DNA from: Minwuia thermotolerans
Lineage (GTDB): Bacteria > Pseudomonadota > Alphaproteobacteria > Minwuiales > Minwuiaceae
Assembly: GCF_002924445.1 (NCBI RefSeq)
Contig: NZ_PIGG01000026.1
Span: 310,001 to 374,000, forward strand
Direction: 5' to 3'
DNA length: 64,000 bases
Below, in pieces: positions 1 through 64,000 of this stretch (position 1 is its first letter; each line of letters starts with the position of its first letter). Both the position numbers and the translations under genes were made by a program. A model generated the notes under the pieces. The model was not told the origin of the DNA, made no database searches, and saw only the letters and a list, made by a program, of their open reading frames with translations.

Positions 1-1211
<1,211 letters not shown>

Positions 1212-1243
1212 GTCTGTCCTGTCCTTGTCCCGATAGGCGGCGT

Positions 1244-1306
1244 CCCCGGGCGTGACCCGGGGACCCAGCCTTTCGGTTTGCTGGGCCCTCGGATCGGGTC
1301 CGAGGG
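1244..1306. repeat. Cluster of three adjacent perfect hairpins
   Basis: Three palindromes sit head to tail: CCCCGGG-cgtga-CCCGGGG (1244-1262), CCCAGC/GCTGGG (1264-1285) and CCCTCGGA-tcggg-TCCGAGGG (1286-1306). They fill most of the gap between ilvD and the dehydrogenase gene. No U-tract follows on either strand, so this looks like an intergenic palindromic repeat element rather than a classical terminator. Its first hairpin resembles the one at 50747. Confidence 0.7.
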
Positions 1307-1342
1307 CGCCGTCAGCTTTCTTCAGCTAGCCGCGGAGATCGG

Positions 1343-3067
1343 TCAGATATCCGCGTAGCAGTGCGTTTCCGCCTTGCCGCCCGGATGGGTGACGGCGCCT
1401 AGATGGGCCGGGCCCACGGTCTGGGCGTATTTCCAGATCGCGCCGGACTGGTAGTCGGTCTCGCGGGGCGTCCATTCCTTGCGCCGGGCTTCGAGCTCCG
1501 CGTCGGTCAGGTCGACGTGCAGCGTGCCGGCGTCGGCGTCGATGTGGATCATGTCGCCGTCCTGCAGCAGCCCGATCGGGCCGCCGACCGCCGCTTCCGG
1601 GCCCACATGGCCGATGCAGAAGCCGCGCGTGCCGCCGGAGAAGCGCCCGTCGGTGATCAGCGCGATCTTGTCGGAGATGCCCTGGCCGTAGAGGGCGGCG
1701 GTGGTCGCCAGCATCTCGCGCATGCCGGGGCCGCCCTTCGGCCCCTCGTAGCGGATGACGAGGACGTCGCCTTCCTTGTACTCACGGCGCTCGACGGCGG
1801 CGAAGCAGTCCTCCTCGCAGTCGAAGACCCGCGCCGGGCCCGAGTGCTGCATGCGGCCCAGGCCCGCCACCTTCACGATGGCGCCGTCGGGGGCGAGATT
1901 GCCCTTCAGCCCCACCACGCCGCCGGTCGGCGTCAGCGGGTTGGCGACGTGGTAGATGACGTCCTGGTCCTCGGGGAAGACCACGTCCTTGACGTTCTCC
2001 GCCAGGGTCTTGCCGGTGACGGTGATGCAGTCGCCCTTCAGATAGCCGGCGTCCAGCAGTTCCTTGATCACGACCGAGATGCCGTTGATCTCGTACATGT
2101 CCTTGGCGACGTACTTCCCGCCGGGCTTGAGGTCGGCGATGTAGGGCGTGTGCTTGAAGATCTGGCAGACGTCGTCGAGGGTGAACTCGATCCCGCATTC
2201 GTGCGCCAGCGCCGGCAGGTGCAGCCCGGCGTTGGTCGAGCCGCCGGTGGCGGCGACGACGGTCGCGGCGTTGTGCAGGCTGTCGAGGGTGATGATGTCG
2301 CGCGGGCGGATATTCTGCGCCATCAGGTTCATCACCGCGCGGCCCGAGGCGGTGGCGAAGGTGTCGCGGTTCTCGTAGGGCGCCGGCGCGCCGGCGGAGC
2401 CGGGCAGCGCCAGGCCGATGGCTTCCGAGATCATCGCCATGGTGTTGGCGGTGAACTGCCCGCCGCAGGAGCCGGCCGAGGGGCAGGCGACGCATTCCAG
2501 GCCGTGCAGGCGCTCCTCGGTCCAGTTGCCGGCGGCGACCTGGCCCACGCCCTCGAAGACGTCGACCACGGTGACGTCGCGGCCCTCGAACTTGCCGGGC
2601 AGGATCGAGCCGCCATACATGAAGACCGACGGGATGTTCAGCCGCGCCATGGCCAGCATCAGGCCGGGCAGGGACTTGTCGCAGCCGGCCAGGCCGACGA
2701 GGGCGTCATAGCAATGGCCGCGGACCGTGAGCTCGGTCGAGTCGGCGATGATGTCGCGGCTGACCAGCGAGGCCTTCATGCCCTGGTGGCCCATGGCGAT
2801 GCCGTCGGTGACGGTGATGGTGGTGAACTCGCGCGGGGTGCCGCCGGCTTCCTCGACGCCGCGCTTGGCCCACTTGGCCTGGCGCGAGAGCGAGATGTTG
2901 CAGGGCGCGGCCTCGTTCCAGGTGGTGACCACGCCGACCAGCGGACGGTGGATCTCCTCGTCCGTCATGCCCATGGCGTAGTAATAGGAACGGTGGGGCG
3001 CGCGCTGGTAGCCCTCGGTGACGTGGCGGCTGGGCAGTTTCGCCTTGTCGAAAGTCTTGGTGTCCAT
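1343..3067 (-). CDS. ilvD: Dihydroxy-acid dehydratase
   Basis: Dehydrates 2,3-dihydroxy-isovalerate and 2,3-dihydroxy-3-methylvalerate to the 2-oxo acids in valine/isoleucine synthesis, in the cytosol. The 574-residue protein has the usual IlvD/Edd family length. The expected iron-sulfur cysteines are present at Cys56 (APCN), Cys129 (CDKS) and Cys201 ([11 protein letters not shown]), together with the YGGSILPG segment. It starts at ATG 3067 behind GGGGAGG. It is monocistronic here, with no other ilv gene nearby. Confidence 0.97.
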
Positions 3068-3153
3068 TGTGGTGCCTCCCCGGATCGTGCCTTGGCGTCG
3101 TGTCTGGTCTATCTGTTAGACCAAATCGGCGCGGGACGGAATGGAGGATGGCG

Positions 3154-3561
3154 ATGACGGAACATGCGCGGGCAACGGCCGACGCCTGTTACATGATCGA
3201 TACGGGCGCGCAGCGCTTCCGGGCCCATGACACGGCGGACTTCTGGCCGAAGATGATGGCCGGAGAGATCGAGGGAGAGGCGCTGGTCAGCTTCTTCCGC
3301 ATGGAAAGCGATTTCCCGCACTGGGAGATGCACCCGGAGGGCGACGAGCTGTTCGTGCTGCATTCGGGCGAGATCAAGGTGGTTCTCGAGCAGGACGGCG
3401 CCGAAACCGTCTTCCGTCTGAAGGCGCGCCAGACCTGCGTTATCCCGCGCGGCGCCTGGCACTTCGCCTACTGCGTCGCGCCCGGCGACCTGACCGTCAT
3501 CACCTTCGGCGAGGGCACGCAGCACCGCGCGGTGGACGGCGCGCCGGGGACCGCTGCGTGA
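3154..3561 (+). CDS. Small cupin-domain protein
   Basis: A single-domain cupin of 135 residues. The first cupin motif is visible around His56, His60 and Glu65 (HPEGDELFVLHSG) and the second around PRGAWH. This fold usually binds a metal; the substrate is not evident. ATG 3154 is chosen because GGAGG (3143-3147) lies six bases upstream; an in-frame ATG at 3148 is too close to that site. It is divergent from ilvD, sharing about 85 bp of promoter region. It could be a sugar-isomerase-like or regulatory cupin; I cannot decide. Confidence 0.8.
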   Translation: MTEHARATADACYMIDTGAQRFRAHDTADFWPKMMAGEIEGEALVSFFRMESDFPHWEMHPEGDELFVLHSGEIKVVLEQDGAETVFRLKARQTCVIPRGAWHFAYCVAPGDLTVITFGEGTQHRAVDGAPGTAA

Positions 3562-3612
3562 CCATGCGCCGGGCCGCTTGTCTATCGCGGCCGATCGGAC
3601 CATTTTGAACCC

Positions 3613-4281
3613 ATGCCGAACCCGGAACGCCCCAACAGTTCAGAGAGCCTGCCGGAACGCATTCCGGTGTTCCCGCTGGCCGGGGCGATCCTGCTGCCGG
3701 GCGGGCGGCTGCCGCTGAACATCTTCGAGCCGCGCTACCTCGCCATGACCCGCGACGCAATGTCGGGTGCGCGCATGATCGGGATGATCCAGCCCAAGGA
3801 CGACGAGCGCGGCGACGGCCGCACGCCCGACATCTATTCCGTCGGCTGTCTGGGCCGGGTCGTGGAGTTCTCGGAAACCGGCGACGGCCGCTACCTGATC
3901 GCGCTGGCCGGCGTCTGCCGCTTCCGGGTGACCGAGGAGCTGGAATGCGATACCGCCTACCGCCAGGTGCTGGCCGGCTATGAGGACTTCAGGGACGACT
4001 TCGCCGACGGCGACGGACCGCAGGGGGTCGACCGCGAGCAGCTCCACGAGGCGCTGAAGGCGTTTCTCGACCTGCGCGGGCTGAAGGCGGACTGGGACGC
4101 CGCCCGGCGCGCCTCCGACACGGTGCTGGTGAACTCGCTGTCGATGATGCTGCCCTTCGGGCCGCCGGAAAAGCAGGCGCTGCTGGAGGCCGGTTCGGTT
4201 GCGGCCCGCGCCGAGGTGATGACGGCGCTGATGCGCATGGCCCTGATCGAAGGTGATGACGGCGGCTCGGCCGTGCAGTAG
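3613..4281 (+). CDS. LON substrate-binding-domain protein
   Basis: The 222-residue protein matches the N-terminal substrate-recognition domain of Lon protease (IPVFPLAGAILLPGGRLPLNIFEPRY near the start, here at residues 18-43) without the AAA+ or protease domains. Such stand-alone LON-domain proteins are common in alphaproteobacteria and are often annotated as peptidase S16. Proposed role is protein binding or adaptor function, which is unproven. It lies 51 bp after the cupin gene and just before the SulP-like gene. Confidence 0.88.
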   Translation: MPNPERPNSSESLPERIPVFPLAGAILLPGGRLPLNIFEPRYLAMTRDAMSGARMIGMIQPKDDERGDGRTPDIYSVGCLGRVVEFSETGDGRYLIALAGVCRFRVTEELECDTAYRQVLAGYEDFRDDFADGDGPQGVDREQLHEALKAFLDLRGLKADWDAARRASDTVLVNSLSMMLPFGPPEKQALLEAGSVAARAEVMTALMRMALIEGDDGGSAVQ

Positions 4282-4330
4282 CCTGCCGGCATCAATTCCC
4301 GGGCCGGAGCCCGCACACGAAATCGTCCCC

Positions 4331-5596
4331 ATGCGAATACCGAAGCTCCTGACCACGCTGCGCACCTATTCGTGGCGCCTGTTCCGCGCGGACCTGTTCG
4401 CCGGTCTGACGGTGGCCATGGTCGCTATCCCGCTCAGCATCGCCATCGCCATCGCTTCCGGCGCGACGCCAGCCGCCGGGCTGACCACGGCGATCGTGGC
4501 CGGGTTCGCGATTTCGCTGCTCGGTGGCAGCCGCGTCCAGATCGGCGGACCCACCGGCGCCTTCATCGTCGTCGTCTACGGCGTGATCGCCGAGCATGGC
4601 TTCGACGGTCTCGTGCTGGCGACCGCCATGGCGGGACTGATTCTGGTGATCGCGGGCGTCTTCCGGGCGGGAAGGCTGGTCGCGTTCATCCCCGAGGCCG
4701 TGATCAACGGTTTCACGATCGGCATCGCGATCATCATCGCCACCAGCCAGATCAACGATTTCCTGGGGCTCGGGATCGAGGACCTGCCGGCGGATTTCAT
4801 CGAGAAGGCGCCGGTCCTCTGGCGTCACTTGGGACAGACCAGCATTCACGCCGTCGTCCTGGCGGTGGCCACGATGGCCGGGATCGTTCTGCTGCGCCGC
4901 CTGGCGCCCCGGTTCCCCGGGCTGATCGTCGCGGTCGGTCTCGGATCCTGCGCGGTCGCCCTGGCCGGTCTGCCGGTCGATACGGTCGTCTCCCGCTATG
5001 GCGAACTGCCCGCCGGGCTGCCCTGGCCTGCGCTGCCCGAAATATCCGCCGCCCGGATTGTCGAACTGTTCCCCTCGGCGGTCGTGATCGCCTTTCTGGC
5101 CGCCATCGAATCCCTGTTGTCGGCGATGGTTGCCGACCGGATGATCGACGGTCAGTATCGGCCGAACGCCGAGATCATTGCGCAAGGCGTGGCGAATCTC
5201 GGCAGCGCGGCGTTCGCGGGCCTTCCCGCGACGGGCGCGATCGCGCGGACGGCGACCAATGTGCGGGCCGGGGGGCGGACGCCTGTGGCCGGCATTGTCC
5301 ATGCGGCGGCGATCCTGGCGGCGGTGCTTCTGATCGCCGACATCGCGGGATATCTGGCGATGCCCTGTCTCGCCGCGCTGCTGGTTCTCACGGCGTGGAA
5401 CATGAGCGAACCGCACCGCTGGCGCGGCTATGCCGCCGCGCCGGTTTCGGACCGTGTGCTGCTTCTTTTGACGATGACGCTCACGGTCCTGGTCGACCTG
5501 ACGGTCGCGATCGGCGTCGGCGTCGCCGTCGGGCTTGCTATTCGGCTCAGGCGGCGCGACATACCGGAGGCGAAGTGGACGCCGCCACGGCGTTAG
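4331..5596 (+). CDS. SulP-family anion transporter lacking a STAS domain
   Basis: An integral inner-membrane protein of 421 residues, with about ten or more hydrophobic helices and the SulP signatures (GLTVAMVAIPLSIA, GPTGAF, PEAVINGFTIG). Family members carry sulfate, bicarbonate or dicarboxylates. The protein stops about 20 residues after the last helix with a basic tail (RLRRRDIPEAKW), so the cytoplasmic STAS domain usual in SulP proteins is missing. ATG 4331 gives the short basic N-terminus expected before helix 1; the frame is open further upstream to 4253 but that part overlaps the previous gene. Substrate unknown. Confidence 0.85.
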   Translation: MRIPKLLTTLRTYSWRLFRADLFAGLTVAMVAIPLSIAIAIASGATPAAGLTTAIVAGFAISLLGGSRVQIGGPTGAFIVVVYGVIAEHGFDGLVLATAMAGLILVIAGVFRAGRLVAFIPEAVINGFTIGIAIIIATSQINDFLGLGIEDLPADFIEKAPVLWRHLGQTSIHAVVLAVATMAGIVLLRRLAPRFPGLIVAVGLGSCAVALAGLPVDTVVSRYGELPAGLPWPALPEISAARIVELFPSAVVIAFLAAIESLLSAMVADRMIDGQYRPNAEIIAQGVANLGSAAFAGLPATGAIARTATNVRAGGRTPVAGIVHAAAILAAVLLIADIAGYLAMPCLAALLVLTAWNMSEPHRWRGYAAAPVSDRVLLLLTMTLTVLVDLTVAIGVGVAVGLAIRLRRRDIPEAKWTPPRR

Positions 5597-5620
5597 AAGC
5601 GGGGGCGAAGGACCATAGGG

Positions 5621-5815
5621 ATGATGCAGGAAATCGACCGCAAGCTGCTGGAGATCCTCGTGTGTCCCCTGACCAGGGGCACGCTGGAGTACGATCGGGA
5701 GGCGCAGGAGCTGATCAGCCGCCAGGCAGGGCTCGCCTATCCCATCCGGGACGGCATACCGATCATGCTGGTCGACGAGGCCCGCAAGCTGGACGAGGAC
5801 GCCCCGGCCCGATGA
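5621..5815 (+). CDS. Trm112-family small zinc-ribbon-like protein
   Basis: A 64-residue protein with the ILVCPLTRG and [11 protein letters not shown] signatures of the Trm112/YcaR (UPF0434) family. In eukaryotes and archaea Trm112 activates methyltransferases; in bacteria the role is unsettled. Only one cysteine of the metal motif remains. The start is ATG 5621 or 5624. It overlaps the next gene by four bases (ATGA), so the two are translationally coupled. Confidence 0.88.
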
Positions 5816-6195
5816 GCCTCGACGTCTATGAGGAGGCGGGCCGGCCGCAGCCGACCGAGATCCGACTGAACAGCGCCGAGCGCACGCTCGAGGTTGATTT
5901 CGAGAACGGGCGCAGCTTCGCCTTCACCCATGAGTTCCTGCGGGTCGAGAGCCCCTCGGCCGAGGTCAAGGGTCACGGCCCCTCCCAGCGTCAGTACGTG
6001 CCCGGCAAGATCGGCGTCGCCATCACGGAGATCGAACCCGTGGGCAACTACGCGGTGCGGCTGAAATTCGACGACGGCCACAACACCGGCATCTTTTCCT
6101 GGAGCTATCTCTACGAGTGCGGCGACCGCTACGAGGAGATCTGGGACGCCTATTGCGAGGAACTCGACCGGCGGGGGCTGAGCCGGGAGGGGTAG
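5812..6195 (+). CDS. DUF971 (GBBH-like N-terminal) domain protein
   Basis: 127 residues with the DUF971 pattern: [20 protein letters not shown] near the start, then an [10 protein letters not shown] loop and a W/Y-rich C-terminal half ([12 protein letters not shown]). The fold is that of the N-terminal domain of gamma-butyrobetaine hydroxylase and is found next to Fe-S or P-loop genes in many genomes. Its function as a stand-alone protein is unknown. The start codon overlaps the stop of the Trm112 gene. Confidence 0.9.
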
Positions 6196-6250
6196 GCGGC
6201 AACGATGCGCCCGGGCGCAGGCGCGACAGCGCCGGGCCGAGGCCAGCCGC

Positions 6251-6802
6251 CTACAGCACTTCCGTCTCGACCTCCCGGCCGCGCTCGACCAGCGTCCAGC
6301 CATCGGCTGTCCGGCGGATGACCGTCACCGAGCAGTTGTCGGGACGGAAATGGGTCACACGGTCCTCGCCTGTCAGGTGGCCGACGATGGTGTTGATGGC
6401 GACGAAGTGGCTGGAGACCACCGTGTCTTCCTCGATTTCCTCGATCGCCGCGATCAGGTCGCGCCGCCAGCCGGCGAGGTCGGCGGCGGATGGGTCGGAC
6501 CACGTGCCTTCCATGAATCCCGTCAGCCATTCGCGCCGCGCCTTCAGGTCTTCGGTCGGCGAGGGTACCTCCGACACGCGCGGTTCCACCCGCGCCGGCG
6601 ATCCCCAGACGTTCTCCAGGGCGGTTGCAGTCTCCCGCGTACGGCGCATCGGGCTGGTGATCAGGGGCATCGGCCCCTTCGGCCCCAGCAGATCGGCCAT
6701 GACCAGCGCCTGACGGGAGCCAATCCTGTCCAGCGGCGGATCGTGATCCTCGTCGAAGGCGGCGGCGGCCTTGCCATGGCGAACGAGATAGACCGTGGCC
6801 AT
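6251..6802 (-). CDS. Histidine phosphatase family protein (SixA/phosphoglycerate mutase fold)
   Basis: 183 residues starting MATVYLVRHGKA; the RHG motif at residues 8-10 holds the phosphorylated histidine. TSPMRRTRETA supplies the second arginine and SSHFVAIN the second histidine. It is the size of SixA-like phosphatases, so a phosphohistidine or small phosphoester substrate is likely. ATG 6802 has GGAGGAG upstream; the open frame further upstream is not needed. It lies 31 bp after the RND permease gene on the same strand. Confidence 0.9.
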   Translation of the reverse strand: MATVYLVRHGKAAAAFDEDHDPPLDRIGSRQALVMADLLGPKGPMPLITSPMRRTRETATALENVWGSPARVEPRVSEVPSPTEDLKARREWLTGFMEGTWSDPSAADLAGWRRDLIAAIEEIEEDTVVSSHFVAINTIVGHLTGEDRVTHFRPDNCSVTVIRRTADGWTLVERGREVETEVL

Positions 6803-6833
6803 GCTCTCCTCCCTGATCAATGGTCGGTTCGGG

Positions 6834-9800
6834 CTATTCGGCGGCGGGGACGGGCGGCACGGCCGGCTGGTCGCCCCCTTCCCGGTCCTCGCGCTCCTGG
6901 CGGTTGAGCATCCGTTCGACATGGCCGACCGGCTTCGTGAAGCGCGCCAGCAACAGGTAGAACTGGGGCACGATGAACAGCGACAGGATGGTCGAGAAGC
7001 CGATGCCGCCGATGATCACGATGCCGAGGGTGGCGCGGGTCTCGGAGCCGGCCCCCGTCGCCAGCGCCAGCGGCAGGGCGCCGAGCCCGGTCGAGATGGT
7101 GGTCATCAGGATGGGCCGCAGCCGAATGGCGGAGGCTTCGATGACCGCCTCGCGGATCTCCTTGCCCTGGTCGCGGAGCTGGTTGGCGAACTCCACGATC
7201 AGGATTGCGTTCTTCGCCGTCAGGCCGATCAGCATGATCAGCCCGATCTGGCTGTAGACGTTGATCGAGATGCCGGTGGCGAGCATCGTCGCCAGCGCTC
7301 CCGTCACCGCCAGCGGCACCGCCGTCAGGATCACGAACGGGTGGATGAAGCTCTCGAACTGCGCCGCCAGCGCCAGGAACACGATCACCAGCGCCAGCGC
7401 GAAGGTGAGGTAGAGAGCGCTGGAAGACGACTTGAACTCGTCGGACTCGCCGGCATAGGTCACGCGCGCCTCGGGCGGCAGCTCTTCCGCCGCCACGCGG
7501 TCCAGGAAGGCGAGCGCCTCGCCCAGGGTGTAGCCGGGCGCCAGCGAGGCGGAGATGGTGACGGAGCGCAGCCTGTCGGTGCGTTCCAGTTCCCGGGCCG
7601 TGGCCCCTTCCGACAGGGACACCAGGCTTTCCAGGGGGATCAGCTGGCTATCGCCTTCACCTGAGCGGACATAGATGTTGCGCAGGTCGCGCGGGCTGGA
7701 GCGGTCGGACTTCTGCGCCCGGAGGATCACGTCGTACTGCTTGCCACCCTGCTGGAAGGTGGTCACCCGCCGTTCGCCCAGCATGGTTTCCAGCGTGCGG
7801 CCGATGCTGTCGATTCGGACGCCCAGATCGGCTGCGCGGTCGCGGTCGATGTCGACGCGCAGCTCCGGCAGGGTCTGGTCGTAGCTCATGTCCGGATTGA
7901 GGATGCCCGGGTTCTCGCGCGCCTTGTCGACGATGAGCGTGGCCCACCGCTCCAGCACGTCATAGTCGGGACCGCCGATCACGAACTGCACCGGCGTTTG
8001 CGAAAACCGCTGGCCCAGGGGCGGCCGGCCGAAGGCGAAGGCCTTCACGCCCGGAACAGCCAGTACCTGCGGGAACAGCCGTCCGATCACCTCCTGCTGG
8101 CTCACCTCGCGCTCCTCCCAGGGGACAAGCCTGAGGATGCCGAAGCCGACATTGACGTCGCCCGGGCGCCCGCCGAAGCCCGGCGCCAGGATGACCAGCA
8201 CGCGCGAGCCGATCCCCTCCTCGATCAGCGGCATCAGCTTGTCTTCGACCTCGGCGACATAGCGGCTGGTGAACTCCAGGCTGGCGCCCTCCGGAGCAGT
8301 GGCGCTGACGAAGATGATGCCGCGGTCCTCCTGCGGCGCCAGTTCCTGCGGCAGGGCGAGATAGAACAGATAGGCCATGGCCGAGACCACGCCAGCCAGG
8401 GCGATGACCACGATCGGCAGCTTCAGCGCCGAGGTCAGCACCGACTTGTAGCCGTTCGACAGTCCCTTGAAGCCCTTCTCCGTCACCCGGCCGAACCAGC
8501 CCGACTGGGAACTCGGGCGAAGCAGCTTCGAACACAGCATCGGGGTCAGCGTCAGCGCGATGAAGCTGGAGAACATCACCGCCACGGCGACGGCGATGCC
8601 GAATTCCCGGAACAGCCGTCCGACATTGCCCTCCAGGAAGGAGATCGGCACGAAGACGGCGATCAGGACGATTGTCGTGGCGATGACCGCGAAGGCGATC
8701 TGACGCGCCCCGCGCAGCGCCGCAAGCAGGGGCTGTTCGCCTTCTTCGATGCGGCGGTGGATGTTCTCCAGCACCACGATGGCGTCGTCCACGACCAGGC
8801 CGATGGCCAGCACCAGCGCCAGCAGGGTCAGCACGTTGACCGAGTAGTCCAGGGCCGACAGGACGATGAAGGCGGCGAGGATCGAGACAGGGATGGCGAG
8901 AACCGGGATGATGGTGGCGGTGATCGAACGCAGGAAGACGAAGATCACCAGCACGACCAGACCGAGGGCGATCACCAGGGCGCGATAGACCTCCTCGATC
9001 GATTCCTCGATGAAGACGGATTCGTCGTAGGAGAGATCGAGCGTCATGCCCTCGGGCAGGCCGGGCGTGATCTTCGCCAGTTCTTCCCGGACTCCGCGCG
9101 CCACTTCCAGGGTGTTGGCCTTGGACTGGCGGATCACGCCGACGCCGACGGTCGTCTGGCCGTTGGAGCGGAACTCGGTGCGCTCGTCCTCCGGCCCCAG
9201 CGCCACGTCGGCCACTTCCATCAAGCGGATGACGTAGCCATCCCGCTCGGCAAGGACGATGTTGCGGAACTGCTCCACCGTCTCCAGCGAGGTCTCGGTG
9301 CGTACCGAGAGCTCCCGGGTGACCGATTCGATCCGGCCCGAGGGCAGATCGATATTCTGTTCGCGCAGCGCCGCCTCGACATCGGTGACCGTCAGCCCGC
9401 GGGCCGCCAGCTCGTTCTTCTTCAGCCAGATGCGCATGGCGAAGCGCTTGCCGCCGCCGGTGCGGACGCGGCTGACGCCGTCGACCACGGAAAAGCGGTC
9501 GATCAGCTGGCGCTCGGCGTAGTCGGTCAGCTCCATGGCGTTCATGCGGTCGCTGGAGAGCACCATCCACATCATCGCCCGGGCGTCTGATTCGCTCTTG
9601 GCCACGGTGGGCTGCTCGGCGTCGACCGGCAGTCGGTTGAGGGCGCGGCTGACGCGGTCCCGCACGTCGTTGGCCGCGGCGTCGATGTCGCGGCTGAGGT
9701 TGAACTCGACCGAGATCGACGACGATCCCTCGCGGCTGGTCGAGGCGATGCGCTTCACCCCGCCGATGCCGGCCAGTTCGTCTTCGAGCACCTGGGTGAT

Positions 9801-9986
9801 CTGGCTCTCGACGATGTTGGCGCTGGCGCCGCGCCAGATCGTGTTCACCGAGACGATGGGCGGGTCGATGTCCGGGTATTCGCGTACCGACATCTTCTCA
9901 TAGGAGAACGCACCGAAGATCATCAGCACCAGGCTGATGACGATGGCGAAGACAGGACGCTTGATGGCGGTATCGGAGAGGACCAT
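6834..9986 (-). CDS. RND multidrug efflux inner-membrane permease
   Basis: A 1050-residue member of the HAE-1 family (AcrB/MexB/MdtB type), which uses the proton gradient to export hydrophobic or amphiphilic compounds. Twelve helices are implied by the RND layout. The proton-relay pair Asp-Asp appears in VVDDAIVVLENIHR near residue 400, and the second repeat ends with GLTAKNAILIVEFA. Full length and intact. It starts four bases after the adaptor stop codon, so the two form one operon. No outer-membrane factor gene lies nearby, so a TolC-like channel must be supplied from elsewhere. Confidence 0.96.
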   Translation of the reverse strand: MVLSDTAIKRPVFAIVISLVLMIFGAFSYEKMSVREYPDIDPPIVSVNTIWRGASANIVESQITQVLEDELAGIGGVKRIASTSREGSSSISVEFNLSRDIDAAANDVRDRVSRALNRLPVDAEQPTVAKSESDARAMMWMVLSSDRMNAMELTDYAERQLIDRFSVVDGVSRVRTGGGKRFAMRIWLKKNELAARGLTVTDVEAALREQNIDLPSGRIESVTRELSVRTETSLETVEQFRNIVLAERDGYVIRLMEVADVALGPEDERTEFRSNGQTTVGVGVIRQSKANTLEVARGVREELAKITPGLPEGMTLDLSYDESVFIEESIEEVYRALVIALGLVVLVIFVFLRSITATIIPVLAIPVSILAAFIVLSALDYSVNVLTLLALVLAIGLVVDDAIVVLENIHRRIEEGEQPLLAALRGARQIAFAVIATTIVLIAVFVPISFLEGNVGRLFREFGIAVAVAVMFSSFIALTLTPMLCSKLLRPSSQSGWFGRVTEKGFKGLSNGYKSVLTSALKLPIVVIALAGVVSAMAYLFYLALPQELAPQEDRGIIFVSATAPEGASLEFTSRYVAEVEDKLMPLIEEGIGSRVLVILAPGFGGRPGDVNVGFGILRLVPWEEREVSQQEVIGRLFPQVLAVPGVKAFAFGRPPLGQRFSQTPVQFVIGGPDYDVLERWATLIVDKARENPGILNPDMSYDQTLPELRVDIDRDRAADLGVRIDSIGRTLETMLGERRVTTFQQGGKQYDVILRAQKSDRSSPRDLRNIYVRSGEGDSQLIPLESLVSLSEGATARELERTDRLRSVTISASLAPGYTLGEALAFLDRVAAEELPPEARVTYAGESDEFKSSSSALYLTFALALVIVFLALAAQFESFIHPFVILTAVPLAVTGALATMLATGISINVYSQIGLIMLIGLTAKNAILIVEFANQLRDQGKEIREAVIEASAIRLRPILMTTISTGLGALPLALATGAGSETRATLGIVIIGGIGFSTILSLFIVPQFYLLLARFTKPVGHVERMLNRQEREDREGGDQPAVPPVPAAE

Positions 9987-9990
9987 CGTC

Positions 9991-11088
9991 CTAGCCTTTC
10001 ACGGAGGCGGTCAGCGGATTGCGCACGGTGACGGGCGCGCCGGGCCGGACCTTCTGCACACCGGCGGTAATGACGGTCTCGCCCGGCTCCACGCCGTCCA
10101 GAACCTCGACCAGGCCCGGCCGGCGGCGGCCCAGCTCGACCGGGCGGCGCTCGGCCTTGCCATCCACGACGGTGAAGACGAAGGCGCCGCCGTCGACCAC
10201 CAGGACGGATTCCTCGGGCACCATCAGCGCATCCTCGGTGCGTCCGTAGACCAGTTCCACGGTCAGGAACATGCCCGGCCGCAACAGGCTGTTGGCGTTG
10301 TCGATTTCGGCGCGGACGGTGACGGCGCGCGTTGCGGGATCGATTCGGGTGTCGATGGTGGAGACGACTCCCTCCACCGGCGTGTCGGGATAGGCCGAAG
10401 AGCGTGCGTGCACCACCTGGCCGGGATGCAGCGCCGCCAGCACCGTCTCCGGCACGTCGAAGTCCAGCTTGATGACCGATATGTCGTCCAGGGTGACAAT
10501 GGGCTCGCCGGGCTGCACCAGGGCGCCGACGCTGGCCTGCTTCAGGCCCAGCCGCCCGGAAAAGGGCGCGCGCAGGGTGAACTTGCCGATGCGGGCCTCG
10601 ATGGCGCGGACCTCGGCCTCGGCGGCGGCCAGCCCCTGGGCCAGCTCCTCGGTGCGGGCTTCGGTGATCAGGCCCTTGCGCCGCGTAGCCTCGCCGCGCT
10701 CGTAGACCTGCCGGGCCAGGTTGAGCTGCGCCTTCGCGCGCTCGAGCTCCGCCCGGATCTCTGCCGTGCCGAACTGCACCAGAAGGTCGCCGCGGCTTAT
10801 CTGCCGGCCTTCGGAAATATTGAGCTCGGCGATGCGGCCCGCGATCTCGCTGGTGATGGTCACGGACTGGTTCGATTTCGTGGTTCCGACCACGCGGACG
10901 GTGTCCACGAGCGACTGCGGCGTGACCATGACGGCGTCGACCGGAACGGCGCCACCGGCCCGTTTCTGGCCTTCGACTGCCGGCGCGAAATAGGCGCCGA
11001 CGAGCGGCAGGTCCGCGCGGTTCGTCCACGCGAAATAGCCGCCGGCCGCGAGGGCCGCGACGATCAGAAGCTGGATGAGGATGCGCAC
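9991..11088 (-). CDS. RND efflux periplasmic adaptor (membrane fusion protein)
   Basis: 365 residues with a single N-terminal membrane anchor (residues about 3-22), a coiled-coil hairpin rich in Ala/Glu/Arg (about 110-170), a lipoyl-type segment (FTLRAPFSGRLG) and beta-barrel domains. It would link the RND permease directly downstream to an outer-membrane channel. First gene of the operon; its promoter must lie in the gap shared with the divergent deacetylase-like gene at 11235. Confidence 0.94.
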   Translation of the reverse strand: MRILIQLLIVAALAAGGYFAWTNRADLPLVGAYFAPAVEGQKRAGGAVPVDAVMVTPQSLVDTVRVVGTTKSNQSVTITSEIAGRIAELNISEGRQISRGDLLVQFGTAEIRAELERAKAQLNLARQVYERGEATRRKGLITEARTEELAQGLAAAEAEVRAIEARIGKFTLRAPFSGRLGLKQASVGALVQPGEPIVTLDDISVIKLDFDVPETVLAALHPGQVVHARSSAYPDTPVEGVVSTIDTRIDPATRAVTVRAEIDNANSLLRPGMFLTVELVYGRTEDALMVPEESVLVVDGGAFVFTVVDGKAERRPVELGRRRPGLVEVLDGVEPGETVITAGVQKVRPGAPVTVRNPLTASVKG

Positions 11089-11234
11089 GCTTGAAGACTC
11101 TCCCTTGCCGCGCCAACTGGCGGCGATAAGCTCGGGCCGATGGCCGGGCAGGACAGTACATAATGTCGCGCCCGCGGCAAACTGACTTGTATGGCGGACC
11201 GGGACGCGCGCCCGGCCGGGAGGAAGGAATCGGA

Positions 11235-12170
11235 TTGGCCACGCTGTTCGTCACCCACATGGACTGTCTGATGCACGACACCGGACCGTCCCATCCCGAA
11301 AGGCCGGACCGGCTGCGCGCTGTCACCCATGCCCTGAACGAGACCGATTTTCCCGACCTCGTGCGCCGCGAGGCGCCGCTGGCGAGCGACGATCAGATCG
11401 CGCTGGCCCATCCCGCCGACCACGTCGCCGCCGTCTTCGACGCGGTCCCGGGGCAGGGCCGCCGCCATCTCGACGGCGACACCGTGGTCTCGCCGGGCTC
11501 GGCGGAGGCCGCCCGGCGCGCCGCCGGCGCGGTGATTGCCGCCATCGACGCGGTCTTTGCCGGCGAGGCCGCGAACGCCTTCTGCGCCGTGCGGCCGCCG
11601 GGGCATCACGCCGAGCGCCGCACGCCGATGGGCTTCTGTCTGTTCAACAACGTCGCCATCGGCGCGCAGCACGCCCGCAAGGCGCACGACATCCGCCGCG
11701 TCGCCGTGATCGACTTCGACGTCCATCACGGCAACGGCACCCAGGACCTGTTTCAGGACGATCCGGAGCTGTTCTACGGCTCAACCCACCAGTGGCCCCT
11801 CTATCCCGGCACCGGGGCCAGGGAGGAGCGCGGCGTCTCCGGCAATATCGTCAATGCCTGCCTGCCGCCCGCGGCCGGTTCGGCGGATTTCCGCGCAGCC
11901 ATGACCGACGAGGTGCTGCCGCGGCTGAAGGCCTTTCAGCCTGAACTGCTGATCGTTTCCGCCGGCTTCGACGCCCACGAGCGCGATCCGCTGGCCAATC
12001 TGAACCTGACCGACGACGACTATGCATGGATCACGGCGGAGTTGATGGCGGTCGCCGACGAATGCTGCGCGGGCAGGGTGGTATCGGTGCTCGAAGGCGG
12101 TTATGACCTCGATGCGTTGCAGACGGCGTCCGCGGCGCATGTCCGCGAACTGGAACGAAAGAAGGGCTGA
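11235..12170 (+). CDS. Histone deacetylase family protein (class II HDAC-like)
   Basis: A 311-residue arginase/deacetylase-fold protein. Active-site features: RPPGHHA with His124-His125, DFDVHHGNGTQ supplying metal ligands Asp162 and His164, and SAGFDAH supplying the third ligand Asp. Bacterial members remove acetyl groups from lysines, polyamines or acetoin-related substrates; the target is unknown. TTG 11235 is chosen because GGGAGGAAGG sits just upstream and homologues begin at this point; an upstream ATG at 11163 would add 24 unconvincing residues. The stop codon abuts the xseB start directly. Confidence 0.92.
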   Translation: MATLFVTHMDCLMHDTGPSHPERPDRLRAVTHALNETDFPDLVRREAPLASDDQIALAHPADHVAAVFDAVPGQGRRHLDGDTVVSPGSAEAARRAAGAVIAAIDAVFAGEAANAFCAVRPPGHHAERRTPMGFCLFNNVAIGAQHARKAHDIRRVAVIDFDVHHGNGTQDLFQDDPELFYGSTHQWPLYPGTGAREERGVSGNIVNACLPPAAGSADFRAAMTDEVLPRLKAFQPELLIVSAGFDAHERDPLANLNLTDDDYAWITAELMAVADECCAGRVVSVLEGGYDLDALQTASAAHVRELERKKG

Positions 12171-12419
12171 ATGACCGAGATCCCAGACGACATCCGGCAG
12201 ATGAACTTCGAGACGGCCCTGCAGGAGCTGGAGAAGATCGTCGGCCGGCTGGAATCAGGGGATGTCGACCTGGAGGACTCGATCGACATGTACGCGCGGG
12301 GCGTACACCTGAAGGCGCATTGCGAGGCCAAGCTGAAGGCCGCCGAGGCGCGGGTGGAAAAGCTCGTGATCGGAACCGACGGCCAGCCCGCCGGCTCGGA
12401 ACCCTTCGAGACCGAGTGA
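12171..12419 (+). CDS. xseB: Exodeoxyribonuclease VII small subunit
   Basis: An 82-residue helical protein with the XseB pattern (MNFETALQELEKIVGRLESGDVDLEDSI). Several copies bind one XseA to form the single-strand-specific nuclease ExoVII. It begins on the base after the deacetylase stop codon and is followed within six bases by ispA, the usual xseB-ispA-dxs order. xseA is not in the window. Confidence 0.97.
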   Translation: MTEIPDDIRQMNFETALQELEKIVGRLESGDVDLEDSIDMYARGVHLKAHCEAKLKAAEARVEKLVIGTDGQPAGSEPFETE

Positions 12420-12424
12420 ACGGC

Positions 12425-13315
12425 ATGAACGCGGCGTTGGCAGAGGCGCTTCAGGCGAGCGCGGCGGCGGTCGAAGCCGAACTCGACAGGCTCGCCACGG
12501 TTCCCGACGCGCTGGAGGCGCGAGTATGGGAAGCCATGCGCTATTCGCTGTTCGCCGGGGGCAAGCGGCTCCGGCCGTTCCTGGTCATGGCGACGGGCGA
12601 TCTGTTCTTCGTGCCGCACGATTCCTCGGTCCGCGCCGCTGCCGCGATCGAGATGATCCACACCTATTCGCTGATTCACGACGATCTGCCCTGCATGGAC
12701 GACGACGACCTGCGGCGCGGCAAGCCGACCAATCACCGCCAGTTCGACGAGGCGACAGCGGTGCTGGCCGGCGATGCGCTGCAGCCGCTGGCGTTCCGCA
12801 CCCTGCTGGACCCGGCCACCGATCCCAGCGCCGACATCCGCCTCGATCTGGCGCAGCGGCTGGCGCGTGCGGCCGGCGCCGAGGGCATGGTCGGCGGGCA
12901 GATGATCGACCTGCAGGCGGAGACGACATCCTACGATCTCGACCAGATCACCCGGCTGCAGAACATGAAGACCGGCGCGCTGATCGCCTGGTCATGCGAG
13001 GCCGGCGCCATACTCGGCCGCGCCACGGCGCGGGAACGGGAGGCGCTGAAGGCCTATGGCCTCGACCTCGGTCTGGCCTTCCAGATCGCCGACGATCTGC
13101 TCGACGCGGCCGGCTCGGCAGAGGAAATGGGCAAGGCCGTCGGCAAGGACGCCGAGGCCGGCAAGGAAACCTTCATCACGCTGATGGGCCCCGAAGGTGC
13201 GCGAAAAAGGGCGGAGGAACTGGTTGCACACGCCGTCGCGCGCCTTGATTTGTTTGGTGAAAGGGCCTTTCTATTGAGGGAAGTGGCGCGGTATGTGATC
13301 GACCGGCGGTCGTGA
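12425..13315 (+). CDS. ispA: Farnesyl/geranyl diphosphate synthase
   Basis: A 296-residue short-chain polyprenyl synthase that condenses IPP with allylic diphosphates in the cytosol. The first Asp-rich motif reads DDLPCMDDDDLRRG and the second FQIADDLLD, with GGKRLRP near the N-terminus. It lies between xseB and dxs, so one transcript links substrate supply (dxs) and chain elongation. ATG 12425 follows the xseB stop by five bases; the open frame extends upstream but only as a shadow of xseB. Confidence 0.95.
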   Translation: MNAALAEALQASAAAVEAELDRLATVPDALEARVWEAMRYSLFAGGKRLRPFLVMATGDLFFVPHDSSVRAAAAIEMIHTYSLIHDDLPCMDDDDLRRGKPTNHRQFDEATAVLAGDALQPLAFRTLLDPATDPSADIRLDLAQRLARAAGAEGMVGGQMIDLQAETTSYDLDQITRLQNMKTGALIAWSCEAGAILGRATAREREALKAYGLDLGLAFQIADDLLDAAGSAEEMGKAVGKDAEAGKETFITLMGPEGARKRAEELVAHAVARLDLFGERAFLLREVARYVIDRRS

Positions 13316-13362
13316 CCGTCAAGCGCCCGGCCCGCACGGCAGTAGCAAAGGGGTAAGCGGCA

Positions 13363-15288
13363 GTGGCCGAAACTTCGAAAACACCATTGCTCGACACCGT
13401 CAGCAGCCCGGCGGAGCTCAGGGGACTGGCGCCCGAGCAGCTCCGCCAGCTGGCGGACGAACTGCGGGCGGAGACGATCGATGCGGTCTCCCAGACCGGC
13501 GGGCACCTGGGCGCGGGGCTGGGCGTCGTCGAACTGACGACGGTGCTGCACTACGTCTTCAACACGCCCGACGACAAGCTGATCTTCGACGTCGGCCACC
13601 AGTGCTATCCGCACAAGATCCTGACCGAGCGACGCGACCGAATCCGCACGCTCCGCCAGGGCGGCGGCCTGTCGGGCTTCACCAAGCGCGCGGAAAGCGT
13701 CTACGACCCCTTCGGCGCGGCCCATTCATCGACCTCAATCTCGGCCGGGCTGGGCTTCGACGTCGCCCACCGCATGCAGGGCCAGCCCAACCGCGTGGTC
13801 GCGGTGATCGGCGACGGGGCCATGTCGGCTGGCATGGCCTACGAGGCGATGAACAATGCCGGCAGCATGAAAAGCCGGATGATCGTCATCCTGAACGACA
13901 ACGAGATGTCGATCGCCCCGCCGGTCGGCGGCATGAGCGCCTATCTCTCGCGGCTGATCTCCGGCAAGCCCTATCTGTCGATCCGCGAGGTCGGCAAGAA
14001 GCTGGCCGAACGCTTCCCGCGGCAGCTCTCCAAGATGGCCCAGCGCGCCGAGGAATTCGCCCGCGGCATGCTTACCGGCGGCACCATGTTCGAGGAGCTG
14101 GGTTTCTACTATGTCGGCCCGGTGGACGGGCACAATATCGACCACCTGCTGCCGGTGCTGGAGAACGTCCGCGATGCCGGCAGCGGCCCGATCCTGGTGC
14201 ATGTCGTCACCGAGAAGGGCAAGGGCTATCCGCCAGCGGAGCAGTCGGCGGACAAATATCACGGCGTCGCCAAGTTCGACGTGGTCACCGGTGCGCAGCA
14301 GAAGGGCAAGCCGAATGCGCCGGCCTACACCAAGGTCTTCGCCAACGCGCTGGTGAAGGAAGCGGCGAAGGATGACAGGATTGTCGCCGTCACCGCGGCC
14401 ATGCCCTCGGGCACCGGCCTCGACGTCTTCGGCAAGGCCTTTCCCGACCGCACCTTCGACGTCGGCATTGCCGAGCAGCACGGGGTGACCTTCTGCGCCG
14501 GCATGGCGGCCGGCGGCCTGAAGCCCTTTGCGGCGATCTATTCGACCTTCCTGCAGCGCGGCTACGATCAGGTTGTCCACGACGTCGCCATCCAGCGGCT
14601 GCCTGTGCGGTTCGCCATCGACCGGGCCGGCCTGGTCGGCGCCGACGGCCCCACCCATGCGGGCGCATTCGACGTCACCTATCTGGCGACGCTGCCGGGT
14701 TTCGTGGTCATGGCGAGCGCCGACGAGGCGGAACTGGTTCACATGGTCGCCACCGCGGCGGCGATCGACGACCGGCCCTCGGCCTTCCGCTATCCGCGCG
14801 GCGAGGGCGTGGGCCTGGAAATGCCGGAGGAAGGCACGCCCCTGGAGATCGGCAAGGGCCGGATCGTGCGCGAGGGCAATGCCGTCGCCATCCTATCCTT
14901 CGGCGGGCGGCTGCAGGAATGCATGAAGGCGGCCGAGGACCTGGCCGCGCGCGGGCTGAGCGCCACCGTGGCCGATGCCCGCTTCGCCAAGCCGCTGGAT
15001 ACCGACCTGATTACCCGGCTCGCACGGGAGCATCCGCTGCTGGTCACCATCGAGGAAGGCGCGGTCGGCGGCTTCGCCAGCCATGTGCTGCATTTCCTGG
15101 CGCAGAACGACCTGACCGACGGGCTGAAGGTGCGGCCCATGTGCCTGCCCGACATCTTCATCGATCAGGACAAGCCGGAGAAGATGTACGATGTCGCCGG
15201 TCTCAACGCGCAGCATATCGTGGCCACGGTGCTGGGGGCGCTCGACGTCGATGCGCGGGACGGGACGGTCAAACCGGCCAGGGCGTGA
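13363..15288 (+). CDS. dxs: 1-deoxy-D-xylulose-5-phosphate synthase
   Basis: A 641-residue thiamine-diphosphate enzyme that joins pyruvate and glyceraldehyde 3-phosphate, the entry step of the MEP isoprenoid pathway. Visible motifs: [14 protein letters not shown], the ThDP motif [18 protein letters not shown], and the transketolase pyrimidine domain ([15 protein letters not shown]). GTG 13363 is the start, with AAGGGG upstream. It is 47 bp downstream of ispA. Confidence 0.97.
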
Positions 15289-15380
15289 CCTGGACGCCAG
15301 ATATGGGGTTCGCGCGTCACGAATCGGCAACATGACGGGTCTATAGCGGCGTCACCACAGGATCGGGGGCCTATAGATCG

Positions 15381-16190
15381 ATGTTTTCCTCGGATACGGT
15401 GCGCTGCCGAACGATCTTCATCTCTGATGTCCATCTGGGCACGCGCGGATGCCAGGCGGAACGCCTGCTCTCCTTCATCAAGGCCTTCGAGGCGGACACG
15501 ATCTACCTGGTGGGCGACATCGTCGACTGCTGGGCGCTGAAACGCGGCTGGTTCTGGCCGCAGAGCCACAACGACGTGGTCCAGAAACTGCTCCGCCAGG
15601 CCCGCAAGGGCGTTCGGGTGATCTACATTCCAGGCAATCACGACGAGGCCTTCCGCGACTATTGCGGCACGCATTTCGGCGGCGTCGAGGTGAAGACGGA
15701 CGACATCCACACCGCCGCCGACGGCAAGCGCTATCTGGTCACCCATGGCGACGCCTTCGACGGCGTCGTGCGCTATGCGAAGTGGCTCGCGGTGCTGGGC
15801 GACTGGTCCTACAACATGCTGATCCGGGTCAACACGGTGCTGGCCCGGGTGCGGCAGCGGCTGGGGCTGCAGTACTGGTCGCTGTCGGCCTATCTGAAGT
15901 TCAAGGTCAAGAACGCGGTGCAGTTCATCGACAACTACGAGACCACCGTGGCCGACGAGGCGCGCCGCCGCGCCGTCGATGGCGTCATCTGCGGCCACAT
16001 CCACCATGCCGAGATCCGGGAGATCGAGGGCATCACCTACGTCAACGACGGCGACTGGGTTGAGAGCTGCACTGCGGTGATCGAGCGCCAGGACGGTCGC
16101 CTGGAGATCATCCGCTGGTCGGACGCCCTAGCCGAAGCCTTCGCCGAGAAGCGGGCCGCCGGCGAACGCTCCAGAATTCGGGCCGCGTGA
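15381..16190 (+). CDS. UDP-2,3-diacylglucosamine diphosphatase-like metallophosphoesterase
   Basis: A 269-residue calcineurin-fold phosphoesterase of the COG2908 (LpxH-related) type. The metal-binding blocks appear in order: DVHLG, GDIVD, GNHDE, THGD and GHIHH. The family includes LpxH of lipid A synthesis; many alphaproteobacteria use LpxI instead, so the exact substrate may be another nucleoside diphosphate lipid. The last four bases overlap the start of the glycosyltransferase gene, which supports a role in envelope glycolipid metabolism. Family sure, reaction inferred. Confidence 0.85.
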   Translation: MFSSDTVRCRTIFISDVHLGTRGCQAERLLSFIKAFEADTIYLVGDIVDCWALKRGWFWPQSHNDVVQKLLRQARKGVRVIYIPGNHDEAFRDYCGTHFGGVEVKTDDIHTAADGKRYLVTHGDAFDGVVRYAKWLAVLGDWSYNMLIRVNTVLARVRQRLGLQYWSLSAYLKFKVKNAVQFIDNYETTVADEARRRAVDGVICGHIHHAEIREIEGITYVNDGDWVESCTAVIERQDGRLEIIRWSDALAEAFAEKRAAGERSRIRAA

Positions 16191-17194
16191 GAATTGCGCT
16201 CGTCACCGACGCCTGGCATCCGCAGGTCAACGGCGTCGTGCGGACCTGGAGCCGCGTGATCGAGGAGTGCGAGCCGTTGGGGCACGAGTTTCTCGTCATC
16301 GCCCCGCGCGACTTCCGCACCATGCCCTTGCCGACCTATCCCGAAATCCGCATCGCCGTCGCGCCCGGCGCCGGGCTGCGGCGGCGGCTCGCCGAATTCC
16401 GGCCCCAGGCGGTCCATATCGCCACCGAAGGGCCGCTGGGTCTGGCGGCACGGCGGTTCTGTGTCCGGCGCGGCTGGCCGTTCACCACCAGCTATCACAC
16501 GAAATTTCCCGAATACCTCGCCGCGCGGCTGCCCGTGCCGCTCAATTGGGGATACCGGGCGATACGCTGGTTCCACCGCCGCTCGTCCGGCGTTCTGGTG
16601 GCGACGCGCTCGATCCGCCGCGAACTGGAGGCGCAGGGCTTCGCCAACATCGTCGACTGGAGCCGGGGCGTCGATACGGCGCTGTTCCGCCCCGACGGGC
16701 CGAGGGCATGGGAGGGCGGCGAGCCGCTTTTCCTCTATGTCGGACGGGTGGCGGTGGAGAAGAACATCGAGGCCTTCCTGGCCCTCGACCTGCCGGGCAA
16801 GAAGGCGGTCGTCGGCGACGGCCCTCAGCTCGCCGAACTGAAGCGGAATCACCCCGACGCGATCTTCCCGGGGGCGAAGTTCGGAGAGGAACTGGCCGCC
16901 TGGTACCGCAGCGCCAGCGTCTTCGTCTTCCCCAGCCGCACCGACACCTTCGGTCTCGTGCTGCTGGAGGCGCTGGCCTCCGGCGTGGCCGTCGCGGCCT
17001 ATCCGGTGCCCGGGCCGCTGGACGTGATCGGGGCCGACGGGCCGGGTGTACTGGACGAGGATCTGGGCCAGGCCGCGCTGGCGGCGCTGGAAGTCGACGC
17101 CGCCCGTTGCCGGACCCACGCCATGCGGTTCTCGTGGGCGGCCTGCGCACGGCAGTTCCTCGACAATCTGGCGCCGATCGCGACAAAGGGGTAG
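16187..17194 (+). CDS. GT4-family glycosyltransferase
   Basis: A 335-residue retaining glycosyltransferase with two Rossmann domains. N-terminal VTDAWHPQVNGVVRT matches the MgtA/GtfA alpha-mannosyl or glucosyl lipid transferases; FPSRTDTFGLVLLEALASG carries the donor-binding Glu. The GTG start overlaps the preceding stop (GTGA), so it is co-translated with the phosphoesterase. It probably adds a sugar to a diacylglycerol-type or lipid acceptor; this acceptor is inferred from family members. Confidence 0.9.
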   Translation: MRIALVTDAWHPQVNGVVRTWSRVIEECEPLGHEFLVIAPRDFRTMPLPTYPEIRIAVAPGAGLRRRLAEFRPQAVHIATEGPLGLAARRFCVRRGWPFTTSYHTKFPEYLAARLPVPLNWGYRAIRWFHRRSSGVLVATRSIRRELEAQGFANIVDWSRGVDTALFRPDGPRAWEGGEPLFLYVGRVAVEKNIEAFLALDLPGKKAVVGDGPQLAELKRNHPDAIFPGAKFGEELAAWYRSASVFVFPSRTDTFGLVLLEALASGVAVAAYPVPGPLDVIGADGPGVLDEDLGQAALAALEVDAARCRTHAMRFSWAACARQFLDNLAPIATKG

Positions 17195-17232
17195 GAAAGG
17201 GAAAAGAATACGCGGCAAGGGAGACCCCGTCC

Positions 17233-17979
17233 ATGACCCCCGACCTGAAGGAAATGCGGATCGATCTCGCCTGCGCGCTCCGCTGGGCTGCGCGCCTCGG
17301 CCTGCACGAGGGCGTCTGCAACCACTTCTCGCTGGCCGTGCCCGACGCCGACGGCGCGATGCGCGGCAACCGCTTCCTGATCAACCCCTATGGCTGGCAC
17401 TGGTCGGAGATCACCGCGTCGTCGCTGGTCATGGTGGACGCGGACGGCAATGTGATCGAGGGCGACAACGAGGTGGAGGATACCGCCTTCACCATTCACC
17501 GCGGCATCCATGTCGCCGCGCCGCACGCTGTCTGCGTCATGCACACGCACATGCCGCACACCACGGCGCTTACCCTGCTTCGGGACGGCGAACTCAAGAT
17601 GTGCGAGCAGAACGCGCTCAATTTCCACGACCGCATCGCCTACGACGAGGACTACAACGGCCTGTCGCTGGACAACGCCGAGGGCGACCGCATCGCCTCG
17701 AAACTGGGCAACCGCTCGGTGCTGATGATGGCGAGCCACGGCGTCACCGTGACGGGTCCGAACGTCCGCGAATGCTTCAACGATCTGTACTACCTGGAGC
17801 GCGCGGCGACCTTCCAGGTGCTGGCGCGGTCCACGGGCGGGAAGCTTCGCACGCTCTCGGACGAGGTCGTTGCCCTGACCTCGCGCCAGATGGCGGAGGA
17901 GCGGCCCAAGCTGGCCGAGCGGCACTTCTCGGCGCTCCGGCGCATCCTGGAGCGGGAAGAGCCGGAGTTTCTGAACTGA
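17233..17979 (+). CDS. Class II aldolase/adducin family protein
   Basis: 248 residues with the zinc-binding HTHMPHTTAL motif and the family pattern ALRWAARLGLHEGVCNHFS near the start and MASHGVTVTGPNV later. Members cleave sugar phosphates (fuculose or ribulose type) or act as decarboxylases; no kinase or isomerase gene accompanies it, so the substrate is unknown. Start ATG 17233 lies 38 bp after the glycosyltransferase stop. The long open frame of another phase that runs into it from 16267 is a shadow of the glycosyltransferase. Confidence 0.92.
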   Translation: MTPDLKEMRIDLACALRWAARLGLHEGVCNHFSLAVPDADGAMRGNRFLINPYGWHWSEITASSLVMVDADGNVIEGDNEVEDTAFTIHRGIHVAAPHAVCVMHTHMPHTTALTLLRDGELKMCEQNALNFHDRIAYDEDYNGLSLDNAEGDRIASKLGNRSVLMMASHGVTVTGPNVRECFNDLYYLERAATFQVLARSTGGKLRTLSDEVVALTSRQMAEERPKLAERHFSALRRILEREEPEFLN

Positions 17980-18016
17980 CCGGTATGCCGGTGACGTCGC
18001 GCGAGTGGATTTTCCC

Positions 18017-18048
18017 CCTCCCCCGGTCATTCTCCGGCAAGGGGGAGG
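18017..18048. repeat. C/G-rich stem-loop downstream of the aldolase gene
   Basis: CCTCCCCC (18017-18024) can pair with GGGGGAGG (18041-18048) across a 16-base loop. It follows the aldolase stop by 37 bases and precedes a small gene. It lacks a U-tract, so it may be a weak terminator or a dispersed intergenic repeat. Confidence 0.5.
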
Positions 18049-18079
18049 AAGCGAAGTCACGCGGCACAAGCTTCATTCC

Positions 18080-18361
18080 ATGGTCGTGATGGATCGACCG
18101 CGGCGGCTGCCGGACGGGCGGCTGACGGCGCATCTGCTCTCCGACCGCGCCGGCCCGGCGGGCTACCGGGAACTCATGCCTGTGGCGCTTTCGCTCGGCT
18201 GCCATCCGCGCGCGCTGCAGGAGCCGGGCACCTACAAGGAGCATTTCGATCTCATGGGGGAGAAGCGGATCGGGGCGGCGCTGGCGCATCCCGATATCGC
18301 CACGGTGACCTGGCGCCGGATCGCCGACATCCTGAAGGCGAAGCGCGCTCAGCGGTCCTGA
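18080..18361 (+). CDS. Small DUF4031-like protein
   Basis: A basic protein of 93 residues resembling DUF4031 proteins (N-terminal VMDRPRRLPDGRLTAHLLSD, C-terminal FDLMGEKRIGAALAH). Function unknown. Start uncertain: ATG 18080 or 18089; the frame is open back to 18005 but that region forms the stem-loop noted just upstream. Its last 13 bases overlap the 3' end of dinB on the other strand, an unusual convergent overlap. It could instead be a pseudogene remnant. Confidence 0.5.
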   Translation: MVVMDRPRRLPDGRLTAHLLSDRAGPAGYRELMPVALSLGCHPRALQEPGTYKEHFDLMGEKRIGAALAHPDIATVTWRRIADILKAKRAQRS

Positions 18362-19653
18362 TCGCGCTGCTTCCGCGAGTTCGACCCGAAGCCTCGGCCC
18401 TCGCCGATCGACGTCTTGCCGTAACGGGCGCGGATCCGGTCCAGCGCGCCCTCGATCTGGCGGCGTTTCGCCCGGTTTTGGTCGAGCAGGTCGGGCGGAT
18501 CGGTGTCTCGCTCCCCGTCGAGACCGCTCATGCCGACGCCGATGAGCCGGAACCTGCGCCGCCCGTCCGCCTCGCGGCGCAGCAGCGGCTCGGCGGCATG
18601 GTAGATGGTCCCGGCGAGCTGGGTCAGGTGGTCAAGCGTGTGGCTGCGCGTGTGGACGCGGAAATCGGCGGTGCGGAGCTTCAGCGTCACCGTCCGCCCT
18701 GCGATCCGCTTCTCCTTCAGCGTCGCCGAGACGTCCTCCGACAGCCGCCAGAGGATTCGCGCCAGTTCGTCAAACCCGGCGATATCGTCATTGAATGTCG
18801 TCTCCGTCGAGACGCTCTTGCGTTCCCCGTCCGGGTTGACGGCGCGCGTGTCGCGGCCGTCGGCGAAGGCGCGGAGCCGCTTGCCGATGACGCCGTAGCG
18901 GCGCATCAGCTCGGTCTCGTCATGGCGGCGCAGGTCGGCGAAGGTGCGGATGCCGTCGGCCGCCAGCCGGCCCGCGAAGGCCTTGCCGACGCCATAGATG
19001 TCGGAGACCGGACGCGGCGCCAGGAACTCGACCGCTTCCGCCCGGCCGATGACCGCGAAGCCGCGCGGCTTGTCGAGGTCGGAGGCCAGCTTGGCGAGAA
19101 ACTTGTTGTAGGAGAGGCCGACCGAGATGGTGACGCCGATATCCGTTTCGATACGCCGCGCCAGCCGCGCCAGGGTGGCGGCCGGACTGGCGTGGTGGAC
19201 GCGCGCCGTGCCGGTCAGGTCGAGGAAGGCCTCGTCGATCGACAACGGCTCGACCAGCGGCGTCAGGTCCAGCATCAGGGTCCGGATCTCGCGACTGACG
19301 GCGGCGTACTTCTTCATGTCCGGTTTCCGGACTACTGCATCCGGACAGGCCTTCAGCGCCTTGAACATGGGCATGGCGGAGCGGACGCCGTAGATCCGCG
19401 CCATGTAACAGGCGGTCGAGACGACGCCGCGCCGGCCGCCGCCGATGATCAGCGGCCTGTCGCGCAGGCTCGGATCGTCGCGCTTCTCCACCGCGGCGTA
19501 GAAGGCGTCGCAGTCGATATGGGCGATCGAGAGGTCGTGCAGTTCCGCGTGGCCGAGCGTGCGCGGCGACCCGCAGGCCGCGCACAGGTCCCCGGCGATG
19601 TCCGTCGAGAAGCAGTCGCGGCAGAGCGCGTTCACGACGTCGGCCAGAGCCAT
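18349..19653 (-). CDS. dinB: DNA polymerase IV with N-terminal zinc-ribbon extension
   Basis: A 434-residue Y-family translesion polymerase. Catalytic acidic residues appear in IAHIDCDAFYA (Asp47; steric-gate Tyr52) and in SIDEAFLDL; KFLAKLASDLDKP and the little-finger domain follow. Ahead of the polymerase core, about 40 residues contain CRDC (Cys11, Cys14) and CAAC (Cys24, Cys27), a likely zinc ribbon absent from E. coli DinB. The C-terminal tail is basic and has no obvious QLxLF clamp-binding motif. The start overlaps the end of the ROK kinase gene by 22 bases, so the two are coupled. Confidence 0.94.
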   Translation of the reverse strand: MALADVVNALCRDCFSTDIAGDLCAACGSPRTLGHAELHDLSIAHIDCDAFYAAVEKRDDPSLRDRPLIIGGGRRGVVSTACYMARIYGVRSAMPMFKALKACPDAVVRKPDMKKYAAVSREIRTLMLDLTPLVEPLSIDEAFLDLTGTARVHHASPAATLARLARRIETDIGVTISVGLSYNKFLAKLASDLDKPRGFAVIGRAEAVEFLAPRPVSDIYGVGKAFAGRLAADGIRTFADLRRHDETELMRRYGVIGKRLRAFADGRDTRAVNPDGERKSVSTETTFNDDIAGFDELARILWRLSEDVSATLKEKRIAGRTVTLKLRTADFRVHTRSHTLDHLTQLAGTIYHAAEPLLRREADGRRRFRLIGVGMSGLDGERDTDPPDLLDQNRAKRRQIEGALDRIRARYGKTSIGEGRGFGSNSRKQRDQDR

Positions 19654-20504
19654 GCGGCGCCGCGCACGCCGCTGGCGTCACCGAAGACGGGCTGGCTGAT
19701 GACGGTTGAGACGTAGTCGGAGAAGACGTGATCGTTCAGCCGGTCGGCGACGGGCTGATAGAGCTCCACGCGGTTGGAGATGCCGCCGCCCAGGACGATC
19801 ATGTCGGGATCGATGATGTTGATGACATGAGCCAGGGCCCGCGCCAGGCGGTCGACATAGTCCGCCCAGATTCCGCTGTCCGCGATCTCGCGCGCCGGAA
19901 CGCGCCGCCCGGTCTTGTCCAGGTGGAGACGCTCCACCGCCGGACCGGAGAGGAAAGTCTCGATGCAGCCACGCTTTCCGCACCAGCAGGCCGGGCCGGG
20001 GCGCTCGTCGTCACGCGGCCAGGGCAGGGGATTGTGGCCCCACTCCCCGGCGATGGCGTTTGGGCCGGTCAGCGTCTTGCGGTCGATCACCAGCCCGGCG
20101 CCGACTCCGGTGCCGAGAATGACGCCGAAAACCGTCGGCGCGCCGGCGGCTGCGCCGTCGATGGCTTCGGAAAGCGCGAAGCAGTTGGCGTCGTTCGCCA
20201 GCCGGACCGGGCGGCGCAGGGCGGCCTCCAGATCCCGCGCCAGGGGCTGGCCGTTGAGCCAGGTGGAGTTGCAGTTCTTCATCAGTCCTGTGACGGGGGA
20301 GACCGCGCCTGGCGTGCCGACGCCGACGCGTCCCCGCCGGCCGGTTCGCTCCTCGAGCTCTGCCACCAGGCCCAAGATGGCGTCGATGGTGGCGTGGTAG
20401 TCGTCGCGGGGGGCGGGCACGCGTTGACGGTACATCTCGCGGCCCCGGTCATCGATCGCCAGGGCCTCGATCTTGGTGCCGCCGAGATCGATGCCGATGC
20501 GCAT
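19632..20504 (-). CDS. ROK-family sugar kinase (fructokinase/glucokinase-like)
   Basis: 290 residues starting with the phosphate-1 motif MRIGIDLGGTKIEA. The ROK zinc motif CWCGKRGCIETFLSG and GEWGHNPLPW are present, as is the GTGVGAGLV adenosine loop. Such proteins phosphorylate fructose, glucose or N-acetylglucosamine. It has no DNA-binding domain, so it is a kinase and not a ROK repressor. It lies five bases after the HAD gene and overlaps dinB. Confidence 0.93.
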   Translation of the reverse strand: MRIGIDLGGTKIEALAIDDRGREMYRQRVPAPRDDYHATIDAILGLVAELEERTGRRGRVGVGTPGAVSPVTGLMKNCNSTWLNGQPLARDLEAALRRPVRLANDANCFALSEAIDGAAAGAPTVFGVILGTGVGAGLVIDRKTLTGPNAIAGEWGHNPLPWPRDDERPGPACWCGKRGCIETFLSGPAVERLHLDKTGRRVPAREIADSGIWADYVDRLARALAHVINIIDPDMIVLGGGISNRVELYQPVADRLNDHVFSDYVSTVISQPVFGDASGVRGAAWLWPTS

Positions 20505-20509
20505 GGCGC

Positions 20510-21163
20510 TCAGTCCTCGAAGAGGTGGCGCTCGATGATGCGCCGCGCCTCGGGCCAGGTATCCGCCCGGTGGTGGCTGTCCTCGGCGCGGGGAATCAGC
20601 CGAGCCAGCCGCGGGTCGGCGACGAAATGCAGCCGTTGCACCTCCGGCGCGTGTTCGCGGACGGAGCTGTGATTGTGCGGAATGTCGTCGATGAAGATCG
20701 CGGGGGCTGCCGCCAGTTCGTGCAGATGCCGCACGGCCGGGCCCTTCAGCCCCTCGTTGGCGATCAGCGGATAGTCCATGCCGTGACGGCGCAGCGCCCG
20801 CTCGCGGGCCTCGCGCTGGGGCAGCGGCAGGTTGGAAAGCACGACGATCTGCGCCCGCTCCGACAGTTCCGCCAGCGTCTCGGCGGCGTGATCGACCGGA
20901 TCGAGTTCCTCGGTGTGGCGTTCGAAGAACGTGCCCAGATGGGCCCGTACCGCCTCCCGCTCCAGCGCCTCGCCGTCGGACGTCCGGACATTGCCGGAGA
21001 TCGCGAAGGAGGAGAAGTCGAAGGTCAGCCCCTCGCCGATCAGGTAGGTCTCGAGGCCGGCCATGAAGGCGAACAGCACCTCGTCCGCGTCGGTGACGAT
21101 CAGCGGCCGGCCCGGGCGGATCTCCAGCCGTGCGATCTGTTCCTGTACCTGGTCGGCGATCAC
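20510..21163 (-). CDS. HAD-superfamily hydrolase
   Basis: 217 residues with the HAD nucleophile block VTDADEVLFAF (Asp26, Asp28), motif II VVLSNLP, the lysine region LKGPAVRHL and motif IV FIDDIPHN. A helical cap lies between motifs I and II. The substrate is unknown. Its place directly upstream of a sugar kinase, with a five-base gap, hints at a sugar phosphate, but this is inference. Confidence 0.85.
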   Translation of the reverse strand: MIADQVQEQIARLEIRPGRPLIVTDADEVLFAFMAGLETYLIGEGLTFDFSSFAISGNVRTSDGEALEREAVRAHLGTFFERHTEELDPVDHAAETLAELSERAQIVVLSNLPLPQREARERALRRHGMDYPLIANEGLKGPAVRHLHELAAAPAIFIDDIPHNHSSVREHAPEVQRLHFVADPRLARLIPRAEDSHHRADTWPEARRIIERHLFED

Positions 21164-21187
21164 GGGCGGTGCCCTCTCTGTCTGCGG

Positions 21188-22351
21188 TCAGTCGAGGCTG
21201 TCATACACGCACTTCTCGTAGTCCTGGTAGAGGCGGGTCACGCCGGCCTCGACGAACGGGAACATCTGGGTGGCGAAGATACCGCCGACGCCGCGCGCCG
21301 GGTCGATCCAGAAATGGCTGTTGGCGAGGCCCGCCCAGGCGAGGCTGCCTGCCGAGCGGCCCGTGGGCGCGGGTTCCTCGTTGATCATGAAACTCAGGCC
21401 CCAGCTCTTCTCGATACCGGGAAAGATGTCGACATCGCAGGTCAGTTCAGGCGCCTGGCTCTTCAGTGGGTGCACGCGAAGGTCGCCCATCTGGTTGACC
21501 GACATCCGACGCACCGTCTCCGGCTTCAGGACCTGTTCGCCGCCCGCGCGGCCCTGGTTCAGGATCATCCGGATAAAGCGGACATAGTCGTTCATCGTCG
21601 AATAGATGCCGCCGCCGCCACCCTCCAGTTCGGGCGCGGTTTCGGGCGGGTTGCGATCGACGAAGCCGATGCTGTCTGCGGTCTTCCCGTGCATGCGCGC
21701 CAGCCGGCCGCGACGGCCGTTCGGAACATGGAAAGCCGTGTCCGCCATCCCGAGCGGCTCGAAGAGGTTGGCCGCCATGAAGGCGCCGAGGCTCATGCCG
21801 CTCGCTTCCTCGACCATGACGCCGGCCCAGTCGATTCCGATGCCGTACTGCCAGTCCGTCCCGGGATCGAAGACCAGCGGCATGCGCAGCGAATCGAGCC
21901 TGTCCGATCCGTCGCGTTCGCGCATCTGGTTGAAGCGCTTAAGGCCGGCGTTCCAGAAGGTGTAGCCGAAGCCGGAACTGTGGGTGAGCAGGTGGCGCAG
22001 CGTGATCTCCCGCGCGGGCGGCCGCAGGCGCGGGGCGCCGTCCGGGCCAAAGCCCTCCAGCACCTGCGCCTCGCCAAGCCAGGGCGCGAGGGTGCGGGCC
22101 GGCGCGTCGAGGTCCAGTTCGCCGCGTTCGACCAGTTGCATCGCCGCGGCTGCCGCCATGGGCTTGGTCATGGAAGCGATCCACATCACCGTGTCGGCGG
22201 TCATGGGATCGCCGGAGCCCAGCGCCCGTTCGCCGAACTCGCCGGTGTAGAAATTACTCCGGGCGTCGGTCGCCATCGCCACCACGCCGGGCACGACACC
22301 GTCCGCCACCCCTTCCGCTAGCAGGCGATCCGCGTCCCGCTGCAACGCCAT
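21188..22351 (-). CDS. Serine hydrolase, class C beta-lactamase fold (family VIII esterase-like)
   Basis: 387 residues. The nucleophile lies in SMTKP (SxxK) and the second motif Tyr in WQYGIGIDWAG; this YxxxxDxxG form is the one found in family VIII carboxylesterases rather than the YxN of true beta-lactamases. WAGLANSHFWIDP corresponds to the third motif. No signal peptide, so a cytoplasmic esterase is likely. ATG 22351 is chosen from homology to the MALQRDADRL start; upstream reading in this frame is a shadow of the DUF3572 gene. Confidence 0.88.
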   Translation of the reverse strand: MALQRDADRLLAEGVADGVVPGVVAMATDARSNFYTGEFGERALGSGDPMTADTVMWIASMTKPMAAAAAMQLVERGELDLDAPARTLAPWLGEAQVLEGFGPDGAPRLRPPAREITLRHLLTHSSGFGYTFWNAGLKRFNQMRERDGSDRLDSLRMPLVFDPGTDWQYGIGIDWAGVMVEEASGMSLGAFMAANLFEPLGMADTAFHVPNGRRGRLARMHGKTADSIGFVDRNPPETAPELEGGGGGIYSTMNDYVRFIRMILNQGRAGGEQVLKPETVRRMSVNQMGDLRVHPLKSQAPELTCDVDIFPGIEKSWGLSFMINEEPAPTGRSAGSLAWAGLANSHFWIDPARGVGGIFATQMFPFVEAGVTRLYQDYEKCVYDSLD

Positions 22352-22373
22352 GAGCCGTCTCCCCGAATTCCGC

Positions 22374-22649
22374 TCAGTAGTCTTCCGTCGCCGCGCCTGG
22401 CAGCGCCTGCCGCGCCTTCGCCGGCGTTTCGGGCGAATGGCCACACGCTTCGCAGAACGCCAGCAGCAGCGATTCGTCGGACAATACGAAGTCCAGCACG
22501 CCGGCCTGCGTCTCCGGTTCGCCGGCGGCGCGGCGAAGCTGGTCGGGGCTGACGCCGGCGAACTGGATGAAACGGAGCAGCGCAGCCTCTTCCGCCGCGA
22601 TGTAAGCCAGCGCTTCAAGCGCCACGACACTCGCCTGATCCTGTTTCAC
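22374..22649 (-). CDS. DUF3572 family protein
   Basis: A small acidic helical protein of 91 residues, of a family restricted mainly to alphaproteobacteria (ALAYIAAEEAALLRFIQFAGVSP, then DFVLSDESLLLAFCEACG). Function unknown. GTG 22649 has GGAG a few bases upstream. It is encoded divergently from divK, a conserved neighbourhood in this class, and is followed after 22 bases by the esterase gene. Confidence 0.85.
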   Translation of the reverse strand: MKQDQASVVALEALAYIAAEEAALLRFIQFAGVSPDQLRRAAGEPETQAGVLDFVLSDESLLLAFCEACGHSPETPAKARQALPGAATEDY

Positions 22650-22666
22650 CGCCGCTCCGCCGGTTA

Positions 22667-22681
22667 TTAACGGTTGCTTTA
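22667..22681. promoter_or_regulatory. CtrA-like box (TTAA-N7-TTTA)
   Basis: The sequence TTAA, seven bases, TTTA differs at one position from the CtrA full site TTAA-N7-TTAA. It lies in the 170 bp divergent gap between the DUF3572 gene and divK, 18 bases before the former and about 140 before the latter. In Caulobacter CtrA controls divK. Proposed only on sequence. Confidence 0.35.
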
Positions 22682-22819
22682 CAGCCTGAGCCACATCATC
22701 CCGCCCGACGACGGATATCACCAGATACACGTCCGATGGCCGGTCCGTCGACGGTTCCCATCGGCGTGCGCCAGCGCTAGTGTGATCAGCATAGTGGCAG
22801 AAGGCCACCAGGGGTAGAG

Positions 22820-23185
22820 ATGACCAAGACCGTCCTCATCGTCGAAGACAACGATCTCAACATGAAACTGTTCCACGATCTGCTCGATGCCCACGGGTAT
22901 GCGACGGTTCGGACCAAGGACGGCATGGAGGCGTTGAAGCTGGCTCGGGAGCATCATCCCGACCTGATTCTCATGGACATCCAGCTTCCCGAGGTTTCGG
23001 GGCTGGAGGTGACCAAGTGGATCAAGGAGGATGATGACCTGCAGAGCATCCCGGTCATTGCCGTGACCGCCTTTGCGATGAAGGGCGACGAGGAGAAGAT
23101 CCGCGAAGGCGGGTGCGAAGCCTATATCTCGAAGCCGATTTCGGTTGGTACCTTCATCGACACCGTCAAGCAGTTCCTCGGATAG
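22820..23185 (+). CDS. divK: Single-domain response regulator DivK
   Basis: A 121-residue receiver domain with phospho-acceptor Asp53, acidic pair Glu9-Asp10 and Lys105 (SKP). The sequence matches Caulobacter DivK almost continuously, including [11 protein letters not shown]-like and [12 protein letters not shown] stretches. DivK tunes the DivJ/PleC/DivL/CckA pathway that controls CtrA and asymmetric division. No output domain is present. It is followed 12 bases later by pleD, the conserved divK-pleD operon. RBS AGGGGTAGAG precedes ATG 22820. Confidence 0.96.
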
Positions 23186-23197
23186 GAGGGAAGGCGG

Positions 23198-24559
23198 ATG
23201 TCCGCCCGCGTACTGGTCGTCGACGACGTCGCGCCAAATATCCGCATTCTCGAGGCGAAGCTTTCGAGCGAGTACTACAACGTCCTGACCGCGATGAACG
23301 GTCCGGAAGCGCTGGAATCGGTCGAGCGTGACAATCCGGACATCATCCTTCTCGATGTCATGATGCCGGAGATGGACGGCTTCGAGGTCTGCCGCCGGCT
23401 CAAGGCGAATCCCGACGTTTCCCACATTCCGGTGGTGATGGTCACTGCGCTCTCCGACGTCTCCGACCGGGTGCAGGGCCTGGAGGCCGGGGCAGACGAT
23501 TTCCTGACCAAACCCGTCAACGACCTGGCGCTGTTCTCGCGCGTGCGCTCGCTGGTCCGGCTGAAGATGACCATGGACGAACTGAAGCTGCGCCGTCAGA
23601 CCGGCGAACGCTTCGGCCAGCGTCAGACCGAGGCGGAGATGGAGGTCGACGGCGCGCAGGTCCTGGTCATCGACGACAACGCTTCCGACGCCCGCCTGAT
23701 CGGCCGCCACATGGGCGAGCGCTTCCACATGACCTACGAAGCCGACCCGGAAAAGGCGATGGCGCTCGCGAACTCCAATCCGCCCGAGCTGATCATCCTG
23801 TCGCTGGACCATCGCGGCGCCGATCCGCTCAGGCTGACCGCCGGCATTCGCAATCAGCCGAATTCGCGCCAGACTCCGATCCTGCTGGTGGGCGAGGAGA
23901 GCGACGTGCAGCGTGTCGCCAAGGCGCTGGAACTGGGCGTCAACGACTACATCCTGCGCCCCATCGACGCCAACGAACTGCTGGCCCGCGCCAAGACCCA
24001 GATCCGCCGCAAGCGTTATCAGGACATGCTGCGCCAGAACGTCGAGGATTCCATCGCCCTGGCGATGACCGATCCGCTGACGGGGCTGCACAACCGGCGC
24101 TATTTCGACCAGCACCTCGACACGGCCCTGGAGCGGCAGCGTGCCGCAGCCAAGCCGTTCTCGCTGATCATGCTGGACATCGACCACTTCAAGCACATCA
24201 ACGACACCCACGGTCATCCGGCCGGCGACCGCATTCTGGAGGAGTTCGCCCGGCGGCTGGAACGCGATATCCGCGGCTTCGACCTGGCGGCGCGCTATGG
24301 CGGCGAGGAATTCGTGGTCATGCTGCCTGACGCCGACGCGCCCCTGGCGGAGAAAGTGGCCGAGCGCCTGCGCGGCAATGTCGAGGCCGTGCCGTTCGAG
24401 ACCGGCGAGGCGGTGGGCAAGGTCGAGATCACCTGTTCGATCGGCGTCACCACGGTCTGCGAGGGCGACGACCGGACCAGCGTGCTCAAACGCGCGGACG
24501 AATGCCTCTACAAGGCGAAGGCCGGCGGCCGCAACCGCGTCGTCGTCGCCGCGGCCTGA
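23198..24559 (+). CDS. pleD: Diguanylate cyclase response regulator PleD
   Basis: 453 residues: receiver domain with Asp53, a second degenerate receiver-like adaptor (about 153-270), and a GGDEF domain. The active site reads GGEEF at residues 368-372, and the allosteric c-di-GMP inhibitory site RxxD is Arg359-Asp362, numbers identical to Caulobacter PleD. It makes c-di-GMP on phosphorylation and controls the motile to sessile switch. Same operon as divK. Confidence 0.97.
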   Translation: MSARVLVVDDVAPNIRILEAKLSSEYYNVLTAMNGPEALESVERDNPDIILLDVMMPEMDGFEVCRRLKANPDVSHIPVVMVTALSDVSDRVQGLEAGADDFLTKPVNDLALFSRVRSLVRLKMTMDELKLRRQTGERFGQRQTEAEMEVDGAQVLVIDDNASDARLIGRHMGERFHMTYEADPEKAMALANSNPPELIILSLDHRGADPLRLTAGIRNQPNSRQTPILLVGEESDVQRVAKALELGVNDYILRPIDANELLARAKTQIRRKRYQDMLRQNVEDSIALAMTDPLTGLHNRRYFDQHLDTALERQRAAAKPFSLIMLDIDHFKHINDTHGHPAGDRILEEFARRLERDIRGFDLAARYGGEEFVVMLPDADAPLAEKVAERLRGNVEAVPFETGEAVGKVEITCSIGVTTVCEGDDRTSVLKRADECLYKAKAGGRNRVVVAAA

Positions 24560-24580
24560 CGGCGGCCGGCGCCGCACACG

Positions 24581-24606
24581 AAAAGGGCCGGCGCGGCGGC
24601 CAGCCC
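24581..24606 (-). terminator. Rho-independent terminator of carD
   Basis: Read on the minus strand, GGGCTGGC pairs with GCCGGCCC (one G-U pair) around a six-base loop and is followed at once by TTTTCG. It lies 30 bases after the carD stop codon and also separates it from the convergent pleD. Confidence 0.75.
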
Positions 24607-24635
24607 CTTTCCGAACCGTAGCTGCATCCGGTGCG

Positions 24636-25166
24636 TCAGGCCGCCAGCAGCTTGTTCAGCCTGTTCTGCGCATCTTCGTGGCCGATCTTCTCGACCGCCG
24701 CCAGTTCCCGGATCAGCCGCTCCTTCGCCGCCTCGTAGATCTGGCGTTCGGAATAGGACTGATCGGGCTGATCCTCGTTGCGGTGGAGATCGCGCACCAC
24801 TTCGGCGATGGAAACCGGGTCGCCCGAGTTGATCTTGGCCTCGTATTCCTGAGCGCGGCGCGACCACATGGTGCGCTTCACCCGGGCGCGGCCCTTCAGG
24901 GTGTCGAGCGCCTGCTTCATGATCTTGTTGGACGCCAGCGGACGCATGCCCGTGGCCTCGGCCTTGGTGATCGGGACGCGCAGCGTCATTTTTTCGTGCG
25001 GGAAGTCGATGACGAACAGCTTCAGCGAGAAGCCGGAGATCTCCTGCTCCTCGATGGCCGTTATCTTGCCCACGCCATGGGAGGGATAGACGACATAGTC
25101 GTTGGCCGCGTACTCGCTGCGGGCCTTCTTCTTCTTCACAGCGGAATTCGCCTTCTTATCGCTCAT
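24636..25166 (-). CDS. carD: CarD-family transcriptional regulator (RNA polymerase-binding)
   Basis: 176 residues: a basic Lys-rich N-terminus, the RNAP-interaction domain (YVVYPSHGVGKITAIEEQE at about 23-41), then a helical DNA-contacting domain containing the MWSRRAQEYE segment. CarD/CdnL proteins bind the RNA polymerase beta subunit and stabilise open complexes, chiefly at rRNA and growth promoters. ATG 25166 follows the family start; the frame is open upstream but without similarity. Monocistronic with its own terminator. Confidence 0.95.
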   Translation of the reverse strand: MSDKKANSAVKKKKARSEYAANDYVVYPSHGVGKITAIEEQEISGFSLKLFVIDFPHEKMTLRVPITKAEATGMRPLASNKIMKQALDTLKGRARVKRTMWSRRAQEYEAKINSGDPVSIAEVVRDLHRNEDQPDQSYSERQIYEAAKERLIRELAAVEKIGHEDAQNRLNKLLAA

Positions 25167-25506
25167 CGTGATCTTCACCGTCCTTCGTATCGGTCCGCCT
25201 GGAATGGCGGGCGCTCGTTCATCAATGCAGACGACAACGCCTGCACGCGCCCGAACGGGAGCGCTGCCCTCCTCATCGCCGCCTGGCAATGTCCGGATTC
25301 CGGGATGACCGTCAAAAGAGGTCGGCGTTTGACATGAAAAGACGGGCCGCGTACCGCCACCCGTCAATCATGTCGGGGACAGCCGGACCAGCAACAGGCC
25401 CTCGTCAACCAGACAGCGATATATATAGCACAAAGATGACGGTTTTCCTACCCGAATCTTCCGATGCGGGCAGGACGGCGGCGGCGCGGCGCGGGATGCG
25501 GGGCGG
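25167..25506. other. Intergenic region upstream of carD
   Basis: A 340 bp stretch between fdxA and carD, both on the minus strand. It must hold the carD promoter. The only striking feature is an AT tract at 25419-25427 (ATATATATA) in otherwise GC-rich DNA, a possible minus-strand -10 region, without a convincing -35. No gene, tRNA or repeat seen. Confidence 0.6.
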
Positions 25507-25845
25507 TCAGTTCCCCTTGCCCGGGGCCTCGCTGAAGTGCTTCTCGAACTTGTTCTCGACGTCCCGCCACTCGTCCGCGTCGGGCGGAGACTCGCCCTTG
25601 CGGGTGATGTTGGGCCACTTCTCGGAGAAATCCCGGTTGAGCTCCAGCCACTTGTCGGATTCCGGGTCGGTGTCGGGAATGATCGCCTCGATCGGGCATT
25701 CGGGCTCGCACACGCCGCAGTCGATGCACTCGTCCGGATGGATCACCAGCATGTTCTCGCCCTCGTAGAAACAATCCACCGGGCACACTTCGACACAGTC
25801 CTGAAACTTGCACATGATGCAGTTTTCCGTGACGACGTAGGGCAT
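25507..25845 (-). CDS. fdxA: Seven-iron ferredoxin
   Basis: A 112-residue electron carrier. Cysteines 9, 17 and 50 fit the 3Fe-4S cluster and cysteines 21, 40, 43 and 46 the 4Fe-4S cluster of Azotobacter FdI-type ferredoxins; an additional Cys12 and Cys25 are present. The long C-terminal tail ([20 protein letters not shown]) is typical of alphaproteobacterial FdxA. ATG 25845 has GGGGAGA upstream. Confidence 0.95.
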
Positions 25846-25900
25846 CAGCCGTATCTCCCCAACTTGAGCGAATTCACGCGGCGGATGCCGCTTGGCATGA

Positions 25901-26353
25901 CTAGCCGAGCCGCGCCAGCACCCTCTGCCGCGCCTCGCCATTCTCGCGATCGGAAACATAGATGAGGCCTCCGACGCGGCGCAACAGATTGGCTTCATAG
26001 GCATGCAGATCGCCGTCCGCAAGCACGACTTCCCACAGCATTTCCATAATCTCGATCCGCTGCGGCGGCGGAAGCTGCTTGATGGCGCGCGTGAAGCGGG
26101 AAATCTCCACCGCGTCGCCATGCGCCTGCTCGGCGGCGTCCATCAGCGCGCCGACCTCCTCGTCGGAAAGGTCGAAATAGCGGCCCAGCGCGGCCTCGAT
26201 CGCCCGCCGCTCATCGGGCGAGAAATCGCCGTCCAGATGCGCAGCCTCGACCAGCAGGGTGGCGGCGCCGAGCCGGGTCTCGTCGGGGCCGTCGCCGGGC
26301 CGGTCTTCCTCGGTCAGCCGGTTGAACCAGCCTGCGATGCGATTGAGCGCCAC
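25901..26353 (-). CDS. TerB-like helical protein
   Basis: 150 residues with the TerB/DjlA-like pattern: [28 protein letters not shown] in the first half and [23 protein letters not shown] in the second. The two acidic DGD(F/L) motifs probably bind a metal. Named from tellurite resistance, but single-copy members like this are widespread with unknown role. Ten bases downstream of erpA and likely co-transcribed with it. Confidence 0.85.
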
Positions 26354-26363
26354 GAGCTGAGGG

Positions 26364-26708
26364 TCACATCACCGAAAAGGACGTGCCGCAGCCGCAGCTC
26401 GCGGTGGCGTTCGGATTGCGCACCTGGAAGGAGGAGCCGATCATCTCCTCCACATAGTCGAATTCCGAGCCCTTGAGGTATTCGATCGAAACGGAATCGA
26501 CCAGCACGGTAACGCCGTCCTTTTCGATCACCAGATCGTCCTCGGCCACGTCCTGGTCGAAACGGAAGTCGTACTGGAAGCCCGAACAGCCGCCGCCCAG
26601 CACCTGGACGCGCAGCTTGAGCGCCGGATTGCCCTCGGACTCGATCAACTGCGCCACCTTGGCGGCGGCGGCGTCGGTCACGGTGAAGGTCGTGTTCTGG
26701 TTCATCAT
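26364..26708 (-). CDS. erpA: A-type iron-sulfur cluster insertion protein
   Basis: 114 residues with the three cluster-binding cysteines Cys41 (GGGCSGF), Cys105 and Cys107 (CGCG). It receives Fe-S clusters from the scaffold and inserts them into target apoproteins. Start ATG 26708 or 26705 (two consecutive ATG codons). Divergent from argS. Confidence 0.94.
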
Positions 26709-26869
26709 GTCCGTCAACGGAGTAGGGTTTCGTTGTTGCTTCCTGATGCGCCCGGATTTAGACCGCTGGCCGAGATTGTCAATCGGCCGGCAGGGCGCAC
26801 GGGTGCCGCCGTTGGCCGCCCGCGCCCGAATTCTATAGTCTGCGGCCCCGTCAGATCGAGCGATTCGCA

Positions 26870-28615
26870 ATGAACATCTTCGAGCAGTTCCGAGAGATGA
26901 TCCGGGAGGTCGTGCACGCCTGTGGCGCACTGCCCGCCGGCATCGACAGCAGCGTCGTCGGCGTGGAGCCGCCGCGTGACGCCGCCCATGGCGATCTGGC
27001 GAGCAACGCGGCGATGGCCCTGGCGCGTCAGGCGGGCATGAAGCCCCGCGACATCGCCGAGGCGCTGAAACCCGGCATCGCGGCGCTGGCCGGCGTCGAG
27101 AGTGTGGAGATCGCCGGACCCGGCTTCATCAACATCCGCCTCGATCAGGGTTTCTGGCAGGCGCGGCTGCAGGAGATCCTGCGCCGCGGCCAAGCGTTCG
27201 GCGACAGCGAGATGGGCGCCGGGCGGGCGATCAATGTGGAGTACGTCTCGGCCAATCCGACCGGTCCGCTGCATGTCGGCCACGCCCGCGGAGCGGTGTT
27301 CGGCGACGCGCTGGCCGGTCTGCTCGACAAGGCCGGGTTCGACGTCACCCGCGAATACTACATCAATGACGCCGGCAACCAGATCGACGCGCTCGCGCGG
27401 TCGCTCCACCACCGCTACCGCGAGGCGCTGGGCGTTGACGCGGGCGAGATGCCGGAGGGCCTCTATCCCGGCGACTATCTGATCGAACCGGCCCGGGAAC
27501 TGGCGGAGCGCGACCAGGACCGCTGGCTCGACCTGCCCGAAAGCGAGTGGCTGGCCCCGCTGAGGAGCTTCGCCGTGGAGCGGATGATGGCGCTGATCCG
27601 CGACGATCTCGCCGCCATCGGCATCAAGCAGGAGATCTTCACGTCGGAGCTCAGCCTGCACCGGGACGGCCGTATCCAGGACGTGGTCGACGAACTGGAG
27701 AGCCGCGACCAGGTCTACACGGGCGTGCTGGAACCGCCCAAGGGCAAGACGCCGGAAGACTGGGAACCCCGGCCGCAACTGCTGTTCCGGGCGACCGACT
27801 GGGGCGACGACGTGGACCGGCCGCTCAGGAAGTCGAACGGTGACTGGACCTATTTCGCCGCCGACATCGCCTATCATCTCGACAAGTACCGTCGCGGCTT
27901 CGCCGACATGATCGATGTCTTTGGCGCCGATCACGGGGGCTATGTGAAGCGCATGGTGGCGGCGACGCGGGCCGTGACCAATGACCGGGGGCGGCTGACC
28001 ATAAAGCTCTGCCAGCTGGTTCATCTCTACGAAAACGGCGAACCGGCGAAGATGTCGAAACGCGCGGGAACCTTCATCACGCTGCGCGACGTGGTCGACC
28101 GCGTCGGCCGGGACGCCGTGCGCTTCATGCTGCTGACCCGCAAGAACGAAGCGCCGCTGGACTTCGATTTCGCGAAGGTCATGGAGCAGTCGCGGGACAA
28201 CCCGGTATTCTACGTGCAGTATGCCCACGCCCGCTGCTGCTCGGTGTTCCGCAACGCCGAACAGGAGATCGCCGGCCTCGATCTGTCGCGGGAGGCGCTG
28301 ATCGCCGCCGACCTCGCGCCGCTCACCCATCCCGAGGAATTGGCGCTGATCAGGCTGATGGCGGCGTGGCCGCGCACGATCGAACAGGCCGCGGAAGCCT
28401 CCGAACCCCATCGGCTCGCCTTCTACCTGCATGATCTGGCTTCGGCGTTCCACGGTTACTGGACCAAGGGGCGCGACGCGGACGAGCTGCGGTTCATCCA
28501 GCCCGGCGATCCCGCACTGACCCTGGCGCGGCTGGCCATGGTGGAGGGCGTCAGGACGGTGTTGCGCAGCGGTCTCGGCGTGCTTGGCGTGACGCCGGTG
28601 GAGGAGATGCGCTGA
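26870..28615 (+). CDS. argS: Arginyl-tRNA synthetase
   Basis: A 581-residue class I synthetase that charges tRNA-Arg. The HIGH motif appears as HVGH at 135-138 and the KMSKS motif as KMSKR near residue 394; the C-terminal DALR anticodon-binding domain follows ([16 protein letters not shown]). First gene of the long block through the LytM gene. Its stop codon overlaps the next start by one base. Confidence 0.97.
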
Positions 28616-29451
28616 TGGCCCGCCAGGCGGAGGGCCAGGGCCGGTGGCGGCTGATCGCGGGCTTCGTCCTGCTGATCGCCGTCATGGCCTTCGCCCTCGT
28701 CGCCTGGTTCGGTGTCCGGGACGATGGGGACGCGCAGACCGCGGCCGGCGGTCAGGCCGTTCCGATCGTCCGCGCGCCGGATGGTCCTGACCGGGAGAAG
28801 CCGGAGGATCCCGGCGGCGTCGATGTTCCGGACAGGGACAAGCAGGTCTACGACACCTTCAAGCCTGCGGCGGAGCGCGGCGAGGCGAGGGTGGAGCGGC
28901 TGCTCCCCGCCGTCGAGGCGCCGCTTGCCGAGCCGGAGCCGGAGCCAGAGCCGGAGCCGCAGCCCGCACCGGTCGCGGACACGGCTACGGTCACGGCGCA
29001 GGAGGCCGCGCCTGGCGATGCCGGTCCGGAGAGCGCCGAACCTGCGGTCGTGGTCGAAGAACGCCCCGCCGCACCCGCGCTGGAGGAGAAGGAGGTTGCC
29101 GACCGTCCGGCGCCGCCGCCGGCCCGGCCCGAACCGGCCGCGAAAGCCGAGCCGAAGCCAGCGCCGCAAGCTTCTGCGGCTGCCCCGGCGGCGGATGCGG
29201 ACGGCCCCTGGCAGGTGCAGATCGCCGCGTTGCGTGAAGAGGCGGACGCCACGGCCACCTGGCAAAGGGTCCAGGGCCGTCACGAAGCGCTGCTGGGCGA
29301 CCTGCGGCCCACGGTCACCCGCGTCGACACCGGGGCCAATGGCGTCTTCTACCGCCTGCGCACCGGCAGTTTCGCCTCCAGGGAGGCGGCGCTGGCGTTC
29401 TGCGCCCGGCTGAAGGACAGCGGGCAGGACTGTCTTGCGGTGAAGCGGTGA
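28615..29451 (+). CDS. SPOR-domain membrane protein
   Basis: 278 residues: one N-terminal transmembrane helix (about 12-31), a long Pro/Glu/Ala-rich spacer with a run of PE repeats near 103-113, and a C-terminal SPOR domain (about 198-278). SPOR domains bind denuded glycan strands at the division septum, so this is probably a periplasmic cell-division-associated protein. Overlaps the argS stop by one base and precedes nagZ. Confidence 0.92.
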   Translation: MARQAEGQGRWRLIAGFVLLIAVMAFALVAWFGVRDDGDAQTAAGGQAVPIVRAPDGPDREKPEDPGGVDVPDRDKQVYDTFKPAAERGEARVERLLPAVEAPLAEPEPEPEPEPQPAPVADTATVTAQEAAPGDAGPESAEPAVVVEERPAAPALEEKEVADRPAPPPARPEPAAKAEPKPAPQASAAAPAADADGPWQVQIAALREEADATATWQRVQGRHEALLGDLRPTVTRVDTGANGVFYRLRTGSFASREAALAFCARLKDSGQDCLAVKR

Positions 29452-29455
29452 CGCC

Positions 29456-30460
29456 TTGATCCCCGCCGTCTTCGGCATTGCCGGAACCGAACTGAAACCG
29501 GAGGAGGCCGCCTTTCTGGCCGATCACAGACCCCTGGGCGTGATCCTGTTCCGCCGCAACGTGGACAATCCCGATCAGGTCCGGCGGCTGACAGACGCGG
29601 TGCGCGGCGCGCTGGACGCTGCGGGTCCCTGTCTCTGGGTGGATCAGGAAGGCGGACGCGTCCAGCGCCTGTCGCCGCCGCACTGGGAGGCGCTGCCTTC
29701 GGCCCGCCGGATCGGACAGGCGTTCGACCGCGACCCGCAGGACGGCGAGTATGCGGCCTGGCTGCTGGGCCGGATCATCGCCGACCAGGCGGCGGCCGCG
29801 GGCTTCGACATTGTCTGCGCGCCGGTGCTCGACCTCGCGCAGACGGGCGGACACGACGTCATCGGCGACCGCGCCTTTCATGCGGACCCGGAGGTCGTCG
29901 CGTTGCTGGGCAGGGCCATGGCCGACGGCCTGGCGGCGGGCGGGATCCTGGCCGTCAGCAAGCATTGGCCGGGGCATGGCCGGGCCTGGGTGGACAGCCA
30001 TCTGGAACTGCCCGTGGTCGAAACCGAGCCGGTGTTGCTGGAAGCCACGGATTTCGCTGCCTTCCGCCGGGCGGCCGACTGCGCGCCGATCGCCATGACC
30101 GCCCATATCCGCTATCCGGCGATCGACCCGGACCTGCCGGCCACCCTGTCGACGCAGATCGTCGAAGGGATCATCCGCGGCTGGTGCGGTTTCGACGGCT
30201 TTCTCGTCTCCGACGACATCGACATGAAGGCGCTGGACGGCGCGCCGGGCGACCTTGCGCGTGCGGCCCTGTCGGCGGGGTGCGACGCGGTGCTGCAATG
30301 CTCCGGCGACTTCGCCGTGATGACTGCCGTGGCCGAGGCGATCGGCGGATTCTCGCCGGCCGCCGTGGAGCGCTGGAGCCGGCTCTCGGCCGCGCGGCAG
30401 GCGCCTGACTCCGTGGACCGTGCGCAATTGCTGGCCGAACTGGGTGAAGCCCTCGTCTGA
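29456..30460 (+). CDS. nagZ: Beta-N-acetylhexosaminidase
   Basis: A 334-residue GH3 cytosolic enzyme of peptidoglycan recycling, removing GlcNAc from anhydro-muropeptides. The loop motif KHWPGHG lies near residue 169 and the nucleophile Asp in VSDDIDMKAL near 251. TTG 29456 is the start four bases after the SPOR gene stop. Its position before scpA matches many alphaproteobacteria. Confidence 0.95.
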   Translation: MIPAVFGIAGTELKPEEAAFLADHRPLGVILFRRNVDNPDQVRRLTDAVRGALDAAGPCLWVDQEGGRVQRLSPPHWEALPSARRIGQAFDRDPQDGEYAAWLLGRIIADQAAAAGFDIVCAPVLDLAQTGGHDVIGDRAFHADPEVVALLGRAMADGLAAGGILAVSKHWPGHGRAWVDSHLELPVVETEPVLLEATDFAAFRRAADCAPIAMTAHIRYPAIDPDLPATLSTQIVEGIIRGWCGFDGFLVSDDIDMKALDGAPGDLARAALSAGCDAVLQCSGDFAVMTAVAEAIGGFSPAAVERWSRLSAARQAPDSVDRAQLLAELGEALV

Positions 30461-30505
30461 AGCTGCGATAATGACGTTCCGGCGAATCACACGGACCCGA
30501 CCGCG

Positions 30506-31291
30506 ATGAACCAGAGCGCAGCCGATTTCGAGGAGGACGCCCCGCGCGAGGCCCCCGGTCAGCGGCTCGTCGTCGATCTGGGCGCCTATGAGGGACCGCT
30601 CGACCTGCTGCTCGATCTGGCCCGCGACCAGAAGGTCGATCTCGCCCGGATCTCCATGCTCGCGCTGGCGGAGCAGTATCTCGACTATGTCGAGAAAGCC
30701 CGCGAACTGCGCCTGGAACTCGCGGCAGACTACCTCGTGATGGCCGCCTGGCTGGCCTATCTGAAATCGCGCCTGCTGATTCCGGATCCGGAGCCCGAGG
30801 ATGAGCCCTCCGCGCAGGAGATGGCGGCCCGGCTCAACTGGCAGCTTCGGCGCCTTCAGGCCATGCGGCAGGCCGCCGCCAGACTGCTTGAACGCGCCCG
30901 CGAGGGCCAGGATTTCCATCGCCGCGGCGCGCCGGAGGGCATCCGGGTCCAGCGCAGTTCGGCATGGACCTGCGACTACTACGACCTTCTGAAAGCCTAT
31001 TCGGTCCACCTGGAGGCCAGGGGCGACAGCGAGCCGCTGCGTATCCGCCGCGACAAGGTGATCAGCGTGGAGATGGCTCTGGAACGCATGCGCAAGCTGC
31101 TCGGCGCGTTGCCCGAATGGTCCAGCCTGCAGGCCTTTCTGCCGCCGGCCATCGCCCATCCCTTCACCCGCCGGTCGGCGACCGCGTCGACCCTGCTGGC
31201 GGCGCTGGAACTGGCCAAGCAGGGCGACATCGAGATCCGGCAGGGCCGCAGTTTCGGACCCATCTACATCCGGCGCCGGGACAAGGCATGA
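30506..31291 (+). CDS. scpA: Segregation and condensation protein A
   Basis: 261 residues; the kleisin subunit of the SMC-ScpAB chromosome condensation complex. N-terminal YEGPLDLLLDLARDQKVDLARI and ADYLVMAAWLAYLKSRLLIP are the family signatures and bind the SMC neck; the C-terminal winged helix binds the SMC head. Overlaps scpB by four bases (ATGA). Confidence 0.96.
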   Translation: MNQSAADFEEDAPREAPGQRLVVDLGAYEGPLDLLLDLARDQKVDLARISMLALAEQYLDYVEKARELRLELAADYLVMAAWLAYLKSRLLIPDPEPEDEPSAQEMAARLNWQLRRLQAMRQAAARLLERAREGQDFHRRGAPEGIRVQRSSAWTCDYYDLLKAYSVHLEARGDSEPLRIRRDKVISVEMALERMRKLLGALPEWSSLQAFLPPAIAHPFTRRSATASTLLAALELAKQGDIEIRQGRSFGPIYIRRRDKA

Positions 31292-31866
31292 GCGTCGACC
31301 GCGACCATGTCCGCGTGGTCGAGGCGCTGCTCTTCGCCGCCGCGGAGCCTCTGGATCTGGCGACCATCCAGCGCCGGTTGCCCGAAGGGGTGGACCCGAC
31401 CGTGGTGCTCGCCGCGCTGGCCGAGGACTACCGGGGGCGTGGCGTGGAGCCTGTCCAGGTCAACGGCAAGTGGCTGTTCCGCACCGCACCGGACCTTGCC
31501 GATGCCCTGGCCGAGCACCGGGTGACGCCGAAGAAGCTCTCCCGCGCCGCCGTGGAGACGTTGGCCATCATCGCCTACCATCAGCCCGTCACCCGCGCAG
31601 AGATCGAGGAACTGCGCGGCGTCGCGGTCTCCAAGGGCACCATGGACGTGCTGATGGAGACCGGCTGGGTGCGCCCGCGCGGCCGGCGGCAGACGCCGGG
31701 GCGTCCGCTGACCTATGGCACCTCCGACGAGTTCCTGATCCATTTCGGGCTCGCCAGCCTGAACGACCTGCCGGGCATCGACGAACTCAAGGCTACCGGT
31801 CTGCTTTCGGCGGAGCCGCGCGATCCCGGCCTGTTCGATGACGGCGGAGACGACGGCGCCGCTTGA
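31288..31866 (+). CDS. scpB: Segregation and condensation protein B
   Basis: 192 residues with two winged-helix domains (VVEALLFAAAEPL; AVETLAIIAYHQPVTRAEIE; TYGTSDEFLIHFGL). It binds ScpA in the SMC complex. The ATG overlaps the scpA stop codon. The true start is 31288; the longer open frame is a shadow of scpA. Confidence 0.96.
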   Translation: MSVDRDHVRVVEALLFAAAEPLDLATIQRRLPEGVDPTVVLAALAEDYRGRGVEPVQVNGKWLFRTAPDLADALAEHRVTPKKLSRAAVETLAIIAYHQPVTRAEIEELRGVAVSKGTMDVLMETGWVRPRGRRQTPGRPLTYGTSDEFLIHFGLASLNDLPGIDELKATGLLSAEPRDPGLFDDGGDDGAA

Positions 31867-31944
31867 GACACGCGCCAATTGCGCCGCTGACCGAGACGGA
31901 CTATCACCGCCGCTCGACGATCTTCACCCGCAGGGGCCTTTCGC

Positions 31945-32985
31945 TTGGCCAAGCTCCGCTTCTCCGACGTGACCCACCGGTTCGGCCCGCTGAAGGCCGT
32001 CGACGGGCTGTCGCTCGACCTTGCCGAGGGTGAGATACTCTGCCTGCTGGGGCCCTCGGGCTGCGGCAAGACGACCAGCCTGCGGCTGGCCGCCGGCCTC
32101 GAAGAACTGCAGGCGGGCCGGATCGAGATCGACGGCCGCGTGGTCGCCGAGCCCGGCCGGGCCTTGCCGCCCGAACAGCGTCGCGTCGGCATGGTCTTTC
32201 AGGATTACGCGCTGTTCCCTCATCTCACCGTCGCTGGCAACGTCGCCTTCGGCCTGAAGCACATGACTGCGGGCAACCGGCAGGAACGGGCGATGGCGAT
32301 GCTGGCCAGGGTCGGGCTGACCGGCCGCGCGGACGTCTATCCCCACCAGCTCTCGGGCGGCGAGCAGCAGAGGGTCGCCCTGGCGCGCGCGCTGGCGCCG
32401 GAACCGCGGCTGATGCTGATGGACGAGCCCTTTGCCAATCTTGACGTCACGCTGCGCAATTCGGTGCGCGACGAGACGCTCTCCCTGCTGAAGGGCCTGG
32501 GCGCCACCGTGCTGCTGGTCACGCACGATCCGGAGGAGGCCATGCGCATGGCCGAACGTATCGCGGTGATGCAGGCGGGCCGGCTGGTCCAGGTGGGACC
32601 GGCGGAGGAAGTCTACCTGCGGCCGGCGGATCCGTTCATGGCGCGCTTCTTCGGGCCGGTCAACGAGATCCCGGCGAACGTGGAGGACGGCATCGCGGCG
32701 ACGCCGCTCGGGTCGTTCCCGGCCGCCGGGGCGGCGGAAGGCCGGGCGCTTGCGGTGATCCGCCCGGAGGCCATGGTGCTCGACGCGGACGGTGCGGGTG
32801 ACGGTGTGGAGGCGGCGGTGACCGATATCCGTCTGATCGGCGCCTACTGGCGGGTCGCCCTGGAGACGGAAGCCGGGCTGCAGCTGAGGGCCCGCACAAC
32901 GGAGCGTCCGCCGGGGACCGGCGAGCGAATTCGCGTCACCGTTGACCCGCAGAGGCTGATTCTTTTTCCTGAAAGGGCCATATAG
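31945..32985 (+). CDS. ABC transporter ATP-binding protein with TOBE-like C-terminus (orphan)
   Basis: 346 residues of the PotA/FbpC (iron, spermidine or thiamine) class. Walker A GPSGCGKTTS, Q-loop VFQDYALFPH, signature LSGGEQQRVALARAL, Walker B LMLMDEPFANLD and H-loop LVTHDPEEA are all intact. A C-terminal regulatory region of about 110 residues follows. TTG 31945 has AGGGG nearby. No permease or binding-protein gene adjoins it; it sits alone between scpB and tatA. Confidence 0.92.
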   Translation: MAKLRFSDVTHRFGPLKAVDGLSLDLAEGEILCLLGPSGCGKTTSLRLAAGLEELQAGRIEIDGRVVAEPGRALPPEQRRVGMVFQDYALFPHLTVAGNVAFGLKHMTAGNRQERAMAMLARVGLTGRADVYPHQLSGGEQQRVALARALAPEPRLMLMDEPFANLDVTLRNSVRDETLSLLKGLGATVLLVTHDPEEAMRMAERIAVMQAGRLVQVGPAEEVYLRPADPFMARFFGPVNEIPANVEDGIAATPLGSFPAAGAAEGRALAVIRPEAMVLDADGAGDGVEAAVTDIRLIGAYWRVALETEAGLQLRARTTERPPGTGERIRVTVDPQRLILFPERAI

Positions 32986-33008
32986 CTCTATAAGGGACCG
33001 AACCCCTT

Positions 33009-33042
33009 GGCGGCGGCGCGTCCATGACGCCGGCCCGCCGCC
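33009..33042. terminator. Strong hairpin between the ABC ATPase gene and tatA
   Basis: GGCGGCGG (33009-33016) pairs with CCGCCGCC (33035-33042), and inside it GCGTC pairs with GACGC around a CAT loop. It follows the ATPase stop by 23 bases and precedes tatA by 27. Without a U-tract it may only lower read-through or protect mRNA ends. Confidence 0.5.
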
Positions 33043-33069
33043 GGAACCGCAAGTGATGGAGTTTCATCT

Positions 33070-33291
33070 ATGGGTACTTTCAGCATCTGGCACTGGCTGA
33101 TCGTTCTGGCCGTGGTGCTGCTGCTGTTCGGCGGTCGAGGCAAGATTTCCAGCATCCTCGGCGACGTCGGCAAGGGCATCAAGAGCTTCAAGAAGGGCAT
33201 CAGCGAAGAAGAGGCCCAGAACAAGGAAGACGCCACGGCGAACGCCAACGCCAAGGTGACCGAGGACAAGGACAAGGCAACCTCGTCCTGA
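33070..33291 (+). CDS. tatA: Sec-independent translocase subunit TatA
   Basis: 73 residues: one N-terminal helix ([15 protein letters not shown]), the Phe-Gly hinge, an amphipathic helix ([13 protein letters not shown]) and an acidic polar tail. TatA oligomers form the pore that passes folded twin-arginine substrates across the inner membrane. First of the tatABC set. Confidence 0.96.
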
Positions 33292-33343
33292 CAACGCGTC
33301 CCGGGCGCGCCGCTGCGGCGCGCCAACCGACAGGCTTATCCTG

Positions 33344-33772
33344 ATGCTTGATCTCGGATGGTCCGAGCTTCTGGTGGTTGCCGTTCTGACGGTCCTGATC
33401 TTCGGGCCGAAGGAACTGCCGACCGTGCTGCGCACCGTCTCCCAGCTTCTCAGCAAGGCGCGAGGCGTCGCCCGCGATTTTCAGCGGACGATGGACGACG
33501 TGGCGCGCGAGGCCGAACTGGACAAGCTGAAGAAGGACATCACGGACAGCACGCGGCCGGAGAGCCTGCTGGACCCCTCGGGCAGCGACGACGGCATGTT
33601 CGACAGTCCCTTCGCCGAACCACGTGCGACGCCGAAGAAGCCGGCCGACGGCAAGGACCGGGACGTCTCCGAGGGACAGGGCGAGGCCGCGGCCTCCCAG
33701 GAACCGCCGGACGCGCTGGAGACGGGGTCCGGACCCCGGACCGAACCCAAGACCGCCGGAAAGGCCGGCTGA
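33344..33772 (+). CDS. tatB: Twin-arginine translocase subunit TatB
   Basis: 142 residues: an N-terminal helix with the TatB-type Glu (WSELLVVAVLTVLIFGPKELP), a long amphipathic helix (about 22-70) and a Pro/Asp/Ser-rich tail. Binds TatC in the substrate receptor complex. Four bases before tatC. Confidence 0.95.
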   Translation: MLDLGWSELLVVAVLTVLIFGPKELPTVLRTVSQLLSKARGVARDFQRTMDDVAREAELDKLKKDITDSTRPESLLDPSGSDDGMFDSPFAEPRATPKKPADGKDRDVSEGQGEAAASQEPPDALETGSGPRTEPKTAGKAG

Positions 33773-33775
33773 TCC

Positions 33776-34597
33776 ATGACCGATGCGGCCAACAGCCCCG
33801 ACGGCGGCGACGCCTATGACGAGGTATCGGACAACAAGCAGCCGCTGATGCAGCACCTGGTGGAGTTGCGCAACCGGCTGATGTACTCGGTCGCGGCGAT
33901 CATCGTCGCCTTCATCTTCTGCTTCTACTTCGCCGAAGCGATCTACGCCTTCCTGATGCAGCCGCTGGTCGACCTGGTGGGTGCGGAAAAGGGCCGGCGG
34001 ATGATCTTCACCGCCCTGCACGAGGCCTTCTTCACCTACATCAAGGTGGCCTTCTGGGCGGCGTTCATGCTCGCCTTCCCGATCATCGCCAGCCAGATCT
34101 ACATGTTCGTGGCGCCCGGGCTCTACCGCAACGAGAAGAAGGCCTTCGCCCCCTTCCTTGTGGCGACTCCGATCCTGTTCCTGATCGGCGGCTCCATGGT
34201 CTACTTCCTGGTCATGCCCATGGCGTGGCAGTTCTTCCTGTCCTTCGAGGCGCCGTCGGGCGATTCGTCGCTGGCGATCCAGCTGGAGCCCAAGGTGGGC
34301 GAGTATCTTTCGCTGGTGATGAAACTGATCTTCGCCTTCGGGCTCTGCTTCCAGCTCCCGGTCCTGCTGACCCTGCTGGCGCGCGTCGGCCTGGCCACGG
34401 CGGCGGGGATGCGGGCGAAGCGGAAATACGCCATCGTCGGCGTCTTCGTGGTCGCCGCGATCATCACGCCGCCGGACCCCATCAGCCAGATCACGCTCGC
34501 CATTCCGATCATCATTCTCTACGAACTCTCGATCCTCTGCGCCGTCGTCGTGGAACGGAAACGCACCCGCGCCGAGGCCGAGGAAGAGGACGGCTGA
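33776..34597 (+). CDS. tatC: Twin-arginine translocase subunit TatC
   Basis: 273 residues with six predicted membrane helices. The start contains the signal-recognition region MQHLVELRNRLMYSVAAI, and FTALHEAFFTYIKVAF is the conserved periplasmic loop-helix 2 segment. TatC recognises the twin-arginine signal peptide. Last gene of tatABC; serS follows after 71 bp. Confidence 0.97.
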   Translation: MTDAANSPDGGDAYDEVSDNKQPLMQHLVELRNRLMYSVAAIIVAFIFCFYFAEAIYAFLMQPLVDLVGAEKGRRMIFTALHEAFFTYIKVAFWAAFMLAFPIIASQIYMFVAPGLYRNEKKAFAPFLVATPILFLIGGSMVYFLVMPMAWQFFLSFEAPSGDSSLAIQLEPKVGEYLSLVMKLIFAFGLCFQLPVLLTLLARVGLATAAGMRAKRKYAIVGVFVVAAIITPPDPISQITLAIPIIILYELSILCAVVVERKRTRAEAEEEDG

Positions 34598-34653
34598 CCG
34601 GGTGGACGCCGGCCGGACCGGGGCCTATAACCCGGCCAGTCTCAACTCCCTGA

Positions 34654-35949
<1,296 letters not shown>

Positions 35950-35959
35950 AGGCGAACCC

Positions 35960-36715
35960 ATGAAGATCCTGCTGACCAATGACGACGGCATTCACGCGCC
36001 CGGCCTGAAGACGCTGGAGAATATCGCGCGGGAGCTGACCGACGACATCTGGATCGTCGCGCCGGCGCACGAGCAGAGCGGCGCGGGCCATTCGCTCAGC
36101 CTGACCAATCCGCTGCGCATGCAGAAGCTGGACGACCGCCGCTTCGCGGTTGCCGGCACGCCGACCGACTGCGTGATGATGGCACTTCGCAAGGTGGTCC
36201 AGGGCGTGCCCGACCTGGTGCTTTCCGGAGTCAACCGCGGCGCCAATCTGGCCGAGGACGTGACCTATTCGGGCACTGTCGCCGCGGCGATGGAGGCGAC
36301 GCTGTTGGGCGTGCCCTCGATCGCGCTCAGCCAGGTCGGCTATTTCGGCCAGGACATCCGCTGGCAGACGGCGGAACGCCATGCGCCGGACATCATCCGC
36401 AAGCTGGTCGACAAGGGCTGGCCGGCCGACGTGCTGATGAACGTCAACTTTCCCGACGTCGAGCCCGACGATGTGAAGGGGGTTCACGTGGTCCCCCATG
36501 GCCGGCGCGATCAGTCCGACATCACCATCGACGCCCGTGTCGACGGGCGCAACGTGCCCTATTTCTGGATCGGCCTGCGCCGCCAGCGGCATCTGCCCGA
36601 GCCGGGCACGGACATCGGGGTGATCTGGCGCGAAGGCATCTCGGTGACGCCCATCAGCCTCGACCTCACCGATCCCCGGTCCCTGGCAGAGATGGGCCGG
36701 GTGTTCGGGGACTGA
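35960..36715 (+). CDS. surE: 5'/3'-nucleotidase SurE
   Basis: A 251-residue metal-dependent nucleoside monophosphatase associated with stationary-phase survival. The metal-binding Asp pair is in LTNDDGIHAPG at residues 8-9, with APAHEQSGAGHSLS and SGVNRGANLAEDVTYSGTV as further active-site blocks. Followed nine bases later by pcm. Confidence 0.97.
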   Translation: MKILLTNDDGIHAPGLKTLENIARELTDDIWIVAPAHEQSGAGHSLSLTNPLRMQKLDDRRFAVAGTPTDCVMMALRKVVQGVPDLVLSGVNRGANLAEDVTYSGTVAAAMEATLLGVPSIALSQVGYFGQDIRWQTAERHAPDIIRKLVDKGWPADVLMNVNFPDVEPDDVKGVHVVPHGRRDQSDITIDARVDGRNVPYFWIGLRRQRHLPEPGTDIGVIWREGISVTPISLDLTDPRSLAEMGRVFGD

Positions 36716-36724
36716 GCGCCGATC

Positions 36725-37372
36725 ATGGGCGATGCCGACCGCAAGATCAGGCTGATCATGGAACTGCGCCGGGAGGGCATCACGGATGCGGCAGTGCTCG
36801 GCGCGATCGAGAAGGTGCCGCGGGAGAAGTTCATCGATCCCGCGCTGCGCCACCAGGCCTATGACAACATGCCCCTGCCGATCCGTCAGGGACAGACCAT
36901 CAGCCAGCCCTATGTCGTCGCCTTCATGACCGAGAAGCTGAAGCTGGGCCATCGCATGAAGGTGCTGGAGATCGGCACGGGCTCGGGCTACCAGGCCGCG
37001 GTGCTGGCGCAGATATGCCGGCGCGTCTACACGATCGAACGCCACCGAGGGCTCTATCTCGAGGCGCGCCGGGTTCTGGAGGAACTCGGGCTGCACAACG
37101 TCGTCACCCTGCATGGCGACGGCATGAAGGGCTGGCCCGCCCAGGCCCCCTTCGACCGGATTCTGGTCACGGCCGCCGCCTTCGGCGAGCCACCGAAGGC
37201 GCTGATCGATCAGCTCGCGCCCGGCGGCATGATGCTGATCCCGGTGGGCGACAGCTCGACCAGCCAGCAGATCGTGCGCGTGACGAAGGGCGAGAACGGC
37301 GAGATCTCCCGGGAGAACATCCTGCCGGTGCGTTTCGTGCCGCTGGTCTCGGGCCTGCCCGGCGAGAGCTGA
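36725..37372 (+). CDS. pcm: Protein-L-isoaspartate O-methyltransferase
   Basis: 215 residues; repairs isomerised Asp/Asn residues in aged proteins using S-adenosylmethionine. The SAM loop is EIGTGSGYQAAVLA; PLPIRQGQTISQPYVVAFM is the substrate-side family motif, and VTAAAFGEPPKALIDQL follows. Between surE and a LysM/LytM lipoprotein gene, the same order as surE-pcm-nlpD in gammaproteobacteria. Confidence 0.96.
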   Translation: MGDADRKIRLIMELRREGITDAAVLGAIEKVPREKFIDPALRHQAYDNMPLPIRQGQTISQPYVVAFMTEKLKLGHRMKVLEIGTGSGYQAAVLAQICRRVYTIERHRGLYLEARRVLEELGLHNVVTLHGDGMKGWPAQAPFDRILVTAAAFGEPPKALIDQLAPGGMMLIPVGDSSTSQQIVRVTKGENGEISRENILPVRFVPLVSGLPGES

Positions 37373-37415
37373 GGGTTTTCTTGTGCGCCGGGTGGGCCGC
37401 CCGTACCTTCCGCCC

Positions 37416-38426
37416 ATGGTGATTCGCCTCGGCCTGTTGCTCGCCCTGTTTGCCGCAGCCGCCTGCGGGCCGCGCACCACGCCCGCGCCGGTGCACGACG
37501 CCAACAGCAATCTGGGCGGGGTCGTGCTGGTGCGGCAGGGCGACACCGCCTGGGGCATTGCCCGGAAGACCGGCGTGCCGGTACGCGATCTGATCGAGGC
37601 GAATGGCCTCCAGCCGCCCTATACCCTGCACATCGGTCAGCGCCTGTTCGTGCCGGATCTGCGCCTGCACCGTGTCGAGACGGGCGAATCGCTCTCGACC
37701 ATCGCCGAACGCTATGACGTGGGCCGTTACGAACTGGCGCGGCTGAACGAGATCGGGCCGCCGCATCGCGTCCATCCGCGCCAGATCCTGCGTATTCCGG
37801 GGGGATCCCGTGTCGAACCGGCGATCCGTGTTGCGCGGGCCGTCGCGCCGCCGCCGCTGCCGCCGCCAAGGCCGCGGGATTTCGACCCCCGCCCGGCCAG
37901 CAGCGTTCAGGTGGCCGAGTTGCCGTCGCGGCCGCCCGAGGCGCAGCCCTCGGTCACGACCTCGCCGGCGGCCGGCCGCACGGATGTCGCCACGGCCCCG
38001 CGCCCGCCCGCCACGCCGCCGGCTCCGCCGGGTCTCATCTGGCCCGTTAGCGGTCGCGTGATCTCCGGTTTCGGCCCGAAACCGGGCGGCCTCCACAATG
38101 ACGGCGTCAACATCGCCGCGCCGCGCGGCGCGCGCGTGATCGCGGCCGAAAGCGGCACGGTGGTCTATGCCGGCAACGAGCTGCGCGGCTTCGGCAACCT
38201 GATCCTGATCCGCCACGGCGACGGTCTGACCACCGCCTACGCCCATCTCGACGACATGCTGGTGGAGCGCGGGCGCAAGGTCTCGCGCGGCGATCCGATC
38301 GCCACCGTCGGCACATCGGGCGGGGTCAATCCGGCGCAACTCCATTTCGAGATCCGCAAGGGCCGCAAGGCCCTCGATCCCCGCAAGGAACTGGGATCCC
38401 TGCCCGTGGCCGCCTCGGCGTCGTGA
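37416..38426 (+). CDS. NlpD/DipM-like lipoprotein: two LysM domains and a degenerate LytM (M23) domain
   Basis: 336 residues. A lipoprotein signal ends in AAAC with lipidation at Cys17. LysM domains lie at about 36-80 and 84-128, then a Pro-rich linker, then the LytM domain at about 225-325. The canonical HxGxD metal motif reads N228-D-G-V-N232, and the HxH motif reads Q308-L-H310; only His277 and His310 remain. It is therefore probably not a peptidase but an activator of amidases at the septum, as known for NlpD and EnvC. ATG 37416 is chosen for the signal peptide; GTG 37383 would put 11 charged residues in front of it. Confidence 0.9.
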   Translation: MVIRLGLLLALFAAAACGPRTTPAPVHDANSNLGGVVLVRQGDTAWGIARKTGVPVRDLIEANGLQPPYTLHIGQRLFVPDLRLHRVETGESLSTIAERYDVGRYELARLNEIGPPHRVHPRQILRIPGGSRVEPAIRVARAVAPPPLPPPRPRDFDPRPASSVQVAELPSRPPEAQPSVTTSPAAGRTDVATAPRPPATPPAPPGLIWPVSGRVISGFGPKPGGLHNDGVNIAAPRGARVIAAESGTVVYAGNELRGFGNLILIRHGDGLTTAYAHLDDMLVERGRKVSRGDPIATVGTSGGVNPAQLHFEIRKGRKALDPRKELGSLPVAASAS

Positions 38427-38914
38427 ATCCGACGCTGCGCACGCCCGGACCCGAGAACCATGCGGCGATCCGGCGTGTCCACCTGGAGGCTTTCCCCACG
38501 GCGGCGGAGGCCGACCTGGTCGAACGGCTGCGGCTGGATGGCGACGCCGCGATCGAACTTGTCGCCGACCGGGCCGGCGACGTGATCGGTCACGTCATGC
38601 TCTCCCGGATGCGCGCGGCGTTCCCCGCTCTGGGTCTCGGTCCGGTCGGCATATTGGCGGCGCATCGCGGCCAGGGAGTCGCGGACCGGCTGATCCGGAA
38701 AGCGCTGCGCAGGGCCCGGGAGGGCGGATGGCGGGCCGTCTTCGTGCTGGGTGATCCGGCCTATTATTGCCGCTTCGGCTTCCGGGCCGAACTCGCCGCC
38801 GGCTTCGACTGCGCCTGGTCGGGCCCCTATCTGATGGCCCTGCCGCTCGAGGGAACGATGCCGGCCACGACGGGGCGGATCGACTACGCGCCCGCGTTCG
38901 CGGAACTCGGCTAG
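38423..38914 (+). CDS. GNAT-family N-acetyltransferase
   Basis: 163 residues with the GNAT acetyl-CoA loop (HRGQGVADRLIRKAL) and the YhbS-type segment VFVLGDPAYYCRFGF. Such proteins acetylate small molecules or protein N-termini; the substrate is unknown. The GTG start overlaps the lipoprotein stop (GTGA). Confidence 0.9.
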   Translation: MNPTLRTPGPENHAAIRRVHLEAFPTAAEADLVERLRLDGDAAIELVADRAGDVIGHVMLSRMRAAFPALGLGPVGILAAHRGQGVADRLIRKALRRAREGGWRAVFVLGDPAYYCRFGFRAELAAGFDCAWSGPYLMALPLEGTMPATTGRIDYAPAFAELG

Positions 38915-38994
38915 AAGGCTCGCCATTCTTGGCGATAGCGCCATTATCGATCGGGCGTCGGCGGTTGTGCCGCGCAGTTTCCGGAAGTGAGCCG

Positions 38995-39393
38995 ATGGAT
39001 ATCCTCTTCTTCCTCGCCGCGGGGATCTACGCGGCGCTGGGCGGGCTGCACCTGCTCTACGCCCTGAACGACATCGTGCGTGGCCCGAAATACTTCCGCC
39101 CCCGGGACCGGGCGCTGCTGGAAGGCATGCAGCAGACGACGACCGCGATCGTGCCGAAGGGGCATGATTTCTGGCGCAACATCCTGGGCTTTCACCTGAG
39201 CCACAGCCTGGGCGCAATGTTGTTCGCCCTGTTGATCGTGCTTGCCGCCGGTGACGCGACGCCGTGGCTTGAATATCCCGCATTGGCGGTCAGCGCGCTC
39301 TACACGCTGATCGCCTGGCGCTTCTGGTTCAGCGTGCCGCTGATCGGCTGCGCCCTGGCGACCGTTCTGCTGGCCGCCGCTCTGGCATTCTAG
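38995..39393 (+). CDS. Small four-helix membrane protein of unknown function
   Basis: 132 residues, with hydrophobic segments at about 3-23, 67-84, 91-108 and 113-131. A polar loop containing HDFWRNILGFHLSHSLG separates the first two, with several histidines that could bind a metal or haem. I do not recognise a named family with certainty. ATG 38995 gives a membrane-embedded N-terminus. The stop codon overlaps the DUF815 stop on the other strand by three bases. Confidence 0.75.
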   Translation: MDILFFLAAGIYAALGGLHLLYALNDIVRGPKYFRPRDRALLEGMQQTTTAIVPKGHDFWRNILGFHLSHSLGAMLFALLIVLAAGDATPWLEYPALAVSALYTLIAWRFWFSVPLIGCALATVLLAAALAF

Positions 39394-40250
39394 TCGAGCG
39401 GCTTGCCCTGCCGGCCGGCCAGATCCTGGATGTACTGCCAGGCGACGCGGCCCGACCGCGCGCCGCGCGTGGTCGCCCATTCCACCGCCTCGGCGCGGAG
39501 GGTTTCGTCGTCGATCTCCAGTCCGTAGCTGTCGCAATAGCCGCGGACCATCTCCAGGTAGTCCTGCTGGCTGCAGGAATGGAAGCCGAGCCAGAGACCG
39601 AAGCGGTCCGAGAGCGAGACTTTCTCCTCCACCGCCTCGGAGGGGTTGATCGCCGTCGAGCGTTCGTTTTCGACCATGTCGCGGGGCATCAGGTGGCGGC
39701 GGTTGGAGGTCGCGTAGAAGATCACGTTCGCCGGGCGGCCCTCGATACCGCCTTCCAGCACCGCCTTCAGCGACTTGTAGGCGGTGTCGTCGTGGTCGAA
39801 GGAGAGATCGTCGCAGAACAGGATGAAGCGCCGGTCGGGATGGTCCTTCAGCACGCCGAGCAGGCGGGGCAGGGAGGCAATGTCCTCGCGGTGGATCTCG
39901 ATCAGGACCAGACGGCCGCCGGTCTCTGCATTGACGGCCGCGTGCGCGGCCTTGACCAGCGAACTCTTGCCCATGCCGCGCGCGCCCCAGAGCAGGGCGT
40001 TGTTCGCCGGGTGGCCGCTGGCGAAGCGGCGGGTGTTGTCGGTCAGGATGCCGCGCACGTGATCGATGCCGCGCAGCAGGCCCATCTCGACATGGTTGAC
40101 CACCGGCACCGGCTGCAGCGAGGCGCTCTCCGCATGCCAGACGAAGGCCGAGGCCCGGCTCATGTCCGCCGGCTTCAGCGTCGGCGGCGCGATGCGCTCC
40201 AGCGCATCGGCGATGCGGGTCAGCAGGGCGGTCAGCTCGGTATCGCTCAT
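39390..40250 (-). CDS. DUF815-family AAA-type ATPase
   Basis: 286 residues; P-loop GARGMGKSS at 89-97, Walker B-like FILFCDDLSFD, and an Arg-finger region RGARSGRVAWQY near the C-terminus. DUF815 proteins are widespread in proteobacteria with unknown function. Start ATG 40250; the frame stays open far upstream as a shadow of aroA. Eighteen bases downstream of aroA. Confidence 0.88.
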   Translation of the reverse strand: MSDTELTALLTRIADALERIAPPTLKPADMSRASAFVWHAESASLQPVPVVNHVEMGLLRGIDHVRGILTDNTRRFASGHPANNALLWGARGMGKSSLVKAAHAAVNAETGGRLVLIEIHREDIASLPRLLGVLKDHPDRRFILFCDDLSFDHDDTAYKSLKAVLEGGIEGRPANVIFYATSNRRHLMPRDMVENERSTAINPSEAVEEKVSLSDRFGLWLGFHSCSQQDYLEMVRGYCDSYGLEIDDETLRAEAVEWATTRGARSGRVAWQYIQDLAGRQGKPLD

Positions 40251-40267
40251 CGTCTCGATCTCGTCCC

Positions 40268-41599
40268 TCAGCGGCTCTGAATGTCGGCGCCCAGCCGGGC
40301 GAAATGGTCGGTGAAGGCCGGGTAGCTGGTGGCGATGGTCTCGGCGCCGGTGACGGCAATGGGCTGCGCGCAGGCCAGACCCAGCACCAGGAAGCTCATG
40401 GCGATGCGGTGATCGTGACTGGCGTCGATCTCGCAGCCGCCGGCCGGCGGCCGGCCGCCGGAACCGGAAACGGTCATGCCGTCCTCGTGCTCTTCGACCT
40501 CGACGCCTGCGGCGCGCAGGCCGTTGACCATCAGGGCGATGCGGTCGCTCTCCTTGACGCGGAGTTCCTCGATGCCGCGCATCTCCGTCCGGCCCTCCGC
40601 CAGCGCCGCCGCGATGCAGAGGATCGGATATTCGTCGATCATCGCCGCCGCATTGGCGGGCGGCGCGCCGGCGCCCTTCAGCGCGCCGCCCCGGACGCGC
40701 AGGTCGCCGACGGGCTCGCCGCCTTCCTCGCGCCGGTCCAGGACGTCGATCTCGCCGCCCATCGCCGTCAGCACCTCGAACAGGCCGGCCCGCAGCGGAT
40801 TGAGCCCGACATTGCGGATCGTGACCTCGCTGCCGGGCAGGATCAGCGCCGCAACCGCCGCGAAGGCGGCCGAGGATGGATCCCCCGGCACGGCGATGTC
40901 CTGGGGCGCCAGTTCGGGCTGGCCGTCGACCGTGACCACGATCATTCCGTCCTCGGTCCGGGTCTCGACGGCCGCACCGAAGCTGCGCAGCATGTTTTCG
41001 GTGTGATCGCGGGAGGCCGCCGGCTCCCGCACCGTGGTGCGTCCGGCGGCGTTCAGCCCGGCCAGCAGCACCGCGGACTTCACCTGCGCCGAGGCCACCG
41101 GGCTTCTGTAATCGATCGGCATGACGTCGGCCGGGCCGGTCAGCGTGATGGGCAGGCGGCCGCCCTCGCGGCCATGAAAGACCGCGCCCATGCGGCTGAG
41201 CGGCTCGATGACCCGGCTCATCGGCCGCCGCGAGAGCGAGGCGTCGCCGGTGAATGTCGCCGTGATCGGGCAGCCGGCGACCATGCCCATGAGCAGGCGG
41301 GCGCCGGTGCCGGAATTGCCCAGATCGAGCGCGCATTCGGGTTCGGCCAGTCCGCCGACGCCGACGCCATGCACCGTCCAGGCGCCCTCGCCGGTGCGCT
41401 CCACTCCGGCGCCGAGCGCGGCGACGGCGCGGGCGGTCGCGCGCACGTCCTCGCCTTCCAGCAGGCCCGTTATCCGGGTCGGGCCTACGGCCAGCGCGCC
41501 GAACATCAGCGACCGGTGGGAGATCGACTTGTCGCCCGGCGCTGCGATCTCGCCCTTCAGGGGTATCTTGCCCATGGGGGTAGCGGTCAGGGTGGTCAT
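40268..41599 (-). CDS. aroA: 3-phosphoshikimate 1-carboxyvinyltransferase (EPSP synthase), class II type
   Basis: 443 residues; sixth step of the shikimate pathway. GDKSISHRS at 22-30, [18 protein letters not shown] and RVKESDR motifs follow the class II (Agrobacterium CP4) pattern rather than E. coli. At the position of the tolerance-conferring Ala100 of CP4, this protein has Gly97 (GNSGTGAR), so glyphosate tolerance of the CP4 kind is not expected. ATG 41599 chosen; ATG 41575 is an alternative. Confidence 0.96.
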
Positions 41600-41672
41600 G
41601 AATCCGGCTCGAAAGGTTGGAGAAGCTCCGCCTCGGCGGCGGATAGCACGCCGCCCGCGGACTGGCCAGCCG

Positions 41673-41701
41673 CTTGAATGCGAACTGGAACGGCTTAAAT
41701 T
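41673..41701 (+). promoter_or_regulatory. Candidate promoter of the hsp20 operon
   Basis: CTTGAAT at 41673-41679 and TTAAATT at 41695-41701 are spaced about 16 bases, in an otherwise very GC-rich gap. The first element matches the CTTGAA of sigma-32 promoters; the second is closer to a sigma-70 -10 box. Based on sequence only. Confidence 0.4.
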
Positions 41702-41791
41702 AGGCGATGAACGCCTCGATGAGGGTTCGCGCCGGATCCGGCGCCGATCGGGTCCGGTCTGCTCGCTTATGTGCAAGGAGTAGAACACATG
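41702..41791 (+). promoter_or_regulatory. ROSE-type RNA thermometer in the hsp20 leader
   Basis: The leader can fold into successive hairpins: AGGCG/CGCCT (41702-41716), the palindrome GCGCCGGATCCGGCGC (41729-41744), and a 3' hairpin that hides the ribosome site. In the last, CUGCUC (41759-41764) pairs with GAGUAG (41778-41783) and CUU (41766-41768) with AAG (41775-41777), with G41765 left unpaired opposite the Shine-Dalgarno AAGGAG (41775-41780). The paired strand contains UCGCU (41763-41767), matching the UYGCU signature of ROSE elements. Folding done by eye. Confidence 0.65.
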
Positions 41792-42259
41792 ACCAGGATG
41801 TCGCTGTTCAACAGCCCCCTGTTGCTCGGCTTTGATCATGTCGAGCGCGTGCTCGACCGGGTCGCCAAGTCCGCCAATGACGGCTATCCACCCTACAACA
41901 TCGAACAGACGTCGGAGAACGCGCTGCGTATCACGCTGGCCGTCGCCGGATTCGAGGAGGACGACCTCACCGTCACGGTGGAGGAGAACCAGCTCGTTAT
42001 CCGCGGCCGCCGCCAGGAGGACGATTCCGACCGGATCTTCCTGCATCGCGGCATCGCCACGCGGCAGTTCCAGCGCGCTTTCGTGCTGGCCGAGGGCATC
42101 GAGGTCGATGACGCCAGGCTCGACAACGGCCTGCTGCACATCGATCTGAGCCGGCCCGCCGCCGAGACGCTGGTAAAGACGATCAGGATCCGTTCAGCCA
42201 AGGCCGCTTCAAAGCCGATGCTGAGGACCGAACCCGAAGAGGAGGTTGGCAATGGCTGA
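41789..42259 (+). CDS. Small heat-shock protein, Hsp20 family
   Basis: 156 residues with an alpha-crystallin domain (about 30-128): [23 protein letters not shown], then [10 protein letters not shown] and the final GLLHIDLSR strand. ATP-independent holdase that keeps heat-denatured proteins soluble; resembles IbpA/HspA types. ATG 41789 lies eight bases after AAGGAG (41775-41780). Overlaps the DUF1150 gene by eight bases. Probably heat-controlled by the leader hairpin. Confidence 0.95.
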
Positions 42260-42470
42260 GAACATCGACATCCGTGAACTGACGCCCGAGATGCTCGCCG
42301 AGATCGGAGCGCCCGCCCTGGCCTATGTCCGCCCCGTGGAGATCGACGGCGGCCAGACTGCCTTCGGCATCTTCTCCGCGAAGGGGCAGCAGATGGGCGT
42401 CGCGCCCTCGCGCGAACTGGCCTTCATCGCCGTCCGACAGCACGAGATGTTCCCCGTCAACGTGCACTGA
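42252..42470 (+). CDS. DUF1150 family small protein
   Basis: 72 residues, ending in VRQHEMFPVNVH, characteristic of the alphaproteobacterial DUF1150 family that regularly follows hsp20. Function unknown; a heat-stress role is implied by shared regulation. ATG 42252 has GGAGG upstream inside the hsp20 end. Confidence 0.9.
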   Translation: MAENIDIRELTPEMLAEIGAPALAYVRPVEIDGGQTAFGIFSAKGQQMGVAPSRELAFIAVRQHEMFPVNVH

Positions 42471-42482
42471 CCGTTGCGACCG

Positions 42483-42509
42483 GAGGGACGGCGCGGCGCG
42501 CCGTCCCTC
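42483..42509. terminator. Perfect 12-bp hairpin between convergent genes
   Basis: GAGGGACGGCGC (42483-42494) pairs fully with GCGCCGTCCCTC (42498-42509) around a three-base loop. It lies 12 bases after the DUF1150 stop and six bases past the stop of the convergent PAS gene. No U-tract, but placement suggests a bidirectional end point. Confidence 0.6.
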
Positions 42510-42515
42510 AATGCG

Positions 42516-43013
42516 TCAGCCCGGTGGCGTCCGGGGATGGAAGTAGAGCCCGCCGAGTACCATGTCGATGACCACGCCGTCGCTCGATAGCGGCAGGTTC
42601 AGCGTCTCGTAGCTGTAGAAGTTGCGGTCCGGATAGAACGCCTCGCCATGGGTGCGCAGCGGCCGGCGGTTCGCGAAGATCCATTCGAAGCTCCGGTAGA
42701 TCGAGGCCAGCAATTCGGGTTCGTAGATCTCGTCGTAGTACTTGCCCGTCGAATCGCGCCCCATGAGCCCGGTAATGCGCGTGCCGATCAGGCGATAGCG
42801 CAGCCGCGTGGGCTCGTGTTCGATGTCGATGAGGATGAGATTGCCGAGATGGCGGCGCAGCTCCTGCGGGTCGATGTCCGCACGGGCGGGCATCTCGCGC
42901 CCGCCGCGCTTGTCGTTCCAGTAGTCGAGAAGCTGGAAGAGCGCCGGGTCCTCGCAGCGCAGTTCGGCGTCCATGCCGACCCAGAGATCGGGCGTGCGGA
43001 GGTTCATCATCAT
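42516..43013 (-). CDS. PAS-domain protein of a Rhodospirillales-type family
   Basis: 165 residues: an N-terminal helical part (LLDYWNDKRGG), then a PAS-like fold (RRHLGNLILIDIEH, YRLIGTRITGLMGRDSTGKYYDEIYEPE, NFYSYETLNLPLSSDG). No output domain. Many alphaproteobacteria carry several such short sensors of unknown ligand. Start uncertain: three consecutive ATG codons at 43013-43005, or GTG 43055; ATG 43013 has the better upstream spacing. Confidence 0.8.
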   Translation of the reverse strand: MMMNLRTPDLWVGMDAELRCEDPALFQLLDYWNDKRGGREMPARADIDPQELRRHLGNLILIDIEHEPTRLRYRLIGTRITGLMGRDSTGKYYDEIYEPELLASIYRSFEWIFANRRPLRTHGEAFYPDRNFYSYETLNLPLSSDGVVIDMVLGGLYFHPRTPPG

Positions 43014-43144
43014 GGTTCGGGCGTTCCAGTCGGGGTTCCGGCGAGGGCCGTTCACTCCACCGATGGCCGGCGCGCATCCTAGCGAACGACGCAGCGCCGT
43101 CCAGAATTACACACACAGGGGACGTGAATCGGCCGGGCTGCCCC

Positions 43145-45577
43145 TCAGGCGCGCATGCGTGCGCCCTGCGGGTCGAACAGCGGCTCTTCCAACAGCCGCG
43201 CCGGCCGGCGTTCGCCGATGATCTCCACATCGAATGGCGCTTCGGTCTCGTCGGCGAAGGCGGCCTCGACATAGCCCAGCGCCACGGATGCGTCAGAGGC
43301 ATGGGCGAAGCCCCCCGACGTGACCCAGCCCCGGACCCGGCCGTCGATCCAGATCGGTTCGTCGCCGATGACATCGGCGTCGCCGGCGTCGACCTTCAGC
43401 GCCACCAGCTTGCGCGGCGGTCCTTCCTCGCGTTCGCGGAGCGCGGCATCGCGGCCCGTGAAATCGTTCTTGCGGAAATCGACGAAGCGCGACAGGCCCG
43501 CGGCCTCGGGGCCGTAAACCGGGCGGTATTCCCGGGCCCAGGTGCCGAAGTTCTTCTCCAGCCGCAGCCCGTTGAGCGCCCGGGCGCCGAACAGCGTCAG
43601 CCCGTGCTCTTCGCCGGCAATCTGCAGCATGTCGTAGAGCTGTGCGAGGAATTCGGGCTTGACCCATATCTCGAAACCCAGATCACCGGTGAAGGTGATC
43701 CGGCCCGCCAGCGCCGGGATCATGCCGATCTCGATGCGGCGGAAGTCCATGAAGCGGAAGTTCTCCGCCGAGACGTCATGGTCGGTGACCGCCTGCAGCA
43801 CGTCCCGCGCTCTCGGCCCGGCGAGCGACAGCCCCGTGAGATCGAGTCCCAGAGGCCGGATGGCGACCCGGCCGTCGTTGGGCAGGTGGGCCTGAAACCA
43901 GCGCATGTGGTAGTTCTCGGCAATCCCGGAGCCGAAGACGTAGAACCGCTCATCGCCCGCCCTGGCGACCGTGAAGTCGCCAATCAGCCGGCCGGCGTCG
44001 TTGAGCATCGGCGAGAGCACGATCCGGCCGGTCTTCGGCATGCGGTTGGCCAGCATGCGGCTGAGCCAGAGTTCCGCGCCTGGCCCGGTGACCTGGTACT
44101 TCGCGAAGCTGGAGATCTCGATCATGCCGACGCCGTCGCGCACGGCGCGGCATTCGCGCGCGACTGGCTCATGGCTGTTGGAGCGCTGGAAGGTGACGTC
44201 CTCGACCGGCTGCCTGCCCGGTTCCTGGAACCAGAGCGCGTGCTCGAGGCCATAGCTGGCGCCGAAGACGGCGTTCTCCGCCTTCAGCCGGCCGTGGATC
44301 GGCGTCGTGCGCAGCGGTCGCCCGGCGGTCAGTTCCTCGTTGGGGAAGGTGATTGAGAAGCGGCGGGAATAGTTCTCCCGCACCTTGGCCGAGGTGTAGG
44401 CCATGGTGGTCCAATCGCCATAGCGGCTGACATCCATGGCCCAGACGTCGAAGCCCGGATCGCCGTTGACGATCCAGTTCGACAGCGCCAGGCCGACGCC
44501 GCCGCCCTGGCTGAAACCCGCCATCACCGCGCAGGCGCACCAGAAGTTCCTGAGGCCCCGCACCGGCCCGACCAGCGGATTGCCGTCCGGGGCGAAGGTG
44601 AAGGGGCCGTTGATGATCTGCTTGATGCCGGCGCGCTCGAAGGCCGGGAAGTGCCTGAACCCGACTTCCAGCGACGGCGCGATGCGGTCCAGGTCCGGCT
44701 GCAGCAGTTCGTGGCCGAAGTCCCAGGGCGTTGCCTTCGGCGACCATGGCCGGCCGGCGCGCTCGTAGGTACCCATCAGCATGCCGCCACGCTCCTGGCG
44801 CATGTAGATCTCGCCGCCGAAGTCGATGGCGTGGAGCACTTCCTTGCCGGTGGCGCGGTTGATCTCGGCCACTTCCGGCATGTCCTCGGTCAGCAGGTAC
44901 ATGTGCTCCATGGCCAGCAGGGGCAGTTCCAGACCGACCATGCGGCCGACCTCGCGCGCCCACAGCCCGCCGGCGTTGACGACATGCTCGGCGTGGACCG
45001 CCCCCTGTTCGGTGACCACGTTCCAGGTGCCGTCGGGGCGCTGGTTCAGTTCGACGACACGGTTGCGCAGCACGATCTCCGCGCCGTTCAGCCGTGCGGA
45101 CTTCGCGTAGGCCTGGGTGACGCCGGAGGGGTCGACGTGGCCGTCGACGGGGTCGTACATGGCGCCGACGAAGTACTTCTCCTCCAGCAGGGGGTAGAGC
45201 GTCTTGGCCTCGCTGACGCTGATCAGCTCGGTCTCCATGCCCAGATAGCGCCCTCGCGCATGGGCCATCTTCAGCCACTGCATCCGTTCCTGGCTGTCGG
45301 CCAGCAGTACGCCGCCGGTCTGGTGCGCGCCGGTGGCCTGGCCCGAGATTTCCTCGATCTCCTTGTAGAGCTCGATGGTGTAGGCTTGGAGTTTGGCGAC
45401 GTTCGGGTCGCCGTTCAGCGTGTGCATGCCACCCGCCGCGTGCCAGGTCGACCCCGAGGTCAGTTCGGAGCGCTCGATCAGCATCACGTCGCTCCAGCCG
45501 AGCCTGGTCAGGTGATAGAGCACGCTGGCACCGACCACCCCGCCGCCGATCACCACCACACGGGCGCTGTCTTTCAT
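43145..45577 (-). CDS. FAD-dependent dimethylglycine/sarcosine dehydrogenase-like protein with GCV_T domain
   Basis: 810 residues. N-terminal DAO-type FAD domain: GGGVVG at 11-16, GSTWHAAGGMH, and CAVMAGFSQGGGVGLALSNWI. From about residue 430 a glycine-cleavage T-protein (aminomethyltransferase) region follows, which in dimethylglycine dehydrogenase passes the formaldehyde unit to tetrahydrofolate. This implies oxidative demethylation of an N-methyl amine. The gene follows the MttB-family gene by 16 bases, so both belong to one operon. Substrate not proven; dimethylglycine or a related betaine fits best. Confidence 0.9.
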   Translation of the reverse strand: MKDSARVVVIGGGVVGASVLYHLTRLGWSDVMLIERSELTSGSTWHAAGGMHTLNGDPNVAKLQAYTIELYKEIEEISGQATGAHQTGGVLLADSQERMQWLKMAHARGRYLGMETELISVSEAKTLYPLLEEKYFVGAMYDPVDGHVDPSGVTQAYAKSARLNGAEIVLRNRVVELNQRPDGTWNVVTEQGAVHAEHVVNAGGLWAREVGRMVGLELPLLAMEHMYLLTEDMPEVAEINRATGKEVLHAIDFGGEIYMRQERGGMLMGTYERAGRPWSPKATPWDFGHELLQPDLDRIAPSLEVGFRHFPAFERAGIKQIINGPFTFAPDGNPLVGPVRGLRNFWCACAVMAGFSQGGGVGLALSNWIVNGDPGFDVWAMDVSRYGDWTTMAYTSAKVRENYSRRFSITFPNEELTAGRPLRTTPIHGRLKAENAVFGASYGLEHALWFQEPGRQPVEDVTFQRSNSHEPVARECRAVRDGVGMIEISSFAKYQVTGPGAELWLSRMLANRMPKTGRIVLSPMLNDAGRLIGDFTVARAGDERFYVFGSGIAENYHMRWFQAHLPNDGRVAIRPLGLDLTGLSLAGPRARDVLQAVTDHDVSAENFRFMDFRRIEIGMIPALAGRITFTGDLGFEIWVKPEFLAQLYDMLQIAGEEHGLTLFGARALNGLRLEKNFGTWAREYRPVYGPEAAGLSRFVDFRKNDFTGRDAALREREEGPPRKLVALKVDAGDADVIGDEPIWIDGRVRGWVTSGGFAHASDASVALGYVEAAFADETEAPFDVEIIGERRPARLLEEPLFDPQGARMRA

Positions 45578-45593
45578 CTCTGTCTCCCTGGAT

Positions 45594-47177
45594 TCAGAAA
45601 TCCGTCGGCGCGCCGCCCTCTTCGATGCGGCGGGCGACGAAGGCTTCCAGTTCCTCTCGCGCGGCCGGGTCCATCGGCGGCGGCTCGTAGGCGGCGACAA
45701 GATCTCGATAGATCTGGTTGGCCTTCTCCGGAGCCTGCGGCCGGCCCGCCTCCTCCCAGCTTTCGTAATTGCGCCAGTCGGAGATCAGCGGCTGGTAGAA
45801 GGCCGTCTTGTAGCGGGCCCGGGTATGGGCGCAGCCGAAGAAGTGCCCGCCGGGGCCCACCTCCCGCATGGCGTCCATGGCGAGGTCCTCGGGGCTGGTT
45901 CCGACGGGGGTCAGGAACCCGGCGACCATCTGCAGCAGGTCGGCGTCCATGACGAACTTCTCGAACGAGGTCTGCAGCCCGCCTTCCATCCAGCCCAGGC
46001 CGTGTTTCAGCATGTTCACCCCGCCCATGATCGCGCCCCAGAGCGAGAACACCGCCTCGTAGCCGGCCTGGGCGTCCAGGCTGTTGGCGGCGTTCACGTT
46101 GGACGAGCGGTAGGGCAGCCGATAGCGCCGGGCGAGCTGCCCGCCGATGATCGCCGCGCGCATGGCCTCGGGCGTGCCGAAGGCCGGGGCGCCGGACTTC
46201 ATGTCGACATTGGAGGTGAAGCCGCCATAGACGAAGGGCGCGCCGGGCTCGACGGTCTGGCACAGCACGTAGCCGGCCAGCACTTCCGCGTTCTGCTGCA
46301 CCAGCGCGCCGGCGATGGTCACCGGCGCCATGGCGCCGGCAAGGGTGAAGGGCGTCAGCACGACGGGCTGGCGGTGACGGGCGAGCTGGATCACACCCTC
46401 CAGCATCGGCGTGTCCAGGCGGAGGGGGGAGGAGGAATTGATGATGGAGAGGACCGAGGGTTCACGCAGCAGGGTCTCGCGGTCGACGCCGCGGGCGATG
46501 CGGGTCATCTCGATGGCATCGACGACGCGCTCCCGGCCCAGGCTGTAGGCGTGGATCGCCTTGTCGGTCATCACCAGCATGTCGCTGAGCGCTTCGAGAT
46601 GGCGCACGCCGGGATGGATGTCGATGGGTTCGACCGGGTAGCCGCCGAACATGTGCACGGCGTTGAGCATCTGGCCCAGCTTGAGGAAGTTGCGGTAGTC
46701 CGCGCGGTTGCCCGGCCGGCGGCCGCCCTGCAGGTCGAAGGCGTTGGGGGCGCTGGCGGCGGCGCAGAAGGTCACCCGCCCGTCGCCGAAACGCAGCTTG
46801 TGGGCCGGATTGCGGCTGTGCAGGTCAAAAGCCGCAGGCGCGCGCCCGATGGTCTCCTCGACCAGGGCCGGGTCGAAGCGCACCCGGTCGCTGCCGGCCT
46901 CGACCTCCGCGCCGCCGCGGCGCAGCAGTTCCTTCGCTTCCTCGTGCAGGAAGTCGACGCCGATCTCGGACAGGACCTGCAGCGAGGCGTGGTGAATGGA
47001 TTCCAGTTCGTCGGCCGAGAGCAATTCGGTGGGCGAAAAGGGAAGCTTCGGCTGGCGGAAGGGCGGCTGCTCGATGACCGCCGCCGCGCCCCCGGTCCCC
47101 GCACCGTCCGTGGCAGCGCGCCGCCGGCCGCGCCGACGGCGTCCGCCGCCGGCGGCCGCAGGTGCTTGCTCGCTCAT
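45594..47177 (-). CDS. Trimethylamine methyltransferase (MttB) family protein, non-pyrrolysine
   Basis: 527 residues from ATG 47177 (GTG 47186 is an alternative). A basic, Arg/Gly-rich N-terminus of about 30 residues precedes the MttB TIM barrel (ELLSADELESIHHASLQVLSEIGVDFLHEEA). There is no in-frame amber codon, so pyrrolysine is absent; this is the MtgB-like subfamily that demethylates quaternary amines such as glycine betaine. No corrinoid protein or reductive activase gene lies nearby. Directly upstream of the flavoprotein gene. Confidence 0.9.
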   Translation of the reverse strand: MSEQAPAAAGGGRRRRGRRRAATDGAGTGGAAAVIEQPPFRQPKLPFSPTELLSADELESIHHASLQVLSEIGVDFLHEEAKELLRRGGAEVEAGSDRVRFDPALVEETIGRAPAAFDLHSRNPAHKLRFGDGRVTFCAAASAPNAFDLQGGRRPGNRADYRNFLKLGQMLNAVHMFGGYPVEPIDIHPGVRHLEALSDMLVMTDKAIHAYSLGRERVVDAIEMTRIARGVDRETLLREPSVLSIINSSSPLRLDTPMLEGVIQLARHRQPVVLTPFTLAGAMAPVTIAGALVQQNAEVLAGYVLCQTVEPGAPFVYGGFTSNVDMKSGAPAFGTPEAMRAAIIGGQLARRYRLPYRSSNVNAANSLDAQAGYEAVFSLWGAIMGGVNMLKHGLGWMEGGLQTSFEKFVMDADLLQMVAGFLTPVGTSPEDLAMDAMREVGPGGHFFGCAHTRARYKTAFYQPLISDWRNYESWEEAGRPQAPEKANQIYRDLVAAYEPPPMDPAAREELEAFVARRIEEGGAPTDF

Positions 47178-47326
47178 TCCGGACACCCATGGATCGCGGC
47201 GGCGCGGAGATCGCGCCGCCCGATTCCAAGTCTGTCACCGCGAAGCCCCGGCGGCCCCCGCCGCTTTGCGCCAAATGATGTCCTGGATGCGACCGTTCGA
47301 TGTCGCAAGCCCGGGGAGGGGCCGAA

Positions 47327-48946
47327 CTACATCCGCCCGACGCCGAAACTGTTGGGTTTCAGCGGCCGCGTGTCCGCCTCGCGGCAGATGTCGAGACAGA
47401 GGCCCAGCACCTTGCGCGTGTCACGCGGGTCGATCAGCCCGTCATCATAGACCAGCGCGGTGTTGTAGAGCGCCTCGCCCTCGCGCTCGAACTGGCTGAC
47501 GATGCCGTCGAACATCTTCCTGATCCGGTCGTGGTCGGGCTCGACGCCCTTCCGCTTTGCACCCTGCTCGGCGACGATCTTCAGCACCGTCGCCGCCTGC
47601 TCGCCGCCCATGACAGACATCTTGTAGTTCGGCCAGCCGAAGATGAAACGCGGCTCGTAGGCCCGCCCGCACATGGCGTAGTTGCCCGCGCCGAAGCTGG
47701 CCCCGATCATCATGGTGATCTTCGGCACCCGCACGTTGGAGGTGGCCTGGATCATCTTGGAGCCGTGCTTGACCATGCCGCCGCGTTCCGACTCGGTGCC
47801 GACGATGAAGCCCGTGGTGTTGTGCAGGAAGACGATGGGCGTGTCCGACTGGTCGCAGAGCTGCATGAACTGCGCAGCCTTGGTGGCGCCGCCATTGTCG
47901 ATGGGGCCGTTGTTGCCGATCAGTCCGACGGCCTGGCCCATGATCTCGGCGAAGCCGACCACCGTGCCCGGCCCGTATTCGGCCTTGAAATCGACGAAGT
48001 CGGAGCCGTCGACCAGCCGCGCGATCAGTTCGCGGACGTCATAGGGGCGGCGGTAGTCGACCGGGACCAGGCCGCAGATCTCGTCCGGATCATAGAGCGG
48101 CTCGCGGAAGGTCTTCGGCGTCGCCGCCGGCAGCCGGTCGTTCCAGCGCAGCTTGCCCATGATCTCGCGCGCCAGCCGGATACCGTCGGCGTCGTCGATG
48201 GCCATGTATTCGGAGACGCCGGAAACCAGCGTGTGCATCTCGGCGCCGCCGAGATCCTCGTCGGTTGCCACCTCGCCGGTCGCGGCGAAGAGCAGCGGCG
48301 GGCCGGCGAGAAACACCTTGGCACGGTCCTTCACCATGATGGTGTAGTCCGACATGCCCGGAATGTAGGCGCCGCCGGCGGTCGACGAGCCGTGCACCAC
48401 CGTGATCTGGGGAATGCCGGCGGCCGAGAGCTTCGCCTGGTTGTAGAAGCCCTTGCCGCCCTCGACGAACAGCTCGGCCTGGTACTTCAGGTTGGCGCCG
48501 CCCGATTCCACCAGGCTGATGCGCGGCAGCTTGTTCTCCAGCGCGATGTCCTGGGCGCGCAGGCTCTTCTTCGAGCCGAGCGGCGTGATGGTGCCGCCCT
48601 TGATGCCGCTGTCGGAGGCGTTGACCATGCAGCGCACGCCCTGGACATAGCCGATGCCGATGATGGCGCCGCCGCCCATGATGTCATTCTCGCCGTCGTC
48701 GTCATGGAAGCCGAGCCCGGCCAGCGTCTGCAGCTCCAGGAAGGGCGAGCCCTTGTCGAGCAGCCTGTCGATCCGCTCGCGGGGCGGGATCTGACCGCGC
48801 GACTTGAACACGTCGGCCTTGGCGTTGGAGGTGTCGCGCACCTTCTGCTCCAGGCCGCGCACGCGCTCCAGCATCGCCAGCATGTCGGCGCGGTTCTTCC
48901 GGAACGCTTCGGAGGCGGTATTCAGATTCGATTTCAGGACGGCCAT
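47327..48946 (-). CDS. Biotin-dependent acyl-CoA carboxylase, carboxyltransferase (beta) subunit
   Basis: 539 residues of the MccB/AtuC/PccB type. Two crotonase-like halves: GGSTAGGAYIPGMSD (here HGSSTAGGAYIPGMSDY) and MMIGASFGAGNYAMCGRAY are the two oxyanion-hole regions; RFIFGWPNYKMSVMGGEQAA is also typical. It transfers CO2 from carboxybiotin to an acyl-CoA, probably 3-methylcrotonyl- or geranyl-CoA. The biotin-carrying alpha subunit is not in the window. Followed upstream by an SDR gene 16 bases away. Confidence 0.92.
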   Translation of the reverse strand: MAVLKSNLNTASEAFRKNRADMLAMLERVRGLEQKVRDTSNAKADVFKSRGQIPPRERIDRLLDKGSPFLELQTLAGLGFHDDDGENDIMGGGAIIGIGYVQGVRCMVNASDSGIKGGTITPLGSKKSLRAQDIALENKLPRISLVESGGANLKYQAELFVEGGKGFYNQAKLSAAGIPQITVVHGSSTAGGAYIPGMSDYTIMVKDRAKVFLAGPPLLFAATGEVATDEDLGGAEMHTLVSGVSEYMAIDDADGIRLAREIMGKLRWNDRLPAATPKTFREPLYDPDEICGLVPVDYRRPYDVRELIARLVDGSDFVDFKAEYGPGTVVGFAEIMGQAVGLIGNNGPIDNGGATKAAQFMQLCDQSDTPIVFLHNTTGFIVGTESERGGMVKHGSKMIQATSNVRVPKITMMIGASFGAGNYAMCGRAYEPRFIFGWPNYKMSVMGGEQAATVLKIVAEQGAKRKGVEPDHDRIRKMFDGIVSQFEREGEALYNTALVYDDGLIDPRDTRKVLGLCLDICREADTRPLKPNSFGVGRM

Positions 48947-48962
48947 GGCTCTGTCTTTCCGG

Positions 48963-49835
48963 TCAGCTCTTGTCTTTCAGGGTCTTCGGCAGGCGGTAGC
49001 GGTGGAAGCCCTGCCAGGAACGGTCTTCCCGCGGTCCTTCCTCGGACGGGCGGAAGCCGCGCTCCAGCGGCGCGCCGCCGTCGACGCCGATGCTCTCGCC
49101 GGTGATGAAGGCGGCGGCGTCCGAGAGCAGGAAGCAGACGGCGGCCGAGACTTCGGCCTCGGTGCCGTGGCGGCGCATGGGCACGAACTTCGAGCGGCCG
49201 GCGATCTCGGCCGCGACCTCTTCCGGATATTTCTCGTAGCCCGAGGAGGCGACCCAGCCCGGCGCCACGGCGTTGACCCGGACGTTCGAATGCGCCCACT
49301 CCAGCGCCGCCGTCTTCGTCAGGTTGTCCATGCCCGCGCGCGCGGCGCTGGAATGGCCCATGTCGGGAATGCCACTGCGGAAATCGGCGGTGATGTTGAC
49401 GATGGCGCCGCCATGGCGCTCCATCCACTGGGTGTAGACTTCGCGCATCATCAGGAAGCCGCCGGTCAGGTTGTTGCGGACCACCGCGTCCCAGCCGCGG
49501 ACCGAGATGTCCTTCAGCTTGGCCGAGAACTGCCCGCCGGCATTGTTCACCAGCCCGTCGATGCGGCCCAGGTCGCGGATGATCTCGCCGACCATCGCGC
49601 GGACGCGCTCCTCGTCGCGGATGTCGGCGGTCCAGGCCCGGGCCTTGCCGCCATCCTCGGTGATTTCCGCGACGGTCTGCTCCAGCGTTTCCAGGGTCCG
49701 TCCGACGACGGCGACCGTCGCGCCGAGCGCCGACAGTTCGTGTGCGGTGCAACGCCCCATGCCGGAGCCGCCGCCGGTCACGATCACGACCCGCCCGTCG
49801 AATGCGCCGTCCCTGAAAATCGACCGATAGCCCAA
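48963..49835 (-). CDS. SDR-family oxidoreductase, 2,4-dienoyl-CoA-reductase-like
   Basis: 290 residues. NAD(P) motif VTGGGSGMG near residue 15 and NNAGG; the usual YxxxK is replaced by SSAARAGMDNLTK, the form seen in 2,4-dienoyl-CoA reductases, with VNAVAPGWV after it. This suggests an enoyl/dienoyl-CoA substrate. TTG 49835 is chosen because GGGGAGG lies six bases upstream; GTG 49850 is possible. Operon with the carboxylase subunit. Confidence 0.85.
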   Translation of the reverse strand: MGYRSIFRDGAFDGRVVIVTGGGSGMGRCTAHELSALGATVAVVGRTLETLEQTVAEITEDGGKARAWTADIRDEERVRAMVGEIIRDLGRIDGLVNNAGGQFSAKLKDISVRGWDAVVRNNLTGGFLMMREVYTQWMERHGGAIVNITADFRSGIPDMGHSSAARAGMDNLTKTAALEWAHSNVRVNAVAPGWVASSGYEKYPEEVAAEIAGRSKFVPMRRHGTEAEVSAAVCFLLSDAAAFITGESIGVDGGAPLERGFRPSEEGPREDRSWQGFHRYRLPKTLKDKS

Positions 49836-49901
49836 GGCGAGCCTCCCCACTTGCCTTCACCCCTCATGCATTAGAGCATCTGGCGCGGGGAGGAAACCGA
49901 G

Positions 49902-50708
49902 ATGACCGAAGACGTACTGAAGATCGAGAAGCGCGGGGCCGTGGACTGGGTGACGCTCAACCGGCCCGATGCCTACAACAGCCTGAACGAGGCGATGATC
50001 GACGCGCTGCTGGATTACTTCCAGCGGCTCTATACCGATCACGACACGCGCGTCGTGGTGCTGCGGGGCGCGGGACGCGGCTTCTGCGCCGGCCTGGACC
50101 TGAAGGCGCGGGCCGGCAGCAACGCCCAGCCCGAATCGCGCAGTTCCGCCGACGGGCTGCGCGCCCAGCGGCGCATCTCGGAGATCGTCATGCGCATGCG
50201 GCGCTGCCCGCAGCCGATCGTCTCCCTGATCCACGGCGGCTGCGCCGGCGGCGGCTTCGCCTTCGCGCTGGCCTCCGACATCCGCATCGCCGGCCGCAGC
50301 GCGAAGATGAACGCCGCCTTCATCCGCCTCGGCCTGTCGGCCTGCGATATTGGCGTGTCCTACTTCCTGCCCAGGCTGGTCGGCGTCTCGGTGGCCAGCG
50401 AACTGATGCTGACCGGGCGGTTCATCGGCGCGGAGCGGGCGCTGATGACCGGCCTGGTCTCCGAAGTGGTGGAGGATGACCGGCTCGAGGAAGCCGCCCA
50501 GCCCTTCGTCGAGGATCTGCTCAACGCCACGCCGCTGGGGCTGCGGCTGACCAAGGAGTGCCTCAACATGTCCGTCGATGCGCCGAGCCTGGAATCGGCC
50601 ATCGCCATGGAGGACCGCAACCAGATCCTCTGCGCCCAGGGGCCAGACTTCCAGGAAGGCATCCGCGCCTTCATGGAGAAGCGCAAGCCGAGCTATTCGG
50701 GGAGCTGA
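49902..50708 (+). CDS. Enoyl-CoA hydratase/isomerase family protein
   Basis: A 268-residue crotonase. Oxyanion-hole regions RGAGRGFCAGLDLKA and HGGCAGGGFAFALASDIRIA are clear. In the second active-site segment AFIRLGLSACDIG, the Glu pair of true hydratases is not obvious, so isomerase, hydrolase or another acyl-CoA reaction is possible. GGGGAGG precedes ATG 49902. Divergent from the SDR gene. Confidence 0.9.
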   Translation: MTEDVLKIEKRGAVDWVTLNRPDAYNSLNEAMIDALLDYFQRLYTDHDTRVVVLRGAGRGFCAGLDLKARAGSNAQPESRSSADGLRAQRRISEIVMRMRRCPQPIVSLIHGGCAGGGFAFALASDIRIAGRSAKMNAAFIRLGLSACDIGVSYFLPRLVGVSVASELMLTGRFIGAERALMTGLVSEVVEDDRLEEAAQPFVEDLLNATPLGLRLTKECLNMSVDAPSLESAIAMEDRNQILCAQGPDFQEGIRAFMEKRKPSYSGS

Positions 50709-50746
50709 TCGGCTGCGCAAGTGAGGTTCGAGCCAATCTCCCCCGT

Positions 50747-50764
50747 CCCGGGGCTTGACCCGGG
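50747..50764. repeat. Palindromic intergenic repeat
   Basis: CCCGGGG-cttga-CCCGGG, the same layout as the first hairpin at 1244 (both end TGACCCGGG). It lies between two convergent genes and may act as a bidirectional barrier. Confidence 0.6.
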
Positions 50765-50782
50765 CCCGGCCGGACGCCGCTG

Positions 50783-51406
50783 CTACTTCGCCTTCGGCAT
50801 CAGTTCGTAGGGCGGGACGAAGCCGTCCATCGCCGCGACGGTCCCGGTCCAGCGCCGGATGTTCGGGAAGTCGGGCCAGCCTTCCATGCCGAACTCGTCC
50901 GGGTAGTAGAGATAGCCGAGCAGCGAGAAGTCGGCGATGGTCAGCCGGTCGCCCAGGATGAACTCGCGGTCCGCCAGCCGGCGCTCGACCACCTTCAGCG
51001 CCTGGATCATGCGGCCCTTCAGGAACTCGTGGACCGCCGGATCGCCGACCCTGGCGAGGAAGGCCATGAAGCGGTAGGTGGCGATGTTCGATGTGAACTT
51101 GTGGTTGTCGAACAGCATCCAGCGCAGGACCTCCCGGCGTTCGTCGTCGTCCTGCGGTCCGAACCTGCCGAGCTTCTCCGCCAGATAGTCCAGGATCACG
51201 CCGGACTGGCTGAGGACCACGTCGCCGTGGCGCAGCACGGGCACTTCGCCCATCTCGTTCATGGCGAGATATTCGGGCGTGCGGTGCTCGCCGTTGAAGA
51301 AGTCGACGAACTGCGGCTGCCAGTCGGCGCCGGCGATGTTCAGCATCAGCGCCGGCTTGTACGAATTGCCCGACTGGGCAAAGCAGCAAAGTTCGAATTC
51401 GGCCAT
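50783..51406 (-). CDS. Glutathione S-transferase family protein
   Basis: 207 residues: N-terminal thioredoxin-like domain (CCFAQSGNSYKPALMLNIAG with the active-site Ser region; NEMGEVPVLRHGDVVLSQSGVI is the glutathione-binding segment) and an all-helical C-terminal domain. Substrate unknown. Starts at ATG 51406 behind GGAGGGGG. Confidence 0.92.
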   Translation of the reverse strand: MAEFELCCFAQSGNSYKPALMLNIAGADWQPQFVDFFNGEHRTPEYLAMNEMGEVPVLRHGDVVLSQSGVILDYLAEKLGRFGPQDDDERREVLRWMLFDNHKFTSNIATYRFMAFLARVGDPAVHEFLKGRMIQALKVVERRLADREFILGDRLTIADFSLLGYLYYPDEFGMEGWPDFPNIRRWTGTVAAMDGFVPPYELMPKAK

Positions 51407-51540
51407 CTTGTCCCCCTCCGGAATCCGGGTGCGAGATTGCGCGCTTGCCGAGCCGGGTCAAGCCGCCATCGTCGTTGCCGCCTCTCCCGGTCGTGCCTAT
51501 GATCGCGTCCGGGGCGTCTGGACGGTACGGGAGCGGCTGC

Positions 51541-51915
51541 ATGGAAGTTTCATCGGATGTCTACGGGGACGCCATCGTCGTCAGGGTCAAGGGCCGGATC
51601 GACCAGAATTCGGCGGCGGCGTTCCAGACGGAACTGACCTCACGGGTCGACGCGGCCATCGAGAACCGCCAGCAGATCGTCGTCGATCTCTCCAGGGTCG
51701 ACTACATTTCCTCGGTCGGTCTGCGCGCGCTGATGATTGCCAACAAGCAGGCGCAACCCAAGGGAGTGACCATACGCGTCGCCTCCCTGCAGGAAGTGGT
51801 GAAGGAGGTCTTCACCATCAGTCATTTCGACAAGGTGTTCCCGACCTTCGACGAGATGCCCAAGGCGCTGCAGGCGGTCTCCGCGCTTTCCGCCGCCGCC
51901 TATACGGGCGAATAG
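51541..51915 (+). CDS. STAS-domain anti-sigma factor antagonist
   Basis: 124 residues of the SpoIIAA/RsbV fold. The phosphorylatable serine lies in VDYISSVGLRAL (Ser57 or Ser58). In partner switching, the dephosphorylated form binds a switch kinase and frees its target; the PP2C phosphatase encoded two genes downstream is the probable activator. ATG 51541 fits the domain start. Four-base gap to the next gene. Confidence 0.92.
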   Translation: MEVSSDVYGDAIVVRVKGRIDQNSAAAFQTELTSRVDAAIENRQQIVVDLSRVDYISSVGLRALMIANKQAQPKGVTIRVASLQEVVKEVFTISHFDKVFPTFDEMPKALQAVSALSAAAYTGE

Positions 51916-51919
51916 TCCG

Positions 51920-52870
51920 ATGCTGGTGCGGTTCTGGGGCACCCGCGGCTCGATCCCGACTGCGATGAACAATCACGACATGCGCTCGCGCGTGATGGAC
52001 GTCGCGCGCCACGTCCTGGATCATGGCGGCGGCGACGTGGAGGCGGCGGTGGACGCCATGCCGTTCCATCTGCGCGGCACCTATGGCGGCGAGAGTTCCT
52101 GCGTGCAGATCGACACGGGCGGCGAGGAGTACGTCGTCTGCGACATGGGTTCGGGCGCGCGGCGCTTCGCGCTGGACTGCCTGGGCCGGCACGGGCCGGG
52201 CGCGCCGAAGACCTACAACGTCTTCCAGAGCCATGTGCACTGGGACCATATCATGGGCTTTCCCTTCTTCGTGCCCGCCTACATTCCCGGCAACGTCATC
52301 CGCATCCACGGCTGCCACGACGTGCTGGAGCAGGCCTATCGCGGGCAGCAGTCCGACCCCTGCTTTCCCGTGCCCTTCGACTTCCTGGGGTCGACGATCG
52401 AGTTCGTGAAGCTGGAGCCCGACCGCACCTACAAGGTCGCGGACGTGACGGTGACGCCGTTCCGGCAGCTTCACCACGGCGATTCCTACGGCTACCGCTT
52501 CGAGAAGGGTGGCAAGAGCGTGGTCTACTCCACCGATTCCGAGCACAAGCTGGAGGATCACGATCACCTCGACTACGTCGTCGGGCACTTCCGCGCCGCA
52601 GACGTGGTGGTGTTCGACAGCATGTATTCCCTGGCCGAGTCGACCTCGTTGAAGGAGGACTGGGGCCATTCGTCGAACATGGTCGGGGTCGAGCTCTGTC
52701 ACCAGGCAGGTGTCGGTGAGCTTTGCCTGTTCCATCACGAGCCGATCTACTCCGACGCGCAGATCGATCAGGTTCTGGCCGAGACCGTCCGCTACGAGGA
52801 GATCGCCCGAGGCGAATATCGTCCGCTGAAGGTCACGGCTTCCTATGACGGGCTGGAAGTCACGGCCTGA
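51920..52870 (+). CDS. MBL-fold metallohydrolase
   Basis: 316 residues. The metal motif reads SHVHWDHIMG (HxHxDH), with further ligands in QLHHGD, STDSEHK and LFHHEP. N-terminal MLVRFWGTRGSIPTA is typical of this subfamily, often found beside signalling genes (phosphodiesterase or cAMP-type). Its place between the STAS gene and the CHASE2-SpoIIE gene, with gaps of four and five bases, implies a shared pathway, but its substrate is unknown. Confidence 0.9.
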   Translation: MLVRFWGTRGSIPTAMNNHDMRSRVMDVARHVLDHGGGDVEAAVDAMPFHLRGTYGGESSCVQIDTGGEEYVVCDMGSGARRFALDCLGRHGPGAPKTYNVFQSHVHWDHIMGFPFFVPAYIPGNVIRIHGCHDVLEQAYRGQQSDPCFPVPFDFLGSTIEFVKLEPDRTYKVADVTVTPFRQLHHGDSYGYRFEKGGKSVVYSTDSEHKLEDHDHLDYVVGHFRAADVVVFDSMYSLAESTSLKEDWGHSSNMVGVELCHQAGVGELCLFHHEPIYSDAQIDQVLAETVRYEEIARGEYRPLKVTASYDGLEVTA

Positions 52871-52875
52871 GCGGG

Positions 52876-55029
52876 ATGGCCGCAAGGAGCAACGATCCTG
52901 GCGGCGACGCTGCCGAACTGGCCGCCGAGCTGGGCCCGGCGCAGCGGGTCGTGACCCTCTGGCGTGGCCGCGCGCTCGGCCTTGCGCTCCTTGTACTCAA
53001 CCTCCTGATCTACGCGTTCCTCGTCACCGACGATGCGGCGCCACGGCGCTTCCTGTTCGATTTCTACCAGTTCATGGACCCGCGCGAGCCGGTCTCCGCC
53101 CTGCCGGCGATCGTCGCCATCGACGAGAAGTCCATTGCCGAACACGGGCAGTGGCCCTGGCCGCGCATCAAGGTGGCCGAACTGATCGACCGGATCGGCG
53201 CGGCGGGCGCGCTGGTGATCGGCGTCGACATCCTGTTTCTGGAGCCGGACCGGCAATCGCCGGCGCGGGCGATCCCGGCGCCGCAGGCCCTGCAGCCGGC
53301 CGTGCGGGAGTTCCTGGCGACCCTGCCCGACTATGACGAAACGCTGGTCGAAGCCATCGCCCGCAACCCTGTGGTACTGGCGCTGGCGGGCACGCGGCGG
53401 GGGGAGGGGCTGAACGGCCCGCCCCGCGTGCCGCCGATCGCCTTCGAGAATGCGGCCCTGCTGGAGCGGCTGCCGCGGTTCCCCGGCGCCGATCAGAGCA
53501 TCGGGGCCATCAGCGCCGCGGCGCTGGGGCAGGGGCTGGTCAACCCGGTGGAGGATGTCGACGCCATCATCCGGCGCGTGCCGCTGGTCGCGAACGTGAA
53601 CGGCCGGCCCGCCCCGGGCTTCGCCGCCGAGCTGCTGCGCGTCGCCCTGGGCGGCCGCATGCAGGTACGGGGCGATGCCGACGGGGTCGACGGCGTGATC
53701 ATCGGCGACTGGTTCGTGCCGAGCCTGAAGGACGGGACGGTCTACGTACCCTTCTCGCCGCCCTATGCCGACCGCTATGTCTCGGCCCATGACGTGCTGA
53801 CCGATCCTGCCGCCGCGGCCTCGCTGCAGGGCGCCATCGTGCTTGTCGGCCTGACCGGCCAGGGCCTGGTGGATTTCCCGACCTCGCCGCTGCGCGACCG
53901 GATGCCTGGCGTCGAGGTGCACGCCCAGTTGATCGAGGCCATCGATGAAGCCTATTCGATTTCCCGGCCCGACCGGGCGCGGATTGCCGAGGCGGCGCTG
54001 ATCGTGTTGGTGGGCGGGCTGTTCATCTTCGCCGTGCCCAGGCTGCGCCCCGCCATCGGCGCGCCGGTCGTCGCAGCGACCCTGATGACGGTCCTTGCCG
54101 GCGGGGCCGTTCTCTACGCGACCACGCGCGTCCTGCTGGACCCGGTCGGCGCGGCGGTCACCGGCGTGGTCGTCGGCATCGCCATGCTGGTCTCCACGCT
54201 CACCCTCGCCAACGCCCATCGCCGCGTGCTCGGCGCCAGCCTGCAGCGCGAGCGCGAGGAACAGGCCCGGGTGCAGGGTCAGCTCCAGGCCGCCGGCGAC
54301 ATTCAGGCCAACCTGCTGCCCAGGGTCGAGGGCGAGCATCTCGACGACGTGAGATATTCGCTCTCCGCGATGCTGGAACCGGCCTGGAACGTGGGCGGCG
54401 ACCTCTATGACTTCTTTCGCGTCGACCGGGACCACCTGTTCGTCGCCGTGGGCGACGTCTCCGGCAAGGGGCTGCCGGCGAGCCTGTTCATGGCCATTTC
54501 GAAATCCCTCTACAAGAGCGCGGTGCTCCGCGACAAGGGCACGATCGACGCCATCACATGCGCCGCCAACGCCGAGATCAGCCGGGAGAACCCGGACATG
54601 CTGTTCGTGACGCTGTTCGCGGGCGTCCTGGATCTGAATACCGGCGTCCTCCGGTTCTGCAATGCCGGCCACGACCCGCCCATGCTGTTGCGGCCCGGCT
54701 CGCCGGAGGTCAGCCAGCTCGAGGGCGGCGGCGGGCCACCGATCTGCGTCGTGGACGATTTCCCCTACATGGCCGCGGAAATTGCGCTGGAGCCGGGGCA
54801 GGTGGTTCTGCTGACCACGGATGGCATCGGCGAGGCTATGAACGAGGCGGGCGACCTGTTCGGGCAGGAGCGCCTGCTGGCCCTGCTGCGCGATCTGCCC
54901 GCTTGGGCCGACGCCGATGAGGTGAAGCGCCGTATCTACGAAGGCGTGAAGGCCCATGCCGGCGGTGCGGCGCCCTCCGACGACATCACCATCCTCGTGC
55001 TGCGCTGGGACGGCCCGCCGGCGGGCTGA
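52876..55029 (+). CDS. CHASE2-domain membrane sensor with SpoIIE-type PP2C phosphatase
   Basis: 717 residues. One helix at about 33-51, an extracytoplasmic CHASE2 sensor (about 60-365), three membrane helices (about 370-445), a short coiled coil (QREREEQARVQGQLQAAGDIQANLL) given here only by its position 457-481, and a SpoIIE/PP2C domain to the end. The PP2C metal residues are intact: GGDLYDF, GDVSGKG, TDGIGEA and SDDITIL. It should dephosphorylate the STAS partner encoded at 51541 in response to an outside signal. No HATPase anti-sigma kinase gene is adjacent. Confidence 0.95.
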   Translation: MAARSNDPGGDAAELAAELGPAQRVVTLWRGRALGLALLVLNLLIYAFLVTDDAAPRRFLFDFYQFMDPREPVSALPAIVAIDEKSIAEHGQWPWPRIKVAELIDRIGAAGALVIGVDILFLEPDRQSPARAIPAPQALQPAVREFLATLPDYDETLVEAIARNPVVLALAGTRRGEGLNGPPRVPPIAFENAALLERLPRFPGADQSIGAISAAALGQGLVNPVEDVDAIIRRVPLVANVNGRPAPGFAAELLRVALGGRMQVRGDADGVDGVIIGDWFVPSLKDGTVYVPFSPPYADRYVSAHDVLTDPAAAASLQGAIVLVGLTGQGLVDFPTSPLRDRMPGVEVHAQLIEAIDEAYSISRPDRARIAEAALIVLVGGLFIFAVPRLRPAIGAPVVAATLMTVLAGGAVLYATTRVLLDPVGAAVTGVVVGIAMLVSTLTLANAHRRVLGASLQREREEQARVQGQLQAAGDIQANLLPRVEGEHLDDVRYSLSAMLEPAWNVGGDLYDFFRVDRDHLFVAVGDVSGKGLPASLFMAISKSLYKSAVLRDKGTIDAITCAANAEISRENPDMLFVTLFAGVLDLNTGVLRFCNAGHDPPMLLRPGSPEVSQLEGGGGPPICVVDDFPYMAAEIALEPGQVVLLTTDGIGEAMNEAGDLFGQERLLALLRDLPAWADADEVKRRIYEGVKAHAGGAAPSDDITILVLRWDGPPAG

Positions 55030-55097
55030 GTCCCCGGCTTGCCGGCTCCGGCGCATCGGGGGCAAACTGCGCTCCGCTTTCGGAGGGGGAGAAGCCG

Positions 55098-56111
55098 ATG
55101 CCGACCACGCGACAGATCGTGCTGAACAGCCGGCCGCAGGGCTGGGTGACGCCGGAGAATTTCGCCATGCGAGAAGCGGACACACCCGAACTGGCGCCGG
55201 GCGACGTGCTGGTCCGCCATCTCTACATGTCGGTCGATCCCTACATGCGCGGACTGATGAACGAGGGCGGGGTGGCCTACGCAGCCGGATTCCGGATCGG
55301 CGAGCCCCTGTTCGGCCGCGTCATCGGCCAGGTCGCGCAGAGCCGCAACGAGAAGTTCCGCGAAGGCGACTGCGTCTACGGCATGCTGGACTGGGCCGAG
55401 TGGTCGGTGGCGAAGGGCGGCGAGAGCCTGCGCGTCGTCGATCCCCACCTGGCGCCGCTGTCCTACTACCTCGGCACGCTGGGCTTTCCGGGGCTCACCG
55501 CCTATGTCGGGATGACGCTGATCGGCAAGCCGAAGGAGGGCGAGACGGTCTATGTCTCCGCCGCCTCCGGCGCCGTGGGGCAGGTCGCCGGCCAGCTCGC
55601 CCGGATCGCGGGCGCGCGGGTCGTCGGATCCGCCGGGACCGACGAAAAGGTCCGCTTCATCGTCGGCGAATGCGGCTTCCACGATGGCTTCAACTACCGG
55701 CTCTTCTCGATCGCCGAGGCGCTGCGCCTCTACTGCGGCGACGGCATCGACGTCAACTTCGAGAACGTGGGCGGGGCCAACCTGGAGGCCGTGCTGCAGG
55801 TCGCCAACGATTTCGCCCGCTTCGCCATGTGCGGCATGATCAGCCAGTACAACCTGACCGAGACCTATCACGTGCGGAACCTGAACGAGATCGTCTCCAA
55901 GCGCCTGCACGTCCAGGGCTTCGTCGTCCGCGACCATGCCCATCTGATCGAGCCGTTCATCGAGGAGACGGCCGATCACATCGCCCGGGGCCGCATGTCG
56001 GTCGCCGAGGACATCGTCACGGGGCTGGAGAATGCGCCGCAGGCCTTCATCGGCATGCTGCAGGGCGACAATCTGGGCAAGCGCGTGGTCCACATCGCCG
56101 ACCGGTCATAG
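55098..56111 (+). CDS. NADP-dependent oxidoreductase, zinc-free MDR type
   Basis: 337 residues of the leukotriene B4 12-hydroxydehydrogenase/CurA group: N-terminal NSRPQGWVTPENF, YMSVDPYMRG, and the nucleotide motif VSAASGAVGQVAGQLA. Reduces alpha,beta-unsaturated ketones or aldehydes with NADPH. GGAGGGGGAGAAG lies upstream. Monocistronic, convergent with the aldehyde dehydrogenase gene. Confidence 0.92.
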   Translation: MPTTRQIVLNSRPQGWVTPENFAMREADTPELAPGDVLVRHLYMSVDPYMRGLMNEGGVAYAAGFRIGEPLFGRVIGQVAQSRNEKFREGDCVYGMLDWAEWSVAKGGESLRVVDPHLAPLSYYLGTLGFPGLTAYVGMTLIGKPKEGETVYVSAASGAVGQVAGQLARIAGARVVGSAGTDEKVRFIVGECGFHDGFNYRLFSIAEALRLYCGDGIDVNFENVGGANLEAVLQVANDFARFAMCGMISQYNLTETYHVRNLNEIVSKRLHVQGFVVRDHAHLIEPFIEETADHIARGRMSVAEDIVTGLENAPQAFIGMLQGDNLGKRVVHIADRS

Positions 56112-56143
56112 GGCGGGCTGCCCTTTCCGCAGGGCGTCCGTCG

Positions 56144-56195
56144 CTGCCCGGTTCATCCGGGCAGCCGCCTGGATTGCCCGGATGAGCCGGGCAAT
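56144..56195. repeat. Two tandem palindromes sharing TGCCCGG
   Basis: CTGCCCGG-ttcat-CCGGGCAG (56144-56164) and ATTGCCCGG-atgag-CCGGGCAAT (56173-56195). Both stems are perfect and related in sequence, with the loops ttcat and atgag. Located between convergent genes just before a terminator. Confidence 0.7.
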
Positions 56196-56213
56196 GACGT
56201 CATCGCCCCAAGG

Positions 56214-56246
56214 AAAAGGGCGTCCCGGCCGAAGCCGGAACGCCCT
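56214..56246 (-). terminator. Rho-independent terminator of the aldehyde dehydrogenase gene
   Basis: On the minus strand AGGGCGT...CCGGC-ttcg-GCCGG...ACGCCCT forms a long hairpin followed by TTTTCC. It lies 27 bases beyond the aldehyde dehydrogenase stop codon and may also stop the convergent transcript. Confidence 0.8.
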
Positions 56247-56273
56247 CATTCATTCGGCGATGCGGGGTTTCGG

Positions 56274-57701
56274 TCAGGCCGCGTTGTGGCCCTGGATCGC
56301 CTTGACCTCGAGATATTCCTCCAGGCCGAACTCACCCCATTCGCGGCCGTTGCCGGACTGCTTGTAGCCGCCGAAGGGCGCGAAGACGTCGACATTGGCG
56401 CCGTTCACCTGGATGGAGCCGGCGCGGATCCGCGCCGCGATCCGGTTGGCGTGCTCGGGCTCGCCGGAGACGTAGCCGGCAAGACCGTAGTCGGTGTCGT
56501 TGGCGATCGCCACCGCGTCGTCATCGTCCTTGTACCCCAGGATCGACAGCACCGGGCCGAAGATTTCCTCGCGGGCGATGGTCATGTCGTTGGTGACGTT
56601 GGTGAACACCGTCGGGCGGGCGTAGTAGCCCTTGTTGAGGTTCTCGGGACGGCCGGGGCCGCCGGCGGCGAGCGTCGCGCCTTCCTGCATGCCCTTCTCG
56701 ATCAGGGCCTGCACCTTCTTCCACTGTACGTCCGAGGACAGCGGGCCCATGGTGGTGTTCTCGTCGGCCGGATCGCCGACACGCACCTTGGCCGCGGCGG
56801 CGGCGGCGATCTCGCCGGCCTCGTCCATGCGGTCCATCGGCACCAGCATGCGGGTCGGCGCGTTGCACGACTGGCCGGTATTGCCGAAGCAGCCCATGGC
56901 GCCGCCGAAGACCGCCTTCTGGAAGTCGGCGTCCTCCAGGATGATGTTGGCCGACTTGCCGCCCAGTTCCTGCGCCACGCGCTTGACCGTCGGCGCGGCG
57001 TTCTGCGCCACCGAGATGCCGGCGCGGGTGGAGCCGGTGAAGGAAACCATGTCGATGCCGGGGTGGCTCGACAGCGCCTCGCCGACGCCCGGTCCGTCGC
57101 CGTTGATCATGTTGTAGACGCCGGCCGGCACGCCCGCGGCGTCCAGGATCTCGGTGAAGATCACGCCGCTCATCGGCGCCACCTCGGAAGGCTTCAGGAT
57201 CATGGTGCAGCCCGCCGCCAGCGCCGGCGCGACCTTGGCCGCGATCTGGTTGACCGGCCAGTTCCACGGCGTGATCAGGCCGCAGACGCCGATCGGCTCC
57301 TTGCATATGCGGGTGGAGCCGCGGTCCTCGTTGAACTCGTAGTTCTGCAGGATCTTGGAAATGGTCTTGAAGTGGCCGATGCCGGTGGCCGCCTGAACCT
57401 TTTCCGCCAGCGTTTTCGGCGCGCCCATCTCAAGGCGGATCGCCTCGGCCAGGTCGTTGTATCGCTTCTTGTATTCTTCGAGGATCTTCGCGATCAGCTC
57501 CAGTCGCTCTTCCTTGGTGGTCTGCGAATAGCTCTCGAAGGCGCGCCGCGCGGCCTTGACCGCCTTGTCGACGTCCTTGGCGCTGCCCAGCGAGATCCGC
57601 GCAAAGGCTTCCTCGGTCGCCGGGTTGATGACGTCCAGGGTCTTCGGCTCGACCGGGTCGACCCACTTGCCGTCGATGTAGAACTGCAGTTTCTCGATCA
57701 T
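56274..57701 (-). CDS. Aldehyde dehydrogenase family protein
   Basis: 475 residues; NAD(P)-dependent oxidation of an aldehyde to the acid. Catalytic Cys in GNTGQSCNAPTRM, general base Glu in QELGGKSANII, and cofactor motif SFTGSTRAG. The substrate is unknown. ATG 57701 has AAGGAG nine bases upstream; the open frame beyond it is not conserved. Own terminator downstream. Confidence 0.95.
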   Translation of the reverse strand: MIEKLQFYIDGKWVDPVEPKTLDVINPATEEAFARISLGSAKDVDKAVKAARRAFESYSQTTKEERLELIAKILEEYKKRYNDLAEAIRLEMGAPKTLAEKVQAATGIGHFKTISKILQNYEFNEDRGSTRICKEPIGVCGLITPWNWPVNQIAAKVAPALAAGCTMILKPSEVAPMSGVIFTEILDAAGVPAGVYNMINGDGPGVGEALSSHPGIDMVSFTGSTRAGISVAQNAAPTVKRVAQELGGKSANIILEDADFQKAVFGGAMGCFGNTGQSCNAPTRMLVPMDRMDEAGEIAAAAAAKVRVGDPADENTTMGPLSSDVQWKKVQALIEKGMQEGATLAAGGPGRPENLNKGYYARPTVFTNVTNDMTIAREEIFGPVLSILGYKDDDDAVAIANDTDYGLAGYVSGEPEHANRIAARIRAGSIQVNGANVDVFAPFGGYKQSGNGREWGEFGLEEYLEVKAIQGHNAA

Positions 57702-57877
57702 CGTTCTGTTCTCCTTGATCGGAAGGAGGACGCCCCTCCCCAGGGCCGGTCCCCGCCGGAATTCCGCCGCGCGCGACGCTTGCGCGCTGGATGGAGAATG
57801 TTTCACAGAAAGCGCCCGTCAAGGCAAGGGGAGGCGGCGTCGCGGCGACAACAGGCGTTGCCGGTTGCCCCCGACCC

Positions 57878-58429
57878 TCACCGGAACGCCGGGCCGTGGA
57901 CCCAGGCCGTCATGGAATAGCGGGAACTCCGCGTCATCGGCGTGACCCGGTGTGGCGTGAAGCTGGGGAACAGCGTCGCCGCGCCGAGCTTCCGCGAGAC
58001 GGATTTCGGGCGTCCGTCGGCGTTCAGTTCCAGGTCGCCGCCCGCATAGCTGTCGCCGTCGCTCAGCTGCACCACCAGCGTCAGCTTGCGCCGGATGGCG
58101 AACTGGCCATCGCCGATGTCGACGTGCCAGTCGAAATGGCCGCCATGGTCCGCATCGTACCAGGCGATCTGCATCTTCTCGTCGAACCCTGTCAGGTCGA
58201 AGCCGAAATGCGCCCGGTTCGCCCCGATGACCGTATCGACCAGCCGCTCGAATGCCCATGCCGCCTCGCCGTCCGAGTCCAGCCAGGCGGTGCGCGCGCG
58301 CCGGATGTTGTCGTTGATTCCGCCGCGCACCAGCCCGGCGTCGGCGAACAGCCGGCTCTCGACGACGCGGATGATTTCCCCGCATTCGCGCAGGTCGAAG
58401 ACGTCGTGGATCTGGAGGGGCGTCAGCAC
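57878..58429 (-). CDS. 2-oxoglutarate/Fe(II)-dependent dioxygenase (PKHD/prolyl hydroxylase-like)
   Basis: 183 residues. Double-stranded beta-helix core with iron ligands His102 and Asp104 (WHVDIG) and His160 (TPHRV), and 2-oxoglutarate-binding Arg170. The GGDLEL strand is typical of the P4H fold. Hydroxylates an unknown substrate, possibly a protein. GTG 58429 is the only plausible start, with GGGAA upstream; no ATG is in frame. Downstream of phaB but beyond its terminator. Confidence 0.82.
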   Translation of the reverse strand: MLTPLQIHDVFDLRECGEIIRVVESRLFADAGLVRGGINDNIRRARTAWLDSDGEAAWAFERLVDTVIGANRAHFGFDLTGFDEKMQIAWYDADHGGHFDWHVDIGDGQFAIRRKLTLVVQLSDGDSYAGGDLELNADGRPKSVSRKLGAATLFPSFTPHRVTPMTRSSRYSMTAWVHGPAFR

Positions 58430-58504
58430 GGTGCGGGTTCCCGAATGGATCGGCGTGCCTATACGCCTGTACCGGGAAAAGTGTTGGAAAATCGTAGCGT
58501 CACG

Positions 58505-58538
58505 AAAAGGGCCGCCGCCCGCTGCCGGACGACGGCCC
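58505..58538 (-). terminator. Rho-independent terminator of the pha operon
   Basis: On the minus strand a 12-bp stem (GGGCCGTCGTCC with GGGCGGCGGCCC, two G-U pairs) with loop GGCAGC runs straight into TTTTCG. It is 28 bases after the phaB stop codon. Confidence 0.82.
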
Positions 58539-58566
58539 CGTTCGGATTCCCGCTGACGCCGGCGCG

Positions 58567-59289
58567 TCAGTACATGTGCTGGCCGCCATTGATGGACATG
58601 GTCGAGCCGGTCACGAAGGCGGCGTCGTCGCCCACCAGGAACAGCACGCCACGGGCGATCTCGTTGGCCTGGCCCAGGCGGCCGACAGGGATCTTGGCAA
58701 CGATCTTCTCCAGCACGTTGGCCGGCACGGCGGCCACCATATCGGTGTCGATATAGCCCGGCGCAATGGCGTTCACAGTGATGTTGAAGCGGGCGCCTTC
58801 CTGCGCCAGGGCCTTGGTAAAGCCGTGGATGCCGGACTTGGCGGCGGCGTAGTTCACCTGGCCGTACTGGCCGGCCTGGCCGTTGATGGAGCCGATGTTG
58901 ACGATGCGGCCGAAGCCCCGCTCCTTCATGCCGGCGAAGCAGGCCTTGGCCATGTTGAAGCAGCCGCCCAGATTGGTGTCGACCACCGCCTGCCAGTCTT
59001 CGTGGCTCATGCGCATCAGCGTGCCGTCGCGGGTGATGCCGGCGTTGTTCACCAGCACGTCGATCGGGCCGAGGTCTTCGGCGATCTGGGCACAGGCCTG
59101 CTGGCAACCATCGTGGTCGGCGACGTCGAACTTGTAGGAGGCGATGCCGGTTTCCTCGGTGAACGCCTTGGCGCGCGCCTCGTTGCCGGCGTAGTTCGCC
59201 GCGACCTTGTAGCCCGCGTCGCGAAGGGTTTCGGAGATGGCGCGCCCTATGCCGCGGGTGCCGCCGGTGACGATTGCCACTCGTGCCAT
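58567..59289 (-). CDS. phaB: Acetoacetyl-CoA reductase
   Basis: A 240-residue SDR enzyme reducing acetoacetyl-CoA to (R)-3-hydroxybutyryl-CoA with NADPH, the second step of polyhydroxybutyrate synthesis. GGTRGIG at 9-15, catalytic Ser in IGSINGQ, and YAAAK with Tyr and Lys. Good RBS AGAGGAAA before ATG 59289. Third of phaC-phaA-phaB. Confidence 0.96.
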   Translation of the reverse strand: MARVAIVTGGTRGIGRAISETLRDAGYKVAANYAGNEARAKAFTEETGIASYKFDVADHDGCQQACAQIAEDLGPIDVLVNNAGITRDGTLMRMSHEDWQAVVDTNLGGCFNMAKACFAGMKERGFGRIVNIGSINGQAGQYGQVNYAAAKSGIHGFTKALAQEGARFNITVNAIAPGYIDTDMVAAVPANVLEKIVAKIPVGRLGQANEIARGVLFLVGDDAAFVTGSTMSINGGQHMY

Positions 59290-59351
59290 GATCGTTTCCT
59301 CTGGGGAGTTTCTTTTCTGGGGAGGTTGGGGGAGGGTGCCGTTGCGGCGGT

Positions 59352-59375
59352 CCCGCCCGGCCGCAGCCGGGCGGG
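59352..59375. other. Intercistronic hairpin between phaA and phaB
   Basis: CCCGCCCGGC pairs perfectly with GCCGGGCGGG around a CGCA loop (10-bp stem) in the 106-base gap between phaA and phaB. No U-tract, so it is more likely an mRNA-stability or processing element, or a partial attenuator, than a terminator. Confidence 0.5.
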
Positions 59376-59395
59376 TGGGGAGCCCGCCGCGCGGC

Positions 59396-60709
<1,314 letters not shown>

Positions 60710-60727
60710 TCAATGTGTCGCGAAGAA

Positions 60728-60743
60728 TGCTGCGTTGCAGCAA
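60728..60743 (-). promoter_or_regulatory. PhaR-like operator, box 1
   Basis: On the minus strand TTGCTGCAACGCAGCA; it contains the exact palindrome CTGC-N3-GCAG described for PhaR binding in related alphaproteobacteria. Located between the phaC stop and phaA. Confidence 0.55.
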
Positions 60744-60745
60744 AA

Positions 60746-61984
60746 TCATTCCACCGCCGCCAGCCAACGCTCCAGCGGCCGCCAGAGGGTGGTTTCCGCA
60801 TGGCGTCCCACGACCATGCCGATATGGCCGGCGGGCAGCCGGAGCGTGGTTGCGCCGGGCAGCAGCGCCGCCAGAGCGGCGGCCGAGGCCGGCGGCACGA
60901 TGCGGTCCTTTTCCGGGATCGCGACGAAGGCCGGGGCGGCGATGCGCGCCGGGTCGATGACAACGCCGTCGATCAGCCAGTGGCCGGTGGCGGCGCGGTT
61001 CTGCCCGAACCAGCCGTTCAGGGTTTCCTCGGCGACGCGGGCGGTCAGGGGCACGCCGTCGTTCAGCCAGTCTTCCAGGGCGACGAAGCGGCGGGCTTCG
61101 GGGCTGTCCATGTCCAGCCGGCTGAAGGCCTCGAACTTGCGCTGCGCCAGGTTGGGATCCAGGGCGGCGAAGAAGCTCTGCAGCAGATCCACGGGCATCT
61201 CGCCGAAGGCTTCCAGCACCGGCCGCCAGAAACCGACCGATCCGGCGTAGACCTTCGCCTGCGGCGACAGGCTGGCGTGGAAATCCCAGGGCGCGGCCAG
61301 CAGGCCGAGCGCGGAAACCCGGTCCGGGTAGAGCTGGGCCGCGGCCGCCGACAGCGTGCCCCCCATGCAGTAGCCCACAAGCGGCGCGGGTCCCCCGGCC
61401 ATCTCCGCAACATGCGCCAGGGCGTCGGCCAGCGGCCCGGTGACATAGTCGGCGGTGCCGTAGCCGCGCACCGGGCCTGCCGGCGCGCCCCAGTCCATCA
61501 GCATCGGCCGCACCCGGCCTCGGCCGGCGAGCCAGCGCATCAGGCTGGCGCCCTCGTCCAGGTCCAGCACATGGGCCCGGTTGACCAGCGAGGGCGCAAA
61601 CAGCACCGGACGGCCGCCGCCGCCGAAGTCGAGCAGCCGCGCCGGTCCCTGTTCCCAGGCGGCCGGCGGCTCGGTCACGCGGCGTGCATAGCCGTGGCCC
61701 TGGTAGAGTTCGATCCCCCGCAGCGTGGCCGACAGGCGCTCCTGGACCTGTTCCATGACTGCCAGAGTCAGGTCCGTCTCATCGCTTTCGGCGATCTCCG
61801 CCGTCAGGGCTTCGGCTTCGGCGGCGAGCGCCGGATGCCACCGGATCAGCCCCCGCCGCGCCAGCGGCAGGGCCGCCGCCGCCCCGGTCAGCGACATCGC
61901 TGCCGACATCAGGTGCAGGCCGAGAGGCCTCGGCGAGATGCGGCGGATCGCCGGCGGCTGGGTTGTCGTCTCCGGGGGTGTCAT
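60746..61984 (-). CDS. phaC: Polyhydroxyalkanoate synthase-like alpha/beta hydrolase
   Basis: 412 residues; polymerises (R)-3-hydroxyacyl-CoA. The lipase-like box is GYCMGG with nucleophile Cys206, the PhaC form; the Asp in EKDRIVPP and His in AGHIGMVV complete the triad. The protein is much shorter than class I PhaC (about 580-600 residues) and a little longer than class III PhaC (about 355), and no phaE gene is visible. ATG 61984 lies inside an upstream small ORF. First gene of the minus-strand pha operon that can be recognised with confidence. Confidence 0.88.
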   Translation of the reverse strand: MTPPETTTQPPAIRRISPRPLGLHLMSAAMSLTGAAAALPLARRGLIRWHPALAAEAEALTAEIAESDETDLTLAVMEQVQERLSATLRGIELYQGHGYARRVTEPPAAWEQGPARLLDFGGGGRPVLFAPSLVNRAHVLDLDEGASLMRWLAGRGRVRPMLMDWGAPAGPVRGYGTADYVTGPLADALAHVAEMAGGPAPLVGYCMGGTLSAAAAQLYPDRVSALGLLAAPWDFHASLSPQAKVYAGSVGFWRPVLEAFGEMPVDLLQSFFAALDPNLAQRKFEAFSRLDMDSPEARRFVALEDWLNDGVPLTARVAEETLNGWFGQNRAATGHWLIDGVVIDPARIAAPAFVAIPEKDRIVPPASAAALAALLPGATTLRLPAGHIGMVVGRHAETTLWRPLERWLAAVE

Positions 61985-62120
61985 TACTCAGCCGTTCGAT
62001 CCATTCCCGCGCGGCCCGGCCGATGACGGGTTCGGCGTTCATCTGCGCGAGCTGTTCCTGCCAGAGCCGGATGAAGCGGACGGCCAGGCGGTCGATGGCG
62101 GGCCTTTCGCCAATGCTCAT
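61779..62120 (-). CDS. Small ORF overlapping the start of phaC
   Basis: A 113-codon frame starting ATG 62120. The first 46 residues, which lie before phaC, look protein-like: helical and amphipathic with FIRLWQEQLAQMN and AREWIERL. The remaining part overlaps phaC in another frame and is Gly/Pro/Ala/Asp-rich, as expected for a shadow. It may be a real short protein coupled to phaC, or a remnant of a PhaE-like or N-terminal PhaC segment. No family recognised. Confidence 0.35.
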   Translation of the reverse strand: MSIGERPAIDRLAVRFIRLWQEQLAQMNAEPVIGRAAREWIERLSNDTPGDDNPAAGDPPHLAEASRPAPDVGSDVADRGGGGPAAGAAGADPVASGARRRSRSPDGGDRRKR

Positions 62121-62188
62121 GACGGCACTCTAGTCCGGGCACAGGGTGCGGCCAAGCCGCCCCATCGACTGTGCAGTGCGCAAACTTC

Positions 62189-62204
62189 TTGCGCGTTGCA
62201 GCAA
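62189..62204 (-). promoter_or_regulatory. PhaR-like operator, box 3
   Basis: On the minus strand TTGCTGCAACGCGCAA, sharing the 12-mer TTGCTGCAACGC with box 1. It lies in the divergent gap between phaR and the phaC side, so it could serve autoregulation of phaR and control of the pha operon. Confidence 0.5.
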
Positions 62205-62253
62205 TTGGGCGCGATAGTGAAGTTTCATGCAGAACTTGTTTCCGCGGGGTTTC

Positions 62254-62850
62254 ATGGCCAAAAGCGAGCGTAAAGACGACGGTCCGGTGACGATCAAGAA
62301 GTACGCGAACCGGCGTCTCTACAACACGTCCACCTCGTCCTATGTCACGCTCGACCATCTCGCGGAGATGGTGCGCGACGATGTGGATTTCCTCGTCTAC
62401 GACGCCAAGTCCGGCGAAGACATCACCCGTTCGGTGCTCGCCCAGATCATCTTCGAGGCCGAGGGCAAGGGACAGAGCGTGCTGCCGGTCAACTTCCTGC
62501 GTCAGCTCATCAGCTTCTACGGCGACAGCCTGCAGAACGTGCTGCCCGGCTATCTGGAGATGTCGATGGAAGCCTTCGCCCGCAATCGCGAGCAGATGAA
62601 GGACCAGTTCGGCGGCGCGCTGGAAATGCCGATCAAGCAGTTCGAGGAAGCGGCGCGGCGCAACATGGAACTCTACGAACAGACGATGGCGATGTTCAAT
62701 CCGTTCGCGGGCGTCACGCGCGGGGCCGGGAAGTCCTCCAGCGCCGAGGAGTCGGGGGACGCCGGCGAGGACGACATCGGTCGGCTCAAGGGCCAGCTCG
62801 ACGAAATGCAGCGTCAGCTCGACCAGCTCATCAAGACCCGCAAGGACTGA
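62254..62850 (+). CDS. phaR: Polyhydroxyalkanoate synthesis repressor PhaR
   Basis: 198 residues. N-terminal DNA-binding domain (TIKKYANRRLYNTSTSSYVTL), then the PHB accumulation regulatory domain (LVYDAKSGEDITRSVLAQIIFE), a helical granule-binding middle and a C-terminal coiled coil (LKGQLDEMQRQLDQLI). It represses phasin and its own gene until it is titrated by nascent PHA granules. ATG 62254 preferred (GCGGGG upstream); ATG 62227 is in frame. Divergent from phaC. Confidence 0.95.
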   Translation: MAKSERKDDGPVTIKKYANRRLYNTSTSSYVTLDHLAEMVRDDVDFLVYDAKSGEDITRSVLAQIIFEAEGKGQSVLPVNFLRQLISFYGDSLQNVLPGYLEMSMEAFARNREQMKDQFGGALEMPIKQFEEAARRNMELYEQTMAMFNPFAGVTRGAGKSSSAEESGDAGEDDIGRLKGQLDEMQRQLDQLIKTRKD

Positions 62851-62864
62851 GGCCCCGCCGGCAA

Positions 62865-62905
62865 GCCCGCAGGGACATCTGGGGGGCTGCCACGGGCGGT
62901 CTTTT
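62865..62905 (+). terminator. Weak terminator candidate after phaR
   Basis: GCCCG (62865-62869) can pair with CGGGC (62893-62897), with an inner CAG/CTG pair, followed a few bases later by CTTTTG. The stem is short and interrupted. Confidence 0.35.
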
Positions 62906-62964
62906 GTGGTCTTCTAGGGCCGGGACCGGTGGCCGTCCGCGACGGCCGATCGAGGGGGATCGTC

Positions 62965-64000
62965 ATGACCGAATATCAGCCGCTGTTTCCGCTGGGCGCG
63001 GACACCGCCGAATACCGCAAGCTCGACGTCGACGGGGTGAAGACCGAAACCCTCGGCGGCCGCAGCTTCACCGTGATCGAACCGCATGCGATCAGCCATC
63101 TGGCGGAGACCGCCTTCGCCGACATCAGCCATCTGTTCCGCAAGGCGCACCTGGAGCAGCTGCGCTCCATTCTGGATGATCCCGAGGCGTCGGCGAACGA
63201 CCGGTTCGTCGCCCTGGAGCTGCTGAAGAACGCCAACATCTCGGCCGCGATGGAGTATCCCTCGTGCCAGGACACGGGCACGGCGATCATCTCCGGCAAG
63301 AAGGGCCAGTACGTGCTGGTGGAGGGCGACGATGGCGCCGCGCTCTCCGAGGGCGTGCAGCGCACCTGGGCCAGCCGCAACCTGCGCTACAGCCAGATGG
63401 CGCCGCTGTCGATGTTCGAGGAGAAGAATACCGGCTCCAACCTGCCGGCCCAGATCGACATCGAGGCGGTGGGCGGCGACGCCTACAAGTTCCTGTTCGT
63501 CGCCAAGGGCGGCGGTTCGGCCAACAAGACCTTCCTCTTTCAGCAGACGCGGCGCGTGCTCGATCCGGAGCGGCTGATGGTGTTCTTCGCGGAAGAACTG
63601 CCCAAGCTCGGCACCGCCGCCTGCCCGCCCTATCACCTGGCGATCGTCATCGGCGGCATGTCGGCGGAGCAGACCCTGAAGACCGTCAAGATGGCCTCGA
63701 CCAAGTACTATGACGAACTGCCGACCGAAGGGTCGATGTCCGGTCACGCCTTCCGCGACATCGGCCTGGAGCAGGAGATCCACAAGCTGACCCAGAATCT
63801 GGGCATCGGTGCGCAGTTCGGCGGCAAGTATTTCTGCCACGACGTCCGCGTCATCCGCCTGCCGCGGCACGGCGCCTCGCTGCCCATCGGTATCGGCGTG
63901 TCCTGTTCGGCCGACCGTCAGGCCAAGGCCAAGATCACCGGCGAAGGCGTGTTCATGGAGGCTCTGGTGCGCGACCCCTCCGTCTATCTGCCGGAGAAGG
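62965..64000 (+). CDS. Class I (iron-sulfur) fumarate hydratase, truncated by the window edge
   Basis: The first 345 residues of a FumA/FumB-type enzyme that interconverts fumarate and malate in the TCA cycle. The 4Fe-4S cysteines occur in SCQDTG (about 101), AACPPYH (about 220) and VSCSAD (about 313), matching the spacing of E. coli FumA. It is oxygen-sensitive in known members. AGGGGGA precedes ATG 62965. The C-terminal beta domain lies beyond the window. Confidence 0.95.

Follow-up and report, generated by a model that had tools for sequence, protein, structure and literature searches.

Organization of the locus

The window, by which we mean the whole 64,000-nucleotide stretch of Minwuia thermotolerans DNA that was analyzed, carries three genes that lie head to tail on the forward strand, separated by gaps of 4 and 5 bases. 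They encode a STAS protein, an MBL-fold metallohydrolase, and a transmembrane protein that joins a CHASE2 sensor to a SpoIIE/PP2C phosphatase. Pfam matches to each of these domains bear out the compact operon proposed in the initial annotation.

51475..51503, + strand: candidate sigma-70-like promoter upstream of the STAS gene (weak; consensus scan)
51541..51915, + strand: single-domain STAS gene of the RsbV/SpoIIAA type, 124 aa (PF01740, E 4.6e-19)
51712..51714, + strand: codon of STAS Ser58, the presumed phosphorylation site, in a Y-x-S-S-x-G-L-R motif (alignment; phosphorylation by homology)
51920..52870, + strand: MBL-fold metallohydrolase gene, 316 aa (PF12706, Lactamase_B_2, E 6.5e-16)
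51953..52084, + strand: 44-residue N-terminal insertion of the MBL protein, residues 12-55, predicted helical and specific to the cassette clade (family comparison, model)
52229..52249, + strand: MBL metal-binding motif S-H-V-H-W-D-H, residues 104-110 (translation; metal residues invariant)
52876..55029, + strand: transmembrane CHASE2 sensor and SpoIIE/PP2C phosphatase gene, 717 aa (Pfam)
53044..54015, + strand: CHASE2 sensor domain, residues 57-380 (PF05226, E 2.1e-47)
54427..55008, + strand: SpoIIE/PP2C phosphatase domain, residues 518-711 (PF07228, E 9.8e-46)

For the STAS gene we used the ATG at 51541, the listed open reading frame opening at an upstream TTG; the candidate promoter ahead of it agrees with the consensus at 9 of 12 positions, and the scan returned one such site against 0.4 expected. 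The STAS protein scored 72.2 bits against the NCBIfam ant_ant_sig model, above its cut-off of 53.45. On either side of the three genes lie a glutathione S-transferase-like gene (opposite strand) and a zinc-binding dehydrogenase gene (same strand), with no sigma factor or cyclase target at the locus, as had been noted at the outset. Profile searches of the whole genome returned a single SpoIIE match, the one in the window, and two STAS matches, namely, the window gene and one in a 593-residue frame that we take to be probably a SulP transporter. A reading of the locus as a defense system was set aside, as PADLOC matched none of the three proteins.

The residues on which catalysis and phosphorylation would depend are kept in relatives. 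Ser58 of the STAS protein occurs in 81/81 aligned sequences, in keeping with the putative role of this single-domain protein as a phosphorylatable antagonist, with phosphorylation presumed by homology. The metal set of the PP2C domain, already described as complete, consists of D54, D72, D194, and D247 (numbered within the SpoIIE part), all invariant in 69 sequences. In the MBL protein, H105, H107, D109, H110, H185, D206, H250, H272, and H273 are invariant in 88 sequences. Two parts of a partner switch, a single-domain STAS protein with a conserved, putatively phosphorylatable serine and a PP2C/SpoIIE phosphatase with its full complement of metal aspartates, are encoded in the operon.

Conservation of the gene order

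Six same-genus genomes all keep the STAS-MBL-CHASE2/SpoIIE order, with MBL identities of 72-97%; in the same-genus genome G002, the contig stops within the third gene. Through a class-wide phosphatase search, the same order was found in G089, G088, G236, G293, G201, G100, G287, and G319 at phosphatase identities of 38-44%. In G319 an interruption within the phosphatase splits the set, and in G119 and G202 the set is cut by contig ends. A scan of GTDB contigs with an MBL alignment gave 362 loci, of which the best 80, from alpha-, beta-, and gammaproteobacteria, were scored with local HMMs together with seven others; these 80 are the best-scoring loci and not a random sample. In this set of the best 80 of 362 plus seven, a STAS domain lies directly upstream of, or is fused to, the MBL in 75/81 loci with upstream room, and CHASE2 with SpoIIE is present in 64/76 loci with downstream room. 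Where more than 4.5 kb of downstream DNA was available (68 loci of the same set), a kinase was found in 49, a FecR protein in 47, an OmpA-like lipoprotein in 48, and all three in 44. Because STAS, kinase, and FecR sequences were all absent from the query, the associations with these families are independent of it.

Many alpha-, beta-, and gammaproteobacteria share the predicted STAS-MBL-CHASE2/SpoIIE order, which, as far as gene content indicates, usually stands within a six-gene cassette. The remaining members are an RsbW-type HATPase kinase and a FecR/OmpA-like lipoprotein pair in convergent orientation. The arrangement is retained by all six same-genus genomes as well as by distant families and is, on this comparative evidence, far from chance. 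The initial annotation had allowed that the order might be unique to its own genome or the MBL gene absent from similar loci; instead, other genomes share the order, and similar loci in the three proteobacterial classes contain the MBL gene, which belongs to the operon. No further gene family, including sigma factors, GGDEF proteins, and cyclases, was conserved around the cassette in the best 80 of 362 loci. Among open-access papers combining STAS, MBL, and SpoIIE or CHASE2, we found no description of this cassette.

A candidate kinase elsewhere in the genome

The operon had been described as lacking its kinase, which holds for the locus and fails for the genome. PF13581 (HATPase_c_2) has 20 matches in the M. 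thermotolerans genome, the strongest of which lies on another contig, C81 (E 9.2e-20 to 3.5e-19). It is the only match of single-domain size, the others falling in frames of 297-1274 aa, most of which are presumably histidine kinases. The C81 protein, about 136 residues from its ATG, carries the residues of the N, G1, and G2 boxes, with E46, N50, D80, and G107 conserved, and the HATPase_c_2 kinase that a partner switch calls for is hence represented in the genome.

HATPase and GGDEF partners had both been put forward as proteins to look for alongside the operon. An RsbW-type kinase lies in or next to the cassette at five loci: in L085, kinase, STAS, MBL, and phosphatase follow one another on one strand, and in L047, L082, L084, and L089, the kinase stands just past the FecR/OmpA-like pair. 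No GGDEF gene was conserved beside the cassette in the best 80 of 362 loci. With unlinked cases included, a kinase was detected in 15/16 cassette genomes, the exception, G005, being 89% complete. Across 385 genomes of the class, a kinase at E up to 1e-15 was present in 14/14 cassette genomes versus 62/371 others (Fisher p 5e-11, a value uncorrected for kinship, as related genomes are not independent). Another 20 genomes with the cassette or its MBL, picked because their locus was cut or without a kinase, yielded 15 with a kinase match, one of them weak.

Related genomes tie the orphan kinase to the rest of the set. The unlinked kinase of G236 adjoins OmpA-like and FecR genes, and in the Minwuia relatives G001 and G003, the kinase adjoins a FecR gene; the C81 kinase forms a clade with these FecR-linked Minwuia kinases and the G236 set (support 99/97, a rough figure from a short alignment). 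The M. thermotolerans genome also encodes a FecR protein and an OmpA-like lipoprotein of the cassette type, as an adjoining pair on contig C4. With the C81 kinase and this pair, the cassette therefore appears complete in this genome but scattered over three loci. We regard the assignment of the C81 HATPase as fairly secure on comparative grounds, and it is very probable that the window genes belong to a partner switch whose kinase can be recovered in this way. Seemingly missing kinases may be recoverable more generally by tracing split cassettes through related genomes.

Fold and enzyme class of the MBL protein

An AlphaFold2 model of the MBL protein (pLDDT 93, pTM 0.92) found its nearest solved folds in RNase Z (Z=29.8; 249 residues, 2.3 Å) and then YhfI (6kns; 28.2, at ~21% identity in the structural alignment), followed by yeast PDE1 (24.1), PhnP (23.8), and Apyc1 (20.4). 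Atypical class-II phosphodiesterases are marked by the signature [T/S]HXHXDH (PMC9293780), and the cassette protein has SHVHWDH at residues 104-110 within a PF12706 MBL fold. Its scores fall far below those of the curated families, however, with 45.4 bits against a cut-off of 400 for NF041851 (cyclic-nucleotide phosphodiesterase) and 48.7 bits against 292.95 for RNase Z, even though the latter is the closest fold; we have therefore filed it under neither. The model places the predicted fold in the RNase Z/atypical class-II phosphodiesterase branch, and production or breakdown of a small signal by the enzyme, as first suggested, is plausible.

The cassette MBLs form a separate clade (support 100/100). 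Sixty of its members carry an N-terminal insertion of 43-52 residues, versus 2-11 residues in eight family members outside it, and in the model this insertion forms helices at residues 18-34 and 40-45. That it serves for docking is a guess. Rv1339, YhfI, and CpdA of Corynebacterium glutamicum share the PF12706-group MBL fold and the S-H-x-H-x-D-H motif with the cassette enzyme (PMC9293780), which differs from them by its 44-residue helical insertion.

The MBL enzyme as a candidate output

The initial annotation saw no place for the MBL enzyme in the classical scheme; its membership in the operon stands, and the fusions and conserved STAS pairing favor a controlled output over an extra. STAS-MBL fusion proteins occur at four loci (L110, L125, L170, and L177), which occupy three distinct branches of the MBL tree. 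In L170 a kinase adjoins the fused protein, and in L167 the order is STAS-MBL-kinase, with no CHASE2-SpoIIE in the DNA retrieved around either locus. MBL, kinase, and STAS are arranged differently in L161 and L171, and in L171 a SpoIIE protein adjoins periplasmic binding proteins. The M. thermotolerans genome further encodes, outside the cassette, a member of this enzyme family fused to a REC domain (PF00072, E 8.6e-25, plus PF12706), which shows that enzymes of this family already serve as regulated outputs; a literature search on REC-MBL regulators returned nothing relevant. Three loci (L137, L150, and L172) have the MBL and no recognizable STAS, and thus the MBL can apparently work without it. 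An AlphaFold2 model of the L125 fusion (pTM 0.72) has a disordered linker, and no clear STAS-MBL interface could be drawn from it.

Because of the fusions, the kinase-plus-STAS-MBL loci without a nearby CHASE2-SpoIIE, the REC-MBL fusion, and the lack of a conserved sigma factor or cyclase nearby, we see the MBL enzyme as the likeliest output, gated by the switch, a claim that we hold in even balance. Most cassettes keep CHASE2-SpoIIE, and an unlinked second target is therefore possible. A GGDEF gene of the window, at about 24.1-24.5 kb, was considered as the target and dropped, as it lies 27 kb away; in Minwuia G003, moreover, the cassette and the top GGDEF matches are over 200 kb apart.

A complete switch could instead act on an unlinked target, such as a sigma factor or a cyclase, with the MBL in an accessory role, producing or removing a small molecule for the sensor or the target. 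The target is indeed a sigma factor in classical RsbV/RsbW switches and a diguanylate cyclase in SiaABCD (PMC8457831), and a review of STAS proteins lists members without a known target (PMC8256260). All 16 cassette genomes searched encode class III cyclases (3-39 per genome) and GGDEF proteins (5-13), so possible targets are at hand, and for the same reason the counts do not discriminate among substrates. This reading, which we think rather unlikely, runs up against the absence of any sigma factor, GGDEF, or cyclase gene conserved beside the cassette in the best 80 of 362 loci, and it leaves unexplained both the STAS-MBL fusions and the loci that pair a kinase with STAS-MBL without a nearby CHASE2-SpoIIE.

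The close pairing of STAS with MBL, together with the helical insertion peculiar to the clade, would also fit an MBL that docks as a scaffold for STAS, or one regulated by the kinase rather than gated by STAS. The invariance of a complete set of metal residues in 88 sequences argues for catalysis, though, and the fusion partner is always STAS and never the kinase, which makes these arrangements decidedly improbable. Least credible, to the point of being very hard to sustain, is that a housekeeping nuclease or phosphodiesterase came to sit in the operon by chance. Related MBL genes do occur commonly as solitary genes at other places in the same genomes, but the cassette enzymes form their own fully supported clade with its own insertion, and they stay linked to STAS in alpha-, beta-, and gammaproteobacteria alike, with fusion on three branches.

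Proposed mechanism

The preferred reading, a six-part cassette in which the phosphorylation state of STAS gates an MBL output, is one toward which we lean slightly. The window genes would form its cytoplasmic and sensor half, completed by the C81 kinase and by the periplasmic FecR protein and the OmpA-like lipoprotein of C4. An envelope signal would be read by CHASE2, perhaps with the FecR and OmpA-like proteins, and would set the activity of the PP2C domain; that these two proteins feed this particular CHASE2 is suggested by gene order. The phosphatase would strip the phosphate from Ser58 of STAS and the HATPase kinase would restore it, and the phosphorylation state would determine whether STAS binds and gates the MBL enzyme, in whichever direction that control runs. 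The output would probably be phosphodiester cleavage, with a nucleotide or an RNA as substrate. Against this reading we count the identity between the C81 kinase and cassette kinases, which is only 23-32%. The spread of the parts over three loci in the M. thermotolerans genome is counted on the same side.

Extended to proteobacteria at large, the proposal would be that of widespread partner switches with a STAS-gated MBL-fold phosphodiesterase as output, a CHASE2 phosphatase as drive, and FecR/OmpA-like envelope partners, for which our confidence falls a shade short of even. If true, a nucleotide or RNA signal would be set by controlled destruction, and not by the release of a sigma factor or the activation of a cyclase. 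With the MBL as output, the phosphorylation switch would act through a type of effector new to it, and a regulatory setting would be provided for a large uncharacterized MBL family. Since STAS and MBL occur naturally as one protein, such a fusion, one kinase, and one phosphatase would suffice for a direct test of the idea.

Comparison with known systems

To our knowledge, the target of the partner switches described so far is a sigma factor or a cyclase, where it is known at all. RsbU/RsbV/RsbW and SpoIIE/SpoIIAA/SpoIIAB draw on the three protein families found here, with the same cycle of phosphorylation expected at a STAS serine, but the cassette differs from them in having an MBL enzyme and in that no sigma factor family was conserved around it, among linked genes, in the 80 best of 362 loci. 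SiaABCD of Pseudomonas aeruginosa is similar in that its gene set combines a membrane PP2C phosphatase, a HATPase kinase, a STAS protein, and an enzyme, and there the dephosphorylated STAS protein, SiaC, directly activates the target enzyme (PMC8457831, PMC7647112). That target is a diguanylate cyclase, whereas the one proposed for the cassette is an MBL-fold hydrolase; the cassette also has a CHASE2 sensor and the added FecR and OmpA-like partners. Membership in the SiaABCD group finds no support, as the whole CHASE2-SpoIIE protein scored 42.5 bits against a cut-off of 700 for the NCBIfam SiaA model, and no GGDEF gene accompanies the cassette in the best 80 of 362 loci.

Among Alphaproteobacteria, RbaV/RbaW of Rhodobacter capsulatus is, by its description, a comparable STAS/HATPase switch whose STAS target is not known, and the excerpts of that description available to us mention no MBL member (PMC3999984; PMC8256260). 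In a Burkholderia biofilm operon, a FecR-domain protein stands beside a CHASE2 membrane sensor, as in the cassette, although there CHASE2 belongs to a histidine kinase paired with a response regulator, and STAS, MBL, and SpoIIE are absent (PMC5192318). On this comparison, FecR paired with CHASE2 resembles a front end for envelope sensing that different systems can reuse.

Variant gene sets and neighbouring genes

The cassette, in which a STAS antagonist, an MBL-fold hydrolase and a CHASE2-SpoIIE phosphatase are joined by an RsbW-type kinase and other genes, varies in composition among the fetched loci (L) and genomes (G), as do the neighbours of its members.

Loci bearing variants or related genes
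L047:7005-7349 and 7582-7902, tandem pair of STAS genes ahead of the MBL gene
L171:2-754 and 751-4828 (also L161), variant gene set
L137:8999-9367 and L150:3163-3531, 122-aa gene convergent to an MBL gene
L188:53-1195 and L187:2082-3242, MlaE-permease-like gene adjoining the unlinked kinase in G088 and G202
L214:1349-2575 (contig C76 of the own genome), gene for a receiver-MBL fusion protein
Window 23198-24559, +, GGDEF protein gene (GGDEF part about 24062-24538, matching G000:C26:334062-334538)

The L171/L161 set comprises MBL, kinase and STAS genes adjoining a SpoIIE protein; it lacks CHASE2, and genes of periplasmic amino-acid-binding-like and permease type lie alongside. On two Alteromonadales-type contigs (L137, L150) the MBL gene occurs without STAS, and the convergent 122-aa protein, which had no match in a Pfam search, resembles SpoIIAA-like proteins when judged by eye. 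In G088 and G202 the gene beside the unlinked kinase appears to encode an MlaE permease whose N-terminal region is STAS-like, and it may be another target of that kinase.

The MBL part of the L214 fusion belongs to the same broad family as the operon's enzyme. Several relatives have MBL matches within long frames (402-489 aa), which may be similar fusions.

The operon lies 27 kb downstream of the GGDEF protein gene within the window; in the Minwuia relative G003, over 200 kb separates the cassette from the top GGDEF matches.

One cassette-bearing contig (L133) is labelled Verrucomicrobia, whereas its kinase and MBL protein both cluster tightly with Nevskia in the trees, reflecting either a mis-binned contig or a recent transfer.
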